DNA of 52,924 nucleotides from Phycisphaerae bacterium (GTDB lineage Bacteria; Planctomycetota; Phycisphaerae; UBA1845; PWPN01), in contig JAUCQB010000009.1 of NCBI GenBank assembly GCA_030372985.1, positions 1 through 52,924 on the forward strand, written 5' to 3'. Positions 1-52,924 of this stretch are shown one piece after another. A program made the translations under genes and the position numbers. The notes under the pieces were generated by a model. It was not told where the DNA came from and made no database searches. It saw nothing but the letters and a program-made list of their open reading frames with translations. Each line of letters starts with the position of its first letter. Position 1 is the first letter of the stretch.

Positions 1-370
1 TGCTCATAGGCCCAAGCGCCAGTAGCAGATGCAACTGATTCATATCCAAGGGCTTAGGGGCGATTCTGTGTTGTTTTCCACTTCGCGAGGGTCATTTCCT
101 TCCGTTGGTACGCCCTTTATGGAGCGGTTTGGGTGGCATTGCCGGGCCGCCGGGATCAGCCACTCAGTTTCGCTTGCGGTGGTACCATGCTGTCTGTAGA
201 ATAAGAGTTTGGAGGGGGGGAACAGGGAATGTCGATTGGACGCGCGCTGCGGACCGACAACACCCGTGATCGAAGCGACGGACCTGATCCGGGCTATGAG
301 TCCCCTCTCCACTTGAAATCCCAATCCAATCTACGACGCGTCGCGCGCGGCTCCTCTCCAGGAGGTTCGC
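1..370. other. Non-coding left edge before the first gene
   Basis: I see no convincing gene here. The first 38 bases hold a copy of a motif that recurs at both broken ends of comM (annotated separately). The rest shows only short open frames that overlap one another on both strands and resemble nothing I know. A good Shine-Dalgarno sequence, AGGAGG, lies at the right edge and belongs to the gene starting at 371. Confidence 0.5.
5..38 (+). repeat. comM-junction motif, copy 1
   Basis: CATAGGCCCAAGCGCCAG followed by TAGCAGATGCAACTGA. It matches the motif at 4981-5014 over about 32 positions with a handful of mismatches (TAG..., CAAGCGCCAG, CAGATG.AACTGA shared). It also matches the first 18 bases of the copy at 42672 with one change. 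All three copies have the same orientation. What lies to its left is outside the window, so I cannot tell whether it also abuts a broken gene. I infer it is a half-site or terminal repeat of a mobile element family. Confidence 0.6.
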
Positions 371-2608
371 ATGCTTTCTTCACGGGTATTCCTACACGCA
401 AGCGAGCGAGTCTTCCGAGTTCTGATCGCCGCCCTGTGTACGGCCGGTCTCCTCTCGCCGCAGGGTTGCGGCACGGAACCGCCACCCACGTCTCCGCCAA
501 TGACGCTTGGGGAGCGGGTGAACCTAGCGACCGGCGACATCGGTACTGAAGGAGGCATCATTGCGGTGGAGCGCCCCGGTGACCCTCTTGACGGTCTGAA
601 GATAGAAGTCCCCGAAGGAGCTTGCGGCGACGCAAGGACGTTTGCCGTCTCGTATAGGCCCATCCTCGGCACGGCATTCGAGGAGGATCAGAACTTCGTC
701 TCACCGCTGATCACGATCGACAACGACGGCGGCTATGCCGAACAAATCATCCCGGTGACCATCCCCATTCAGGTTCCGGACGACCACTTCGCGATGGCCT
801 TCTACTACGACGAGAGCACCGGTGAGCTGGAGGCCATCCCCGTCCTCGAACAGACGCCCACATACGTCACGATCGCCACGTGCCACTTCATGAACGGGCA
901 AGTGAGCGACCTGGATCTGAAGACGCAGCGTCGCGCGCAGACAACGAACGCGGCAGGCGGTGCCGCGAATCTCCTGGTATCGTCTGCGCCAAAGAGCACG
1001 CTCGACAATTTCAACCTGCGCACGGATTTCCTCCCCGGCAGAGATGACTGGCAGATGCCCAACGTCGCCTCCATCCTCACGCCGCTCGGCAACTGCACGG
1101 GAATGTCGGTCACGGCGATGTGGTATTTTGCCGAACGAGCCCAGAGGGGTCAGCCGACGCTGAGGGGCCGGTACGACAATGACGAGGACGCCTTGTTGTA
1201 CGCGACGCCCAGGTTCTGGCTGGACGACAGCCGGGCCCTCAGGCTCGTCTCCGTTGCGCAGAAAGATCTGCAAAGCAGGTTTGCGCAGGGGATCATCGAG
1301 GATGAGCTTGCCGCGACGGCGCAACAGGGGGCCAAACGCAACTTCTACTCGATCGCCCTGGCGCTGTACCGCACACGAAAGCCCCAACTCATCGGTCTTT
1401 ACGGCCCCTCGCTGGATACGTATGGCCGCCCAATGGCGGCGCATGCGGTCGTCTGCTACGGCATTCAGGGGCAATCACTGCTGATCGCCGACCCCAACCT
1501 GTCCGGCGACGCGGGCCGCCGGATCGATTTCAACGGGTTCACCTTCGAACGCTATACCTCGGGACAGCCCACCGATCCGCTGGACTACTTCGACAGGGTT
1601 GTGTTCTACGGCAAGACCGCCCTCGTGCGCTGGGACCGGGTTTCTGATTTCTGGGCAGATCTCGACATGAAGTCGATCGGCCAGGAAGAGTTCCAGTACT
1701 ATTCCTACCGGGGCGAAGAGTTGGAATGGGGCGATAATGAGTACAACGTGGCTCGCGAATTCGAGATTGACCTCACGAGACCGAATTACGTGAGCCACCC
1801 CCGGGTGAGAGTCGACTTCGTGGTGCCCCGAGACGCATTCAACCGCGAGTTGGATCACGTGACCTATGACGAGGTCGCCCGGGATCCGGAGAAGCCATTG
1901 AGGGGGACCGGAGCCATCCACCTGAGTCCGGGCGTGAACATCATCGGGTTCTACCTGTACGCCAAGGGCGTCTCTTCCTTTCCGCTGCTTTCCGAATTGT
2001 GGCAGGGTTTCGACTGGGTCACATTCGTGTACGAAGACCCTTCGCAACCGTCGGAGCCTTCGCAACCGGGTCTGGACCTTCTCCTGTTAAAGCATTGCGA
2101 CATCTACGTGAGGGTCCAAGGGCACTACCGCGAGCCGCCGACGTACGACTTCCAAGGCCCAGGGGATGTCTTGTACGACGCGCCCTTTCAACAGCAGTGG
2201 TACGGCACGGGGTCGTTCGAGGGCAACACGTTCACGGCCACCTGGACAGACCGGGCCGTCGGCGCCGACATGACGGAAAGCGGCATGCTGCAAGTCACCG
2301 TCCAGCCGCAAACATTGCTGGTTACGAGTTTTATGGCCACGCACACGGTGACATACGGCGCCGATGTGAAGACGTCTGTTGTGGCGGGCGGCGATGTGCG
2401 GATGGAGGCATACAGCGGGCCGCCGTTCGCGGGCCTTCGATGCGTGGCCTACAACGATGATGTGGACTCTCGCCTGACCGAGCTGGAATACCAGGTGACG
2501 CGCGGCCCAAACGAGTGGGTGCACGTCGTGCCATGGACAAAACTCAGCTCCTGGGATTGCCTTGATTTCTCAGAGTGTCGGATCGACATCCTGTTCACAT
2601 CGGACTAG
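371..2608 (+). CDS. Secreted protein with papain-like (C39-type) cysteine peptidase-like domain
   Basis: A 745-residue exported protein. The N-terminus has a hydrophobic stretch (residues 15-30) ending in SPQGC, a weak lipobox, so it may be a lipoprotein anchored at Cys33. The middle holds an ordered triad: a Cys in GNCTGMS (about residue 242), a His in AAHAVVCYG (about 357) and an Asp in IADPN (about 373). That spacing and the HAVVCYG/IADPN pattern are typical of papain-like C39-type folds. The C-terminal third looks like beta-rich, non-catalytic sequence. The start is supported by AGGAGG six bases upstream. It stands alone, with no operon partner. Whether it is an active peptidase is inference; the family also includes inactive binding proteins. 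Confidence 0.7.
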   Translation: MLSSRVFLHASERVFRVLIAALCTAGLLSPQGCGTEPPPTSPPMTLGERVNLATGDIGTEGGIIAVERPGDPLDGLKIEVPEGACGDARTFAVSYRPILGTAFEEDQNFVSPLITIDNDGGYAEQIIPVTIPIQVPDDHFAMAFYYDESTGELEAIPVLEQTPTYVTIATCHFMNGQVSDLDLKTQRRAQTTNAAGGAANLLVSSAPKSTLDNFNLRTDFLPGRDDWQMPNVASILTPLGNCTGMSVTAMWYFAERAQRGQPTLRGRYDNDEDALLYATPRFWLDDSRALRLVSVAQKDLQSRFAQGIIEDELAATAQQGAKRNFYSIALALYRTRKPQLIGLYGPSLDTYGRPMAAHAVVCYGIQGQSLLIADPNLSGDAGRRIDFNGFTFERYTSGQPTDPLDYFDRVVFYGKTALVRWDRVSDFWADLDMKSIGQEEFQYYSYRGEELEWGDNEYNVAREFEIDLTRPNYVSHPRVRVDFVVPRDAFNRELDHVTYDEVARDPEKPLRGTGAIHLSPGVNIIGFYLYAKGVSSFPLLSELWQGFDWVTFVYEDPSQPSEPSQPGLDLLLLKHCDIYVRVQGHYREPPTYDFQGPGDVLYDAPFQQQWYGTGSFEGNTFTATWTDRAVGADMTESGMLQVTVQPQTLLVTSFMATHTVTYGADVKTSVVAGGDVRMEAYSGPPFAGLRCVAYNDDVDSRLTELEYQVTRGPNEWVHVVPWTKLSSWDCLDFSECRIDILFTSD

Positions 2609-2639
2609 ATGACTCGACAAAACGTGAGCTTCACTCCAG

Positions 2640-2981
2640 CTGCGATGCGGGGCTCCACAGATCGTCCACGTCCAGCGGATCGTAGACCTCAATCTCAAAC
2701 TGCGCCGCCCACACCCGGTCAGCGTCGAGGTCGTCCACATCGGCGGCTCGGTCTCCACGGCTGTTTTCATTGATCCAAGCCAGCCGCGACTGGCGAGTGT
2801 GGGATTCTCAAATCATCACGCGCTGCGGTACTCGTTCACCAGCATCCTGGTTGCTCAGGGCAAGACCTGGGATCAGATCGCCGCGTTCGTGGACCATCTG
2901 GATCAACGTGCGATGCGCAGGTACGTCCACTTCAAGAAGGACAAGAGGGCGACGGTAGAGTCGATACCGTTCGAGTTCTGA
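2640..2981 (+). pseudogene. Remnant of a tyrosine recombinase (integrase) C-terminus
   Basis: The open frame contains HHALRYSFTSILVAQG, then VDHLDQRAMRRYVHF. This resembles the end of tyrosine recombinases, where the H-x-L-R box is followed by a (G)H box and the catalytic Tyr. Everything upstream that would form the rest of a 300-400 residue integrase is missing. The sequence before the R box is not recognisable as integrase, so this is a short decayed fragment, or chance similarity. Its presence near tRNA-gene fragments and a broken comM fits a region visited repeatedly by integrating elements. Confidence 0.45.
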
Positions 2982-3067
2982 GGCGAGAGGGTACAAGTCA
3001 AGGTACGGAAGAGCGTCAAGTAGGTAGGCGCAGCGGGGAGCAAGGCGCTGTACAGTAGTCGGTCAGG

Positions 3068-3087
3068 GCCCGGCGGCGTAGCCGGGC
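3068..3087. other. Perfect hairpin upstream of the Tat-exported gene
   Basis: GCCCGGC, six-base loop, GCCGGGC. It lies about 30 bases before the start of the next gene. It has no T-run, so it is not a standard terminator. Fourteen bases of it (CGGCGTAGCCGGGC) occur again in reverse complement at 7087-7100, hinting at a small dispersed repeat. Confidence 0.4.
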
Positions 3088-3116
3088 AAGGTTGTCTGGG
3101 AAATGCAGGACACCAG

Positions 3117-4718
3117 ATGCTCATCTCAAGACGGCGGTTCCTGGGCACGTTTGCTGGGATGGGCGCAGGCGCGTTCCTTCGTGGCGCGATGGCGGCCAAG
3201 GCCACGCAGCCGACGATCGAGCGGGCATACCACCTGTCCGTTTCAGTGGATGCCTTGGAGGCCGACCCGGGTCTGCTGGAAACGGTGCGGGATGCCGGTG
3301 TGACGCGCCTGTGGGTAACCGGATTCCTCTACGGGCATTGGTCCTATGCGCCCAAGCGGATCCAGCAGTGGCGAGAACGCATTCTCAAGACGGGCATGGA
3401 CGCCCAGGTCTGCAATGTGCCGCTGGGACATCCCGGCGACTCGCTGGGGGCGACGGACGGCACGGTGCCGCTGAGCCCGCCCAAGCACTGGAAGATGGGC
3501 TGTCGCCCTGACGGTACCCGATACACGGGGACATCCCTGCACCCCCCGGCCACGGAAGAAAACGTCCAGGCCCTCCGGCGGCTGCGGGAGATCGGCGTGC
3601 AACAGGTCTTCCTCGACGACGACTTCCGGTTGGCGCAGGGCCCCGGCGTGATCGGGGGATGCTTCTGCGAAGACCATCGGAAGGAATTCCTGAGTCTATA
3701 CGGCTACGCCGAACGGCAGTGGAGTGACCTGCTGGATGCGGTGCGCGGCCGCAGGCTTACCCGGTTGCTGCGCGAGTGGATCGATTTCACTTGTGACCAA
3801 CTGACCGCCTCGTTCCGAGCCCAGCAGCGAGCGGTGCCGCAGGTGCGTCTTGGCATCATGGTGATGTACCTCGGCGCGGAGAAGGCAGGTATCCGTCTGG
3901 ACGAGTTCAAGGGCGTGCCCATGCGGGTCGGCGAACTGATGTTCAACGACGCCGCATTCGCCCCGGTCAAGAACAAGACGGCCGAGCTGTTTAGTGCCCT
4001 GTTCCATCGTCGCTTCGTGTCGCCCGAGCAAGCCTACAGCGAGACCACGGCGTTTCCGGCCAATCAACTGTCCGGGCGCAACATGGCGGCGAAGCTGGCG
4101 GTCTCCACGATCGGCGACGTACGGAACACGATGCTGATGAGCGGGCTGACCGCCATTCCTCGCGGCCATTGGGCGACGCTTGGTCCGGCCATGAGGAAGC
4201 ACGCCAGGATCCATAGGCAGATCGCGGGCCAGACGATGCGCGGCCCGTTCAAGCTTTACTGGGGCGAGCACAGCCGCCTGGTCGGGGATGACAACCCCAA
4301 CAGCTTGTTCCTGGCCGTCGGCGTCCCGTTTGAGGTAACGGCCGAGCCGGCTGGTGACGGATGGACTTTCCTTTCCGACTTTGACGCCCGCAACGCGGCT
4401 ACCGGCAAACTGCGGTCTAACGGCACGACGTTTGTTGTCCGTCCCGAATCGACGGCGCGGCCGGAGGGTGCGGCAGCCGTGAGAGACTCGCTGCCCGAGC
4501 TATTCGATCTGAAGCGGAGACTCCTGCCTCGCTTGGGCGATGTCCCCTTTGTGGAGGAGGACAAGGCCGTGGTGTGCGCATGGTATCCAGCCGTGCGAGC
4601 CGTGTTACTGTGGAACCTGGCGGAGCAGCGGGAGACTGTGACCCTCAAGTTCAGAGAGACCCGGCGGCCCGTGACAGTGGGCAGTTTGGACGTCGAGCTG
4701 GTAAACGACGTCGGCTAG
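3117..4718 (+). CDS. Tat-exported protein, probable TIM-barrel enzyme (glycoside-hydrolase-like)
   Basis: A 533-residue protein that starts with a clear twin-arginine signal: SRRRFLG at residues 4-10 followed by a Gly/Ala-rich hydrophobic stretch. It therefore probably crosses the membrane folded. Beta-strand/alpha-helix alternation, with acidic residues at strand ends (QQVFLDDDFRLAQG, GGCFCEDHRKEF), suggests a TIM barrel such as those of glycoside hydrolases. The last 150 residues look like a C-terminal beta domain. I do not recognise a specific family or catalytic pair, so substrate is unknown. It lies alone, followed on the same strand by a fragment of comM. A GTG/ATG start further upstream is possible, but the Tat motif fixes this one. 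Confidence 0.65.
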   Translation: MLISRRRFLGTFAGMGAGAFLRGAMAAKATQPTIERAYHLSVSVDALEADPGLLETVRDAGVTRLWVTGFLYGHWSYAPKRIQQWRERILKTGMDAQVCNVPLGHPGDSLGATDGTVPLSPPKHWKMGCRPDGTRYTGTSLHPPATEENVQALRRLREIGVQQVFLDDDFRLAQGPGVIGGCFCEDHRKEFLSLYGYAERQWSDLLDAVRGRRLTRLLREWIDFTCDQLTASFRAQQRAVPQVRLGIMVMYLGAEKAGIRLDEFKGVPMRVGELMFNDAAFAPVKNKTAELFSALFHRRFVSPEQAYSETTAFPANQLSGRNMAAKLAVSTIGDVRNTMLMSGLTAIPRGHWATLGPAMRKHARIHRQIAGQTMRGPFKLYWGEHSRLVGDDNPNSLFLAVGVPFEVTAEPAGDGWTFLSDFDARNAATGKLRSNGTTFVVRPESTARPEGAAAVRDSLPELFDLKRRLLPRLGDVPFVEEDKAVVCAWYPAVRAVLLWNLAEQRETVTLKFRETRRPVTVGSLDVELVNDVG

Positions 4719-4797
4719 CTTCAGCGGCCCCCAGCCTCACCACGGCCCCGTGAATTACGCTCGTCTTCACGAAACCTCGGGCGCTTCTTCTGCCCCA

Positions 4798-4980
4798 TCT
4801 CAACTCTGCAGGAAGTCATTGAGTTCTTCCAGGGGAGGCAAACTATCGAGAATGCGTTAAGCCAGTCGATTCAGTTTGAGCCTGTCATCCCGAAGTGCAT
4901 CGACTTCGGCAGAATCAGAGGGCAGGAGCGAGCCAAGGAAGCAGCCGTGATTGCTGCAGCCGGTGGTCACAACTTGTTGA
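4798..4980 (+). pseudogene. comM: comM (Mg-chelatase-like competence ATPase) fragment, region before Walker A
   Basis: The frame reads STLQEVIEFFQG, then FEPVIPKCIDFGRIRGQE, then RAKEAAVIAAAGGHNLL. This is the stretch of YifB/ComM proteins that leads from the N-terminal Lon-protease-like domain into the AAA+ core (known pattern: D-F-x-D-V-x-G-Q-x-x-A-K, then A-A-A-G-G-H-N-L-L). It stops exactly where the Walker A motif LLIGPPGTGKT should follow, and is replaced by the junction motif at 4981. The first ~150 residues of ComM are also absent. The missing C-terminal half is found, reversed, at 41793-42671. Whether the two come from one gene is inference. Confidence 0.75.
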
Positions 4981-5014
4981 CGTTAGATACAAGCGCCAGC
5001 AACAGATGTAACTG
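4981..5014 (+). repeat. comM-junction motif, copy 2
   Basis: CGTTAGATACAAGCGCCAG then CAACAGATGTAACTGA. It begins immediately after the last comM codon of the fragment ending at 4980. Relative to comM it is the mirror image of the copy at 42672, which abuts the other half of the gene. Inverted half-sites flanking a split target are what integration by a serine integrase leaves behind. Confidence 0.65.
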
Positions 5015-5026
5015 ACGTACAAGACA

Positions 5027-5044
5027 GGTGTTATGGGTAACACC
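5027..5044. other. Perfect stem-loop next to the junction motif
   Basis: GGTGTTA, loop TGGG, TAACACC: a perfect seven-base-pair stem with a four-base loop, 12 bases inside the junction motif. No T-run follows. It may be part of the element end or a chance structure. Confidence 0.35.
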
Positions 5045-5265
5045 GGCCGTCTTTCGTGGGTCTGGCGGCCTGGAACCGAAGCACCTTGTCCATATGATGC
5101 CCGCAACCCAACAGGCAGGCCCTGCAGGAAGCGCCGCACTAGCCACAAGCCCAATCCCATGCATGAGACCCGATTGTGTGCAGAAAGCATGGACGCAACA
5201 GGGCCGGGTTCTTCGCGATCACGGAACACGGCCAGGCCGCGTCTTCGGGTAAACCGGTGGCGCGG

Positions 5266-5312
5266 TGTCCACGTTTGTCTACTGATTGTCCACGGTCTGT
5301 CTACTTGTCCAC
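5266..5312 (+). repeat. Five phased TGTCYAC heptamers
   Basis: TGTCCAC or TGTCTAC starts at 5266, 5276, 5287, 5298 and 5306, alternating C and T at the fifth position. The first four are spaced 10-11 bases, about one helical turn. This arrangement resembles an array of protein binding sites (iterons), though slippage-derived repeats would look similar. It lies between a comM junction and a tRNA fragment with no gene attached. Confidence 0.4.
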
Positions 5313-5395
5313 GACCCCCGCTCAGGAGCCAAACGGGCGCAAAGTACAACGCCATAAGCCGTTAAGCACAACACCAGCAATTGGCCCAGGTGTTC

Positions 5396-5437
5396 ATGGC
5401 ATGCAAGAGGTCGTGAGTTCGAGTCTCATCGGCTCCA
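5396..5437 (+). tRNA. tRNA-Ala(GGC) 3'-half fragment, copy 1
   Basis: The 42 bases begin ATGGCATGCAAG (anticodon loop with GGC and the 3' side of the anticodon stem). They continue with variable loop AGGTC, T arm GTGAG-TTCGAGT-CTCAT and acceptor CGGCTCC plus A. The upstream sequence does not supply the 5' half (no CTTGC partner, D arm or GGAGCCG). It is therefore a remnant, not a working tRNA. Such 3' halves are typical attachment-site scars of integrases that target tRNA genes. A near-identical copy in the same orientation lies at 25281. Confidence 0.7.
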
Positions 5438-5665
5438 TTGATCAACCCCTTGGAAGCTCGTCAGTTACCTCGGGCGGAGATTGTCTTCCATATTGAAAAC
5501 AAGATCCGCCAACTCCTCAAGGCGGGATTCCTTCACCTCATGGACACAGCAGGCCGACCGAAACAACCGTTGTTCTGAACAAGGGGACCTTGAGACAGCT
5601 TCTTCATCCCCATGACGCTCGAAGAGATGCGGGCGGGACAAAGCGCTGATGATCGCGACCTCAGA
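5438..5665. other. Spacer after the tRNA fragment
   Basis: No gene is supported. A plus-strand open stretch from about 5438 to 5578 reads like protein (contains AEIVFHIENKIRQLLKAGF) but has no start and runs straight out of the tRNA fragment. It may be the tail of a lost gene. The convergent hydrolase gene ends at 5666. Confidence 0.35.
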
Positions 5666-7000
5666 TCACTCCGCTTGGTCAAACAGGAATTCGCGAGCTT
5701 TGCCCCAGTTGGCCGATCCGCTATGGCCGGCGTCCGGTACGGGAATGTACACGGCCCGGCTCTCGAGCTGGTGCTTCTTCGCGTACTGCTGGATCACGGC
5801 GAGGAACTGCTGCTGGGTCTTGTGCACCGGGTCGTTGGTCCCTGACACCAGCGCGAGCGGTGTCTGGACGAGACGCGAGAAATCCAGCGGCCCCAGATCG
5901 GGGGTGAGCGGGCAAACGCCCATGCCCAGGGGGAAGGGCTGGGCGGAGTAAGGATCGTAGCAGGTCGCAGTCGCGCAGGCTGCGGCCCGAGCCACGCGAT
6001 CGGGATGGGTCAGCACCATCGTGGCGACGAGCGCACCACCTTCCGAATGCCCGAACAGCAGCAGGCGCCTGTCGGGGGATACGCCACGCGACAGCGCGTC
6101 GATGATCTCGAACAGGCGAAGATCGGGCCGGGGCTTGCCGTTGCGCAGGTTCAATGTGCCGAACCATGAGTATTGGCCGTAGTCCAGGTGCATTCCGAGG
6201 ACCATGATCTGATGCTTTTCCGCGTCGGCGCTGGCGAGCTTCACGTAGGATTCGGGGCTGCCCCAGGTGCCGTGCTGGACGACGAGCCAGCGGCGTTTGG
6301 TCCGGGGCGGCAGGCTGCGCGGCGTGTAGACCAGGTAGCGCGTGCCCTTGTGGTACCCCTCGGTGACCGCGCCGGGCTTCAGAGCCGCCACCTGGTGACG
6401 TTTGAAGCCGACGTTGGCACGGAGGACCTTCAACGCACCCCTGACGCCGGGGTCACTGTCGGTCGCCTCGGCCTCGCGCAGCGCCCGCAGCGCGGCGGTT
6501 GTCTTCAACATGTTGAGGGCATCGGCCGCCCGTAACCGGACATGGGTGTTGGGGTCGCTCTTCAGCGCCGTGATGAGATCCTGCTCGGCGGCCAGTGCGC
6601 GGATGTAGCCCAACGTATGGGCCGCCTCCCAACGGACCACCACGTTCTTGTCCGTCCGCAGTGCCTGGCGAAGCGGTTCGACCGAATCGGCCGAGTGGAT
6701 GTGGGCGAGCAGCCACGCGGCGGCACGGCGCGAGTGCGCCTGCCCGTGCAGCAGCTCCTCGTGGAGGATCGGGAGATCCTCGGGCCGGATCAGATCGCGC
6801 AGCGTGAACATCTCCGGCCAGTACGGGCTGGCCTTGTTCATCCGATCAATCAGGGCGCGAATGACGGCACGGTGGTCGGCCGGGGCGGAAGTCGTGGCCG
6901 GGGCCGAGGCCGTCGCGGCCAAGCTGCGGCCGGTAGCCTCAAGCATCGACCCGCACGCGGCTAACGCAGTCAGAATCACGGATAGGACGTGCGAGATCAT
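5666..7000 (-). CDS. Exported alpha/beta hydrolase with HEAT-like repeats
   Basis: A 444-residue protein with a lipoprotein-type signal (VILTALAAC). It therefore probably acts in the periplasm or on the outer face of a membrane. Residues ~50-190 contain repeated helical units of about 30 residues, such as VRWEAAHTLGYIRAL and VRLRAADALNML, typical of HEAT/PBS-lyase repeats. The C-terminal half is an alpha/beta hydrolase: oxyanion region VVQHGTWG, nucleophile elbow GHSEGG (Ser about 319), candidate Asp in GTNDPVH (about 388) and His in DAGHSG (about 425). It looks like a PHB-depolymerase/feruloyl-esterase-type esterase. I chose the start at 7000 because GAGGAAAG precedes it and the signal peptide begins there; an upstream ATG at 7078 exists. 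It is a single gene. Confidence 0.75.
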   Translation of the reverse strand: MISHVLSVILTALAACGSMLEATGRSLAATASAPATTSAPADHRAVIRALIDRMNKASPYWPEMFTLRDLIRPEDLPILHEELLHGQAHSRRAAAWLLAHIHSADSVEPLRQALRTDKNVVVRWEAAHTLGYIRALAAEQDLITALKSDPNTHVRLRAADALNMLKTTAALRALREAEATDSDPGVRGALKVLRANVGFKRHQVAALKPGAVTEGYHKGTRYLVYTPRSLPPRTKRRWLVVQHGTWGSPESYVKLASADAEKHQIMVLGMHLDYGQYSWFGTLNLRNGKPRPDLRLFEIIDALSRGVSPDRRLLLFGHSEGGALVATMVLTHPDRVARAAACATATCYDPYSAQPFPLGMGVCPLTPDLGPLDFSRLVQTPLALVSGTNDPVHKTQQQFLAVIQQYAKKHQLESRAVYIPVPDAGHSGSANWGKAREFLFDQAE

Positions 7001-7279
7001 CTTTCCTCGGGACGCTGAAACTGCCGCGATGTTACTGTCTGGCGGGTTCATCCGCCATTTCCAACCGACATTTCCCATTTGACCTCGCCCGGCTACGCCG
7101 CACCGTGAACCTCCGGCTTGACCCGGCTGTCAAAACCGCCCCACAGCGCCTCCTTGCGTGCTTCACCCATCGCATTCTCCGGATTTCGGCGGCCTGAGGT
7201 TCGTTCTGGACTGTATTCAGAGTGGGAATTGTCTCCGCATTATACGCCGTGGAGAGTGTCATCTGGGAGCTCCGGGTGA

Positions 7280-7609
7280 AAACATCTCACCAACTCCGCT
7301 CTCTGCCATGAGGCGGCTCATGAGCTCACGTATAGAGCCGCCCGGGGCGGAGAGAACTCGAAGACGGTACGCGAGACTGAAGCCGAGGCTGTGGCGTTCG
7401 TGGTCTGCCAGGCGGTGGGACTGGATGCCAACACTGCGTCGAGCGACTACATCGCCCTGTATATGGGCAGCAAGGAGAAGCTGGCCAAGTCGCTTGGACG
7501 GATTCTGCGGACGGCGGCGAGGATTATCGAGGGGCTGCAACGCGAAAGCAGCGATGACACCGAGGCATCCGCTTCAGTGCCAGAAGGCACAGTTCAGCTG
7601 GCGGCGTGA
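7280..7609 (+). pseudogene. ArdC-like antirestriction protein, C-terminal remnant
   Basis: The frame opens after a stop at 7277 and reads CHEAAHELTYR (HExxH zinc motif), then RETEAEAVAFVVCQAVGL and SSDYIALYMG. It then continues LAKSLGRILRTAARII. This is the zincin-like C-terminal domain of ArdC-type proteins carried on plasmids and mobile elements. The N-terminal ssDNA-binding domain and any proper start are missing. The Glu of the TEAEA segment, expected to be the third zinc ligand, is still present, so decay may be recent. The last 20 residues look unrelated. Confidence 0.65.
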
Positions 7610-7686
7610 GCGGATGAATCAGGGGGTAGGGGATGTTGACCGACAGGCTCATAAGGCCAGACAACTCATTAGCCTGGGGTGAGAAC

Positions 7687-8007
7687 ATGCAAATGACACA
7701 ATGCGATCAAAGGGGTCGGCTCCAGCTCAGCCAGCCTGTCCGCGCGAGGTATGGCGAGACGTTTCTGGTTCTGGAGGGGCACAGAGAGGTGTTTCTGCGG
7801 CCGATTCCGCGGGATCCGCTGCAGGACCTCCGGGAGTGGGGCAAGCCGCTGCAGCATCTTTCGATCGAAGACATGAAACGCCGTATTGACGAACAGGCTG
7901 ACAAAGAGGTGGAGGAAACATTGAATCGGCTCGGGATGAAGCGGATTCCGTTGGAGCGGGAGTCGGAGCACTCTGGTACGGGACTGGTCGACGAGGGGGA
8001 GCGATAG
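7687..8007 (+). CDS. AbrB/MazE-family DNA-binding protein (antitoxin-like)
   Basis: 106 residues. The first ~50 match the swapped-hairpin AbrB/SpoVT pattern: QCDQRGRLQLSQPVRARYG, then a hydrophobic strand and a terminal FLRPIP strand. A charged helical tail follows (IEDMKRRIDEQADKEVEE), as is usual for antitoxins of PIN-domain toxins. The start at 7687 follows GGGGTGAG; an upstream ATG at 7633 would add 18 unlikely residues. No PIN or MazF gene follows: the next 110 bases before the convergent gene have no matching frame. It may be an orphan antitoxin or transcription regulator left from a TA pair. Confidence 0.65.
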   Translation: MQMTQCDQRGRLQLSQPVRARYGETFLVLEGHREVFLRPIPRDPLQDLREWGKPLQHLSIEDMKRRIDEQADKEVEETLNRLGMKRIPLERESEHSGTGLVDEGER

Positions 8008-8120
8008 CGGAGATTCCGGGTTGCTTGCCGAGATCCACCCGCGGAGTCGTCGACTTGTGTGTGCTCCTGGGTTTCTGCCGTGGCAACCAGAGCAGACAAC
8101 GCTTTCAGGAGGTACAAGCG

Positions 8121-9803
8121 TTACGGACGGGTGGTCGGCGCCGGGCCCCGGCGGGCGAGGGCGGCGACGGTGTCATCGGACAGGGCGGCGCGGTAGAAAC
8201 TAATGTTGGCCAAGCGCCCGCGAAAGTAGTCATGAGAGCCGATACCTATCCGTAAGGGTGAACCGTTGCTCAGGTCGAAATCCTCGGGCTTGAAGGGCTC
8301 GGATCGGGAGACGAGCGAGCCGTCAACATAGAGTCGCAGTCGGCTGTCATCGCGCACAGCGGCCACATGGTGCCAGCCGAGAGGAAACTCGCGATCGCAG
8401 GTGACGTTGCGGCCCGCTTCGAACGACCAGACGTGCCCGGACGGCATCGTGCCGGCAAAGAGCTTGCCCTTGAAAACGGCCATCGACCAGACCCGTCGGT
8501 AACGCATGTCAGGCGTGAAATCGAGACGGCCGATCTCGCTCCACGTCGCGCCGCCGTCGTAGCGGTAAACCTTGGCCAGCGGTAGCGAGCCGGCGTACAG
8601 CTTGCCGTTGTAGACGACCATGGCCATCGTCTCGTTCTCTTCGCCAAGCCGGCCCCGGTAGGCCCATTGGTCGCCCTCGCCGAGGCAGTAGACAGTCGCT
8701 TTGGGCCACGTGGCCAGCATGAGTCGACCCTCGTATGGCATGAAGCCGTAGGTCTGAGTCGTCTCGGGCGGGGCGCCAAGATCCTGCCAGCCGCGGGTAG
8801 GGTTCCAGCGGGCAACCCGGCCGGGCGGATCGTAGGACGTCGTGTAGAGGTCTCCGTTGTAGACGCCCAGAATATCCACACGGCAGCCGGGGTTGCCCAT
8901 GTATTTCCAATCGGTTCCGCCCTGGTACTCGTAAAGCCCCTTGCCGGCGGTATACAGGGTGGAGGCATAGAGTCTGCCGCGGTAGATAGCCAGGCTGTGG
9001 ACGGTGTCAGCCGTGCCTGTCTGCGGGTTTTCAAGTTGGCCGCGGTACGTCCACTTGCCGCGACCGTCATAACGGTACACCTTGCCGCCGGAGTTCTTGT
9101 TGGCCGAGGCGGGCAACGACGAACCGACGGAGTCGTAACAGGCGGTACCGGCGTACAGTTCGTCTTCGAAAACGGCGAGCGTCGTGACTGCGTTGGCCTT
9201 GTCGGGCGAGCTGCAGTCTTCCCATTTCGTGCCGCCGGCGTAGCGGTAGACGTGACCCGCCTGGTCGGCATCGAGTTCGAACGTGGCGGCGTAAAGGTCG
9301 TCGCGCCAGACACAGAAGGCCCAGAGCATCTTGCAGTCACCGGGCCGGCCGCAGTCGGTCCAGGGTTGGGTGATCTTCGCATCATCGATGCCGAAGGCCA
9401 AATTGCGCCAGTTAGGCTGGCCGGCGGTGACACCCGGGTAGTTCATAATGCCCAGCGTGAAGCCCTTGCGAGCCGCGGGGTCAAACTTGCCGGCGATGTC
9501 GCCGATGGCGTCGTCGAGGTCCTTTTCGGTGTAGATCCAGGCGGTGAGCGTGAAGGGGCCCTTGCCGGGTGCGAGATCGGGATGGTCGGGGATCTCGATG
9601 AAGCTGTCGCGGCCGTTGAATTCGGCCGATCCGTCAGCGCTCCAGGTGATATTGTGGGCGATGCCATCGTGGCCCCGGCCGGCGACGTCGCGGGCGTTGC
9701 CGGTGAGCGGCCAATAAGCGATGGGCGCGGGCTGGGCCTGCAGTTGCGCTGTGACGGCGGCAACTGACGCGAGGCAGACGAAGTCGGTGTAGGAGTGTCG
9801 CAT
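8121..9803 (-). CDS. Exported LamG/concanavalin-like protein with an inserted beta-propeller
   Basis: 560 residues with a Sec-type signal (VCLASVAAVTAQLQAQP). Residues ~25-130 begin a LamG-like jelly roll: PIAYWPLTGNARDVAGRG, FNGRDSFIEIPDHPDL, then FTLTAWIYT. The fold then breaks off for about 300 residues of repeats of the type VFKGKLFAGTMPSG / VYRYDGGATWSEIG, a Kelch-like propeller. The jelly roll resumes at the C-terminus with GWHHVAAVRDDSRLRLYVDG and FRGRLANISFYRAALSDD. So a propeller appears nested in a lectin-like domain. The start at 9803 follows GAGGGAG; an upstream in-frame ATG adds 34 non-signal residues. Probably binds surface or polysaccharide ligands. Confidence 0.7.
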   Translation of the reverse strand: MRHSYTDFVCLASVAAVTAQLQAQPAPIAYWPLTGNARDVAGRGHDGIAHNITWSADGSAEFNGRDSFIEIPDHPDLAPGKGPFTLTAWIYTEKDLDDAIGDIAGKFDPAARKGFTLGIMNYPGVTAGQPNWRNLAFGIDDAKITQPWTDCGRPGDCKMLWAFCVWRDDLYAATFELDADQAGHVYRYAGGTKWEDCSSPDKANAVTTLAVFEDELYAGTACYDSVGSSLPASANKNSGGKVYRYDGRGKWTYRGQLENPQTGTADTVHSLAIYRGRLYASTLYTAGKGLYEYQGGTDWKYMGNPGCRVDILGVYNGDLYTTSYDPPGRVARWNPTRGWQDLGAPPETTQTYGFMPYEGRLMLATWPKATVYCLGEGDQWAYRGRLGEENETMAMVVYNGKLYAGSLPLAKVYRYDGGATWSEIGRLDFTPDMRYRRVWSMAVFKGKLFAGTMPSGHVWSFEAGRNVTCDREFPLGWHHVAAVRDDSRLRLYVDGSLVSRSEPFKPEDFDLSNGSPLRIGIGSHDYFRGRLANISFYRAALSDDTVAALARRGPAPTTRP

Positions 9804-10110
9804 GGTCGCTCCCTCTGCAGCTGACGAAGTGATTCCAGGAGTATTCGCGTGTGGGGAGAATGTCAACCGTTCGGCCTGAGGCCGAAGAGCCGCGGCTTCG
9901 TCCAAGTGTTTCTGGTTGAATTTCGATGCCTTGGCAAATCGCGATGCCCGGGTCCGCCGGGGTTGATGATTCGACAGGATACTGCCGTCTTCTCTTGTGG
10001 AATGTCTCAGCTGTGTTGGCTCAGTTGATACCCGCCAACGAGATGCGCGACCACCAAGATAACGCTCTTACGATAGGAGCCTTCCCGGTAGTATGACTGA
10101 TGGACGGACT
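9804..10110. other. Intergenic region between two minus-strand genes
   Basis: No gene or clear signal apart from a small palindrome around 9881-9898 (CGAAGAGCCGCGGCTTCG). Any promoter of the 9803 gene should lie here. Confidence 0.4.
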
Positions 10111-13100
10111 TCACTCCGCACAGTCCGGATCCGCCGGGACATCTGGACCGCTCACGCAGCGCTCAAGGGCCGCGAAGTCGGACTGGTCGACGTCGGAGTC
10201 GGAATCGAAGTCCCGGCTATCGCAACCCGCGGACAGAGAAACGCCCGGTGCGGTGGCGCAGGACTCGAAGAGATCGAGATCGTCAACATCGACGTCGCCG
10301 TCATGGTCAAGGTCGGGTTGGATGTGTTCGTGAACCACCTTGACCACGGTAACGCTGCCTGCACTTGCGTTAAGTGGACCGGTGATGCGTACGCGCGAGG
10401 CGGCCGCGTCGAAGGTGTAGGCGACCGGCATGCCGTCCTGGAGAGCCGCAGCCACATTCTTGCTCGGTGGAATCCGCACATATGTGTCGTAGTTGACGGT
10501 GCCGCCAACCAGGTTCCTGAATTCGTGAGTATTGAAGACGGCATTCTCATTGCAGGTCACGTCGAGTCTTCTGCTGCCGACGCTGATGTTCTTGTAGGTC
10601 ATTGTGTCCCACCCGGTCGGCAGCTTGGGCGCCAACCTGATCGCTCCGGCCGGCGCATCCGGGACGTGATCGAGAAACAGCATGATGCAGTCGGCCAGGG
10701 TGGACATTGACTCCCATGCATTGGGCCAGGCGGCCTGCAAAACGAAGTCGGTTTGGCCGGGATAGAGCAAGCTGCTGCTCGGGGCCATCTGCTCGGCGCC
10801 GAACCCAATCGGCCCCAGTCTGTCGCGGGTCAGATCCAGGCGGTACCTGAAGTTGTCCACGTCGTTTTTGCCGCCGGTGTAATCCTGGCGCTTGGCGTAG
10901 TACTGGCCATACCAGAGCGTGGTCAGGAACCACGGCCCGCCGTTCCAGTACGTGTCGCCCCAGTATCGGTTGACCAGATCCTGCCATTCGCCGCTGAAGT
11001 TGACCAGCGGATGGTTGTTGCCCCAGCGATCGGTCGCGACACCGTTGATACGATCGATCACCTTCGTGATGCGCGAGTCGGTAGGCAGATGCGTCTCAAA
11101 CGGCCAGACCAGGCCGAGCTGGCTGATGTCGGTGTTCTCGCCGTTCCAGTCGAGCCGGCCGTTGAGTCCCGCATGGATCAAATCCGCCCGGCTGTTGAAC
11201 ATCGCCTGGTCTGCTGCGTGGCCGGTTGCGGCCGCGATTCGGGCGGCATCGCGCAGGCCTCGCTCGACGGTGGCGTTCGAATAGAGGAAATCGTCCCACG
11301 AATCTTCCCAGACGTTGTTGCTGTGCATCAACTGGTTGGGATCGTCGTAGTACAGCCGCGAGTCGATGCCGCTGTCCTCGCTCATCGCCCGGCCGGCCTC
11401 ATAGAACATGGTGTAGTAGCTGTTGAGGAACGCCAAGTCGCCGGTAGCGAGATAGTGATAGTGGCCGGCCCACGGCGCGTTGGCCGTTTCATCAACCTGG
11501 GGAGCGCTCCAAACGATGTAGCCGTTGGTCGTGTACTTCTGATACCAGAAGCCCTTGCCCCATGTGTCGTTGGCTCGGTACGCCACATCGCGCAGGAAAC
11601 GAAAGACCTCGGCCGCCTCAAAGGTATGACCCGTGCGATCGAGCGTGACGGCGGCATACAAAGCATCTCGCGGCCAGACAAACGGATATGCGCCGTTATG
11701 CATGCCCGCAATCACTCCGCCGCCGGCGGCGTCGAAGTGCAGGGCAGTGGCCAGCAATGCCCGTTTAAACAGGAAGTCGTAATTGTCATCCGGCAGATCC
11801 ACCGTCACGCCCGAATCCAGCCACCCTTGCCAGTAGGACTCGGTAGCCGCCTGGACGTCGGCCATGCTGGTCGTGTGAAACCAGTCGAGCGCAGGAGCCA
11901 TCATATAGTCGTAGGTCCCGGTAGCTCCGGCGAAGCTGTCGAATCCACCAACGATGGCCACATTCAGCTCCCGGGTCTGGCCGGGGTTCACGCTGACGCG
12001 GACGCCGACCCAGCCGGCATCGTTGTCCGGGCTGCTGTCTCGCGAGGAATCCGTTGCAGGTGTTCCACCGGCCGAGCCGACACTGTCGCACAGTTTCAGA
12101 GCGGCGGCCAGGTAGACCGACACGTTCTTATCGTAGTCGCCGAACGATGTTGGATTGTATTCTCCGCTGGCAGAGGTCAGTCGCTGCGTGTTGTCGTACG
12201 CGACCAGTGCCCCGCGCGGCTTGTCGGCAAACATGGCGTCGAAGCCGTCTCCGCCGTTGACGGCGAAGTCGGCATTGTAGTAGAAGTCGATTGTGGAGCC
12301 GGTGCCGCCGTTGTTGGTCAGCAGGTAACGCTTGATGTAAAGGCCGCGAACCGCGCTACCGCCACGGTCGATGGGGAAGACAACGTCGGCGGGTGAAAGA
12401 TCATACTGCAGAACGGTGATACTGTTGCCGGCAGCAGTGAGGCGGCAGGATGTCTGTACCACGTTGGTGTCCGCAACGTAGGCTTGGACATGATCGGAGT
12501 AGGCAGTACCGCTCTCGTTACTCAGCCAATACGTCACTCCGCCCAGGCGCAAGCCGGCCTGGGCCTGATTGACGTGCATCTGCCCGCGATAACCAAGCGG
12601 CAATCCGGGCGGAAAGGTGTCATTACCGTCGACGTACCCCTCGTTCTTGGTGCTCACCCCCTGGACGCACCCGGCGGACGGATAGTAGATATCGTAGACC
12701 GTTCCGTTCTGGTCGATCATCACATTGATGTAGTTGTTGCCGACGACGCCTTCCTCCTTCCAGAAGTGGATGTTCGGAAAACCCGCGTCGGGGTCGGCAT
12801 TGGGGTAGCCTCGCCCGGGCCAAGCCAGCAGCACGGTGTATTCGAAGACCGTTTCTTGGGGAGGGTTAACGTCGCAGACATTGTCAGCGCATCCGGTGTT
12901 ATTGGCGAAGACTTCGACGCCGCCACCGCTGTGCCAGACGCCGATCTTGTACTTCACGATGGTCCCGTAAGGCTGGCTGGGAATGGTGGCCTTGAGCCAA
13001 TCGATGTTGTTGGGTGAGGCTGGTTCATTGTGTACGAAGGTCATGGTGACCTTAGAGCCATTGATGACCGTGCCGAACGAGCCTTCCGGATTGCTGCCGT

Positions 13101-13410
13101 CGGTGGTGTAGTAGACGGCCGCATCCGTCCAATAGAACGAGAACCCTACTTGGGCCCACAAGTCAATCGATTCACCTTCTCGCGGGGCATCCGGTTCACG
13201 CATGGTGACGTCCGCGGGCAAGCCGTAGACGTGCATCGTGGGATTGTGTTGTACGAAATCAGGCGTGGCCAGCGCAGTCCCGCAGACAACAAACAGGGCA
13301 ACGGCCGCCCACGATGGTCGACAACCACGGCACAAGCCGGCGTTGGGCGATGGGTCCGCCCAACGCATTCTGTCCCGCAGCCCTGTGTCAATCAGTATCA
13401 GAGAGGTCAT
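10111..13410 (-). CDS. Secreted GH15 glucoamylase-type enzyme with dockerin-like C-terminus
   Basis: 1099 residues, exported (VALFVVCGTALA). After an N-terminal beta region resembling starch-enzyme Ig-like modules, there is a super-beta-sandwich (VMIDQNGTVYDIYYPSAG) and an (alpha/alpha)6 barrel of GH15. Diagnostic segments are WPRDALYAAVTLDRTG (about residue 580), VWEDSWDDFLYSNATVERG (about 700) and RYWGDTYWNGGPWFLTT (about 815). Known family members release glucose from alpha-1,4/1,6 glucans. The last ~70 residues form two EF-hand loops (DHDGDVDVDDLDLF and DSDSDVDQSDFAAL), each followed by a Cys-containing loop. The start at 13410 follows GGAGGAAAG; an ATG at 13473 is less likely. It is divergent from the plus-strand glucan genes and belongs to the same locus. 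Confidence 0.85.
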   Translation of the reverse strand: MTSLILIDTGLRDRMRWADPSPNAGLCRGCRPSWAAVALFVVCGTALATPDFVQHNPTMHVYGLPADVTMREPDAPREGESIDLWAQVGFSFYWTDAAVYYTTDGSNPEGSFGTVINGSKVTMTFVHNEPASPNNIDWLKATIPSQPYGTIVKYKIGVWHSGGGVEVFANNTGCADNVCDVNPPQETVFEYTVLLAWPGRGYPNADPDAGFPNIHFWKEEGVVGNNYINVMIDQNGTVYDIYYPSAGCVQGVSTKNEGYVDGNDTFPPGLPLGYRGQMHVNQAQAGLRLGGVTYWLSNESGTAYSDHVQAYVADTNVVQTSCRLTAAGNSITVLQYDLSPADVVFPIDRGGSAVRGLYIKRYLLTNNGGTGSTIDFYYNADFAVNGGDGFDAMFADKPRGALVAYDNTQRLTSASGEYNPTSFGDYDKNVSVYLAAALKLCDSVGSAGGTPATDSSRDSSPDNDAGWVGVRVSVNPGQTRELNVAIVGGFDSFAGATGTYDYMMAPALDWFHTTSMADVQAATESYWQGWLDSGVTVDLPDDNYDFLFKRALLATALHFDAAGGGVIAGMHNGAYPFVWPRDALYAAVTLDRTGHTFEAAEVFRFLRDVAYRANDTWGKGFWYQKYTTNGYIVWSAPQVDETANAPWAGHYHYLATGDLAFLNSYYTMFYEAGRAMSEDSGIDSRLYYDDPNQLMHSNNVWEDSWDDFLYSNATVERGLRDAARIAAATGHAADQAMFNSRADLIHAGLNGRLDWNGENTDISQLGLVWPFETHLPTDSRITKVIDRINGVATDRWGNNHPLVNFSGEWQDLVNRYWGDTYWNGGPWFLTTLWYGQYYAKRQDYTGGKNDVDNFRYRLDLTRDRLGPIGFGAEQMAPSSSLLYPGQTDFVLQAAWPNAWESMSTLADCIMLFLDHVPDAPAGAIRLAPKLPTGWDTMTYKNISVGSRRLDVTCNENAVFNTHEFRNLVGGTVNYDTYVRIPPSKNVAAALQDGMPVAYTFDAAASRVRITGPLNASAGSVTVVKVVHEHIQPDLDHDGDVDVDDLDLFESCATAPGVSLSAGCDSRDFDSDSDVDQSDFAALERCVSGPDVPADPDCAE

Positions 13411-13887
13411 CTTTCCTCCACCTCCAGCGAATTGAGCACTATATCGACGTTCCGAGGAGAGGCTGTGCGACATCCTTCAGGCCGCGTCATCCCGAAGTCG
13501 CGTGCCAACGAGGACTTAAGCGGGCCTCTCTGAGGACCAAACGCCGAGCAAGCTGTCATCGCACACGCTGCCGAGTCACTGTGGCAGTTGCGCAGACGCC
13601 TCTGAGAAGCCGCTCGCAAGGGGGTACCACGATCGTTCACACGGAGTGCCGTACAGCTTCAATCGCTTGCGAGATCATGCCAGCGAATCCCAGCGTACGG
13701 TGTGTGCCCCATTGACTCGACGCAAGCGGCTCAGTAAAAGGACAGATTGGAGGATACGCGATCGGAGGCGGGAAAACAAGGTTTTTCCGACCATGTCCGG
13801 ATGACTTTCTGATCCAAACGGCACAGCAGCCGCTTCCGTGGCGGGTTGCGGGGCCGCAATTCTACCTCTGGAGGAAGGAGGCGAACC
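13411..13887. other. Divergent intergenic region of the glucan locus
   Basis: It separates the GH15 gene (minus) from the repeat-protein gene (plus), so both promoters should be here. I see no strong sigma-70 boxes, operator palindrome or small gene. Strong Shine-Dalgarno sequences stand at both edges (GGAGGAAAG and GGAGGAAGGAGG). Confidence 0.4.
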
Positions 13888-16800
13888 GTGCGGGAACAGA
13901 AACGCTGTCTGCAACCTTTGTGCGCGTGCGCTGTGGTGATCGTAACAGGTTTTGTTGCTGCCACGGTCATCGCTGCCGTAACCTTCGACGGCACCGTCCA
14001 TTCCGGCGTCGGCGAGGAGTGGGCCGAGGCGGAATCGACGGCGGTGCAAGACAACTACACGGGTTATGGCGACCAGGTCTGGAACGATCCGGCGGTGGTC
14101 GGCTCCGAATTGGACGAGTTGTACGCCCGGACGGACGGCACGTACCTTTACGTTGGCGTCACAGGCAACCTGCAGTCCGACGGCAACGCCATCGTATTGC
14201 TGCTGGACACAGATCTGACTGCCGGGATAGGCCAGAACACGCTGGTCACGGAGGTCACCCCGGTTGTCACGGAGATGCCGTGCTCCTCGGTCGGGCCTCC
14301 GTTCGCGGTTCCGAACCTGGGACAGGCGCTCGCCACCAACGACAATGGTACTCCGAGTGACCCGTCCGATGACCTGACCATTCGAGAGGCCGCCTCGACC
14401 GGAACCGTGCTCGACGGCGGCTTCGAGCCGGACCACGCCATTGCGGTCGACACTTTCGGCGGAACGGTGCACGTCACGCAATACGATCTGTATGCCACCT
14501 CGCTCGGCGACTGGGACGACCCCGGCACAAACAACGGGGCTACTCCGTGCTTCGACCGCATCGAGACGCTGCCCTACTATGCCACGCGGGTCTATCGAGG
14601 CGAAGTGGCGGTGGACAGCAACGACGGCGCGCTCACCGGCGGCACCAATCCCAATGGCTCGCAGTACGCGTTCAACAACCAGGGAACATCGGGCGTGACC
14701 GCGACGGCGGTGGCGGCGCCGGGCTCCGGCCTGCCGGGCGATCCTCGAACGCAGACTCAGGGGCTGGAGGCGAAGATTCATCTGGCCGACCTCGGCTACA
14801 CGCTGCCACTCACCGGCGACCTGACGATCAGAATGAGCGTGCTTCTCATTGGCGGCGGAGGCCTGGTCAGCAACCAGTCCCTGCCCGGAACGGCCCGTGG
14901 CACCAATCAGACCCACCTCGATTTCCGACCCGACTACACTGGCATCACCGGCAATCAGTACGCGACGGTGACAAGATCGGCACAGGCTTTCAGCCCGAAC
15001 ATTGACGGGATGAACACGGTCAGCGAGTTCGGCCTGACCAACCTGGTCGCGAGCCAGGACACGGTTACGAGTTTCCTTGATCGAACAGCGGTCTGCACGT
15101 ATCTGACCGATGGATCCGAGCTGGACGAGTTGTATCTTCGGACGGACGGCAATTACCTGTATGTCGGCCTGACCGGCAATCTCCAAGAGAACGCCAACGC
15201 CCAGATTATCCTTTTGGATGTCGCCAGCGGCGGCCAGAACGTCCTTGCTACTGAGATCTCACCGGATGCGACGGCCGCAAGCTGTCCGGGCAACGGCCCG
15301 CCGGGCGCCGTTCAGGGACTTGGCCAGGCCCTTATCCGCAACGTCAGCAACGAGACCATTCGCGATCCGACTTCAACGGGCACGAGGCTCGAAGCGGGTT
15401 TCTCACCTGATTACGCAATCGCGATTGATACCGATGGCGGTTGGCTGCACGTGACGCAGTATGATCTGTCAGCCGCCGTGCTGGGCCAGTGGAACGACCC
15501 CTACACGCCGGACCCTCAGGCAGCAGACTGTATCTCAACGCCCATCGAGCAATTGGACTACTACGCGACCCGCGTCTTTCGAGGGGAGGTTCAGATCAAC
15601 AGCAGCAGCGGCGCGCTGTCGAACGGCACCAACCCAAACGTTTCCGAGTTCGCCTACAACAACACGGGCACCGCAGGTGTGACGGGTGAGAGCGCTTCCG
15701 CCCCGCCCGCGGCGGGTTCCGGCCTGCCGGGTGACCCGAGAAGCCAAACACGAGGTCTGGAGGCGAAGATCTCATTGGCGGATCTGGGGTTGACCCCGCC
15801 CATCAGCGGCGATCTGGTCGTTAAGGTGGCAGTGCTCCTGACCGCCCCCGACGGATACGTGAGCAACCAGACGTTGCCGGGGGTTCAGAACGGCAATGAC
15901 CATACCACGAATCTCGGGCCCCGGCCGGATTTCACGACGGTGACGGGAACGCAGTATACCCAAGCGATCCTGACGCCGGGCACTTTCTCCCCCACATTGG
16001 ACGGCCGCGATATCGTGACCGAGTTTGGCGCGAGTAATGTTGTCGCCAGCCAGGACACGGTGACCAGCTACGGTGACCGTGTGCAGGCACAATGCCAGCC
16101 CGTCCTTGCGGGTGGATCAGAACTCGATCAGATCTTCGTTCAGGATGGGCCAGGCAACCTCACGATCGACATCGCCATGACGGGTAACCTGGAAGCCAAC
16201 GGCAATCAACTCGTCCTTTTTCTGGATACTGTAGTGGAGGGCGAGTTCGTACTGGACGGTAACGCCGACATGATCAGTGGGATGGTCGGCGACACGATTC
16301 CCCTCGAAGCCGACTTCGCCCTGGTGGTCAACATCACGGGATCGGACGTATGGGTTGACCTCATCAACCTTCAGACAAACCAAAAGACTTTCATAGGGCA
16401 AAACCTGGTCAACTCGGGTGAGGGGGTGTTGGAGCTCGGTGGAGTCCCCGTCCCCGACTGGCAAGTCGCGATCAACAACACGAACGTCGTTGGCGTCAAC
16501 AACCAGTCTGCCGATGACCCGGTCAACAATCCGTTGGACATCCAGCCGAACAATGCCCTCACGGCTGCCACCGGCTTCGAGATTTCGATCCCGGGCTATG
16601 CCGTGGGTTCGCCCTTCGAGGGCGATCCGATCTGCCTGTTCGCAATGGTGACGAACAGCTACGCCGGCTGGCTCTCCAACCAGTTCCTGCCGGCAGGTCT
16701 GGGCGGCGGCCGGGGCAACTACGATGACGGCATCGATGACTTAGCGGCCGCGGGCTACTCGTGTTTGTCTACGTACATAGGTCCGCCCCCGCCGGCTTGT

Positions 16801-17046
16801 CCCGATCCACGATATGATGCCGATCGGGACGGCGATGTGGACCAGGTTGATTTCGCCGTTTTGCAGACCTGCTACACGGGCAGCGGCGGTGGAGTGGCTG
16901 CCGGTTGTGAGTGCTTCGACTGGAACCCCGCGACCATGGAGGGCGACGGTGATATCGATGCTGAGGACTACGGCCTGTTTGAGTTCTGTGCTTCCGGCCC
17001 GGGAATCCCGGCCGACCAGACGTGTGACGATCCGCTGGAACCCTGA
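13888..17046 (+). CDS. Secreted triple-repeat protein with dockerin-like C-terminus
   Basis: 1052 residues from a GTG start placed by the exceptional Shine-Dalgarno GGAGGAAGGAGG; an ATG at 13846 is in frame but lies upstream of it. A signal segment (VVIVTGFVAATVIAA) is followed by units of ~330 residues. Each starts with GSELDELYARTDGTYLYVGV or a close variant and contains LYVGxTGNLQ, then a YYATRVxRGEV block, then GLEAKI-LADLG. The third unit (from about residue 735) is shorter and diverged (GSELDQIFVQDG). The repeats resemble beta-sandwich carbohydrate-binding or DOMON-like folds, but I do not recognise a family. The tail DADRDGDVDQVDFAVLQTC plus EGDGDIDAEDYGLFEFC is a paired EF-hand module. 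Probably a structural or binding partner in glucan use. Confidence 0.7.
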   Translation: MREQKRCLQPLCACAVVIVTGFVAATVIAAVTFDGTVHSGVGEEWAEAESTAVQDNYTGYGDQVWNDPAVVGSELDELYARTDGTYLYVGVTGNLQSDGNAIVLLLDTDLTAGIGQNTLVTEVTPVVTEMPCSSVGPPFAVPNLGQALATNDNGTPSDPSDDLTIREAASTGTVLDGGFEPDHAIAVDTFGGTVHVTQYDLYATSLGDWDDPGTNNGATPCFDRIETLPYYATRVYRGEVAVDSNDGALTGGTNPNGSQYAFNNQGTSGVTATAVAAPGSGLPGDPRTQTQGLEAKIHLADLGYTLPLTGDLTIRMSVLLIGGGGLVSNQSLPGTARGTNQTHLDFRPDYTGITGNQYATVTRSAQAFSPNIDGMNTVSEFGLTNLVASQDTVTSFLDRTAVCTYLTDGSELDELYLRTDGNYLYVGLTGNLQENANAQIILLDVASGGQNVLATEISPDATAASCPGNGPPGAVQGLGQALIRNVSNETIRDPTSTGTRLEAGFSPDYAIAIDTDGGWLHVTQYDLSAAVLGQWNDPYTPDPQAADCISTPIEQLDYYATRVFRGEVQINSSSGALSNGTNPNVSEFAYNNTGTAGVTGESASAPPAAGSGLPGDPRSQTRGLEAKISLADLGLTPPISGDLVVKVAVLLTAPDGYVSNQTLPGVQNGNDHTTNLGPRPDFTTVTGTQYTQAILTPGTFSPTLDGRDIVTEFGASNVVASQDTVTSYGDRVQAQCQPVLAGGSELDQIFVQDGPGNLTIDIAMTGNLEANGNQLVLFLDTVVEGEFVLDGNADMISGMVGDTIPLEADFALVVNITGSDVWVDLINLQTNQKTFIGQNLVNSGEGVLELGGVPVPDWQVAINNTNVVGVNNQSADDPVNNPLDIQPNNALTAATGFEISIPGYAVGSPFEGDPICLFAMVTNSYAGWLSNQFLPAGLGGGRGNYDDGIDDLAAAGYSCLSTYIGPPPPACPDPRYDADRDGDVDQVDFAVLQTCYTGSGGGVAAGCECFDWNPATMEGDGDIDAEDYGLFEFCASGPGIPADQTCDDPLEP

Positions 17047-17134
17047 CCCGCCGCAGGCGGAACTCAGCGAGTGACCAGTTGGGTGATGAAAGGATAAGCA
17101 GTTGAGCCTGTTTCATAAGAGGAGGAGCGAAAAC

Positions 17135-17815
17135 ATGAGGAATCTGATGTTCGTCTCTATGGTTGCGGTCGCGTTGGCCGCAACGCCGTCGTTCGGCGAC
17201 TACTACCTTGCCGGCGACTTCAATGGCTGGAATGCGGCCGGTAACGCCATGACCGACCTGGGTGGCGGCATCTGGCAGGCCACGCTGAGCGGTGTCAGCG
17301 GCCGACACGAGTTCAAGGTGACCATCGGTGACTGGTCGCAGAACTGGCCTGGCAGCGGGAACAGTTGGTTCCTTGGCGACGGTGACGGCAATGTCACCGT
17401 TACGTTCAATGCCAACGACGTTCAAGATGGCTGGAGAGGCAATTGGGGCCGCATGGGCCTGAGCACCGATCCGGGCACCTGGACGGCCGTCGGCGACTGG
17501 CAGGGTTGGGACAACGCCAACGCCGCCACCGCGATGGCGCCCCAAGGCGGGGGAATCTACAAGTGTGAGCAGACGTTGGCTCCCGGCTGGTATCAGTACA
17601 AGGCGGTCGTGACCGGATCATGGGACGCGATCGGAAATGACTTCCGCGGCGTAAACGCCGAGAATCTCTGGTTCGAAGTCACCGCGGAGAATCCCATCGC
17701 CGTGTTCCAGGTTGATGCCCTGACCGGAATCATTCGCGTGGATTCAGTGCCGGAGCCGGCAGCGGTGATTCTGCTGGCCGGCGGCCTGCTGTTCTTCCGG
17801 CGACGCCACGCCTAA
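17135..17815 (+). CDS. PEP-CTERM protein with starch-binding-like domains
   Basis: 226 residues. The start follows AGGAGGAGCG. A signal peptide (VSMVAVALAATPSFG) is followed by YYLAGDFNGWNAAGNAM. This G-D-F-N-G-W pattern is seen in CBM48/CBM20-like and AMPK-type glycogen-binding modules. A second, related unit begins at TWTAVGDWQGWDNANA. The C-terminus is a canonical PEP-CTERM: VPEPAAV, a hydrophobic span ILLAGGLLFF and an Arg-rich end RRRHA. Such tails are recognised by an exosortase and usually mark proteins for the cell surface. It lies 88 bases after the repeat protein and upstream of GH13, so it likely retains glucan at the surface. Confidence 0.75.
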   Translation: MRNLMFVSMVAVALAATPSFGDYYLAGDFNGWNAAGNAMTDLGGGIWQATLSGVSGRHEFKVTIGDWSQNWPGSGNSWFLGDGDGNVTVTFNANDVQDGWRGNWGRMGLSTDPGTWTAVGDWQGWDNANAATAMAPQGGGIYKCEQTLAPGWYQYKAVVTGSWDAIGNDFRGVNAENLWFEVTAENPIAVFQVDALTGIIRVDSVPEPAAVILLAGGLLFFRRRHA

Positions 17816-17888
17816 GCCATCTTGCCGAGGTCCCGGGTTCTCGAAAGGCGACCGCGGCAGTGCATATGAGTTGTCACGCGAGCCACTT

Positions 17889-17923
17889 GGGCGAGGAGTC
17901 GATCCGGCAACGGCTCCTCGCCC
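17889..17923 (+). terminator. Stem-loop after the PEP-CTERM gene
   Basis: GGGCGAGGAG and CTCCTCGCCC form a perfect ten-base-pair stem with a 15-base loop, about 75 bases past the stop codon. No T-run follows, so it may be a factor-dependent end or an RNA-stabilising structure rather than an intrinsic terminator. Confidence 0.45.
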
Positions 17924-18034
17924 GGATCGGCATTGCGGTAGGGTGAATAAGGGCCGCTAGAGTCCATCACTCGGGCTTTTCCCCTGCTCGGCCACGGCGG
18001 CTTCATCCTGCGGTCTGTCGCGGAGCATCACGCC

Positions 18035-21000
18035 ATGGCAAGACGATGGACGAAGGTATCGATGGCCTGTGCGGCATGTCTGGCCCACGTGGCGGAGGCT
18101 GCAGGCCAGGGCGTGCCGGTCACCCTCCAGTGGTTCGAAACCTCCTGGCAAACCATGGAGGACCGCACGGCCGATGCCTTCATCGCCGGCTACGGCCAGG
18201 TCTGGACTCCCCCGCCTGGCAAGGCAGAAGGTGGAACCTCCAACGTCGGCTATGCGGTCTTCGACCGTTTTGACCTCGGCTCCCCGTCCAGCCCGACGCG
18301 ATACGGCACGCGAGCGAGCTTCGAAGCAGTCGTGGCCGAGCAGGACAAGGCGGCCATCGGTACCTTCATCGATCTGATCCTGAACCACAACGGGTTCTCG
18401 TCCAAGGACACATCGGGCTTCGAGGCCAGCGGGGACTACCCTGGCTTCGTGGTCAGCGGTGGGCCCGAAGGATACGGCGATTTCCATGCCCCCGGGGCCA
18501 GTTGCGACTCCAGCCCGACCACCTGCTGGGTCTCGAACTTGGCCGACATCGGCCAGGAGTTCAACAACGTCTACATCCGGCACCCGGTCTCGCTCGGGGA
18601 ACCGCAGAACATCCCGGCCGGAACACTATACGATCAACCGGACCCCAACAACCTGCAGTTCTATTCGGATAACGATTTGCCGGCTAACGGCATCGGCATC
18701 CATCCGTTCAACACAAGCGATCCCATGGCCGGAGACCCCACGGCCGAGAACGCCACCGGATTCCTGCTGCGCCACTGCCGCTGGCTGACCGAGATCGTCG
18801 GAGTCGATGGCTTTCGGATCGATGCCTGCAAGCATACCCCCGACTGGTTCTGGCGAGATTACTTCGATCGCCACGTCTGGCTGCGGGGCAAACCGGATCT
18901 CAGCGGCACGCCGACCACGCCGCTGAGCTTCGGGGAGTCGATCCTGGGCAATCCCGAAATCGCCGCCTTCGTGTGCAAGGGCACCACCGGCAACTGCAAC
19001 ACCTCCGGCGGGGTCACCGGCAACCGCGACGCCCTGGACTTCCAGCTCTACTACGCGATCCGCAACATGCTCGACCAGAATGGCTTCGGCAACTGGTCCA
19101 GCGTGGTGAACGCCAGCTTCGACGGCTACTTCGACGGCGATGCCAATGACGGCGACTTCGGCGTCACCTTCGTCGAGAACCACGACACCGGTCAGCCGTT
19201 GCCCTCGCCCGGACTACTCGCCTATGCCTATCTGCTGACCCGAGCGGGCTTGCCGATTGTCTACTACCAGGCCGGCGAGTTCGGCAGTGTCAGCTTTCCG
19301 CGATCCAGTCGCTCCGATCCGCTCGGCGCCGACGACGACTACCTCACCACACTGGTGGACGTCCACAATGAGTACGCCCGCGGCAATTACGTTGAGCGGT
19401 GGATCGACGGAGATGTGCTGCTCTATGAACGCAACAATGCCTGCCTGGTGGGCCTCAACGATCGCCGGGACAACGGATACGACCAACGAACCGTGCAGAC
19501 GAGTTTCGCGGCCGGCACTCGCCTCAAGGAGCTTACCGGCAACGCGACCGATACCGCCGTCGATCCCAATGGCGACATCTGGGACGTCGTCACGGTCGAC
19601 GGCAGCAGCCAGGCCACGATCCGCGTGCCGAGAAACCGGAACGTGAACGGAGATTGGCATGGACGCGGTTACGCTGTATACGGTCCGGTGAATCCGGACG
19701 GCGACCTCTTCGTCACACCGGTGGCCGGCACGATCCCGGCGGATTCGCCGTCCGAACCCATCGGCACCCGGCGACTCACACCCATTGACGTGATCACCGC
19801 CGAGCAGTTCGAGGTCCGCCTCGAAACCGTGGACGCCGACGCGGCTGACCCGAGCGAAGACGATCTGGCCATGCTGCGGATGGACGCCGGGCTGGACATC
19901 AATGGCAACGGATACATCGACAGCCTCGATCCGGCTTTCGTGGGCTATGGCTACGAGCATTTCCTGACCGAGTCGGTCTCGCTCGAGTCGGGTGGCGTGG
20001 ACATCGGCGGCGTGCAAAAGGGCCTCTACCGTCAGATCATCGACGCAACATCGCTTTCCGAGGGGCGGCATTATCTCAGCGTGATCGCATTCCGTTCCCG
20101 ACCCGCCGGGACGCCGCCGATTTTCGAAACGTGGCGCAAGGTCATTCTGATCGATCGGATGGCTCCGACAATGACGTTGGCCGATCCGCCGCCGGGTACG
20201 CCGATCACATCAAGCATGTATCAGATCGCGGTCCGTTCGCCCGATCGCACCGCCACACGGGTGCACCTGTTTCTGGACCAACAGCCAGGGACCGACGTCG
20301 TCGCTCTGGCCGAAGCCGGGCAGGGCTTGGCCACGCAAACAGACAGGGACACATTCGCTCGCACGTTCAGCGGGATGAACGAGGGGCACCATCGACTGGA
20401 CGTCGTGGCCTATGAGCCGACCAGATCCGAGCCCGGCGTCACGACGATTACCGGTATCCTCGTGCAGATCAACGGCTTCGATGGCCTGGGCGACATGAAT
20501 AACGACAACCGAACCAACAACCGCGACATCCTGGCGTTCGTTCAGATGGCCGGAGCCGGAAATCAGTTTAATCCCGCCGGTGATATGAACGGCAGTGGCT
20601 TGGTCGATCAGGACGATGTTCCTCTGTTCGCCGATCGGATGTACGGGGCCGGCCTGCCGCAGGGACCGGGGCACGAGGCGACGGCATCCGGCGGAAGTCA
20701 GATGAGCACCGGGCAGTCCTTCTTCTGGCTGCAGGAGGAAGCCGCATTCAGCCGTCTGGGCAGCATCACCAACCCCGACGTTCAGGTAGTGGCCGGCAGA
20801 TCGGTGCCGCTGCATCTCTGGTTCAACACTGCCACGGCCCCGCTGGGTTTCGACGGCATCAGCTTCGACGTCCGGCTGAGAAGCGACGATGGAGGGGCAG
20901 CCCAGGCCTCGATATCGATCGACGAACCCGCCGGCCGATGGTATGGGGCCACGGCCGGCACAATCCGAACCGACACGGGCGGCCAGGGCATCGATGACGC

Positions 21001-21481
21001 TAGCGCCTTCGATCTGTCCAACACCGACACCCTGCCGGACAACCCGAACCGGTTCGCCACCTTGAGCGTGACCGGAGTGACGCCAGGGACGGTCAAGGTC
21101 TTTCTTTGTGTGGGAGGCCTGGGGATAACCGACAACGGTGATGGTGCCGTCGTATGGCTCGGATTCAACAACGGGCAGACCACGCCGGAGAGTACGAACA
21201 TCGGCGGCAGCGTATTCGGCTTGTGCTCTTCGGTTCCCGAGGCCACCATCCACGTGTCGGCCCCCGTGCCGGGCGATTTCGACTTCGACACCGACGTGGA
21301 CCAGGATGATTTCGGTCACCTTCAGGAATGCCTTAACGGTTCAACCATCCCGCAGACCGAGCCCACCTGCGCCGATGCTTCGCTGAACGGCGACGAGTTC
21401 GTCGATGGGGCGGATGTTGCGATCTTCCTGCAATGCCTGTCGGGTGCCGGCACATCCGGCGATCCGGATTGTGCTGATTGA
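18035..21481 (+). CDS. Secreted GH13 alpha-amylase with dockerin-like C-terminus
   Basis: 1148 residues, with signal MACAACLAHVAEAAGQG. The barrel carries the four conserved GH13 regions: I LILNHNGF (about residue 113), II GFRIDACKH with the nucleophile Asp (about 258), III SFGES with the acid/base Glu (about 299), and IV FVENHD with the stabilising Asp (about 380). The next ~650 residues are accessory: Ig-like segments, one EF-hand pair (DMNNDNRTNNRDILAF, DMNGSGLVDQDDVPLF), then a cohesin-like beta region. A terminal EF-hand pair (FDTDVDQDDFGHLQEC, LNGDEFVDGADVAIFLQC) closes the protein. It acts on extracellular starch or glycogen, upstream in action of the GH15 enzyme. The GH57 gene follows 35 bases downstream, probably co-transcribed. 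Confidence 0.88.
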   Translation: MARRWTKVSMACAACLAHVAEAAGQGVPVTLQWFETSWQTMEDRTADAFIAGYGQVWTPPPGKAEGGTSNVGYAVFDRFDLGSPSSPTRYGTRASFEAVVAEQDKAAIGTFIDLILNHNGFSSKDTSGFEASGDYPGFVVSGGPEGYGDFHAPGASCDSSPTTCWVSNLADIGQEFNNVYIRHPVSLGEPQNIPAGTLYDQPDPNNLQFYSDNDLPANGIGIHPFNTSDPMAGDPTAENATGFLLRHCRWLTEIVGVDGFRIDACKHTPDWFWRDYFDRHVWLRGKPDLSGTPTTPLSFGESILGNPEIAAFVCKGTTGNCNTSGGVTGNRDALDFQLYYAIRNMLDQNGFGNWSSVVNASFDGYFDGDANDGDFGVTFVENHDTGQPLPSPGLLAYAYLLTRAGLPIVYYQAGEFGSVSFPRSSRSDPLGADDDYLTTLVDVHNEYARGNYVERWIDGDVLLYERNNACLVGLNDRRDNGYDQRTVQTSFAAGTRLKELTGNATDTAVDPNGDIWDVVTVDGSSQATIRVPRNRNVNGDWHGRGYAVYGPVNPDGDLFVTPVAGTIPADSPSEPIGTRRLTPIDVITAEQFEVRLETVDADAADPSEDDLAMLRMDAGLDINGNGYIDSLDPAFVGYGYEHFLTESVSLESGGVDIGGVQKGLYRQIIDATSLSEGRHYLSVIAFRSRPAGTPPIFETWRKVILIDRMAPTMTLADPPPGTPITSSMYQIAVRSPDRTATRVHLFLDQQPGTDVVALAEAGQGLATQTDRDTFARTFSGMNEGHHRLDVVAYEPTRSEPGVTTITGILVQINGFDGLGDMNNDNRTNNRDILAFVQMAGAGNQFNPAGDMNGSGLVDQDDVPLFADRMYGAGLPQGPGHEATASGGSQMSTGQSFFWLQEEAAFSRLGSITNPDVQVVAGRSVPLHLWFNTATAPLGFDGISFDVRLRSDDGGAAQASISIDEPAGRWYGATAGTIRTDTGGQGIDDASAFDLSNTDTLPDNPNRFATLSVTGVTPGTVKVFLCVGGLGITDNGDGAVVWLGFNNGQTTPESTNIGGSVFGLCSSVPEATIHVSAPVPGDFDFDTDVDQDDFGHLQECLNGSTIPQTEPTCADASLNGDEFVDGADVAIFLQCLSGAGTSGDPDCAD

Positions 21482-21515
21482 ATCGTGGTGGCAAGTTGAG
21501 ATGCCGAGGCAAGTC

Positions 21516-24500
21516 ATGTCGCATGTTGACGTGCGAAACCTGCTGGTGGGCCTGGTGCTGTTGACGGGAAGCGCTGTTTCTCAAGCCGAGAACCTGCATT
21601 TCAGCTACCTGTGGCACTTGGAGCAGCCGATCTACTGGCCTGACCAGCAGGCATCCGGCCAGGACGGCTACGAGCGTGCATGGGAATCCATTCTCCGCAC
21701 GGATGCCGGAGCACCTCATCCGGCCAACAACCTCCGCGAGATCTTCGGCAAGGACGACCGCGTGGCGGTGTATCAATACCGGGCTCGCGACGCGATCAAT
21801 GCGATTCGCGGCTACTCAGAGGCCGGTGCGCAAATCAGTTACTCGGGCGGGCTCGTCGAGAACATCTTCAGCCTTGGCACGGCCGGCCAACTGGGCTATT
21901 CGTCGACCTGGTACTCCTGGCTGCGCGAGGCTCGTGGATGGAGTACCCAAGGACAAAGCAAAAGCCGGTGCGATATTGTCGTCTTCCCCTTCCATCATCC
22001 GCTTCTGCCCCTGTGCGACGAAAGCGCCGTCCGCAAGGAGATACAGCTCTACAAAGCGATCTATGCCGACGCGTGGGGAGCGTCTCCGTCACCATCGAAG
22101 GGGCTCTTCCCGCCCGAAATGGCTTTCAGCGAGCGATTGATTCAGATCCTGGCGGAGGAGGGCGTCGAATGGGTGATGGTCAGCGGCGAGCACCTGTCGC
22201 GGGCGTGCCTGGACTTCCCCGTCATCTACGGCACCGGCGGCATCAACTGTGATCCACCCAACGCGGCCGACAAGGTCAACCCAGCGCAGAACAGCTATTA
22301 CCGCGTGACGATCTCGCGCGGCTGCTCGCCCGCGGAAGCGTATCCTTTCGCGTTCACGCCGCACCGTGCCCAGTACGTGGACCCCGACACGGGCTCGGTT
22401 TCCAGCATGATCGTGGTCCCGTGTGCCCAGGCCATTGGCTGGGAGGACGGATACGCTCCTCTCGGGCTGAGTCACTTCAATACGCTCCAGACGCTGAACA
22501 ATTCCTCGCGACCGATGCTGGTGATGCTGACCCACGACGGTGACAACGCCTGGGGCGGCGGATACAGCTATTACATGGAAGCGGTGCCGAATTTCGTGGC
22601 CGGCGCCCAATCGTCCGGCTACCAGGCAACCGTGATCGAGGAGTACCTGGCCGACCATCCCGTGCCCGCGGATGACGTCGTACACGTCGAAGACGGCGCC
22701 TGGGTTAACGCGGACGGCGATTTCGGCTCGCCGGTGATGCTCAACTGGAACTGGCCTCTGGTGAACGCCTCAGGCCAGATCGACATCCCCGGCGGCTGGG
22801 CGGAAGACGAGCGCAACTGGGCGGTAATCACCGCCGCGCAGAACCGCGTGGATACGGCCGAGCAGATCGCGGGCGGCGTGGACATTCATCGGATTCTGTA
22901 TCCGGATGCGAGCACCACTTCCGCCGAGCGGGCATGGCACTACTTCCTGGGAGCCCTCAACTCCGGCTACATGTACTATGGCACATCGCTGGACATGGAG
23001 GTCAAGCCGACGATTGCCTGCAACGAGGCCGTGCAGCACGCCGACGCAGCGATCGGCGATGGTTCCGCAGATACGACGCCGCCGACCATCTGGATTCCGC
23101 AGCGCCATCCGTGGAACCCCGGTTCAGTCAATTTCGGACCGCAGTACGGATACCAACAATACCAGTCCAACGGCGATTTCTGGGTCTGGACGTTCGTCCA
23201 TGATGTGTCCGGCGTGACTTCGGTCACGCTCAAGTACCGTATTGACGCCGACGGCAGCAACCCGCTGTCCAGCACGCAAAACGAGACCTATGCCGGTGGT
23301 TCCGAGGTCGGCGCCTGGCAGAATCTGCCGATGATTTACCGAGCATTCCCGGGCGGCAACTTGCTCAACGATCCGAACATCGATTTCTTCGAGATGCCGG
23401 CCTACATCGCGGATCAGTATTACGTGCAGGTTACCGGCTTGCGCAGCGTGCTGATCGACTACTACATTGAAGCTGTTGATGGCAAGGGGCACACACGCAA
23501 GAGCCCCATCCAGCACGTCTACATCGGTGACGGCAGCGGAAGTGGCAGCGAGGACGTGGTCGAGCTGAATCCTTCGGCGCCGGCGGCCGGCCAGAATGTC
23601 ACCGTCAGCTATGACCCGACCGGCCGGCCGTTGGCTGGAGCCGCTCAGGTCTACCTGCACTACGGCTTCAACAACTGGAACCCGGTCATATCACCCGACG
23701 CGGCGATGACCTGGAACGCAACCGACGGCGTCTGGCAATGCACGGTGATGGTGCAGTCGACGGCCACACAGTTTGATCTGGTCTTCAACAACGGCAGCGG
23801 TACCTGGGACAACAACAATGGACAGGATTGGCACTTCGCCGTGACCGGCGGTACACCGGGCGATCAATGGGATATGGACGGCGTGCTGGATGCCGATGCC
23901 CGGCTGGTGGCTGTGAACAACAGCCTCCATCTGTACGCCGGCATGAAAGACGATGTCCTCTATGTCGCGACTGAAGACGCCGGTGAGGGCAACGATCATT
24001 TCATCCTTCTGGCCCAGCAGCCGGGTGCGATGCGAGCCGCGATGTGGGCCAAGAGCGGCCAGGTGGCCGACTGGGATGCTTTCCTGGCCGATGAGAACAA
24101 CAACGACTATGAAGGTTGGTTCGACGCCCTTGGCGGCACGCAAGCCATGACCGGCCCCAACGGCGGCGTCCTGGAAGGAACCATCCATCTGCGCGAGCAG
24201 TACGGCGCATTGCCGACGATCATTCACTTGGCAATGGCGCCCTACTCAACGCCCGACGGTGGAGCTCTGATCCACCCATCTCAGGTGCCCGCGTCGGTCA
24301 ACAGCGACGGGAACATCGATCCGCTTGAGTTCGTGGAGGTTCGCCTTTGCAGTATCGGCGGGCCAACCGTGCCGGGGGACTTCGATGAGGACTGCGATGT
24401 CGACGCGGCGGATTTCTCCTTGTTCGTCGCCTGCCTGACGGGCCCCGACGCAGGCGAGCTATCGCCACAGTGCGCGGATCAAGATCTTGATTCCGACGGC

Positions 24501-24557
24501 GATGTTGACCAGTCCGATTTCGGCATCTTCCAGAAATGCCTGACCGGCCCTTTGTGA
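21516..24557 (+). CDS. Secreted GH57 family glycosidase with CBM25-like module and dockerin-like tail
   Basis: 1013 residues. A Sec signal (LLVGLVLLTGSAVSQAEN) is followed by YLWHLEQPIYW, the first GH57 motif. The nucleophile region is GLFPPEMAFS (Glu about residue 200) and the acid/base region is MLTHDGDNAWGG (Asp about 340). GH57 enzymes act on alpha-glucans (amylase, amylopullulanase, 4-alpha-glucanotransferase). At about 680-780 VYLHYGFNNWNP with FDLVFNNGSGTWDNN matches CBM25/CBM53 starch-binding modules. The C-terminus carries two EF-hands (DEDCDVDAADFSLF, DSDGDVDQSDFGIF). The start at 21516 has GAGG six bases upstream; ATG 21501 is an alternative. A secreted GH57 in a bacterium is less common than an intracellular one. 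Confidence 0.85.
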   Translation: MSHVDVRNLLVGLVLLTGSAVSQAENLHFSYLWHLEQPIYWPDQQASGQDGYERAWESILRTDAGAPHPANNLREIFGKDDRVAVYQYRARDAINAIRGYSEAGAQISYSGGLVENIFSLGTAGQLGYSSTWYSWLREARGWSTQGQSKSRCDIVVFPFHHPLLPLCDESAVRKEIQLYKAIYADAWGASPSPSKGLFPPEMAFSERLIQILAEEGVEWVMVSGEHLSRACLDFPVIYGTGGINCDPPNAADKVNPAQNSYYRVTISRGCSPAEAYPFAFTPHRAQYVDPDTGSVSSMIVVPCAQAIGWEDGYAPLGLSHFNTLQTLNNSSRPMLVMLTHDGDNAWGGGYSYYMEAVPNFVAGAQSSGYQATVIEEYLADHPVPADDVVHVEDGAWVNADGDFGSPVMLNWNWPLVNASGQIDIPGGWAEDERNWAVITAAQNRVDTAEQIAGGVDIHRILYPDASTTSAERAWHYFLGALNSGYMYYGTSLDMEVKPTIACNEAVQHADAAIGDGSADTTPPTIWIPQRHPWNPGSVNFGPQYGYQQYQSNGDFWVWTFVHDVSGVTSVTLKYRIDADGSNPLSSTQNETYAGGSEVGAWQNLPMIYRAFPGGNLLNDPNIDFFEMPAYIADQYYVQVTGLRSVLIDYYIEAVDGKGHTRKSPIQHVYIGDGSGSGSEDVVELNPSAPAAGQNVTVSYDPTGRPLAGAAQVYLHYGFNNWNPVISPDAAMTWNATDGVWQCTVMVQSTATQFDLVFNNGSGTWDNNNGQDWHFAVTGGTPGDQWDMDGVLDADARLVAVNNSLHLYAGMKDDVLYVATEDAGEGNDHFILLAQQPGAMRAAMWAKSGQVADWDAFLADENNNDYEGWFDALGGTQAMTGPNGGVLEGTIHLREQYGALPTIIHLAMAPYSTPDGGALIHPSQVPASVNSDGNIDPLEFVEVRLCSIGGPTVPGDFDEDCDVDAADFSLFVACLTGPDAGELSPQCADQDLDSDGDVDQSDFGIFQKCLTGPL

Positions 24558-24836
24558 ACCGCGGCTTGCGTCGGGAGCAACTTTGCGCTGTCGTGCTGAT
24601 TCTGTAACTCAACGCAGGCCATTTCTGCCCCCCGGACGGCCTCTCGCGGGCAGGTTCCCATCTCAATCATTCCCATTGGAAAGCGTTACGAGCCGGCGCA
24701 CAGGCCCGATTCCGTCGAAAAACCTAGCGACCTTATCCGTCCTTCGTGAGGCCGGCGGTCCTTCATCACCGCACCAACCCAGGTGGGCCGCCTCAGCCGG
24801 GGCGCCCCACCTTGAGGGAGCTCCGGAGGTACGAAC
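24558..24836. other. Intergenic region with a hairpin before a small gene
   Basis: At 24781-24812 AGGTGGGCCGCC pairs with GGCGCCCCACCT (one mismatch, eight-base loop), just before the ribosome binding site of the gene at 24837. It could shape translation of that gene or end transcription from the GH57 gene. Nothing else is evident. Confidence 0.4.
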
Positions 24837-25238
24837 ATGACGAAACAAAGCGATGAGGCACAGTCAGAGGAAATCCGCGGCAACTTCGTCATGGGTACGT
24901 GTTTTGGCGATGTCAGGTGCATTCACGGACACCCGGTGAGACTGTTCAACATTCGGCGGGGTCATGGGGTGGCCTGTGACAAGTGCCGGACGTACATCTT
25001 CGTCGGCTTAAACCTGATGTCCTCGTGGCGGAGCGAGACCGAGAACACATGGCGTGCGGATGACGAGAGTGACTGGGGTACAGGTGTATTGAATGACAGG
25101 CCTTGCGCTGACTGTCGGAGAACCCTCGACCCCCTTACGTTGCCGATGTGCGTCGGCTCGCCCGAGGTTGGGAGGGAATTGCGAGGGTCGGAGGTTCGGA
25201 TTCTGAGAAGTGGTTGTTGTTCAATGAACTGGAGTTGA
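24837..25238 (+). CDS. Small hypothetical protein with two CxxC pairs
   Basis: 133 residues, start supported by GGAGGT seven bases upstream. It carries ACDKC (about residue 45) and CADC (about 86), which could form one zinc site. The segment GNFVMGTCFGDVRCIHGHPVRLFNI looks folded. After about residue 95 the composition changes (GRELRGSEVRILRSGC), and the reading frame runs toward the tRNA fragment. The original C-terminus may have been replaced at the insertion scar. I do not recognise a family. Confidence 0.5.
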   Translation: MTKQSDEAQSEEIRGNFVMGTCFGDVRCIHGHPVRLFNIRRGHGVACDKCRTYIFVGLNLMSSWRSETENTWRADDESDWGTGVLNDRPCADCRRTLDPLTLPMCVGSPEVGRELRGSEVRILRSGCCSMNWS

Positions 25239-25280
25239 GAGTCTGCGTTATTTGCGTAACGCCACGGTTTGCCAAAAGGC

Positions 25281-25322
25281 ATGGCCTGCAAGAGGTCGTG
25301 AGTTCGAATCTCGTCGGCTCCA
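25281..25322 (+). tRNA. tRNA-Ala(GGC) 3'-half fragment, copy 2
   Basis: ATGGCCTGCAAG, variable loop AGGTC, T arm GTGAG-TTCGAAT-CTCGT (two G-U pairs) and CGGCTCC plus A. It differs from the copy at 5396 at three positions. No 5' half precedes it: the upstream bases GTTTGCCAAAAGGC do not form a D arm or anticodon stem. I read it as an attachment-site scar. Open frames crossing it are translation artefacts of tRNA sequence. Confidence 0.7.
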
Positions 25323-25453
25323 TTCACCCACTGTCTGACGGCAACCCAGTCACAAGCCGTCATGATCCTGTGGTCACCCAGGTGCGCGCAGGCTTGCACC
25401 ATGTCAGCCGGTCGGAATGCATCGCCTGGACCCAGACACTTTGCGAAAACGTT

Positions 25454-27841
25454 TCAACCTTTGCGTCTGATTCGTGTGCCTTTCGGCGAGTCCTCGACCG
25501 CATAACCACTGGCGGCCAGCCGGTCGCGGATCTTGTCGGCGGCGGCGAAGTCGCCTTGCTTGCGGGCCAGGTCACGCTGACGAACGAGGTCTTCAATCTC
25601 CGGGGAGACCCGTGCGGGCGTCTCAGCCGTTGGCAGAATGCCGAGGGCTGCATCCACTGCCTGCAAAGCGGCCAGGACCTCTTTGGCGTCCTCCTGGAAG
25701 AGCCGCCCCTGGGTCATCAGGTAGTTGGTCTGACGGACCAGGCGAAAGAGTGCGGCGAGTGCGACGGATACGTTCACGTCATCAAACAGCGCTTCACGAA
25801 GCGACTCTTTCATCGCCAGTATCGAAGGCCCAAGCTCCGGAACGCGCGGGCCCGACGCAACCACCCCGGCCAGCTTGGCGACGCACTCGTCGAGCCTGCG
25901 GAGCGAAGCGGCGGCGGCATCGAGTCCTTCGTCCGTCAGTTCAAGAGGCTGTCGATAGTGCGCCTGAAGCAGAAAGAAGCGGATTTCGCGGGACGAGTAG
26001 CCCTTCTCGACCAGATCGCCAAGAGTGACGCAATTATCCTGCCCATAGGCCATCTTCTTGCCCTTGGCCAGCACCAGCTCCGAGTGCAGCCAGAAGCGGG
26101 CGGGCGACTCGCCGGTGAGTGCCCGGCTTTCGGCCAGCTCATTCTCATTGTGCGGGAACACAAGATCGGTTGCGGCCGTGTGGATGTCGAAGCGGTCGCC
26201 CAGTTTGGCCCGGGCCATGGCCGAGCACTGTACGTGCCAGCTCGGCCGGACGTTGCCCCAGTCGGTCTTGTGGCTCAGGCCTTTACGCATTTCCGCGAGT
26301 GTGCATCTCCGCATCAGCGTAAAGTCGCGGGGATCGTTCTTGTCGTACCGCTCGAGGTCGACGGTCGCCCCGATCCGGATCTTGCCGAGGTCTTTGCCCG
26401 ACAGCTCCCCGTAGGTCTCGACCCGGCTGATGTTGAAGTAGACCGAATGGTTCTTCTCGTAGGCGAAACCCCTCTCAACCAGCGACCGGGTCAGGTCGAC
26501 CATGTCGTCCACTGACTCGGACGCGCGAGAATAGGCGAACGCGGGCTTGATGCCCAGGGCACGCAGGTCCTCGTGGAACTCGGCCTCGTGCTGGGCGCAG
26601 AGTTCGGGCATGGGCCGACCGGTGCGTTCGGCTTCCTCGATGGTGTTGTCGTCGAAATCAGTGATCCCAACGACGTGCTCGACCTCGTAACCGGCGAACT
26701 CTAACGTGCGGCGGACAAGATCGGCCGCCAGCATTCGCCGCAGCACGCCGAGGTGCGGCCGGGCGTGAACCGTCGGACCGCAGGAATACATGGTGACCTT
26801 CATCCCGCCTGAGATCGGCTCGAAGGCCTCGTACTTGCCGGTCAGACTGTTGAAGAAGTGAACCTTCAGGGGCGCGACCTCCGGCTCGGCTACCTGGAAC
26901 AGCGTCGTCGACAGGTACCGCTCGCCGCCGTCCGGCAGGATGGCCACCACCACGCCGGCGTCAATGCTCGCCGCGATCTGGCATGCGACGTACATCGCCG
27001 CGCCCGAGCTCATGCCGACCAGAAGGCCTTCCTCCCGAGCCAGCCGGCGGGCCATCTCGTAGGCCGCGTCGTCCTCGATGTTCACCTTCTCGTCGATCGC
27101 CGGGCGATGATAAATGCCGGGGACGTAAGCTTCCTTGAGGTTCTTGAGTCCCTGGATGCGGTGCCCGAGATAGGGCTCGACGCCGATGACGCGAATCGCC
27201 GGGTTCAGCTCCTTCAATCGCTTGGAGCACCCGACCACCGTGCCGGTCGTGCCCATGCTCGCAACGAAGTGGGTGACCCGGCCTTGCGTCTGTGCCCAGA
27301 TCTCCGGAGCCGTCGTTTCGCAGTGCGCCAGTAGATTGGCGCGGTTGTTGTACTGGTCGGGCAAGAAGAATCGGTCGGGCTCCTCGGCGGCCAGCCCATA
27401 GGCTTTCTCGATGGCCCCATCGGTACCCTGGTCGGCCGGGGTCAAGAGGAACTCGGCCCCGAGGGCGGCCAGGATCTTTCGCCGCTCGACCGATACGCCC
27501 TCGCTCATGGCCAGCAGGATCGAATAGCCCTTGATGGCTGCCACCATGGCCAGCCCGATCCCCGTGTTCCCGGAGGTCGGCTCGAGAATCGTCTTGCCCC
27601 GCGTGAGCTGACCGCTTCGCTCGGCTTCTTCGATCATGTACAGGGCGATCCGGTCCTTGACCGAGCCCCCCGGGTTGACCCGCTCGAGCTTGGCGTAAAG
27701 TTCAACCTTCGGGTTGGGGTTCAGTCGGCGGATCGGTACCAGGGGCGTGTTGCCGATCAGTGAAAGCAGCCCCGGCCGTTCCGGCACATCGCGCTTGCCA
27801 GTGAACGCAGATTCCATCTTGCTGTCATTCTTCGCGGTCAT
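25454..27841 (-). CDS. Fusion of cysteine synthase and divergent cysteinyl-tRNA synthetase
   Basis: 795 residues. Residues ~22-330 are an O-acetylserine sulfhydrylase-type PLP enzyme: IGNTPLVPI, the PLP Lys in NPGGSVKDR (Lys62), the substrate loop PTSGNTG, and GTTGTVVG. Residues ~335-795 follow cysteinyl-tRNA synthetase end to end: start (YEAFEPISGG), zinc ligands Cys in SCGPTV, Cys in WHVQC, His and Glu in FPHNENE, and the C-terminal tail (KQGDFAAADKIRDRLAASG). The signature motifs are altered: HIGH is HLGV (about 360) and KMSKS is KMAYG (about 597). I know of no standard protein with this order. It could channel cysteine to a ligase, or the second half could act on another acceptor. The start at 27841 is chosen where CysK homology begins; the longer frame to 28207 is low-complexity and overlaps accA. 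Confidence 0.8.
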   Translation of the reverse strand: MTAKNDSKMESAFTGKRDVPERPGLLSLIGNTPLVPIRRLNPNPKVELYAKLERVNPGGSVKDRIALYMIEEAERSGQLTRGKTILEPTSGNTGIGLAMVAAIKGYSILLAMSEGVSVERRKILAALGAEFLLTPADQGTDGAIEKAYGLAAEEPDRFFLPDQYNNRANLLAHCETTAPEIWAQTQGRVTHFVASMGTTGTVVGCSKRLKELNPAIRVIGVEPYLGHRIQGLKNLKEAYVPGIYHRPAIDEKVNIEDDAAYEMARRLAREEGLLVGMSSGAAMYVACQIAASIDAGVVVAILPDGGERYLSTTLFQVAEPEVAPLKVHFFNSLTGKYEAFEPISGGMKVTMYSCGPTVHARPHLGVLRRMLAADLVRRTLEFAGYEVEHVVGITDFDDNTIEEAERTGRPMPELCAQHEAEFHEDLRALGIKPAFAYSRASESVDDMVDLTRSLVERGFAYEKNHSVYFNISRVETYGELSGKDLGKIRIGATVDLERYDKNDPRDFTLMRRCTLAEMRKGLSHKTDWGNVRPSWHVQCSAMARAKLGDRFDIHTAATDLVFPHNENELAESRALTGESPARFWLHSELVLAKGKKMAYGQDNCVTLGDLVEKGYSSREIRFFLLQAHYRQPLELTDEGLDAAAASLRRLDECVAKLAGVVASGPRVPELGPSILAMKESLREALFDDVNVSVALAALFRLVRQTNYLMTQGRLFQEDAKEVLAALQAVDAALGILPTAETPARVSPEIEDLVRQRDLARKQGDFAAADKIRDRLAASGYAVEDSPKGTRIRRKG

Positions 27842-27983
27842 AACCACGCAATCGTACCGCATTCGGAACGCAAGGTCATCTGCCTCTTCAGCGCTGCGTT
27901 GTGCCGTGGGCTTGTTATTTGCCGCCAAAGCAGGGACCCAAGAGGGGCATGGCGGCGTCAATATTGAAGAAGTCTCGATCCTC

Positions 27984-29138
27984 TCAGCCGACCGCGTCGG
28001 CAACTTCGCTCTTGCGGCGGTCGGCGAGGCGGGATCGGCTGCCGGCATTCTGGCCGTTGCCGGACGAGCCGTTACCGTTTCCGTTGCCGGCCGCGGTGCG
28101 GCTGCGAGATCGCGGCAACGTTTTCGGCGCGTTGATGTTCTCGAAGAAACTGCCGATGCTTCGCCATCGTTCGTAGCGGCGTTTGAGCAGAGTATCCAGG
28201 CGAACACGTTTCAGTTCGCGGAGGGTCTCGCTCACGTGCTGCTCGAAGGTTGCGATCATGGCTGAGGGGTTGCGATGGCCGCCGCCGAGCGGCTCGGGCA
28301 GAATCTTGTCGATCAGGTCGAGTTTCTTGAGGTCCTGGGCGGTGAGTTTGAGGTGCCGGGCGGCCTCGGCCACCTGCTCGGTGCTCTTCCAGAGGATGGC
28401 CGCACAACCTTCAGGCGTGATCACCGAGTAGTAGGCGTGCTCGAACATCGCCAGCCGATCGGTCACGCCGATGCCCAATGCCCCGCCGCTGCCGCCTTCA
28501 CCGATGACCACCCCGACGATCGGCACGCGCAAACGGGACATCTCCATCAGATTCACGGCGATCGCCTGGGCGATTCCGCGTTCTTCGGCCTTGTCGCCGG
28601 GATAGGCCCCCTGGGTATCGATGACGGTCACGACCGGGAGCCTGAACTTCTCGGCCAGCTTCATTTTCAGAAGGGCCTTGCGGTACCCCTCCGGGTGCGG
28701 GCAGCCGAAGTTGCGTTCGATCTTCTCCTTGGTCTCGCGGCCCTTGTCGTGGCCGACGATCATGACCTTCTGACCGCCAATCCGGCCGAAGCCGGTGACG
28801 ATGGCCTTGTCGTTCCCGAAACAGCGGTCGCCGCTCAGTTCACAGAAGTCCTTGACACAGCCGTCGATATAATCACGCAGACCAGGCCGGCGGGGGTGGC
28901 GGGCAACCAGGACCGTCTCCCACGGGGTCAGCCGGGCGTAAGTCCGGCGCATCATGCTCTCGAGGGTGGTCCGCAGTTCTTTCAGTTCTACGGAAAGATC
29001 TCGCTGGGTGGTGTTCTGAACGCCCTCCAGTTCGGCGATTTCCCGCTCGATCCGCAACAGGGGCTTTTCGAACTCCAGCATGGCCCCTGGAGTGGAGAGC
29101 ATGTCACCGGCTGGACGTACTCCGGAGAGTGTGCTCAT
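27984..29138 (-). CDS. accA: Acetyl-CoA carboxylase carboxyltransferase, alpha subunit
   Basis: 384 residues, cytoplasmic, first committed step of fatty acid synthesis (transfer of carboxyl from biotin to acetyl-CoA, with AccD). Recognised by LEFEKPLLRIEREIAEL, then ELSGDRCFGNDKAIVTGFGR, GCPHPEGYRKALLKMKLAEK and VITPEGCAAILWK, all hallmark AccA segments. EGGSGGALGIGV carries the oxyanion-hole glycines. It is longer than the usual ~320 residues: the last ~50 are low-complexity Ser/Gly/Asn/Arg (NGNGNGSSGNGQNAG), likely a disordered tail. The start has AAGGA five bases upstream. It lies upstream of the cysteine fusion gene on the same strand, 142 bases away. Confidence 0.95.
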   Translation of the reverse strand: MSTLSGVRPAGDMLSTPGAMLEFEKPLLRIEREIAELEGVQNTTQRDLSVELKELRTTLESMMRRTYARLTPWETVLVARHPRRPGLRDYIDGCVKDFCELSGDRCFGNDKAIVTGFGRIGGQKVMIVGHDKGRETKEKIERNFGCPHPEGYRKALLKMKLAEKFRLPVVTVIDTQGAYPGDKAEERGIAQAIAVNLMEMSRLRVPIVGVVIGEGGSGGALGIGVTDRLAMFEHAYYSVITPEGCAAILWKSTEQVAEAARHLKLTAQDLKKLDLIDKILPEPLGGGHRNPSAMIATFEQHVSETLRELKRVRLDTLLKRRYERWRSIGSFFENINAPKTLPRSRSRTAAGNGNGNGSSGNGQNAGSRSRLADRRKSEVADAVG

Positions 29139-29312
29139 GGTATCCTTTGCTCAGTTTCTCAGCCCAGGCTTCGCCGCAGTCCGCGCCACCCGCGGCCAAC
29201 GCCCCGGGCACAGAAGTCATAGGGTATCATTTCGGCCAGACGAAGCAAGGATCATTTGACGAAAGCCCTGCTTCGCGGCTACAGTAGGTCCACCTGGAGG
29301 CGCCCCATACAC

Positions 29313-30209
29313 GTGCACAAGATCATTGATATAAAGAACTTAGACCAAATATCGATCATCGGTGTGGGCTTGTTGGGCGGGTCGATCGGACTGGCTCTTC
29401 GCGCGGCCGGCTTTGGCGGCCGGCGCATCGGCGTCGGACGCCGGGCCTCGTCCCTTCAGAAAGCCCTCGATTGCGATGCCGTGGACGCCGTGACCCAGGA
29501 CATCGCCAAGGGGGTGTCCGGGTCGCAACTGGTCATCTTGTGCACGCCGGTTGGTCATCTCGATGGGCTGTTTGCCCGGATGGCCCAGGCGCTGGCCCCC
29601 GGAACATACGTGACGGATGTCGCCAGTACGAAAGCTCAAGTCGTCCGGATGGCCGAGCGGATTCTGCCTGTATCGACTCGCTTTGTCGGCTCGCATCCCA
29701 TGGCGGGTTCCGAGAAAACCGGCGTCGGATTCGCCCGTGCGGATCTGTTCCAGTTGTCGACCTGCATCCTGACCCCGACCGGCCGAACGAAGCCCGCCAC
29801 TGTCCGGTGGATGCGCAGGTTCTGGGAGGCCCTCGGATGCCGTACTGTGGTGACCAGCCCCGACCAACACGACAAGCTGCTGGCTCGGGTCAGCCACCTG
29901 CCCCACGCCGTCGCCGCCGCCCTGGTGAGCCTGGCGGTTCCTGACTCGGCCATCGATCTCGCGGGCCCGGGGTTTGCCGACGCAACTCGAATCGCCGGCG
30001 GCGATGCGGCCATGTGGACCGACATCTTCAGGACCAACCGCCAGGCCATACTGCAAGCCATCGATCAACTCGTTGCCGAGTTGCACTCCTTTCGTCAGAA
30101 ACTCGATCGCGATGACGCCGAGGCCATCATGAAATGGCTGACCGCCAGCCGGGAGGCCCGCGACGAGTGGATCTCGAGGCGTTACAGGAAGAAGGTATTA
30201 CCTCCATGA
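29313..30209 (+). CDS. tyrA: Prephenate dehydrogenase
   Basis: About 298 residues. It oxidatively decarboxylates prephenate (or arogenate) in tyrosine synthesis using NAD(P). The N-terminal Rossmann fold has ISIIGVGLLGGSIG (GxGxxG) and is followed by LVILCTPVG and VTDVASTKAQV. The substrate segment is GSHPMAGSEKTG, with His and Ser/Lys positions conserved in the family, and the helical C-terminal dimerisation domain contains RVSHLPHAVAAAL. I prefer GTG 29313, where homology begins and GGAGG lies upstream. A TTG at 29256 would add 19 residues. Its stop overlaps the purL start by four bases (ATGA), so the two are translationally coupled. Confidence 0.9.
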   Translation: MHKIIDIKNLDQISIIGVGLLGGSIGLALRAAGFGGRRIGVGRRASSLQKALDCDAVDAVTQDIAKGVSGSQLVILCTPVGHLDGLFARMAQALAPGTYVTDVASTKAQVVRMAERILPVSTRFVGSHPMAGSEKTGVGFARADLFQLSTCILTPTGRTKPATVRWMRRFWEALGCRTVVTSPDQHDKLLARVSHLPHAVAAALVSLAVPDSAIDLAGPGFADATRIAGGDAAMWTDIFRTNRQAILQAIDQLVAELHSFRQKLDRDDAEAIMKWLTASREARDEWISRRYRKKVLPP

Positions 30210-33200
30210 GTGAACAAACCGCCCCAGCCCTCTGGCGGATCACCGTTTCACCCAAGCGAGCGGAACTTGACTCCCACGGGGCCGCCATGCTCCGCGACAT
30301 CCGCGAACTGGGGCTCCCGCACGTTCGGGCCGTGGCGTCCGGCCGGCTTTTCCTGATCGAGACTGATCTTCCGGAGGCTGTCCTGGAGCAGATTGCCTCT
30401 TCGCTGTTGGCCGATCCCATTACCGAATCGTACCGCCTGCATCGCGGCGGCGACGAGCGAGGTCCGGCCAATCGCAACTCGGATTGCGAGGTGGAGGTCC
30501 ACCTCAAGGGCGGGGTGATGGATCCCGTCGCGGCTTCGACCCTGGCAGCGGTGACCGACATGGGCATCGACACCCGTGCCCTGGCCATCTCGACGGCGAG
30601 GCTGTATCGCCTCCAGGGGCTTGCGAACCTCGAAGAGCTTGAGTTTGTCGCCCGGCGGCTGTTCTACAACGACTGCATTGAGGAGGCCTACCTCAGCGGC
30701 TTCGAGCGGCACGACCCGCGGCCGCAGCGTCTGCCCGTGGCACCGAAACGGGCTTTCGAGCTGCGCCACGTGCCGCTGCGCGACCTCGACGACGCGGCCC
30801 TGCGCAAACTCTCCCGCGAGGCCCATCTCTTCCTGTCGCTCGAAGAGATGAAGACCATCCAGAGCCACTATCGCCGGCTCCAACGCGATCCCACGGATCT
30901 CGAGCTGGAGATGGTCGCCCAGACCTGGAGCGAGCACTGCGTGCACAAGACGCTCAAAAGCGCGGTTCGGTATCGCGGGGCGGCGTTTCCGAAGACGTCT
31001 TTGGCATCCCAGAAAACGCTGCCGGACGGCACGGTCGAGGTGTCTTACGAGAATCTGTTGCGCGACACCGTCGCCCGGGCGACCAACGACCTCACCAGCA
31101 GCGGCCGGGTGACCTGGTGCCTCTCGGTGTTCAAGGACAATGCGGGCGTCATCGAGTTCGACAAGGATGATGCGGTCGCCTTCAAGGTGGAGACGCACAA
31201 CCACCCGTCGGCCATCGAACCTTACGGCGGGGCGGCCACCGGCATCGGCGGCTGCATCCGCGATGTCATGGGCGTCGGGCTGGGGGCCAAGCCGATTGCC
31301 AACACGGACATCTTCTGCGTCGGCCGGCCCGACTTCCCGATGAAGTGGCTGCCCAAGGGCGTGCTCCACCCGCGGCGGATTCTCAAGGGCATCGTCGCCG
31401 GTGTTCGCGACTACGGCAACCGCATGGGCATCCCCACGGTCAACGGTGCCGTCGTTTTCGACAACCGCTATCTCGGCAACCCGCTGGTGTTCTGCGGCTG
31501 CGTCGGGCTGATGCCGAACCGCTGTATCGAGAAGCAGCCGAACCCCGGCGATCTGATCGTGGTCATCGGCGGACGCACCGGTCGCGACGGCATCCACGGC
31601 GCGACGTTCTCATCCTCCGAGCTGACCGATACACACGCCGACGAGTTTTCTCACGCCGTGCAGATCGGCGATGCCATCACCGAAAAGAAGGTGCTCGATG
31701 CGATGATGCGGGCCCGCGACCATGAGGACGGCTGCCTCTACACCGCAACGACCGACTGCGGGGCGGGCGGATTGAGCAGCGCGGTCGGCGAGATGGGCGA
31801 GAAGCTCGGAGCCGACGTCGAGCTGTCGAAGGTGCCGCTCAAGTACGCCGGCCTGCGATATGACGAGATCTGGATCAGCGAAGCCCAGGAACGGATGGTG
31901 CTGGCCGTTCCGCCGGGCAATTGGGAGAAGGTGCGGACCATCTGTGAGGCCGAGAACGTTGAGGCCACAGTCATCGGCACATTCCGCAACGACGGGCGCC
32001 TGATCATCCAATACGACGGCAAGCAGGTCGGCGATATCGATGCCCGGTTTTTGCACGGTGGTGTTCCGAAGACGCGCAGAGAAGCGACGTGGAAACCCGC
32101 GGTATCAGGCGCGACCCCCCTCGATCCCCCCTTGGCAAGGGGGGAAGGAGTGATGGGTGCCATGCCCACGGCTTTGCGTGGGCATGCCAACATGCCCGAC
32201 GCCCGCGAGTTTCTCCTGAGCCGTCTGTCGGATCTCAACACCGCCAGCAAGGAATGGATCATCCGTCAGTACGATCACGAGGTGCAGGGGGCCAGCGCGG
32301 TCAAGTCGTTGGTGGGCCCCGGCCTGGGGCCGTCGGACGCGGCGGTACTGCGGCCGAGGCTGTCCAGCGACAAAGGCATCGTTCTGGCCAACGGCATCTG
32401 CCCGTCGCTGAGTGACGTCGATCCCTATTGGATGGCGGTTGCGGCCATCGACGAGGCGCTTCGCAACGTGATCTGCGTCGGCGGCGATCCGAATCGCACG
32501 GCCATCCTGGATAACTTCTGCTGGGGCAACTGCGAAGATCCGCAAACGATGGGCGCATTGGTCCGCGCCTGCCAGGCCTGCTACGACGCGGCCGTCGCCT
32601 TCGGTACGCCGTTCATCTCCGGCAAAGACTCGCTCAACAACGAGTTCGCCCTCGACGCCAACGATGCGAAGCAACTCGGCGAAATGATGCCGCTGTTCAA
32701 CAACCGCATCCGCATCCCCGAGACACTGCTGATCAGCGCGATGAGCGTGATCGAGGACGTCAAACGATGCGTAACCATGGACGCCAAGCCCGCCGACGAG
32801 CCGACGCCGTTCTTCTACGTCGGGCTGAAGGCCCGGCAGTGGCCGGAGGTCAGCATAAGCGACGCGGCCGGTCTGCACGCGGCGGTCAGCGGACTCATTC
32901 GATCGGGCAAGGTCCTGGCCGCCCACGATTGCAGCGACGGCGGCATTCTGCAGGCTCTGGCCGAGATGGCCTTTGCCGGCCAGTGCGGCATTGAGGCGAC
33001 GTTCACCGATCTGTGCCCCTTCTCGCCCGGCACCAGCGGGTACATTGTGCAGACGCCCGAGTCGGCGGCGGACGAGGTTGCCCGAATCGCCGAACAGCAC
33101 GGGGGCATCGTCGCCCGGCGAATCGCCACGACGGCTCGCTCCGACAAGCTGACCTGGAGCGCCGGTGATCGCCGGAGCGAGGTCCTGCTGGCCGATCTGG

Positions 33201-33232
33201 CCAAGGCGTGGCGGTCGGGTCTGAATGGGTGA
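30206..33232 (+). CDS. purL: Phosphoribosylformylglycinamidine synthase with fused PurS-like domains
   Basis: 1008 residues. It makes FGAM from FGAR, glutamine-derived ammonia and ATP in purine synthesis. Residues ~8-95 and ~100-175 look like two PurS-like domains: both carry a strand ending in short acidic motifs (RLFLIETDLPE, ARLYRLQGLAN). The PurL core then starts with LEMVAQTWSEHCVHK and VETHNHPSAIEPYGGAATGIGG and continues with YTATTDCGAGGLSSAVGEMG. The C-terminal half carries VCVGGDPNRTAILDNFCWGN and ISGKDSLNNE. There is no PurQ glutaminase domain, so a separate PurQ is expected. A palindromic insertion sits in frame at 32126-32186 in a loop between the two halves. Its start overlaps tyrA by four bases. 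Confidence 0.92.
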   Translation: MSEQTAPALWRITVSPKRAELDSHGAAMLRDIRELGLPHVRAVASGRLFLIETDLPEAVLEQIASSLLADPITESYRLHRGGDERGPANRNSDCEVEVHLKGGVMDPVAASTLAAVTDMGIDTRALAISTARLYRLQGLANLEELEFVARRLFYNDCIEEAYLSGFERHDPRPQRLPVAPKRAFELRHVPLRDLDDAALRKLSREAHLFLSLEEMKTIQSHYRRLQRDPTDLELEMVAQTWSEHCVHKTLKSAVRYRGAAFPKTSLASQKTLPDGTVEVSYENLLRDTVARATNDLTSSGRVTWCLSVFKDNAGVIEFDKDDAVAFKVETHNHPSAIEPYGGAATGIGGCIRDVMGVGLGAKPIANTDIFCVGRPDFPMKWLPKGVLHPRRILKGIVAGVRDYGNRMGIPTVNGAVVFDNRYLGNPLVFCGCVGLMPNRCIEKQPNPGDLIVVIGGRTGRDGIHGATFSSSELTDTHADEFSHAVQIGDAITEKKVLDAMMRARDHEDGCLYTATTDCGAGGLSSAVGEMGEKLGADVELSKVPLKYAGLRYDEIWISEAQERMVLAVPPGNWEKVRTICEAENVEATVIGTFRNDGRLIIQYDGKQVGDIDARFLHGGVPKTRREATWKPAVSGATPLDPPLARGEGVMGAMPTALRGHANMPDAREFLLSRLSDLNTASKEWIIRQYDHEVQGASAVKSLVGPGLGPSDAAVLRPRLSSDKGIVLANGICPSLSDVDPYWMAVAAIDEALRNVICVGGDPNRTAILDNFCWGNCEDPQTMGALVRACQACYDAAVAFGTPFISGKDSLNNEFALDANDAKQLGEMMPLFNNRIRIPETLLISAMSVIEDVKRCVTMDAKPADEPTPFFYVGLKARQWPEVSISDAAGLHAAVSGLIRSGKVLAAHDCSDGGILQALAEMAFAGQCGIEATFTDLCPFSPGTSGYIVQTPESAADEVARIAEQHGGIVARRIATTARSDKLTWSAGDRRSEVLLADLAKAWRSGLNG
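32126..32186. repeat. Two palindromes inserted in frame in purL
   Basis: The first, 32126-32144, is CCCCCCTTG-G-CAAGGGGGG. The second, 32161-32186, is CATGCCCACG-GCTTTG-CGTGGGCATG. Both are perfect hairpins with no relation to PurL coding constraint. They encode a linker (PLDPPLARGEG, then MPTALRGHANM) absent from ordinary PurL. The first is the type of G/C-run palindrome dispersed in many bacterial genomes. Confidence 0.6.
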
Positions 33233-33417
33233 GAACAGAGTGGTCAGCCAGACAGGTGGAAGGTATTTGACTGCGGCAGCGGGTCGGTTTCAATCCAGTA
33301 GTCCGACAAGCTCCTCAACCTGCCACGCATGATCCGAAATCCCAGCCGCCATCGTTATCCTCCAAGTCCGGTCGGGTCGTGGCATGTGGATGGGACCTGA
33401 GCCGGAACAAAAGAGCC

Positions 33418-34614
33418 TTATGGACTGGCCGCGTCGGCGGTAGACGATGCGCTGGGCTTGTCCGGAAACCGCAGGAACTCCGCGCCGGTTTCTTCCGGTT
33501 TCATTCCCTGCTCGGTCGCGACTTTCCTCAAGCCCGCCAGCATCTGCTCCCATTGATCCGACCGGGCCAAGGCAACGACATCGCGGTGGAATGCGACGCC
33601 CATCTCGTCAATCGGCCGGATCATCTGCTTGTATTCCTGGTCGAGCCGGAACACCCACGGCTCCAGCGGCTGCCCGGAACATCGCCACTTCAGCCGGTGG
33701 CGCACCCGGTTGGCCAGCAGCCTGGCTTTCCACTCCGTGGTCATGATCACGGCGGCCTTCTCGCAATACTCCTCGAGCAGCTTTCGGCCTGCCGTCTTCT
33801 GAGCATCGTCGAACCTCAAAACCTCGACGCATTGGTTGAGGAACCACTCCCACTCCATGCCGCTCCGCCGGCTCACTTCCCACCGGACCTCGCGTTCGGC
33901 CTCGATGTATTCCTTGGTCTGGCCCGACTTCTCCGCAGCGATGTCATCTTCGTCGATGCCGTCCAGCAGGCCTTCATCCGGCCTGACTTCGCCCCGAGAC
34001 CAGCGATCCATCTTCTCCTGGAAGCGCCGGGTCATCTCGAGCGTTTCCTGCGTGTGTTTTGTCATCTGCCGCAGCTCGTCTTCGGGCGTGACCTGGCGGG
34101 CGTCATCCAGAAACCCTTGCCAGAACTCCTGGAAGAGCTTGACTCCGGGCGAGACCTTCCGGCTGACCTCACGGGCCGCGTCAGCGTCGAATGTCGTGGT
34201 GTGGGCCTTGTCTCTGTCCGGCAGATTGCCCTCGGCTTCCTGCGACAAGGTCGTTTCGTACAGGCATTCGATGGCGACGACCGCCTCCTGCCCGTGCTTT
34301 TCCTTCATGTCCCAGAGGCGGCGCTCGAGCAGTTCGGCGAGCTTGTCTCGGTTCGGGTCATCCGAAAACTCGCTCGCGATGACCCGGGCCATGCCTTTTG
34401 CCATTTTCGGTGTAAACCGCAGCCCCCCCTGCGTCGGCCTCATGATTTCCTCGCCGGGTGCCGCCGTCGCCGCGGGCTCAGATGGCGGGGGCCCTTCTGT
34501 CCGGACTTCGGCCGCCGGTGCGGTGTTCTCCTGGTCGACGAGGCTCTCCTGGGCAAGTCCCACAACCGGCCCAACAACCAGGAACAGTGAGGCCAACGTC
34601 GCTGCAACTCTCAT
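33418..34614 (-). CDS. Secreted protein of unknown family, paralogue of the upstream gene
   Basis: 398 residues with a Sec signal (LASLFLVVGPVVGLAQ), then an acidic/Pro linker. From about residue 60 it is highly charged and helical, with long runs likely to form coiled coils (RQMTKHTQETLEMTRRFQEKM, KSGQTKEYIEAEREV). The segment LRFTPKMAKGMARV has a clear counterpart, LRFTPGMARATGAI, in the next gene upstream, and both end with a similar helical domain, so they are diverged duplicates. The start overlaps the previous stop by four bases (ATGA), so both are made from one transcript. I do not recognise the family. Helical periplasmic scaffold or regulator is a guess. Confidence 0.6.
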   Translation of the reverse strand: MRVAATLASLFLVVGPVVGLAQESLVDQENTAPAAEVRTEGPPPSEPAATAAPGEEIMRPTQGGLRFTPKMAKGMARVIASEFSDDPNRDKLAELLERRLWDMKEKHGQEAVVAIECLYETTLSQEAEGNLPDRDKAHTTTFDADAAREVSRKVSPGVKLFQEFWQGFLDDARQVTPEDELRQMTKHTQETLEMTRRFQEKMDRWSRGEVRPDEGLLDGIDEDDIAAEKSGQTKEYIEAEREVRWEVSRRSGMEWEWFLNQCVEVLRFDDAQKTAGRKLLEEYCEKAAVIMTTEWKARLLANRVRHRLKWRCSGQPLEPWVFRLDQEYKQMIRPIDEMGVAFHRDVVALARSDQWEQMLAGLRKVATEQGMKPEETGAEFLRFPDKPSASSTADAASP

Positions 34615-35717
34615 GGCTCGGGCTCCGTCTCCGATTGAGGTTGAGTCGCCACGACCTGGAGTCCTTTATCCCTCAGCAAGCCGGCGATCCTCTCGTCCGC
34701 CTCAAGTCGCTGGGCGCGGGTCGGAATGCTCTCCAGGCGAGTCTTGAACCCCTCTTCGAGTTGATCGACCAAGGACCTCGCCACCGCCAGATCGTCCTCC
34801 AGCAGCACCCTCGCGGGGTGCATCCAGCCCGCGGGCAGTTGGTAGCAGATGTTCATCCACAGCTCGTCCTGGTAGACACGCTGACTCCACTCCCGCCTGG
34901 AGGTAATGGTCCTCTCGCGTTCGGTGTACTCGCGAAGGATCGACTCGGCCGTGGCTGTCTGAGCTGCGTCCAACTGGTACAGGGCCTTGAAGTCATCCAG
35001 GTACGTTTTCCATGTTTCGGCTCGCGGCTTCTCGATCGCGTGCTGCGCTTGCCGACGAGCTCCTTCCAGGGGGGGAGTCTCACCGTTCTCGTTCCTCTTC
35101 TTGGTTTCCTGCTGCCGGAACGGATCCTCGTACTCGGTGACCTCCCCGCTCGCCCATTTCTTCATGGTGTCTTCGAACCCGTTCATGAACGTCTTGAAGG
35201 CCATCATGTCCCCGGCCAACTGAAACTGCTTCTTCATTGGCAACATGGGACGGACGTCCTGGACCACGCCCCGGGCCATTTCGTTGATCTCTGGAAGCAG
35301 GGGTAGCATGCGCTCCGCGAACTCCTTCCCGAAGCCCGGCGGCATGAACCCGCTTGCTCCTCCCTTAGCGGCGGCACGGGCAAGCTGCTCCTCCGTGAAC
35401 CGTTCGACAAGCTCGTAGCCGCGCTGGTCGATCCTGTGAGCCATCTGCATCAGTCGTCGGGCGACCTTCTCCCCGGCTTCCGCCCGCTTCTCCTCGGGCA
35501 GGCCGTACCGCTCGATCAGCATCTCTTGAACGCAGATCGCTCCCGTCGCCCGGGCCATGCCCGGGGTGAACCGCAGGCTGGGCTCAGCTTGTCGGGCAGT
35601 CTCGCTGTCACCGGGATTATCGCCTTCGGCTCGTGCGGCCGGCAGGCCGGGAACCGCAATGGCCAGAACCCCGGCCAGACACGTTGCCCACGCCCGTTGG
35701 AAGCACGAATTCAGCAT
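34611..35717 (-). CDS. Secreted protein of unknown family, first gene of the paralogous pair
   Basis: 368 residues from the ATG at 35717, which follows GGTAAGGTG; an in-frame ATG at 35762 adds 15 residues with no signal character. The signal is CLAGVLAIAVPGLPAARA. The mature part is mostly charged amphipathic helices (EEKRAEAGEKVARRLMQM, KKQFQLAGDMMAFKTFMNGF). Shared features with the downstream gene are the LRFTP motif near the mature N-terminus and a Tyr/Trp-rich segment near the C-terminus. It is the first gene of a two-gene unit, downstream of an ECF sigma gene on the same strand but separated by 457 bases. Confidence 0.6.
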   Translation of the reverse strand: MLNSCFQRAWATCLAGVLAIAVPGLPAARAEGDNPGDSETARQAEPSLRFTPGMARATGAICVQEMLIERYGLPEEKRAEAGEKVARRLMQMAHRIDQRGYELVERFTEEQLARAAAKGGASGFMPPGFGKEFAERMLPLLPEINEMARGVVQDVRPMLPMKKQFQLAGDMMAFKTFMNGFEDTMKKWASGEVTEYEDPFRQQETKKRNENGETPPLEGARRQAQHAIEKPRAETWKTYLDDFKALYQLDAAQTATAESILREYTERERTITSRREWSQRVYQDELWMNICYQLPAGWMHPARVLLEDDLAVARSLVDQLEEGFKTRLESIPTRAQRLEADERIAGLLRDKGLQVVATQPQSETEPEP

Positions 35718-36174
35718 CACCTTACCCGGTCTTGTTTGAGTGGCCGGCTCACAGGGCGACATGCCCTTCGGTTGGGGCCAGACCGGCCGAGGCTGCGGCT
35801 CCAGGCAGCCCTCCAGGGCGCGTCCCGTGACCGACCCGCAAGGTACCCCCCAGCTACCCGCAAAGATACAGACGCCCGTCGAAGCGAATTGTTATCAACT
35901 TGACGCTGTTTTTGCGGAGTTGGGATCCCGGGTTCGACGGGGGCGCCGGCGTGAGCCAGGACCATTTCGCCGTCTTCCGTAGTTGCACGAACGGCCCCCC
36001 CCACGTGCCCGTCGCCCCCCATGTCTGGGTTACATTGTGGCATCTTCACGCTGTGTCCGCGCTATTGCCTGATCACAACCTGCATCCACAGAGGCTGCCG
36101 CTTCCGGCTGGCTGCGCTAACCCGGGTGGAATCATGCGGGTGTGAGAGACAGTATCATGCGCAGCCCGGCCCAG
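35718..36174. other. Intergenic region between the sigma factor and the secreted pair
   Basis: No gene supported. Short overlapping frames on both strands resemble nothing. The promoter of the secreted pair should be in the left part. Confidence 0.4.
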
Positions 36175-36801
36175 TTACGTTTGGCTCAGGTAGTCCGACG
36201 AAGCACCCATCAATTCACGAAGCTGCTTCAAGGCGCGGTGGAAGAGCATGTGGATCGCCGCTTCGCTCCGATCCAGGCGTTTGGCCACCTCGGCAACCGG
36301 CAGGCCCTCGATGAGCCGCCAATGGATGACCTGTCGGTAATCCTCGGGCAATTGTTGGAGCCGGACCATCAGAACGGCCAGCGCCTCGCTGCGGGCCGCC
36401 CCATGGCTCGGGGTCGCCATCGGAGAGGTCACCTGCTCTAAGAGATCGACGTAGGAGCCGCTCTTGACACCCCAGGCGGCCGCCTGCCGTCGGACGTCAC
36501 GTTTGTCCGCCACGATCGCCCGATGCATGTCGATCAGCTTGTTCTCCGCGATCTGACGCAGCCAGCCAAGGAATCCCTCAAAACTCTCGAACTGGCTCTT
36601 GGGCAGGTTCGCCCACGCGGCCGTGTAGGTCTCCTGGATGACGTCTTCCGGTTCCAGTTGGGCCTTCCTCAGTGTATCACTCATTTGTTGAGCAATAGCT
36701 GATCGGAGTGGGTCGTAACTGGCCAGGAGCAGTGAATCCATGGCAGCCACGTTGCCCGCTTGGATTTCGGCCATGGTCTTCCTGAATTTCACGTCTTCCA
36801 T
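36175..36801 (-). CDS. ECF-type RNA polymerase sigma factor (planctomycete group)
   Basis: 208 residues. Region 2 spans ~residues 20-95: SYDPLRSAIAQQM, then EPEDVIQETYTAAW and FEGFLGWLRQIAENKLID. Region 4 spans ~145-200: LPEDYRQVIHWRLIEGLPVAEVAKRLDRSEAAIHMLFHR, a helix-turn-helix for -35 recognition. This form, with a fairly long linker, is typical of sigma-70 subfamilies found only in Planctomycetota, where they are often next to a Ser/Thr kinase, as here. No anti-sigma gene is adjacent, so the kinase is a candidate controller. ATG 36801 matches the usual family N-terminus; ATG 36774 has a better ribosome site (AGGAA). Confidence 0.88.
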   Translation of the reverse strand: MEDVKFRKTMAEIQAGNVAAMDSLLLASYDPLRSAIAQQMSDTLRKAQLEPEDVIQETYTAAWANLPKSQFESFEGFLGWLRQIAENKLIDMHRAIVADKRDVRRQAAAWGVKSGSYVDLLEQVTSPMATPSHGAARSEALAVLMVRLQQLPEDYRQVIHWRLIEGLPVAEVAKRLDRSEAAIHMLFHRALKQLRELMGASSDYLSQT

Positions 36802-37030
36802 GAAGGCCCCGATCAGGACGTCAGAAAACCCGAATTGATGTAACCAACGTTTTCATAACGCTTTATCGAATTCGCCAGGTCAGCGCTGTATTCATAAGTT
36901 ATCGGACTAAGGTCCAGCAATGTCGATTTCGGCGGGCTTTCACCCCGCGCCTCACGAAAGATTCTCATTTTTGCGCGTTAGACCCGGCGATCTTCTTCGT
37001 TCATTACACTACCAGAAACGAAACTGCCTT

Positions 37031-37101
37031 GGGTGCCCGGAAGGATTGTCTGAGTCTCGTATGCCTCCTCCTTGAAGACTCGACCATGCTTCCGGGCACC
37101 C
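37031..37101. repeat. Long imperfect inverted repeat between kinase and sigma genes
   Basis: Outer arms GGGTGCCCGGAAG and CTTCCGGGCACCC are perfect over 13 bases. The match then continues, with small bulges, through GAGTCT/AGACTC, giving about 25 paired positions and a ~20-base loop. On the plus strand GGCTTTTT follows. The kinase gene ends 50 bases to its right and reads toward it. It could therefore work as a terminator for minus-strand transcription, though the T-run is on the other side. A mobile palindrome is an alternative. Confidence 0.5.
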
Positions 37102-37151
37102 GGCTTTTTACGCCCTTTGCGGACGCCTCCCGTTAGCCCCCACCCCGGTGC

Positions 37152-40100
37152 CTAATCAGCACCTGCTGCCATCGATCCGTCTCCAGCCCCCGTTCGGTCG
37201 TCCCCACGCCACGGGCCCTGATCGCCAGCCATCGTTGACGCGGGTCGGGTTGCCGGGGAGGGCTGAGCCTCCCACAGCTTGATCAGGCCATCTTGCCCGC
37301 AAGTGGCAATGGCCGTGCCGTCGGGCGAGAAGAGCACACACATCACCGCCCCATCGTGTGCCCGAATGCTGTAGACCTGGCTGGCGCTGGCCACGTCCCA
37401 GAGCTTAAGCATCGTGTCCGCCGAGCACGAGGCAATCCGCCGGCCGTCAGAGCTGAAGTCGAGCCATTCGACCAACCGTTGGGGACCATGCATCGACGAA
37501 AGCGGCTTGCCTGTCGCTACGTCCCAGAGGCTGATCGTACCATCGGCATGAGCACCCGCGATGATGCTTGAATCGGGACTGAACCACGCACCGTTCAAGT
37601 CGGGCTGAGTCGAAATCGACCGTGACTCTTGGCCGGATTCGCGATCCCAGATCTTGATTCCACGACGTGCCAGGCTTGTTGCGATCCACCGGCCGTCGGG
37701 GCTGAACGTAACCGTCAGAGGCATATCATTGTGCCGCAGACGAAGCTGTTCGCGACCGTCCTGGAGGCTCCAGACCGTGGCTGCGTAGCCGGCGACGCCG
37801 GCCACCAGGGTGCTGTCGGGCGAAAAGGCAACGCTCCGCACGCTCCCCTCCTGGCTAGGGAGCAGCCATTGTCGCGAACCGTCACTGCCGTTCCAGACGC
37901 GAATGGTCCGGTCCGCACTGCCCGACGCAAGGTATCTGCCATCAGGAGCCCACGCCAGAGCCAGCACGGTGCTGGTGTGTTCGGCCAGGGTCATCAGTTG
38001 CGCACCCGTTTGCGTGTCCCATATCCGGATGCCATCATCCGACACCTGCTCTGTCGCGAGGTCGCCCTCGCTCTCCGCCCCACAGGAAGCGATGCGCCTG
38101 CCGTCCGGGCTGAACACGACACGGAGTACCGGGCCTGAATGCCCTTGCAGGACGCGAGCCTCCGGAGGCAGCGACTTCGGCCAGGCCTTCCATCGGCCGT
38201 CTATGCCCGCCGAGAAGACTCGACTTCCGTCCCGACTCCAGGCCACGGCCCTTCCGCCGCGGTGGTGGGCCGAATGGGTGTACAACTCCTCACCTGTCGT
38301 TGCGTTCCAGATTCTCAGAGTGCGATCTGACTCCAGCCCGAGCGCGGCCGTGCGAGGAACGCCCGCTGAGGCCAGCAATGTGCCGTCGGGGCTGAAGGCC
38401 ACCGAGTGGACAAAGCCCTCGTGCCCGCGGAGCGACAGCAGCTCTTCCCCCGTCGAACTGTCAAAGACCTTCAATGTCCCCTGAGCATCTCTCCCGACCG
38501 GGGAGACCCCGCCACCTGCTGCCATCCGCGTGCCGTCGGGCGAGAATGCCAGGCACAGCACGGCGCCCGGCGGGCCAGAGAGCTCCCGCACGCTTTGAGC
38601 GGTGGCGGCGTTCCAGATCCTGATCTTGCAGTCGCCCATGGGCGGGTTCAGCAGTTCACCACTAGCCACCTGCTTGCCGTCGGGAGTATATGCGACGCAA
38701 GAAATCTCCTTCTCGTGAGCGGATGTTGACCGCACGAGCTGTCCGCTCCGGACGTCCCAGAAGGCCAGTACTCTGCTTTGCCCGCCGGCGGCCAGATAAG
38801 CCCCATCAGGACTGAACTGCACGGCATTCAGGTATTGCCTGCCCTCCTCCAGAATCCTGTGTGACCCGTCTCTCGTATCCCACACCCGCAGTGTCTTGTC
38901 GCGGGCACCCGAGGCGATCCACCGGCCGTCGGGGCTGAACGACAGGGCATTCACCTGGTCGTCATGTCCCTTCAATGGCGCGATCGCCGCCCCCGTGGCG
39001 CTGTCCCAGATTCTGATTACGCCATCGCACCCGCCGGTGGCAAGACGAAGGCCGTCCGGACTCACAGCCAGCGAGACGACGCACTCCTCATCCGCGCGAA
39101 TGTCCAGCAGCGTCGGCTCCCTGGACAGTCGTGACAGGTAGTGCCACTCCCAACCTCGCAAGTCCGTCGGGCAGGCCTCCAGCAACTGATGCGCCTGCGT
39201 CAGGTATTTCTGCTCATAGGCCGTCTGGGCAAGAGCAATCCGATTGAGATACGTTGTCCGGCGAAGTTGTTCAGCCTGGTTCTCGGCGCGGACTCGCTCG
39301 CGTTCGGCGATTTGTCGCGCCTGCTCAGCCTCCGAGGCCTTCGCATCCGCAAGGGTGCGCAACCGATCCTGCTCACGCTGGGCGGCGATGGCCCGGTCTC
39401 GCTCGGCTGCCGCTTGCCGCCACAGGGAAAGCGATGCCAGCAGTGATACGCCGACCAGAACGGCAAACGCGGCCGCCACCGCCACCGGAACACGATGCCG
39501 GCGCAGCGTCTTGCCGAGGACATACAGCCCGCTGTCGCTCCTGGCGGCCACTGCCTCGCCGTTCAGGTAACGCTCGATGTCGCGTCCCAATTCCCCGGCC
39601 GTCTGGTAGCGACGATGCGGCTCTTTTCGCAGACAGCGGAGGACAATCGCCTCCAGGTCGCGGTCGATCCCTTTTCTGACGGTGCTCGGCCGGATCGGCT
39701 CGTCGTTGACGATACGATTGAGCACGTCGCGCATGGGGCCCGCGACCTCATACGGGAATGCGCCGGTCAGCATCTGGTAGAGAATCACGCCGAGAGCGTA
39801 CACATCGGTGCGCATGTCGACGTTGTCGAGCGTTCCCTGGGCCTGCTCCGGACTGGTCCACGGCAGGCTGCCGACGAACTGGCCGACCACCGTCATGTCC
39901 GCCACATCGGCTTGTTCGCCTTCCTGGGCGGTGACTTTCGCGAGGCCGAAATCCAGGATGTGCGGCCTGCCCTCCTCGTCGATGCGAATGTTGCCGGGCT
40001 TGAGGTCTCGGTGAATGATACCTTTGATGTGCGCCTCGTTGACGGCGGCACAGATCGTGGCGAACAGCCGGAGGATTTCCTCGATCGACCGCGGACGGCT

Positions 40101-40613
40101 GCTCAGCCACACGTCCGGCGGCGGGCCCTCGATGTAATCCATCACGAAGAAGTGGCATCCCGAGGCCGTGCCGCTCTCGTGGATGGTCACGATGCTGGGG
40201 TGATTCAGCGCTCCCAGGATCTGCACTTCCCGCTCGAAGCGGGTGCGGTCGCGCCAGCCGGCGAACGGCCCCTCGCGCATGACCTTGATCGCCACCTTGC
40301 GGCGGGTCGTTTTCTGCAGGGCCCGATAGACGACACCCTGTCCGCCGCGGTGAATCTCGCCCAGGATCTCGTAGCCGGGCAGCAGGTCTGGCGGCACGGC
40401 GATGCTCGGTCCTTGGCCCTGAACGCCTCGCGACGACAGCGGACTCACGTGGCGGACCAGCCCAAACTGCTCGCGGAGCTCGTCGGCGATATCGGGGTTG
40501 GCCTTCAGCAACTCCTGCTCATCAACCGGATCGCCTCGCTGGGCGCGGTCCAGGTACTCGTTCAGGATGCGGCCAATCCGCTCGTCTCGGGAATCCGCTT
40601 GCTGATCCGCCAT
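37152..40613 (-). CDS. Membrane Ser/Thr protein kinase with WD40 repeats
   Basis: 1153 residues. A short N-terminal helical leader (ILNEYLDRAQRGD) precedes a Hanks-type kinase at ~80-345, with Gly loop GEIHRGGQGVVYRA, catalytic Lys VAIKVM, HRDLKPGNIRID and DFGLAKV. A transmembrane span (VAVAAAFAVLVGVSLLA, ~380) is followed by a coiled-coil linker (ERERVRAENQAEQ). More than a dozen WD40 repeats fill the remainder, with the recurrent VxFSPDGxxIASxxxDxTIRVWD pattern, enough for two propellers. The kinase faces the cytoplasm and the propellers probably the other side. This architecture is characteristic of Planctomycetota. AAGGTG precedes the ATG. Next to the ECF gene, so it may control it. Confidence 0.93.
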   Translation of the reverse strand: MADQQADSRDERIGRILNEYLDRAQRGDPVDEQELLKANPDIADELREQFGLVRHVSPLSSRGVQGQGPSIAVPPDLLPGYEILGEIHRGGQGVVYRALQKTTRRKVAIKVMREGPFAGWRDRTRFEREVQILGALNHPSIVTIHESGTASGCHFFVMDYIEGPPPDVWLSSRPRSIEEILRLFATICAAVNEAHIKGIIHRDLKPGNIRIDEEGRPHILDFGLAKVTAQEGEQADVADMTVVGQFVGSLPWTSPEQAQGTLDNVDMRTDVYALGVILYQMLTGAFPYEVAGPMRDVLNRIVNDEPIRPSTVRKGIDRDLEAIVLRCLRKEPHRRYQTAGELGRDIERYLNGEAVAARSDSGLYVLGKTLRRHRVPVAVAAAFAVLVGVSLLASLSLWRQAAAERDRAIAAQREQDRLRTLADAKASEAEQARQIAERERVRAENQAEQLRRTTYLNRIALAQTAYEQKYLTQAHQLLEACPTDLRGWEWHYLSRLSREPTLLDIRADEECVVSLAVSPDGLRLATGGCDGVIRIWDSATGAAIAPLKGHDDQVNALSFSPDGRWIASGARDKTLRVWDTRDGSHRILEEGRQYLNAVQFSPDGAYLAAGGQSRVLAFWDVRSGQLVRSTSAHEKEISCVAYTPDGKQVASGELLNPPMGDCKIRIWNAATAQSVRELSGPPGAVLCLAFSPDGTRMAAGGGVSPVGRDAQGTLKVFDSSTGEELLSLRGHEGFVHSVAFSPDGTLLASAGVPRTAALGLESDRTLRIWNATTGEELYTHSAHHRGGRAVAWSRDGSRVFSAGIDGRWKAWPKSLPPEARVLQGHSGPVLRVVFSPDGRRIASCGAESEGDLATEQVSDDGIRIWDTQTGAQLMTLAEHTSTVLALAWAPDGRYLASGSADRTIRVWNGSDGSRQWLLPSQEGSVRSVAFSPDSTLVAGVAGYAATVWSLQDGREQLRLRHNDMPLTVTFSPDGRWIATSLARRGIKIWDRESGQESRSISTQPDLNGAWFSPDSSIIAGAHADGTISLWDVATGKPLSSMHGPQRLVEWLDFSSDGRRIASCSADTMLKLWDVASASQVYSIRAHDGAVMCVLFSPDGTAIATCGQDGLIKLWEAQPSPATRPASTMAGDQGPWRGDDRTGAGDGSMAAGAD

Positions 40614-40839
40614 GCAAAGACACCTTGGCCCGGCAGTCCAACGAGGCCTTTGGTATTATCGCACAAAACGGCCTGCCGGTCTCGCGTGCCGGCCCTTTCC
40701 AAGACAGACTAAAGTCATCGGGTTTATCAAGATTCCGGCCTGCAGGGCTGACGGCTGACCGCTCATCGCACAACTGCCGATCCGGCCTCCGATACATGAT
40801 GGCCTGGCTGACGCGCGCAGACCAGATGTGCAGGAGATT

Positions 40840-41115
40840 TCATGCGCTCCGGGCGGCCATGATTGCCTTGAGACCCTTGGCAATCAGTTCCGAGCGGCTC
40901 ATGCCATGTTTGCGGGCGTAGGCATCGGACTTGAGCAGCAGGCCGCGTTCGATGGAAACACGGAACTTCTCGGCGCCTTCGCCGATTCGCGGGCGGCCGC
41001 GCCGCTTCGCGCGAGCGTGCAGTCTCTTGTCCTTTGCGCTCAACGGTCGAGTCTTGCGGAACGCGAATTCCTTTTCGAATTCCTCTGTTGATTCAGCCAA
41101 CTCGGCCGCGTTCAT
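40840..41115 (-). CDS. Small ribbon-helix-helix-like protein
   Basis: 91 residues. Basic N-terminal half (RLHARAKRRGRPRIG), then EKFRVSIERGLLLKSDAYARKHGMSRSELIAKGLKAIM. A short strand followed by two helices is the pattern of CopG/RHH DNA-binding antitoxins. It follows two TA-like genes on the same strand after a 115-base gap, so it may be a third member or an independent antitoxin. The start has a weak ribosome site; a GTG 15 codons upstream is possible. Confidence 0.6.
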   Translation of the reverse strand: MNAAELAESTEEFEKEFAFRKTRPLSAKDKRLHARAKRRGRPRIGEGAEKFRVSIERGLLLKSDAYARKHGMSRSELIAKGLKAIMAARSA

Positions 41116-41230
41116 GTCAGTATGCTCTTTTCGCGGTTTTCTTCGTGGAGTCTTCACTTGCGTCTCCTGCGGCGCAACGCGTATTTCTCGCGGTCCGTCA
41201 GCGGCTTTGATCTGAAACAGGGAGAGGCCT

Positions 41231-41476
41231 TCAGAACGCGAACACCGGTACCTCGATATGGACCTCCGGCTCGCGCAGTTTGCGTTCCTGACGGATTTGT
41301 TCGAGACGTTCGAGGACATTGGCCCGGAAGATCTGTTCACCACAGCGGATGCACACGCCGGTGGGAACGGAGCGGATGAGAACCCATTCGCCGGCTTCCT
41401 CGAAGCTCTGGTTCGTGAGGCGTTCTTCCATGCGGCCCCCGCAGACATGGCATTTCCCGTAATCGTAGTCCATCAT
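41231..41476 (-). CDS. YgiT-type zinc-finger antitoxin-like protein
   Basis: 81 residues with two zinc-binding pairs, KCHVCGG (residues 9-12) and CIRCGEQ (about 43-46), typical of the MqsA N-terminal domain and short YgiT-type proteins. The C-terminal helix (LERLEQIRQERK) has no added DNA-binding domain. Its start overlaps the stop of the DUF4258 gene by four bases (ATGA). Known pairs of YgiT-type and DUF4258 proteins are toxin-antitoxin modules, with this one as antitoxin. Confidence 0.8.
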   Translation of the reverse strand: MMDYDYGKCHVCGGRMEERLTNQSFEEAGEWVLIRSVPTGVCIRCGEQIFRANVLERLEQIRQERKLREPEVHIEVPVFAF

Positions 41477-41763
41477 GCCGAACCCTCGTAGACCGTAATG
41501 AAAAGGAAGACACCCGTCTCTTTCAGGGAGCAGACAACGGACAAACGCCGTCCATCCACCGAAGGCCCGGTTACCTCGTATTTGGGATTCCCAGCCTGAT
41601 CAGTACCCATTTCTCTGACAACCTGGATCGAATCAAGAGCCGTATGCACATCAGCGAGCACAAACCCGTCAGCCCGCAACTCGTCCCAGAAATGCCTTGT
41701 GGCCTCGTATCGGCCTTCATCAAAGGCTTGTCGGACGGAGTCTCCAAGTCCTTCCTCGTTCAT
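41473..41763 (-). CDS. DUF4258 family protein, probable toxin
   Basis: 96 residues: YEATRHFWDELRADGFVLADVHTAL, then NPKYEVTGPSVDGRRLSVVCSL and FLFITVYEG. This is the DUF4258 pattern (His near the N-terminus, RRL and TVYE strand near the end), a small RelE/MqsR-like fold usually partnered by a YgiT-type protein, which is exactly the next gene. Ribosome site GGGAAAGG precedes the ATG. Predicted mRNA-directed toxin by analogy; no catalytic residue assigned with certainty. Confidence 0.75.
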   Translation of the reverse strand: MNEEGLGDSVRQAFDEGRYEATRHFWDELRADGFVLADVHTALDSIQVVREMGTDQAGNPKYEVTGPSVDGRRLSVVCSLKETGVFLFITVYEGSA

Positions 41764-41792
41764 TATAGCCTTTCCCGGTGGTCAATTCGAGT

Positions 41793-42671
41793 TCACAACT
41801 GCCGGTCCAGCCTCCTGTACATGATCGCTTCGCTCACGTGCTCGGGCCGGATGTTTTCCTCGGCGGCCAGGTCTGCGATGGTGCGGGCGACGCGGAGGAT
41901 CTTGTCGTGGGCCCGGGCCGACAGGCCCAGCTCGGTCAGGGCCTGCTTGAGCAGTTGTTCGCCGGCGGCGTCGAGCCTGCAATACCTGCGGAGCTGTTTG
42001 GGCGTCATGCGGGCGTTGAGGATCGTGCTCGTGTCGCCGAAGCGCTCTCGCTGGATCCGCCTGGCCCGCTCGACCTGGGCGCGCATCTCGTCGCTGCTGC
42101 TGCCGGTGTGCTCGCCGCGCAGCTCGCGGTAGGGCACCGGCGGCACCTCGATGTGGATGTCGATGCGGTCGATGAGCGGGCCGCTGATCCGCGAGAGGTA
42201 TTTGTCGATCTGCAGCGGGCTGCACTTGCACGGCTTGTTCGGGTCGGTGAAGTAACCGCAAGGGCACGGGTTCATGGCTGCCACCAGCATGAATCGGGCG
42301 GGGAAGGTGATGGCCGAGTGCGATCGGGCGATGGTGACCACGCCATCTTCGAGAGGCTGACGCAACGTCTCGAGGATGGTCCGCGGAAACTCAGGGAACT
42401 CGTCAAGGAAGAGCAGACCGTGGTGGGCCAGCGAGACCTCGCCCGCCTGCGGGATAGATCCGCCGCCAACCAGCGCCGGCCCGCTGGCCGAGTGGTGGGG
42501 CGAGCGCACCGGCCGTCGGGCCAGCAGGGCCTGTCCGGCCGGCATCTTCCCGGCCGCGGAGTAGATTCGCGTGGTCTCCAGCGACTCAGTCAGGCTCAGC
42601 GGCGGCAGGATCGTCGGAATCCGCTTGCTGAGCATCGTTTTGCCAGTTCCGGGTGGCCCGATCAGCAAGAG
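41793..42671 (-). pseudogene. comM: comM C-terminal half, truncated at Walker A
   Basis: Frame starts LLLIGPPGTGKTMLSKRIPTILPPL and runs through the AAA+ core (LLFLDEFPEF Walker B, HVHEV-like sensor segments, MNPCPCGYF zinc-like loop, SGPLIDRIDIHIEV, arginine-finger region) to YRRLDRQL at the natural end. ComM/YifB ATPases drive branch migration in natural transformation. The ~200 residues before Walker A are gone: upstream codons (LLLLALGP) come from the junction motif. An ATG at 42698 could in principle start a shortened protein, but without the N-terminal domain function is unlikely. The matching upstream part lies at 4798-4980 on the other strand. Confidence 0.85.
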
Positions 42672-42709
42672 CATAGGCCCAAGTGCCAGCAACAACAAAA
42701 ACCTAACTG
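42672..42709 (+). repeat. comM-junction motif, copy 3
   Basis: CATAGGCCCAAGTGCCAG, then CAACAACAAAAACCTAACTG. The first 18 bases match copy 1 with one change. The inner part is more diverged but keeps the TAACTG end. It abuts the truncated comM directly. The recombinase gene lies 720 bases to the right, the usual place of an integrase relative to its attachment site. Confidence 0.65.
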
Positions 42710-42986
42710 CCAGAACTCAGTTCATTCGCAAGTCTTGCTGAGGTAATGATTTGGCTTGATTGATCTCCTGGCGCAGCGTCATTAGGTGTCTCGGCCCTTG
42801 CCAGACCAGCCGCCTGATGCCACCAAACATGCGCGCAAAATGCACAGAAGTTCCGGAGTAAGGGACTATTGACTATTGAGCACGGTTCATCCGGCCACAT
42901 TTCAGTTGCCAAGGAATGATCCAGTTGCCTGACTAGTAATCGTAAGTTGTTATCTGAAAAAGTCTTATGGGCTACAAAAACCATAC
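42710..42986. other. Non-coding left end of the element
   Basis: Less GC-rich than its surroundings, particularly from about 42840 on. A minus-strand frame of 96 codons spans part of it but has no ribosome site and no recognisable sequence. I regard it as non-coding. Confidence 0.4.
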
Positions 42987-43015
42987 TTGACATTGCTCAG
43001 TATTAATGATATACT
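42987..43015 (+). promoter_or_regulatory. Consensus sigma-70-type promoter of the recombinase operon
   Basis: TTGACA at 42987-42992 and TATACT at 43010-43015, separated by exactly 17 bases. It lies about 30 bases before the first small ORF and points toward the recombinase. Such a close match is rare in this window and suggests strong, host-independent expression. Confidence 0.75.
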
Positions 43016-43046
43016 ATGGTTGTGGAATTAATACAGGTTAGGGTTA

Positions 43047-43268
43047 ATGCTCAGAAAGGTTTCGGTCAAACAGCTTAACAAACGGAATTCGCGGATTTGC
43101 GACGGGATGGCGGACAGCAGTGCGCCGGCCATCTCAGACAACAGGGCAGAGCCTCTCCTCAGCGGGTCTCGAAACGCTTTCTCTAGCGACCTCCATCCAA
43201 CGCTGCCGGAAATAATAATACCTCTTGACGCCACCTATGCCTTCGATTGTTCTGGAGGTCCAAGATGA
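43047..43268 (+). CDS. Small ORF upstream of the recombinase
   Basis: 73 codons starting just after the consensus promoter. No family recognised: MLRKVSVKQLNKRNSRI then a Ser/Pro-rich sequence. Its stop overlaps the next start by four bases (ATGA). That argues for real translation or for a leader peptide coupled to the following gene. Otherwise unsupported. Confidence 0.35.
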   Translation: MLRKVSVKQLNKRNSRICDGMADSSAPAISDNRAEPLLSGSRNAFSSDLHPTLPEIIIPLDATYAFDCSGGPR

Positions 43269-43444
43269 GTCCTCTGGAGCTAATCAATCAAATGGCGGGT
43301 GAGGTCGAGCGGGATGAAATGGAGCTTAAGCAACTGATTGTCTCGCTGATAAACGAAGGCAGAACGGAATTGGCTATTGCGGCTCTGGAGCTTTGGCGTT
43401 CGCAGGCTGCCGGCGAGGTCTTGAAGAAGTATGGCAACAACTAG
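43265..43444 (+). CDS. Small helical protein overlapping the recombinase start
   Basis: 59 residues after a strong GGAGG site: MSPLELINQMAGEVERDEME then LKQLIVSLINEGRTELAIAAL. Nearly all helical. It overlaps the previous ORF by four bases and the recombinase by 14, giving a coupled three-gene arrangement. Probably a small accessory or directionality-type protein; the role is inference from position alone. Confidence 0.55.
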   Translation: MSPLELINQMAGEVERDEMELKQLIVSLINEGRTELAIAALELWRSQAAGEVLKKYGNN

Positions 43445-45107
43445 GCCACAAGACATCTCGACTATCGTCGGACTTCTCCGAGTCTCTACGGAGGCTCAGG
43501 AGAAGGAAGGCTACTCTCTCGCTGCTCAACAAACGGCTTATGAGCGTGATTGCCGTACCTTCGGCTGGCGGTCGCTGGATACCTTCGAGGGCCAGGAAAC
43601 AGGTTCTGCCCTTTCCCAGCGCCAGATTATCCATGACCTGATCGCCTGCATCCGCAACCACCGGCCTGATGCCGTTTGGGTCATCGAGCAATCACGTCTG
43701 ACTCGGGGCGACGAACTCGACGTGGCTGTGCTTCTGCGCGAACTCCGAGAATCTGGCGCGAAGGTAGTCCTGGAGCGGGGCACGATCATCGATCCTACGG
43801 ACCTCGAAGGCGCTTTCATGTTTCGGCTGAAGGCGCTGATGGATCGTCGGGAGTGGGAGGTGATCGCGGCCCGCAATTGGCGCGGCAAGGATGAGAAGGC
43901 CAAGTTGGGGCTGCTCGTCAACGCCAGGCCAGCGTATGGCTACACGACAACGGGTGAGGGCAAGGGCAAAGGCAAGCGAGTGCCTGTGCCCACAGAAGCT
44001 GACGTGGTGCGCCAGATCTATGAGTGGAAGGCGGCAGGGGTCAGCATTCGACAGATCATCCGCCGACTCTTTGAGCAAGGCGTACCTGCTCCGACCCAAG
44101 CCGGAAGGACTTCGGGCAAGTTGCCACAGCGATTCAAGAACGGAATCCAGCTCTGGGCGGAAACAACGGTCAAGCGCATTCTCGATAATCCCCTCTACCT
44201 GGGCGTTAGCTTCCACCGTTGTTGGGTCACGCGCGGCAAGAGTCTTGTGTTCGACCGCACGAACCCGAAGGCTGTTTGGATCGAAAACGCGCACGAAGCA
44301 ATCATCAGCCAGGAGTTGTGGGACGCCGCGCACCGGCAACTGGATGCCCAGCATTACCGTCGCAGCCTTAATCAATACATGTTAACGGGCATCATGATCT
44401 GCCCGCATTGCGGATCGACCCTCAACGCGACCTCATCAGGCGGTAACCGTGGACCTCGCTACGCTTATTACTTCTGCGCGTCCAAACGTCAGAAACCCGA
44501 TGAGTGGGGCCGGCGGCAACGGACAGGCACAGCATGTCCCAGTGGGTGGTGGCGCGCGGACAGGACTGATCGCATGGTGTGGGAAGCCTTCATTAAATTG
44601 ATCAGCAGCCCGGACATGGTCGAACAATTGCTGTCGTCAGTAGACGCGGAAAAGAAAAGAGAACGATTACGGGCGCTCATCCGTGACCTAACAACCGAGG
44701 CTGAGCAAATCGAGACTATGAAGGCAAGGGCGCGCGAAAAGCTGCTCGCGGAGATCTTAACCGACGGCGAGTACCTCAAGGAGCGGGAGCGGCTCCAAAC
44801 TCAACTGGAGGGGACCGCAAAACGACTTGCGACAGCCAAGGTTGAGCTGAAGGTATGTAGCAAGGAAGCAGGGATGCAGGTCATACAGAACCTGGCCATG
44901 TTGAAGCTCGGGGAGAAGAAACTGACGCAGGAACAGCGATCCAGGTTGTTCCATGCTTTGGTAAAGAGAGTTGTTCCCAGGGATGCTGAGCTGACCGAGG
45001 TTGAGATCGATTTGTACGTCACGCCCGAGTCTGGTGTGCTGCAGACACCAGCTGGGTCTCTCTCGATCGCGACCTTGGCAGTAACGGTATCGTTGGCAGG
45101 GGTATAG
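43431..45107 (+). CDS. Large serine recombinase (integrase)
   Basis: 558 residues. The N-terminal resolvase-like catalytic domain begins GLLRVSTEAQEKEGYSLAAQ, with Ser19 as nucleophile, and includes GQETGSALSQR and IEQSRLTRGDELD with conserved arginines. The recombinase DNA-binding domain follows (NARPAYGY, then WAETTVKRILDNPLYLG). Next come a zinc ribbon with MICPHCGSTL and a later Cys pair (YYFC, TACPSG), and a coiled coil at ~400-480. That is the full plan of phage-type large serine integrases. These need only short attP and attB sites and no supercoiling. It lies next to the comM junction, so it is the natural agent of that insertion. Confidence 0.93.
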   Translation: MATTRPQDISTIVGLLRVSTEAQEKEGYSLAAQQTAYERDCRTFGWRSLDTFEGQETGSALSQRQIIHDLIACIRNHRPDAVWVIEQSRLTRGDELDVAVLLRELRESGAKVVLERGTIIDPTDLEGAFMFRLKALMDRREWEVIAARNWRGKDEKAKLGLLVNARPAYGYTTTGEGKGKGKRVPVPTEADVVRQIYEWKAAGVSIRQIIRRLFEQGVPAPTQAGRTSGKLPQRFKNGIQLWAETTVKRILDNPLYLGVSFHRCWVTRGKSLVFDRTNPKAVWIENAHEAIISQELWDAAHRQLDAQHYRRSLNQYMLTGIMICPHCGSTLNATSSGGNRGPRYAYYFCASKRQKPDEWGRRQRTGTACPSGWWRADRTDRMVWEAFIKLISSPDMVEQLLSSVDAEKKRERLRALIRDLTTEAEQIETMKARAREKLLAEILTDGEYLKERERLQTQLEGTAKRLATAKVELKVCSKEAGMQVIQNLAMLKLGEKKLTQEQRSRLFHALVKRVVPRDAELTEVEIDLYVTPESGVLQTPAGSLSIATLAVTVSLAGV

Positions 45108-45257
45108 AGCGACGGGAAAAGCAGGCTACCTGCCCAATTATTGGTTGCGTTGACCAGGAATTGAGTTGGAAGCAAGTACCTGCGATAGCCCAAACGCGGC
45201 GTAGCGATGGGCAACAGCGGGTGGTGATCGGTCTGTTGATTAATAAGGAGAAATAAA

Positions 45258-45641
45258 TTGAGTAAGAAAACAGACAAAAAACGATTGAACGTGTTGGAAG
45301 TGGTGCGTATTGACGCGGTGATACCTAGTAGTATTGGAAAGCCTTTTGACTACCACACACATGGTCTGGATGCTTTTGATCATCCCGAGTTCCAGGTGTA
45401 TGCTCCCAAGTACTGTGCGAGCATTGTCGCCAGTGTACTCTGGAGCCATGTTGACGCCGTAGTCAATGACGGCGAGCGATTCACCCCGGAGACCGTCACA
45501 GACAGTCAGGGCACGATCTTTGGTTATCTGGAGGTGCCGGGGCACTCGGATGGTGATCCTTCCCGGTTGCTTATCGTAGATCGTCCCGATATGTGCGTGT
45601 GCCAATATTGCCAAGGTAAAGGAGGGAACTGTAATGAGTGA
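45258..45641 (+). CDS. DUF4262-like protein, first cargo gene
   Basis: 127 residues from a TTG start, supported by AAGGAG seven bases upstream. The core PFDYHTHGLDAFDHPEFQVYAP and DAVVNDGERFTPETV follows the DUF4262 pattern (P-F-x-Y-x-x-G-L, H-P-E-L, G-x-R-F). Function of that family is unknown. A C-terminal CVCQYCQGKGGNCNE adds a small Cys cluster. The stop overlaps the ATPase start by eight bases. There is a 150-base gap to the recombinase, so the cargo may have its own promoter. Confidence 0.65.
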   Translation: MSKKTDKKRLNVLEVVRIDAVIPSSIGKPFDYHTHGLDAFDHPEFQVYAPKYCASIVASVLWSHVDAVVNDGERFTPETVTDSQGTIFGYLEVPGHSDGDPSRLLIVDRPDMCVCQYCQGKGGNCNE

Positions 45642-46905
45642 GATACAAACCATGACCGTTCTCGCCGATGCGGAAGCGCTTGCGGATGAAATCCAGAAGG
45701 ACCCCATCAATGCGCTGAGGCAACACATTATCGAAGTTGGCATGGCAGCCCAGCAGGATGCCTTTGTCATGGCAATTCTCTCGGAGATCAGTGCCGCTGC
45801 CGGGTGCCCCTTCTCGATCCTGTTAGCCGGTAATCCGGCTTCGGGAAAGAGCACCGTCGCAAGCACGACCTCGGCATTCGTGGGCGATGAGTTCGTCGTG
45901 TCTTCTGGCAGTCTCAACCGCATGACCGCGGCAGCGGCCTGCCGCATGGCAGCGAGCCTGACCAATCACTGTATGGTCTGCGACGAGAGAGCGAGCAACT
46001 CTGAGTTTGATTCTCTATGGCGCCAGGCTCTGAGCGGCCAGAAGGCGTCGCGGATCATTACTTCGAAAGGAGAGCCTATTGAACTGACCATCATCCCACC
46101 CATCTCGTCGGTGGAGGCGGTGCTGTCCGACAAAGAGATGTCTCAACAAGATCGCTCGCGGTACCTGCGCATCCGGATGTGCGAGGATGAGCAGTCTCTC
46201 CAGACGATTCGCAGTTCAGCCAGAGCGTCCTTCACTCTCGAAGGGCAACGACGGCGTAGTCGAATGAAGACTCTGGGCTTCGCATATCGCTATTTCTTAT
46301 CGTCTCTGCGAAGGGATCTTCTCGTGGACATACCCTTCGCGCATCTGCTGTCCGTTGATGGAGATTCGGCCGTCGCGGTGCGCACGGAACAACACCTGCT
46401 ACGAGCCATACAGGCCGTGGCTTGGCTGCGGCAAGCCAACCGGACAGTACATCATGATCCAGATCTGGGCCGCTACATCCTCGCAACACCTGAGGATTAC
46501 GAGGTAGTGCGAGGAATCCTGATTAGATCCGGCGAGGACGGCACGGAAGATCTCAGCGACAATGCCCTCTACCTCTTTCGCAGATGGAAATCGTCTGTCT
46601 TGGACAAAGGCAACCAGTCAACCAGCTGGTATCAGCTGAACCAACTAAGCAAGTCGCGTCTGAGCAGATGGCAGGTCTATCGATCCCTGACTGAGCTGAG
46701 GGACGTGGGGCTGGCCGAGGGTGTCAAGAGCACTTGGCGGCTCAGCGAACTGGGGCTATGCACAGACCGGCCCAGCGCATTCGCGTCGCTACCGCCAGCC
46801 TCCACTCTTGCAGACGGCGGCGCAACACTGCAAGTTCCGGCAGCTGACCAAGTTAACGCCAATCCAGAAGGCAAGTTGCAGACTTGCAAGGAGGACAACT
46901 CATGA
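45634..46905 (+). CDS. P-loop ATPase with C-terminal winged-helix-like region
   Basis: 423 residues. Walker A is LLAGNPASGKSTV (about residue 65). A Walker B-like acidic segment is NHCMVCDERASN (about 112). ISSVEAVLSDKEMSQQDRSRYLRIRM contains a likely sensor and arginine finger. This arrangement resembles the DUF3987/phage primase-linked helicase-like ATPases. The C-terminal ~100 residues (LSKSRLSRWQVYRSLTELRDVGLAEG) look like a winged helix. It overlaps the neighbours on both sides (8 and 4 bases). Probably acts on DNA with the clamp-loader-like partner. Confidence 0.7.
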   Translation: MSEIQTMTVLADAEALADEIQKDPINALRQHIIEVGMAAQQDAFVMAILSEISAAAGCPFSILLAGNPASGKSTVASTTSAFVGDEFVVSSGSLNRMTAAAACRMAASLTNHCMVCDERASNSEFDSLWRQALSGQKASRIITSKGEPIELTIIPPISSVEAVLSDKEMSQQDRSRYLRIRMCEDEQSLQTIRSSARASFTLEGQRRRSRMKTLGFAYRYFLSSLRRDLLVDIPFAHLLSVDGDSAVAVRTEQHLLRAIQAVAWLRQANRTVHHDPDLGRYILATPEDYEVVRGILIRSGEDGTEDLSDNALYLFRRWKSSVLDKGNQSTSWYQLNQLSKSRLSRWQVYRSLTELRDVGLAEGVKSTWRLSELGLCTDRPSAFASLPPASTLADGGATLQVPAADQVNANPEGKLQTCKEDNS

Positions 46906-47693
46906 CAAACTTAGCTGACAAATACCGGCCGAAGCAGTTTGCCGAATTGTGGCAGGGCCTTGACACCCCGGTGATTGAGGCCATTACTCTAGAGCTGTCG
47001 CAAGGCATCTTGAGCGGTCCCTTGCTGGTCAGGTCTCCTTACGGCGGCGGCAAGACCAGCCTGGTGCGGCTAATCGGCTTGAGGGCGGCCTGCCTGAAAA
47101 CTGATGACGGCTCGTGCGAGCCGTGCCTCGCCTGCAAACCATGCACATCCATCACTCGCGCATTGGCGAGTAGACCGCTGGTTATTAATGAGTATGGTTA
47201 CGGGGAGATCGACTGCACTCGTACTCCGGCTGGCGATATTCTTCGCCTGATCCAGGAAGAGAAGATGATCTCGAAACGTCTCTGGTCGCCAGGTGGCATG
47301 GAAAAGAAGGTGCTGGCCCTGGACGAGTTTGGACGGCTATCCATCTCCGATCAGAAGAAGTTTTTGAAGATCCTGGAGACTGGCGGAATACACCTGGTCC
47401 TTTGCGTTGCCGACGAGGACAAGATTGATGAGGCTGTTGCCGATCGATGCCTTGTACGCCACCTATCTCTGCCATCGACCGATCAATGCGTGTTCCATAT
47501 ACAGCGTATCGTCAAGTCGGAAGGCCGAACGATATCCGCCAATGCTGCCCGCCACTTGGCACAACGATGCGGCAATGTGCCGCGTGACACTCTGCTGACT
47601 CTTTCGGACGCGATGATCTTCGCGAAGGATAGCATAGACCTCACTGCCGCCGAGAAAGCTCTCACGATGAGATCAAAGGGCGTGGCTGCATGA
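46902..47693 (+). CDS. DnaX-like AAA+ clamp-loader protein
   Basis: 263 residues. The N-terminus, TNLADKYRPKQFAELWQG, copies the clamp-loader start (L-A-x-K-Y-R-P-x-x-F). Walker A is RSPYGGGKTSLVRL (about 44). Four cysteines follow (AACLKTD, CEPCLACKPC), as in the zinc module of DnaX. Walker B is VLALDEFGRLS (about 137) and the SRC-like motif is DEAVADRC. The C-terminal domain III of DnaX is missing, so it is a minimal subunit like phage or archaeal small loaders. GGAGG precedes ATG 46902; the start overlaps the ATPase stop and its stop overlaps the methyltransferase start, each by four bases. Confidence 0.8.
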   Translation: MTNLADKYRPKQFAELWQGLDTPVIEAITLELSQGILSGPLLVRSPYGGGKTSLVRLIGLRAACLKTDDGSCEPCLACKPCTSITRALASRPLVINEYGYGEIDCTRTPAGDILRLIQEEKMISKRLWSPGGMEKKVLALDEFGRLSISDQKKFLKILETGGIHLVLCVADEDKIDEAVADRCLVRHLSLPSTDQCVFHIQRIVKSEGRTISANAARHLAQRCGNVPRDTLLTLSDAMIFAKDSIDLTAAEKALTMRSKGVAA

Positions 47694-48499
47694 CAATAGC
47701 TATCGGCAACATGCTGCTGGATCACATCTACCACCAACCTTGCGGCTTGCTCGCCGAGATCCCTGACGACTCCATCGACGCTATCGTCTTATCACCGCCC
47801 TACAATTTGTCTTACAAGCCGCAACCCGCCAAGAAGCACAATATCAATGGATACGACACCTTCGATGACCATCTGCCTCAGGATCAATATGAAGCCGACC
47901 AGATTGAACTGCTCGATGCGTGCTGTCGGGTGCTCAAGCCGGGCGGATCAGTCTTTTACAACCACAAGGAGCGCCAGGCGAAGGGCGTGGCCATTTCACC
48001 ATTTCGGTGGGTGCTGAAATCCAAGTGCGAGTTGGTCCAAACGATCATCTGGAATCGTGGCTCCACGCACAACATCGATCCCGTCCGCCTTTATCCGATC
48101 AATGAGTTCATCTTTTGGTTGAGAAAGCCAGGGTGTCGTCCTCGATTCAATCGCGCCTGCGCCAAGTTGACGAACATCTGGGAGATTGGCTTCGAGGAGA
48201 CTCGTTCAATTGGCCATCCGGCTCCCTTTCCTGTCCTGATACCCCTGCGGTGCCTCAAGATGGCAGGCGTGCAAGCAGGCGATGTCGTGCTGGACCCCTA
48301 TATGGGCTCGGGTTCGACCGGTGTCGCGGCCGCCGAAATGGGTGCTCACTGGATCGGATATGAGATCTCTGCCGACTACATCAGACTGGCAAGAAACCGA
48401 ATTGCCGAAGCGAAACAGATGAGAGATATGTGGAAAGTGCCACCAGCGAAGCCCAAAATGACCGGTCAGGACATCTCTGTTGCCGGTACTGCGAGTTGA
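47690..48499 (+). CDS. DNA methyltransferase, beta class (N4-cytosine or N6-adenine)
   Basis: 269 residues. Catalytic motif IV VLSPPYNLSY (residues 33-42) comes before the AdoMet motif I VVLDPYMGSGSTGVAA (about 196), the order that defines the beta class. Serine in SPPY leans toward N4-cytosine but does not prove it. Between them KPGGSVFYNHKER and the target-recognition region are typical. No restriction endonuclease is next to it, so it is an orphan or cargo-protecting methylase. It is coupled to the clamp-loader gene by a four-base overlap. Confidence 0.9.
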   Translation: MTIAIGNMLLDHIYHQPCGLLAEIPDDSIDAIVLSPPYNLSYKPQPAKKHNINGYDTFDDHLPQDQYEADQIELLDACCRVLKPGGSVFYNHKERQAKGVAISPFRWVLKSKCELVQTIIWNRGSTHNIDPVRLYPINEFIFWLRKPGCRPRFNRACAKLTNIWEIGFEETRSIGHPAPFPVLIPLRCLKMAGVQAGDVVLDPYMGSGSTGVAAAEMGAHWIGYEISADYIRLARNRIAEAKQMRDMWKVPPAKPKMTGQDISVAGTAS

Positions 48500-48621
48500 T
48501 GTGATACATCATGAATGACGAGTGTATTACGCCCAGAACGATGACGCCCGGCTCGTGACCGAGGCGAGCAGAATCGATTTCGGTCCAGGTTTGCCAAAGA
48601 CCGCATAGGTCAGGAGGAAGA

Positions 48622-49338
48622 ATGATTCAGTCTATTGAAGAGACTACGTCGGTCGTACCGCTGGATCCAGAGTTGGCCGTTTGTATCCAGCACGAAGCTG
48701 TTCCAACCGTCCGTCATCCGCTGGTGAACTTTGTCTGCTACAGCCCCAAGTTCAATGACCAGTTGAACAAGCAACTGCGGTACAAGAAGGAGGCGATGGA
48801 TCACGCGGTGTCCCAGCGCGACTGGGAAACGTGTATCTGGTTGCACGAGAGACCGTGGCGGATCGATGCCCTCCGCAAACTCGCCAGCGTTCTTAGTGAC
48901 AAGGAGTACTTTCGGCTGCTCGGCAGCGTGTGGATGGACAGCGAAAGCCTGTGGCAATACCGTCGTTTGGCGCGAGGTTTGCTGTCGCCACGCGGCCGAA
49001 GCCTTGAGGCAAGACGTTGCATGATGAACAATGAGGAGCTGGAAGTATTTGACTTGCTTCCCAATCCGGTTGTCGTCTATCGTGGCTGTGGCCGGGGCAA
49101 CCAATTGGGCTGGAGCTGGACACTCGACCGGAAACAGGCGGAGTGGTTTGCCCGAAGATTCGCATCGCTCGATGACGGGCGGTTCGGCGGACTCGTTCTG
49201 GTCGGTGAGTGCCACAGCTCTTCGGTGGTGGCATACTTCACCGGGCGGAATGAGAGTGAGGTCTTGGTTGATCCCCGCGATGTAACGATCAGGGAGACAA
49301 TTAAGGTGTCGGACAAGGAGTCTGACGACGATGAGTAA
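48622..49338 (+). CDS. Putative ADP-ribosyltransferase-fold protein
   Basis: 238 residues, start after AGGAGGAAG. The N-terminal half is helical (LNKQLRYKKEAMDHAV, WIWLHERPWRIDALRKL-like). The C-terminal half fits the R-S-E class of mono-ADP-ribosyltransferases: PVVVYRGCG (Arg about 154), GWSWTLDRKQAEWFARRF (SWT about 165) and GRNESEVLVDPRDV (ExE, about 212). Similar small proteins occur in phages. Known enzymes of this class transfer ADP-ribose from NAD to proteins or nucleic acids. The short spacing and missing signal peptide point to an intracellular target. Its stop overlaps the HD gene by eight bases. Activity is inference from three motif positions. Confidence 0.55.
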   Translation: MIQSIEETTSVVPLDPELAVCIQHEAVPTVRHPLVNFVCYSPKFNDQLNKQLRYKKEAMDHAVSQRDWETCIWLHERPWRIDALRKLASVLSDKEYFRLLGSVWMDSESLWQYRRLARGLLSPRGRSLEARRCMMNNEELEVFDLLPNPVVVYRGCGRGNQLGWSWTLDRKQAEWFARRFASLDDGRFGGLVLVGECHSSSVVAYFTGRNESEVLVDPRDVTIRETIKVSDKESDDDE

Positions 49339-49966
49339 CCGGGGACAGACGAGTCCACATCTCGTGAATTCCTCTCACTGGCGGGACATTAGTCTTCCGC
49401 GTGTAACGGTGAGCCAGGTCATGCAGTATGAACCCGATCCCCGCTGGTTCGCCCAACCGGCGAGCGGGATTCACGGCCTCGGTCATGAAGCCCGAGTGCT
49501 CATTTGGACCCAGATTCTTGCGGAGATGGTGCGGCAGGAAGGGTCATCGATTGACGCTGCGGTCTTGGGGTGGGCGGCGGCCGTTCACGACACCCAGCGA
49601 TCGGACGATGGGGACGACCCCGATCATGGCAGAAGGGCCGCGAGCTGGCTCGACGATCACCGGAGCATCATCCCGCCAAATGTTTCCCTCGAACAGGTGA
49701 TTCATCTCTGCCGCTGGCATGTTCCGCCCGACCACTTGGTCCCCGATATGACCATGGATCTACGGGTTCTCAAGGACGCCGATGCCCTAGACCGTTGGCG
49801 GATCAGCGATCTCAACCCCTCGTTTCTCAGGACAGCATCCGCGCAGAAACTCTTGCGGCCAAGTTATGCCCTGTGGACAGAGACAGCCAGTGTGTGTAGC
49901 AGCGAACAGGTATTCACGCGTATTCTTGGAGTGGCCCAGCGGCTTGGCATTCTTGCGGATGGCTGA
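49331..49966 (+). CDS. HD-domain phosphohydrolase
   Basis: 211 residues. HGLGHEARVLIW gives the first His, AAAVHDTQRSDDG the HD pair (about residue 85), DHGRRAASWL and CRWHVP further His ligands, and LKDADALDRWRI the closing Asp. This is a metal-dependent HD phosphohydrolase fold, which acts on nucleotides, phosphodiesters or cyclic nucleotides. It overlaps the ADP-ribosyltransferase-like gene, so the two probably act in one pathway. One possibility is removal or recycling of a nucleotide product. Substrate unknown. Confidence 0.8.
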   Translation: MSNRGQTSPHLVNSSHWRDISLPRVTVSQVMQYEPDPRWFAQPASGIHGLGHEARVLIWTQILAEMVRQEGSSIDAAVLGWAAAVHDTQRSDDGDDPDHGRRAASWLDDHRSIIPPNVSLEQVIHLCRWHVPPDHLVPDMTMDLRVLKDADALDRWRISDLNPSFLRTASAQKLLRPSYALWTETASVCSSEQVFTRILGVAQRLGILADG

Positions 49967-50333
49967 TCGGCCGATGTCCTGTTCACCACGGCAAGCCGCT
50001 TTTCCAATCAAGACCCCTGATACAGGGTGAACGACGGCGTCTGGACTCTTAACACTCTTCATCTTTCGCCAATTCCCGAACCGGTGAAAACCGGCAGCGT
50101 TCGTCGAGAAGCAGCCCATTTCATGCCCTTTTTGCATCGGTTGTTGTTTCTTGTGCACGTCCTGGACCCTTAACTGGCTTTTCTGCGCCGCGCAGAATTT
50201 CTGAAACCATAAAGTTTTTCTTTATGCGCCCGTTTCGATGCCCTGGACCGCCTGGCGCTCATGAATTTGGTGTCGATACGCCTTTCTGCCCGCCGCAGTA
50301 TCCCAGAATGCTGTGCTTTCAGGCATCTCCATT
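49967..50333. other. Intergenic region with two palindromes
   Basis: TTCTGCGC-C-GCGCAGAA at 50181-50197 and CATAAAG...CTTTATG at 50208-50226, the second with a T-rich loop. They may end the ART/HD transcript or carry an operator for the amidoligase pair. No gene supported; a minus-strand frame of 123 codons overlaps the HD gene and looks spurious. Confidence 0.4.
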
Positions 50334-51245
50334 ATGAACCAGCGGTTCGCAGTTATCAGTGACCGAATCCTTGGCCTGGAACTTGAATGCGTCATCCCCG
50401 TCGTCGGGCGAGGGGAAACAAGGGATGTCCAGGAACTGCTTGTCCACCTCCTGCACAACCAAGGAATGACCGCCATGGCGCGGCCTTATTGTCGGTCTGC
50501 CGTGCCTTCGGGGGTGGATCTGTGTGTCGAGCACGACAGCAGCCTCAGAGGTGAGCAGCGGTATTCCGGCATCACCTGGGGCCAAATCGAAGTCAAAACG
50601 CGGCCGTTGACCTTTCGTGAACTGGAGCAGCTCTTGCCGCCAGCGCTGGAAATCATCCGCTATGTCGGCGCCCGCATCACGCCATCGTGCGGCTGCCATG
50701 TGCATCATGACCTGCCCGAAGTTGTCGAGCGCCCCGAGGTCGTCCGCAATCTTCAGCATTTCTGGTGGCGCTTTCACAAGGTCATCTACGGCTTGGTGGC
50801 TCCTTCGCGAGCAAGCAATTCCTTTTGCCGTCCGCCTCGACCCGAACATGCGACTCTTTTTGATAACTGTCGGATTTATGAGCAGCTCTGTCAAAGGCTG
50901 ACTCGATGCGATCGCTATGCAGGGCTGAACTTCACCAATCTCACCGATCCCAATCGCAGGACAATTGAATGGCGGCTTCATGGCGGCACCACAGACTGGA
51001 TCAAAATCAAAGCATGGGTTCTCGCAACACAGCGATGGGTCGAGCATTCGGTCGCTCGAAGTTGCCATTATCGTCCTGAGCCAGTTACCAACAGCCGACG
51101 CGGCCTCAATGCACTCTTGATTGTCAGTGGTCTGCGCCCCAATTCGAGGGTCTACTGCAAGGTGGACAAGGACTTACGCTTGGCTGGTCGCTACCTATTG
51201 AGAAGATGGAAGCATTTCAATCAACAGGGGGCATCAGATGCCTGA
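50334..51245 (+). CDS. Amidoligase-family ATP-dependent COOH-NH2 ligase
   Basis: 303 residues. The N-terminus ILGLELECVIP matches the G-x-E-x-E strand of the amidoligase_2 superfamily. WGQIEVKTRPLTF, SCGCHVHHDLPE (HVH motif, about residue 122) and RRTIEWRLHGGTTDW (about 210) follow in the expected order. The family, related to glutamine synthetase, forms amide bonds between carboxyl groups and amines, for peptide tags or small metabolites. Ribosome site is poor for both ATG 50334 and GTG 50313, so translation may be low or start elsewhere. Its stop overlaps the HEFSH protein by eight bases, giving a two-gene unit. Confidence 0.75.
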   Translation: MNQRFAVISDRILGLELECVIPVVGRGETRDVQELLVHLLHNQGMTAMARPYCRSAVPSGVDLCVEHDSSLRGEQRYSGITWGQIEVKTRPLTFRELEQLLPPALEIIRYVGARITPSCGCHVHHDLPEVVERPEVVRNLQHFWWRFHKVIYGLVAPSRASNSFCRPPRPEHATLFDNCRIYEQLCQRLTRCDRYAGLNFTNLTDPNRRTIEWRLHGGTTDWIKIKAWVLATQRWVEHSVARSCHYRPEPVTNSRRGLNALLIVSGLRPNSRVYCKVDKDLRLAGRYLLRRWKHFNQQGASDA

Positions 51246-51678
51246 TGACAACTATCCTCAGTCCGTTGTCGAGGTCCTTGACGCCGATATGCGGTTTCGG
51301 CGTGGTGTCCTGGCGGCCATGAGGTCGTTCCAAAAATCGCGGCCGTGGAGCGGGTCAATTGAAAAACGGAAGGAGAAATCCATCAGATTGCACCAGGCGC
51401 TTTCAGCCATTTACGGCATCGCTGAGCCCAAACTCGTGTTCGGCTTGATCGACGGCAGCAGTAGCGGGACCAGCTATTACCGTCCGAGCACTCACGAAAT
51501 CGTTGTTCAAGGGCGGTTGTCCGTCGTCACTTATCTGCATGAATTCTCCCACGCTCGTGGAATCGGAGAGCGGGCGGCCTGCAGGTGGTCAATCAACTTG
51601 TTCCGTCGCATCTTCCCCCGCGAATTTGCCCGACTGACTCATCGGGGTCATATGCTGATTCGGCCCGAGGACCTGTGA
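51238..51678 (+). CDS. Small zincin-type metalloprotease-like protein
   Basis: 146 residues. VVTYLHEFSHARG gives HExxH (about residue 101) on a helix, preceded by a strand THEIVVQGRLS, like an SprT/minimal gluzincin or zincin core. The downstream Glu in GERAACRWSINLFRR may be the third ligand. There is no signal peptide, so it acts in the cell. It overlaps the amidoligase gene by eight bases. A ligase and a hydrolase in one transcript suggests attaching and removing, or maturing, a peptide modification; that is inference. Confidence 0.6.
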   Translation: MPDDNYPQSVVEVLDADMRFRRGVLAAMRSFQKSRPWSGSIEKRKEKSIRLHQALSAIYGIAEPKLVFGLIDGSSSGTSYYRPSTHEIVVQGRLSVVTYLHEFSHARGIGERAACRWSINLFRRIFPREFARLTHRGHMLIRPEDL

Positions 51679-52011
51679 TCCACAAGAGGGTGCCACAGAT
51701 AGCTAATGATGTGCGCGACTGTGCGGGTTTTCCCTTAACCAACAGCTCAGTCGGCGCGTCAGAAATCACGGCGTTCTGAGCGCAAGTTACTTGATCATCA
51801 GCGATTAAGCCCTTCTTGGTTCCCCCAGAATCCATCGGGTCCGTGGCGCAGAAAATCTCCGTTTTTCTCAGCTTTAATCTTGTTGTCTTGCAGGATTGCT
51901 GATATGCTCGACGAGCTGAAACCAAGAGATTTCAGACCATGGAAGCCGGCAGGTTTGCCGTCGGCGCTTTTCGTTTTTACCTCGGGCTCACTTCCTCTGG
52001 AGGATGGACAA
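51679..52011. other. Non-coding stretch after the cargo
   Basis: No supported gene. A minus-strand open frame around 51798-52082 overlaps the next gene and lacks a ribosome site. A run of AT-rich sequence near 51850-51910 contains the element-to-chromosome change at most; I see no junction motif. Confidence 0.4.
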
Positions 52012-52924
52012 ATGCGACGGTTTTCAATTCTGACGGCATCGGTTACGACGATGTTGGTGACCCCAGCAAGCGGTGTCACCACTTTTTACTCACTCGATAG
52101 ATCGTCTAACCCGAGCCCGAACCTCGTCAGTTTCTTGTCTGATCCAACCGACCCTACGGTAAACTCAGTGGAGACGCTGGCCTCGGTCGGCTCCGTCCAT
52201 ACCACGGTCATGGATGTGTCGGCAGATGGGCGTCTTTTTATAGCTCCATATGGAACCACCGTCTACGAAATAGACCGTGGAACGGGGGCAATCCTCGGTT
52301 CGCTTGATGTCGGCGGGCCGATTGAAGGTTTGGCGGTGAGCGATATTGGTCTCATTTACACATCGGTCGGTGATACCACCAGAATCTACGAATCTGACTT
52401 TGATGCACAAACGGTGCGCTTACTACTTTCCACCGCAACAGACATCGACGACCTCGATTTCGACAAGGACGGCAACTTGATCGGAACTGACATCAACCAA
52501 AGCGGACAGGTCTGGCGAATCCCTTTAGATGGGTCACCATTGCAGTTGATTGCCACGCTACCCCCCGTGGGTGTTGGCCCGATGACTTATAGCCTTCAGC
52601 AAGACGCTTTCTACTTCATCGATAACAACTTTGATCCTCCAAGAAGAAACCTGTTGCGACTGCCCTGGGCCAATGGACAGCCTGGGATAATAGAGCATGT
52701 GAAGGAACTCGCTCCTGGGGAATACGTTGGCTTGGCAGCAGTTCCAGAACCATCGACAACAGTCATCATCGAGACGGTCCCAGTGGGCAACCCAGGTAAT
52801 GTGGGTGAGCTTTCGGGCGCAGGGGCTGGTGGGTACGGTGAGGATCGCATCTGCGGAGCGGTTTCCTATGGCTACCGCATCGGCAAATATGAGGTCACCG
52901 CCGGGCAGTACTGCGCATTTCTCA
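52012..52924 (+). CDS. Secreted protein with propeller-like part and FGE-type domain start (runs off the window)
   Basis: The open frame from ATG 52012 (GGAGG ten bases upstream) has no stop to the window end, about 304 codons. A signal peptide (ILTASVTTMLVTPASG) is followed by beta-rich sequence with propeller-like repeats (VSADGRLFIAPYGTTVYEIDRGTG, DKDGNLIGTDIN). At about residue 243 VPEPST, the core of a PEP-CTERM signal, is followed at once by VIIETVPVGNPGN and then YGYRIGKYEVTAGQYCAF. That last segment is the beginning of a formylglycine-generating-enzyme (SUMF1/EgtB-like) domain as found in many planctomycete surface proteins. Here the PEP motif precedes instead of ends the protein, so it may be a chimera. 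The catalytic end is not visible. Confidence 0.7.
   Translation, partial: MRRFSILTASVTTMLVTPASGVTTFYSLDRSSNPSPNLVSFLSDPTDPTVNSVETLASVGSVHTTVMDVSADGRLFIAPYGTTVYEIDRGTGAILGSLDVGGPIEGLAVSDIGLIYTSVGDTTRIYESDFDAQTVRLLLSTATDIDDLDFDKDGNLIGTDINQSGQVWRIPLDGSPLQLIATLPPVGVGPMTYSLQQDAFYFIDNNFDPPRRNLLRLPWANGQPGIIEHVKELAPGEYVGLAAVPEPSTTVIIETVPVGNPGNVGELSGAGAGGYGEDRICGAVSYGYRIGKYEVTAGQYCAFL

Follow-up and report, generated by a model that had tools for sequence, protein, structure and literature searches.

Cysteine synthases fused to a remodelled CysRS-like domain: a possible sensor of cysteine and tRNACys

The window, by which we mean the whole stretch of 52,924 nucleotides analysed here, carries a gene coding for a cysteine synthase (CysM) fused to a half related to cysteinyl-tRNA synthetase (CysRS). 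What can be read from the sequence is the fusion, the pairing of the CysRS-like half with a fused or adjacent synthase, the conservation of the cysteine pocket and of the anticodon-binding residues, the rewriting of the ATP motifs, and the presence of a separate canonical cysS gene. We tentatively favour, with slightly less than even credence, a reading in which a domain derived from CysRS binds both cysteine and tRNACys and thereby controls the cysteine synthase, much as HisG is controlled by HisZ. A paralogue or regulatory protein, already considered in the first-pass annotation, is also the leading view here. Among the matches listed, the source annotation, where there is any, reads 'cysteine--tRNA ligase' or 'cysteinyl-tRNA synthetase', and a diverged second CysRS tied to cysteine synthesis is hidden under this ordinary name. 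No paper on a CysM–CysRS fusion was found in the literature searched, an absence that is weak evidence, most subscription journals being outside reach; the accessible part of PMC9774590 treats other fusions, not CysM–CysRS.

The fusion gene occupies positions 25454..27841 of the minus strand, and its translation comprises 795 residues followed by a stop. The two-part architecture seen in the first-pass annotation is confirmed by translation, Pfam and NCBIfam. The PALP/cysteine synthase domain (residues 27-304, 26930..27763, minus strand, Pfam and NCBIfam) is followed by three domains assigned by Pfam on the same strand, namely, the CysRS-like catalytic domain tRNA-synt_1e (residues 347-643, 25913..26803), DALR_2 (residues 682-736, 25634..25798) and the anticodon-binding CysS_C (residues 745-792, 25466..25609), the respective Pfam scores being 234.6, 283.5, 27.6 and 32.6 bits. 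With the GTG at 28207 as its start, the frame would be longer but would overlap the neighbouring accA gene (27984-29138). The best 120 of 7996 scored proteins (P0002-P0121) share 62% to 94% identity with the fusion and carry both PALP and tRNA-synt_1e in every case, which rules out a chance or assembly artefact.

The protein exceeds the curated NCBIfam cut-offs of TIGR01136 cysKM (366.8 vs 344.15) and of cysS (TIGR00435; 369.2 vs 340), and falls below those of the equivalogs cysM (357.5 vs 394.2) and cysK (325.6 vs 350.95). By profile score, the synthase half is a member of the CysK/CysM subfamily, whose exact type we leave unnamed. K62, TSGNTG (89-94) and GTTGT (197-201), which we take to be the catalytic Lys, the substrate loop and the phosphate loop of a PLP-fold cysteine synthase, are invariant in 60 aligned family members. 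Another genome (G016, L005 206-1117) encodes a cysteine synthase that shares 56% identity with the CysM half and has no CysRS-like gene within the 2.6 kb examined. With regard to the predicted structure (pTM 0.57), the fold over residues 326-794 matches canonical CysRS in structural alignment, residues 310-324 have a pLDDT below 50, and the relative placement of the two halves is not confident.

The CysRS-like halves were aligned as 30 canonical CysRS, 121 fusions of a type that we name KMTY, and 18 sequences of a type that we name KMSRS, of which 12 are fusions and 6 come from pairs of neighbouring genes. The 121 KMTY-type rows, biased to close relatives and perhaps including some near-duplicates among the added loci, are the best 120 of 7996 without P0113, P0118 and P0119, which are too short, plus the window, L033, L034 and L036. 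L061 (PVSRR) and L124 (KMSRP) were placed in the KMSRS-type, and L125, where CysRS forms a separate frame after an in-frame stop, was counted as unfused. L062/L097 (G569), cut by a contig end, were kept out of the alignments, and in L037 (G456) a contig end likewise removes the first residues. Two fused members, L061 (G685) and L060 (G565), are highly diverged and sit on long branches; L061, with DIGF for HIGH and PVSRR for KMSKS, has the most altered site seen.

In the window protein, HIGH reads HLGV (residues 363-366, 26744..26755, minus strand) and KMSKS reads KMAYG (residues 596-600, 26042..26056, minus strand), as the first-pass annotation had stated and the alignment bears out; the protein departs from canonical CysRS at the His or Asn in position 4 of HIGH and at the second KMSKS lysine. 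In E. coli CysRS numbering, used here for HIGH/KMSKS, pocket and anticodon positions, residue 40 (HIGH position 4) is His or Asn in 30/30 canonical sequences and Leu, Val, Ile or Phe in 139/139 family rows. K269, the second KMSKS lysine, is Lys in 30/30 canonical and 0/139 family sequences, being Tyr in 102/121 KMTY-type and Arg in 18/18 KMSRS-type rows. The ATP motifs have been lost in two ways. The KMTY-type keeps H37 (121/121) and loses H40, K269, S270 and G227, the last being Ser or Ala in 121/121; G226/G227 is largely altered. The KMSRS-type has Arg at 269, loses H40, and carries Thr or Asp in place of H37 in 8 of its 18 members, while G227 stays Gly in 16/18. K266 is kept in 121/121 and 17/18 rows, respectively. 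These changes are a trait of the family and not a mutation of the window gene.

In the same domain, 55 of the 76 canonical invariants are conserved at 90% or more in the KMTY-type, and there are 33 new near-invariant columns, among them Arg369 just after HIGH (121/121 and 18/18). In the catalytic half, dN/dS amounts to 0.086 (window-L033), 0.096 (window-L034), 0.125 (L033-L034) and 0.200 (window-L036), values that are rough since dS exceeds 1 in all four pairs. The CysRS half looks like a remodelled domain under selection, and its motifs suggest that it has probably either lost the ability to activate with ATP or changed it profoundly. The doubt about normal adenylation voiced in the first-pass annotation remains plausible and is tempered by a report, in the accessible part of PMC5660078, that the E. 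coli CysRS mutants K266A and K269A keep their protein-synthesis potential.

The zinc site of CysRS, described as intact in the first-pass annotation, is indeed present on the minus strand, its ligands C354 (26780-26782), C539 (26225-26227), H564 (26150-26152) and E568 (26138-26140), together spanning 26138..26782, being aligned with E. coli C28, C209, H234 and E238. Each is found in 121/121 KMTY-type rows and in 18, 18, 18 and 17 of the 18 KMSRS-type rows, the exception concerning E238. More broadly, the cysteine-pocket equivalents C28, T31, T68, W205, C209, H224, D229, H234 and E238 are conserved at 90% to 100% in both groups.

The retention of the C-terminal tRNA-binding tail likewise holds, CysS_C being present and its anticodon residues R756, R760, D769, R772 and D784 (25490..25576, minus strand, by alignment) corresponding to E. 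coli R423, R427, D436, R439 and D451. All five equivalents occur in 121/121 KMTY-type and 18/18 KMSRS-type rows, except for R427 (17/18, one Lys), and position 432 is aromatic in 30/30 canonical and 139/139 family rows. According to the accessible part of PMC12684709, Arg427 and Asp436 bind G34 of tRNACys, Trp432 stacks on it, and Arg423 belongs to a hydration network. W458, present in 30/30 canonical sequences, is missing from every KMTY-type row. The fastest-evolving part is the C-terminal stretch, with 64% identity between the window and L033 vs 89% in the synthase half, and conservation reaches 99% or more in only 7 of its 49 columns in the KMTY-type; six of these seven are canonical invariants (hypergeometric p 4e-5). 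As judged from the residues kept, the domain very likely still binds cysteine and still reads the anticodon of tRNACys.

Named contigs bearing the fusion come from Phycisphaerae (L033), Planctomycetota (L034), Acidobacteria (L035), Myxococcales (L036) and Deltaproteobacteria (L037), and a sixth locus (L038) matches the synthase half only. Among the genomes of relatives, a full-length match occurs in 2/61, the centre genome included (G000, G001). A survey of the fusion in Planctomycetota had been suggested in the first-pass annotation; under the strict E-value limits of all four phylum surveys, the window's own genome was the sole positive of 392 genomes of this phylum. With the same limits, and again counting the centre genome, positives were 11/377 in the phylum of L036 (six fusions, of which one is truncated by its contig end, and five adjacent pairs), 6/297 in that of L035 and 3/195 in that of L037; in one of the latter (G1322), a single in-frame stop separates the two adjacent genes. 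The family is patchy over at least three phyla, a distribution that suggests horizontal spread. A cysteine synthase is fused to or lies beside every CysRS-like family member read, six of which are adjacent pairs, in a search whose query was the whole fusion and which could miss orphan CysRS-like members.

In a tree of 73 CysRS domains, a 100/100 branch separates the 30 canonical sequences from the 43 family rows. The adjacent pairs cluster beside the fusions, with support too weak (89/69) to put fusion and separation in order. The canonical CysRS of four genomes in L035's phylum (L109, L110, L111, L041) share 38% to 40% identity with the CysRS half of the window, against 30% to 35% for other canonical sequences, a nearness that is a possible hint to the origin of the family.

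The first-pass annotation had raised the question of a second, canonical cysS, and the window's genome does contain one (G000:C120:208814-210331). This gene (L001) groups with the canonical cysS of three genomes of the same family (100/99), which makes a contaminant origin unlikely in a bin listed at 6.44% contamination. By PF01406 counts, a separate canonical cysS is present in 18 of the 23 genomes carrying the fusion or the pair, that is, 4/6 (G000, G001, G453-G456, with G452 taken as G001 again), 9/10 and 5/7 further genomes. In the remaining 5/23, namely, G001 (84% complete), G453, G693, G1082 and G1090, which consist of many contigs judging by contig numbers, only the fusion was seen. Ile/Leu/Val-type synthetases served as a completeness check of the cysS-less genomes, a weak marker given that no more than two were seen even in G000. 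In L079 and L108, canonical cysS appears to carry a long N-terminal extension; by eye, these are shadow frames and were rejected as fusions.

In the window, accA (acetyl-CoA carboxylase carboxyltransferase alpha; 27984..29138, minus strand) precedes the fusion in the direction of transcription, with 142 bp between it and the fusion start, and was not found at L033, L034 or L036; beyond it, a prephenate dehydrogenase and a PurL-like gene occupy the plus strand. Elsewhere, hpnH (adenosyl-hopene transferase) stands beside the fusion in 5/22 loci, all from one clade (L119 4707-5720, L120 6583-7578, L121 556-1596, L122 6826-7839, L123 2930-3934), and four of these five loci (4/22) also have a neighbouring gene for an FmdB-type zinc ribbon. 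Furthermore, pssA is near the fusion in L058 and L096, and mntP-, citrate-synthase-, glucosidase-, sugar-kinase- and Tex-like genes, recognised by eye, surround the pairs of L091, L092 and partly L094. These lineage-shared neighbours are taken as local synteny. Gene lists read by eye reveal no neighbour pathway common to the whole family and no family-wide operon indicating an acceptor. A dedicated tRNA beside the fusion gene was rejected, as no tRNACys gene was found in the 18 loci scanned, the sole tRNA being a tRNA-Pro in L036.

Several other features of these loci were recorded. In three genomes with an unfused cysM/CysRS-like pair, a frame of 72-73 aa with similar sequence lies just 3' of that pair (L091 10999-11217, L092 10585-10806, L094 10868-11089). 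A promoter and terminator scan returned no promoter-like sites and six terminator-like sites vs 2.4 in shuffles, figures on which nothing here rests. At 21405-24557, the window codes for a large GH57-type protein with starch-binding modules and, by eye, terminal dockerin-like repeats. The region 43431-48499 is probably a mobile element, with consecutive genes for a serine recombinase, an ATPase recognised by eye from a Walker-A-like stretch with no Pfam match, a clamp-loader-like protein whose Pfam score stays below threshold, and an N6/N4 DNA methylase.

The sensor reading is favoured because most genomes possess a canonical cysS and the CysRS-like half keeps a lasting tie to cysteine synthase. 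It is further supported by the loss of the ATP motifs in two ways alongside a preserved pocket, by the conservation of canonical invariants in the C-terminal stretch, and by a neighbourhood with neither a family-wide pathway nor, in the 18 loci scanned, a tRNACys gene. The role would be HisZ-like: a paralogue of an aminoacyl-tRNA synthetase (aaRS) accompanies, in every member read, an enzyme that makes the cognate amino acid; here H40 and K269 are lost, and a loss of activity is predicted. We infer the following scheme. The CysRS-like half would no longer activate cysteine and would hold it at its zinc site, while the anticodon domain would bind tRNACys; the levels of cysteine and of tRNACys charging would then set cysteine synthesis via allosteric control of the CysM half. 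Since the structure model gives no confident arrangement of the halves, no allosteric route is visible in it, which counts against this scheme. In a more specific version, which we regard as rather unlikely, the synthase would read tRNACys directly, its CysRS-derived domain recognising the GCA anticodon together with either a cysteine on the zinc or an unoccupied 3' end, and uncharged tRNACys would turn cysteine synthesis on.

A competing explanation, possible but doubtful in our estimate, is an active, rewired CysRS that charges tRNACys with cysteine from its own CysM half, namely, a second CysRS coupled to synthesis. It stays close because H37 and K266, not obviously needed by a pure sensor, are invariant in the 121 KMTY-type rows, because Arg369 is new, and because K266A and K269A of E. 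coli are reported to support protein synthesis (PMC5660078, accessible part). Arg369 could replace a lost phosphate contact, a role that is a guess, and the 33 new near-invariant columns could likewise represent a rewired catalytic site. The score above the cysS cut-off, the retained cysteine pocket and anticodon residues and the five genomes showing the fusion only also favour this explanation, and the loss of W458 in the KMTY-type speaks against a sensor. On the other side, H40 and K269 are gone from all 139 family rows (Arg replacing the latter in 18), H37 is lost in 8/18 KMSRS-type members, G226/G227 is largely changed in the KMTY-type, and 18/23 genomes have a canonical enzyme.

The first-pass annotation had also compared the protein with MshC, and a ligase of this kind, adenylating cysteine and joining it to a small-molecule or peptide acceptor, is improbable. 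The fusion scores 199.2 bits with the NCBIfam MshC model, far below the cut-off of 485.1; the match covers positions 17-409 of the 411 in the model and stops at residue 735, leaving uncovered the C-terminal domain, whose anticodon residues are strictly kept. Moreover, no acceptor pathway appears among the common neighbours.

Even less probable is a CysRS half acting as a PLP-dependent cysteine persulfide synthase. E. coli CysRS is reported to make cysteine persulfide (PMC5660078, accessible part), and the fusion partner is a sulfur enzyme, but three of the four reported PLP-binding lysines (KIIK, KMSK) are replaced in the window (N399, E402, Y599; K596 kept). In the KMTY-type, K73 is not Lys in 120/121 rows and K269 in 121/121, and K76 is a weak marker, being Lys in only 7/30 canonical rows. 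A functionless, decaying remnant, suggested by the loss of key motif residues, is scarcely credible and was rejected in view of dN/dS values of about 0.09-0.20 in the four pairs and of the conserved and newly near-invariant columns.

Should the sensor reading hold, the charging state of the cognate tRNA would adjust a biosynthetic enzyme with no need for a riboswitch, a T-box or a transcription factor. Direct reading of tRNACys, if true, would make the fusion a bacterial, class I equivalent of GCN2, contained in one protein and acting on a metabolic enzyme. If the fusion is still a synthetase, class I activation would proceed although HIGH has a hydrophobic residue and KMSKS lacks its second lysine, and the protein would provide a route from cysteine synthesis to tRNA.

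Compared with known systems, the fusion resembles canonical CysRS (TIGR00435; PDB 1u0b, 1li7) in its fold over residues 326-794, its zinc ligands, its cysteine pocket and its anticodon residues. It differs by its fusion or pairing with a cysteine synthase, the rewritten HIGH and KMSKS, the 100/100 split and the coexistence with a canonical copy in 18/23 genomes. Unlike cysteine synthase B, CysM (PDB 2bhs; O-phosphoserine-dependent CysM, 3dki), it harbours a CysRS domain and stays below the cysM and cysK cut-offs.

MshC keeps working adenylation motifs. To our knowledge, it has neither a CysM partner nor a C-terminal anticodon-binding domain, the latter fitting the end of the MshC model at residue 735. 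This cysteine:GlcN-Ins ligase of mycothiol synthesis (PDB 3c8z) is, like the fusion, a CysRS paralogue of similar catalytic fold; unlike the fusion, with its strictly conserved CysS_C (745-792), its model stops before the anticodon domain. In structural alignment, MshC chains stop at model residue 737, and the canonical 8qhp, 3tqo and 1li5 also stop, at 742, with only 1u0b_B and 3sp1_B reaching residue 794; chain ends do not separate MshC from canonical CysRS, because 8qhp, 3tqo and 1li5 have no modelled C-terminal domain.

CysRS* of Desulfobacterales, which serves Cys at UGA codons, is another noncanonical CysRS; it is coupled to SelC*/SelB* and has lost the domain that binds the anticodon (PMC9437257, accessible part). 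The fusion, in contrast, keeps this domain, and no such tRNA gene is nearby in the 18 loci scanned.

HisZ originates from a class II HisRS and is a separate subunit, unlike the present class I CysRS derivative, which is mostly fused, has kept its anticodon residues and shows no sequence kinship with it. The working analogy is an aaRS paralogue in control of the enzyme that makes its own amino acid, as the fusion would be. HisZ, a paralogue of HisRS, is described as having no adenylation activity and as mediating feedback on the histidine-pathway enzyme HisG (PMC9437257, accessible part). Finally, GCN2, a eukaryotic kinase whose HisRS-related domain has no sequence kinship with the fusion, provides a second working analogy, in that an aaRS-like domain binds uncharged tRNA (PMC4335047, accessible part) and, by sensing it, controls the enzyme to which it is joined.
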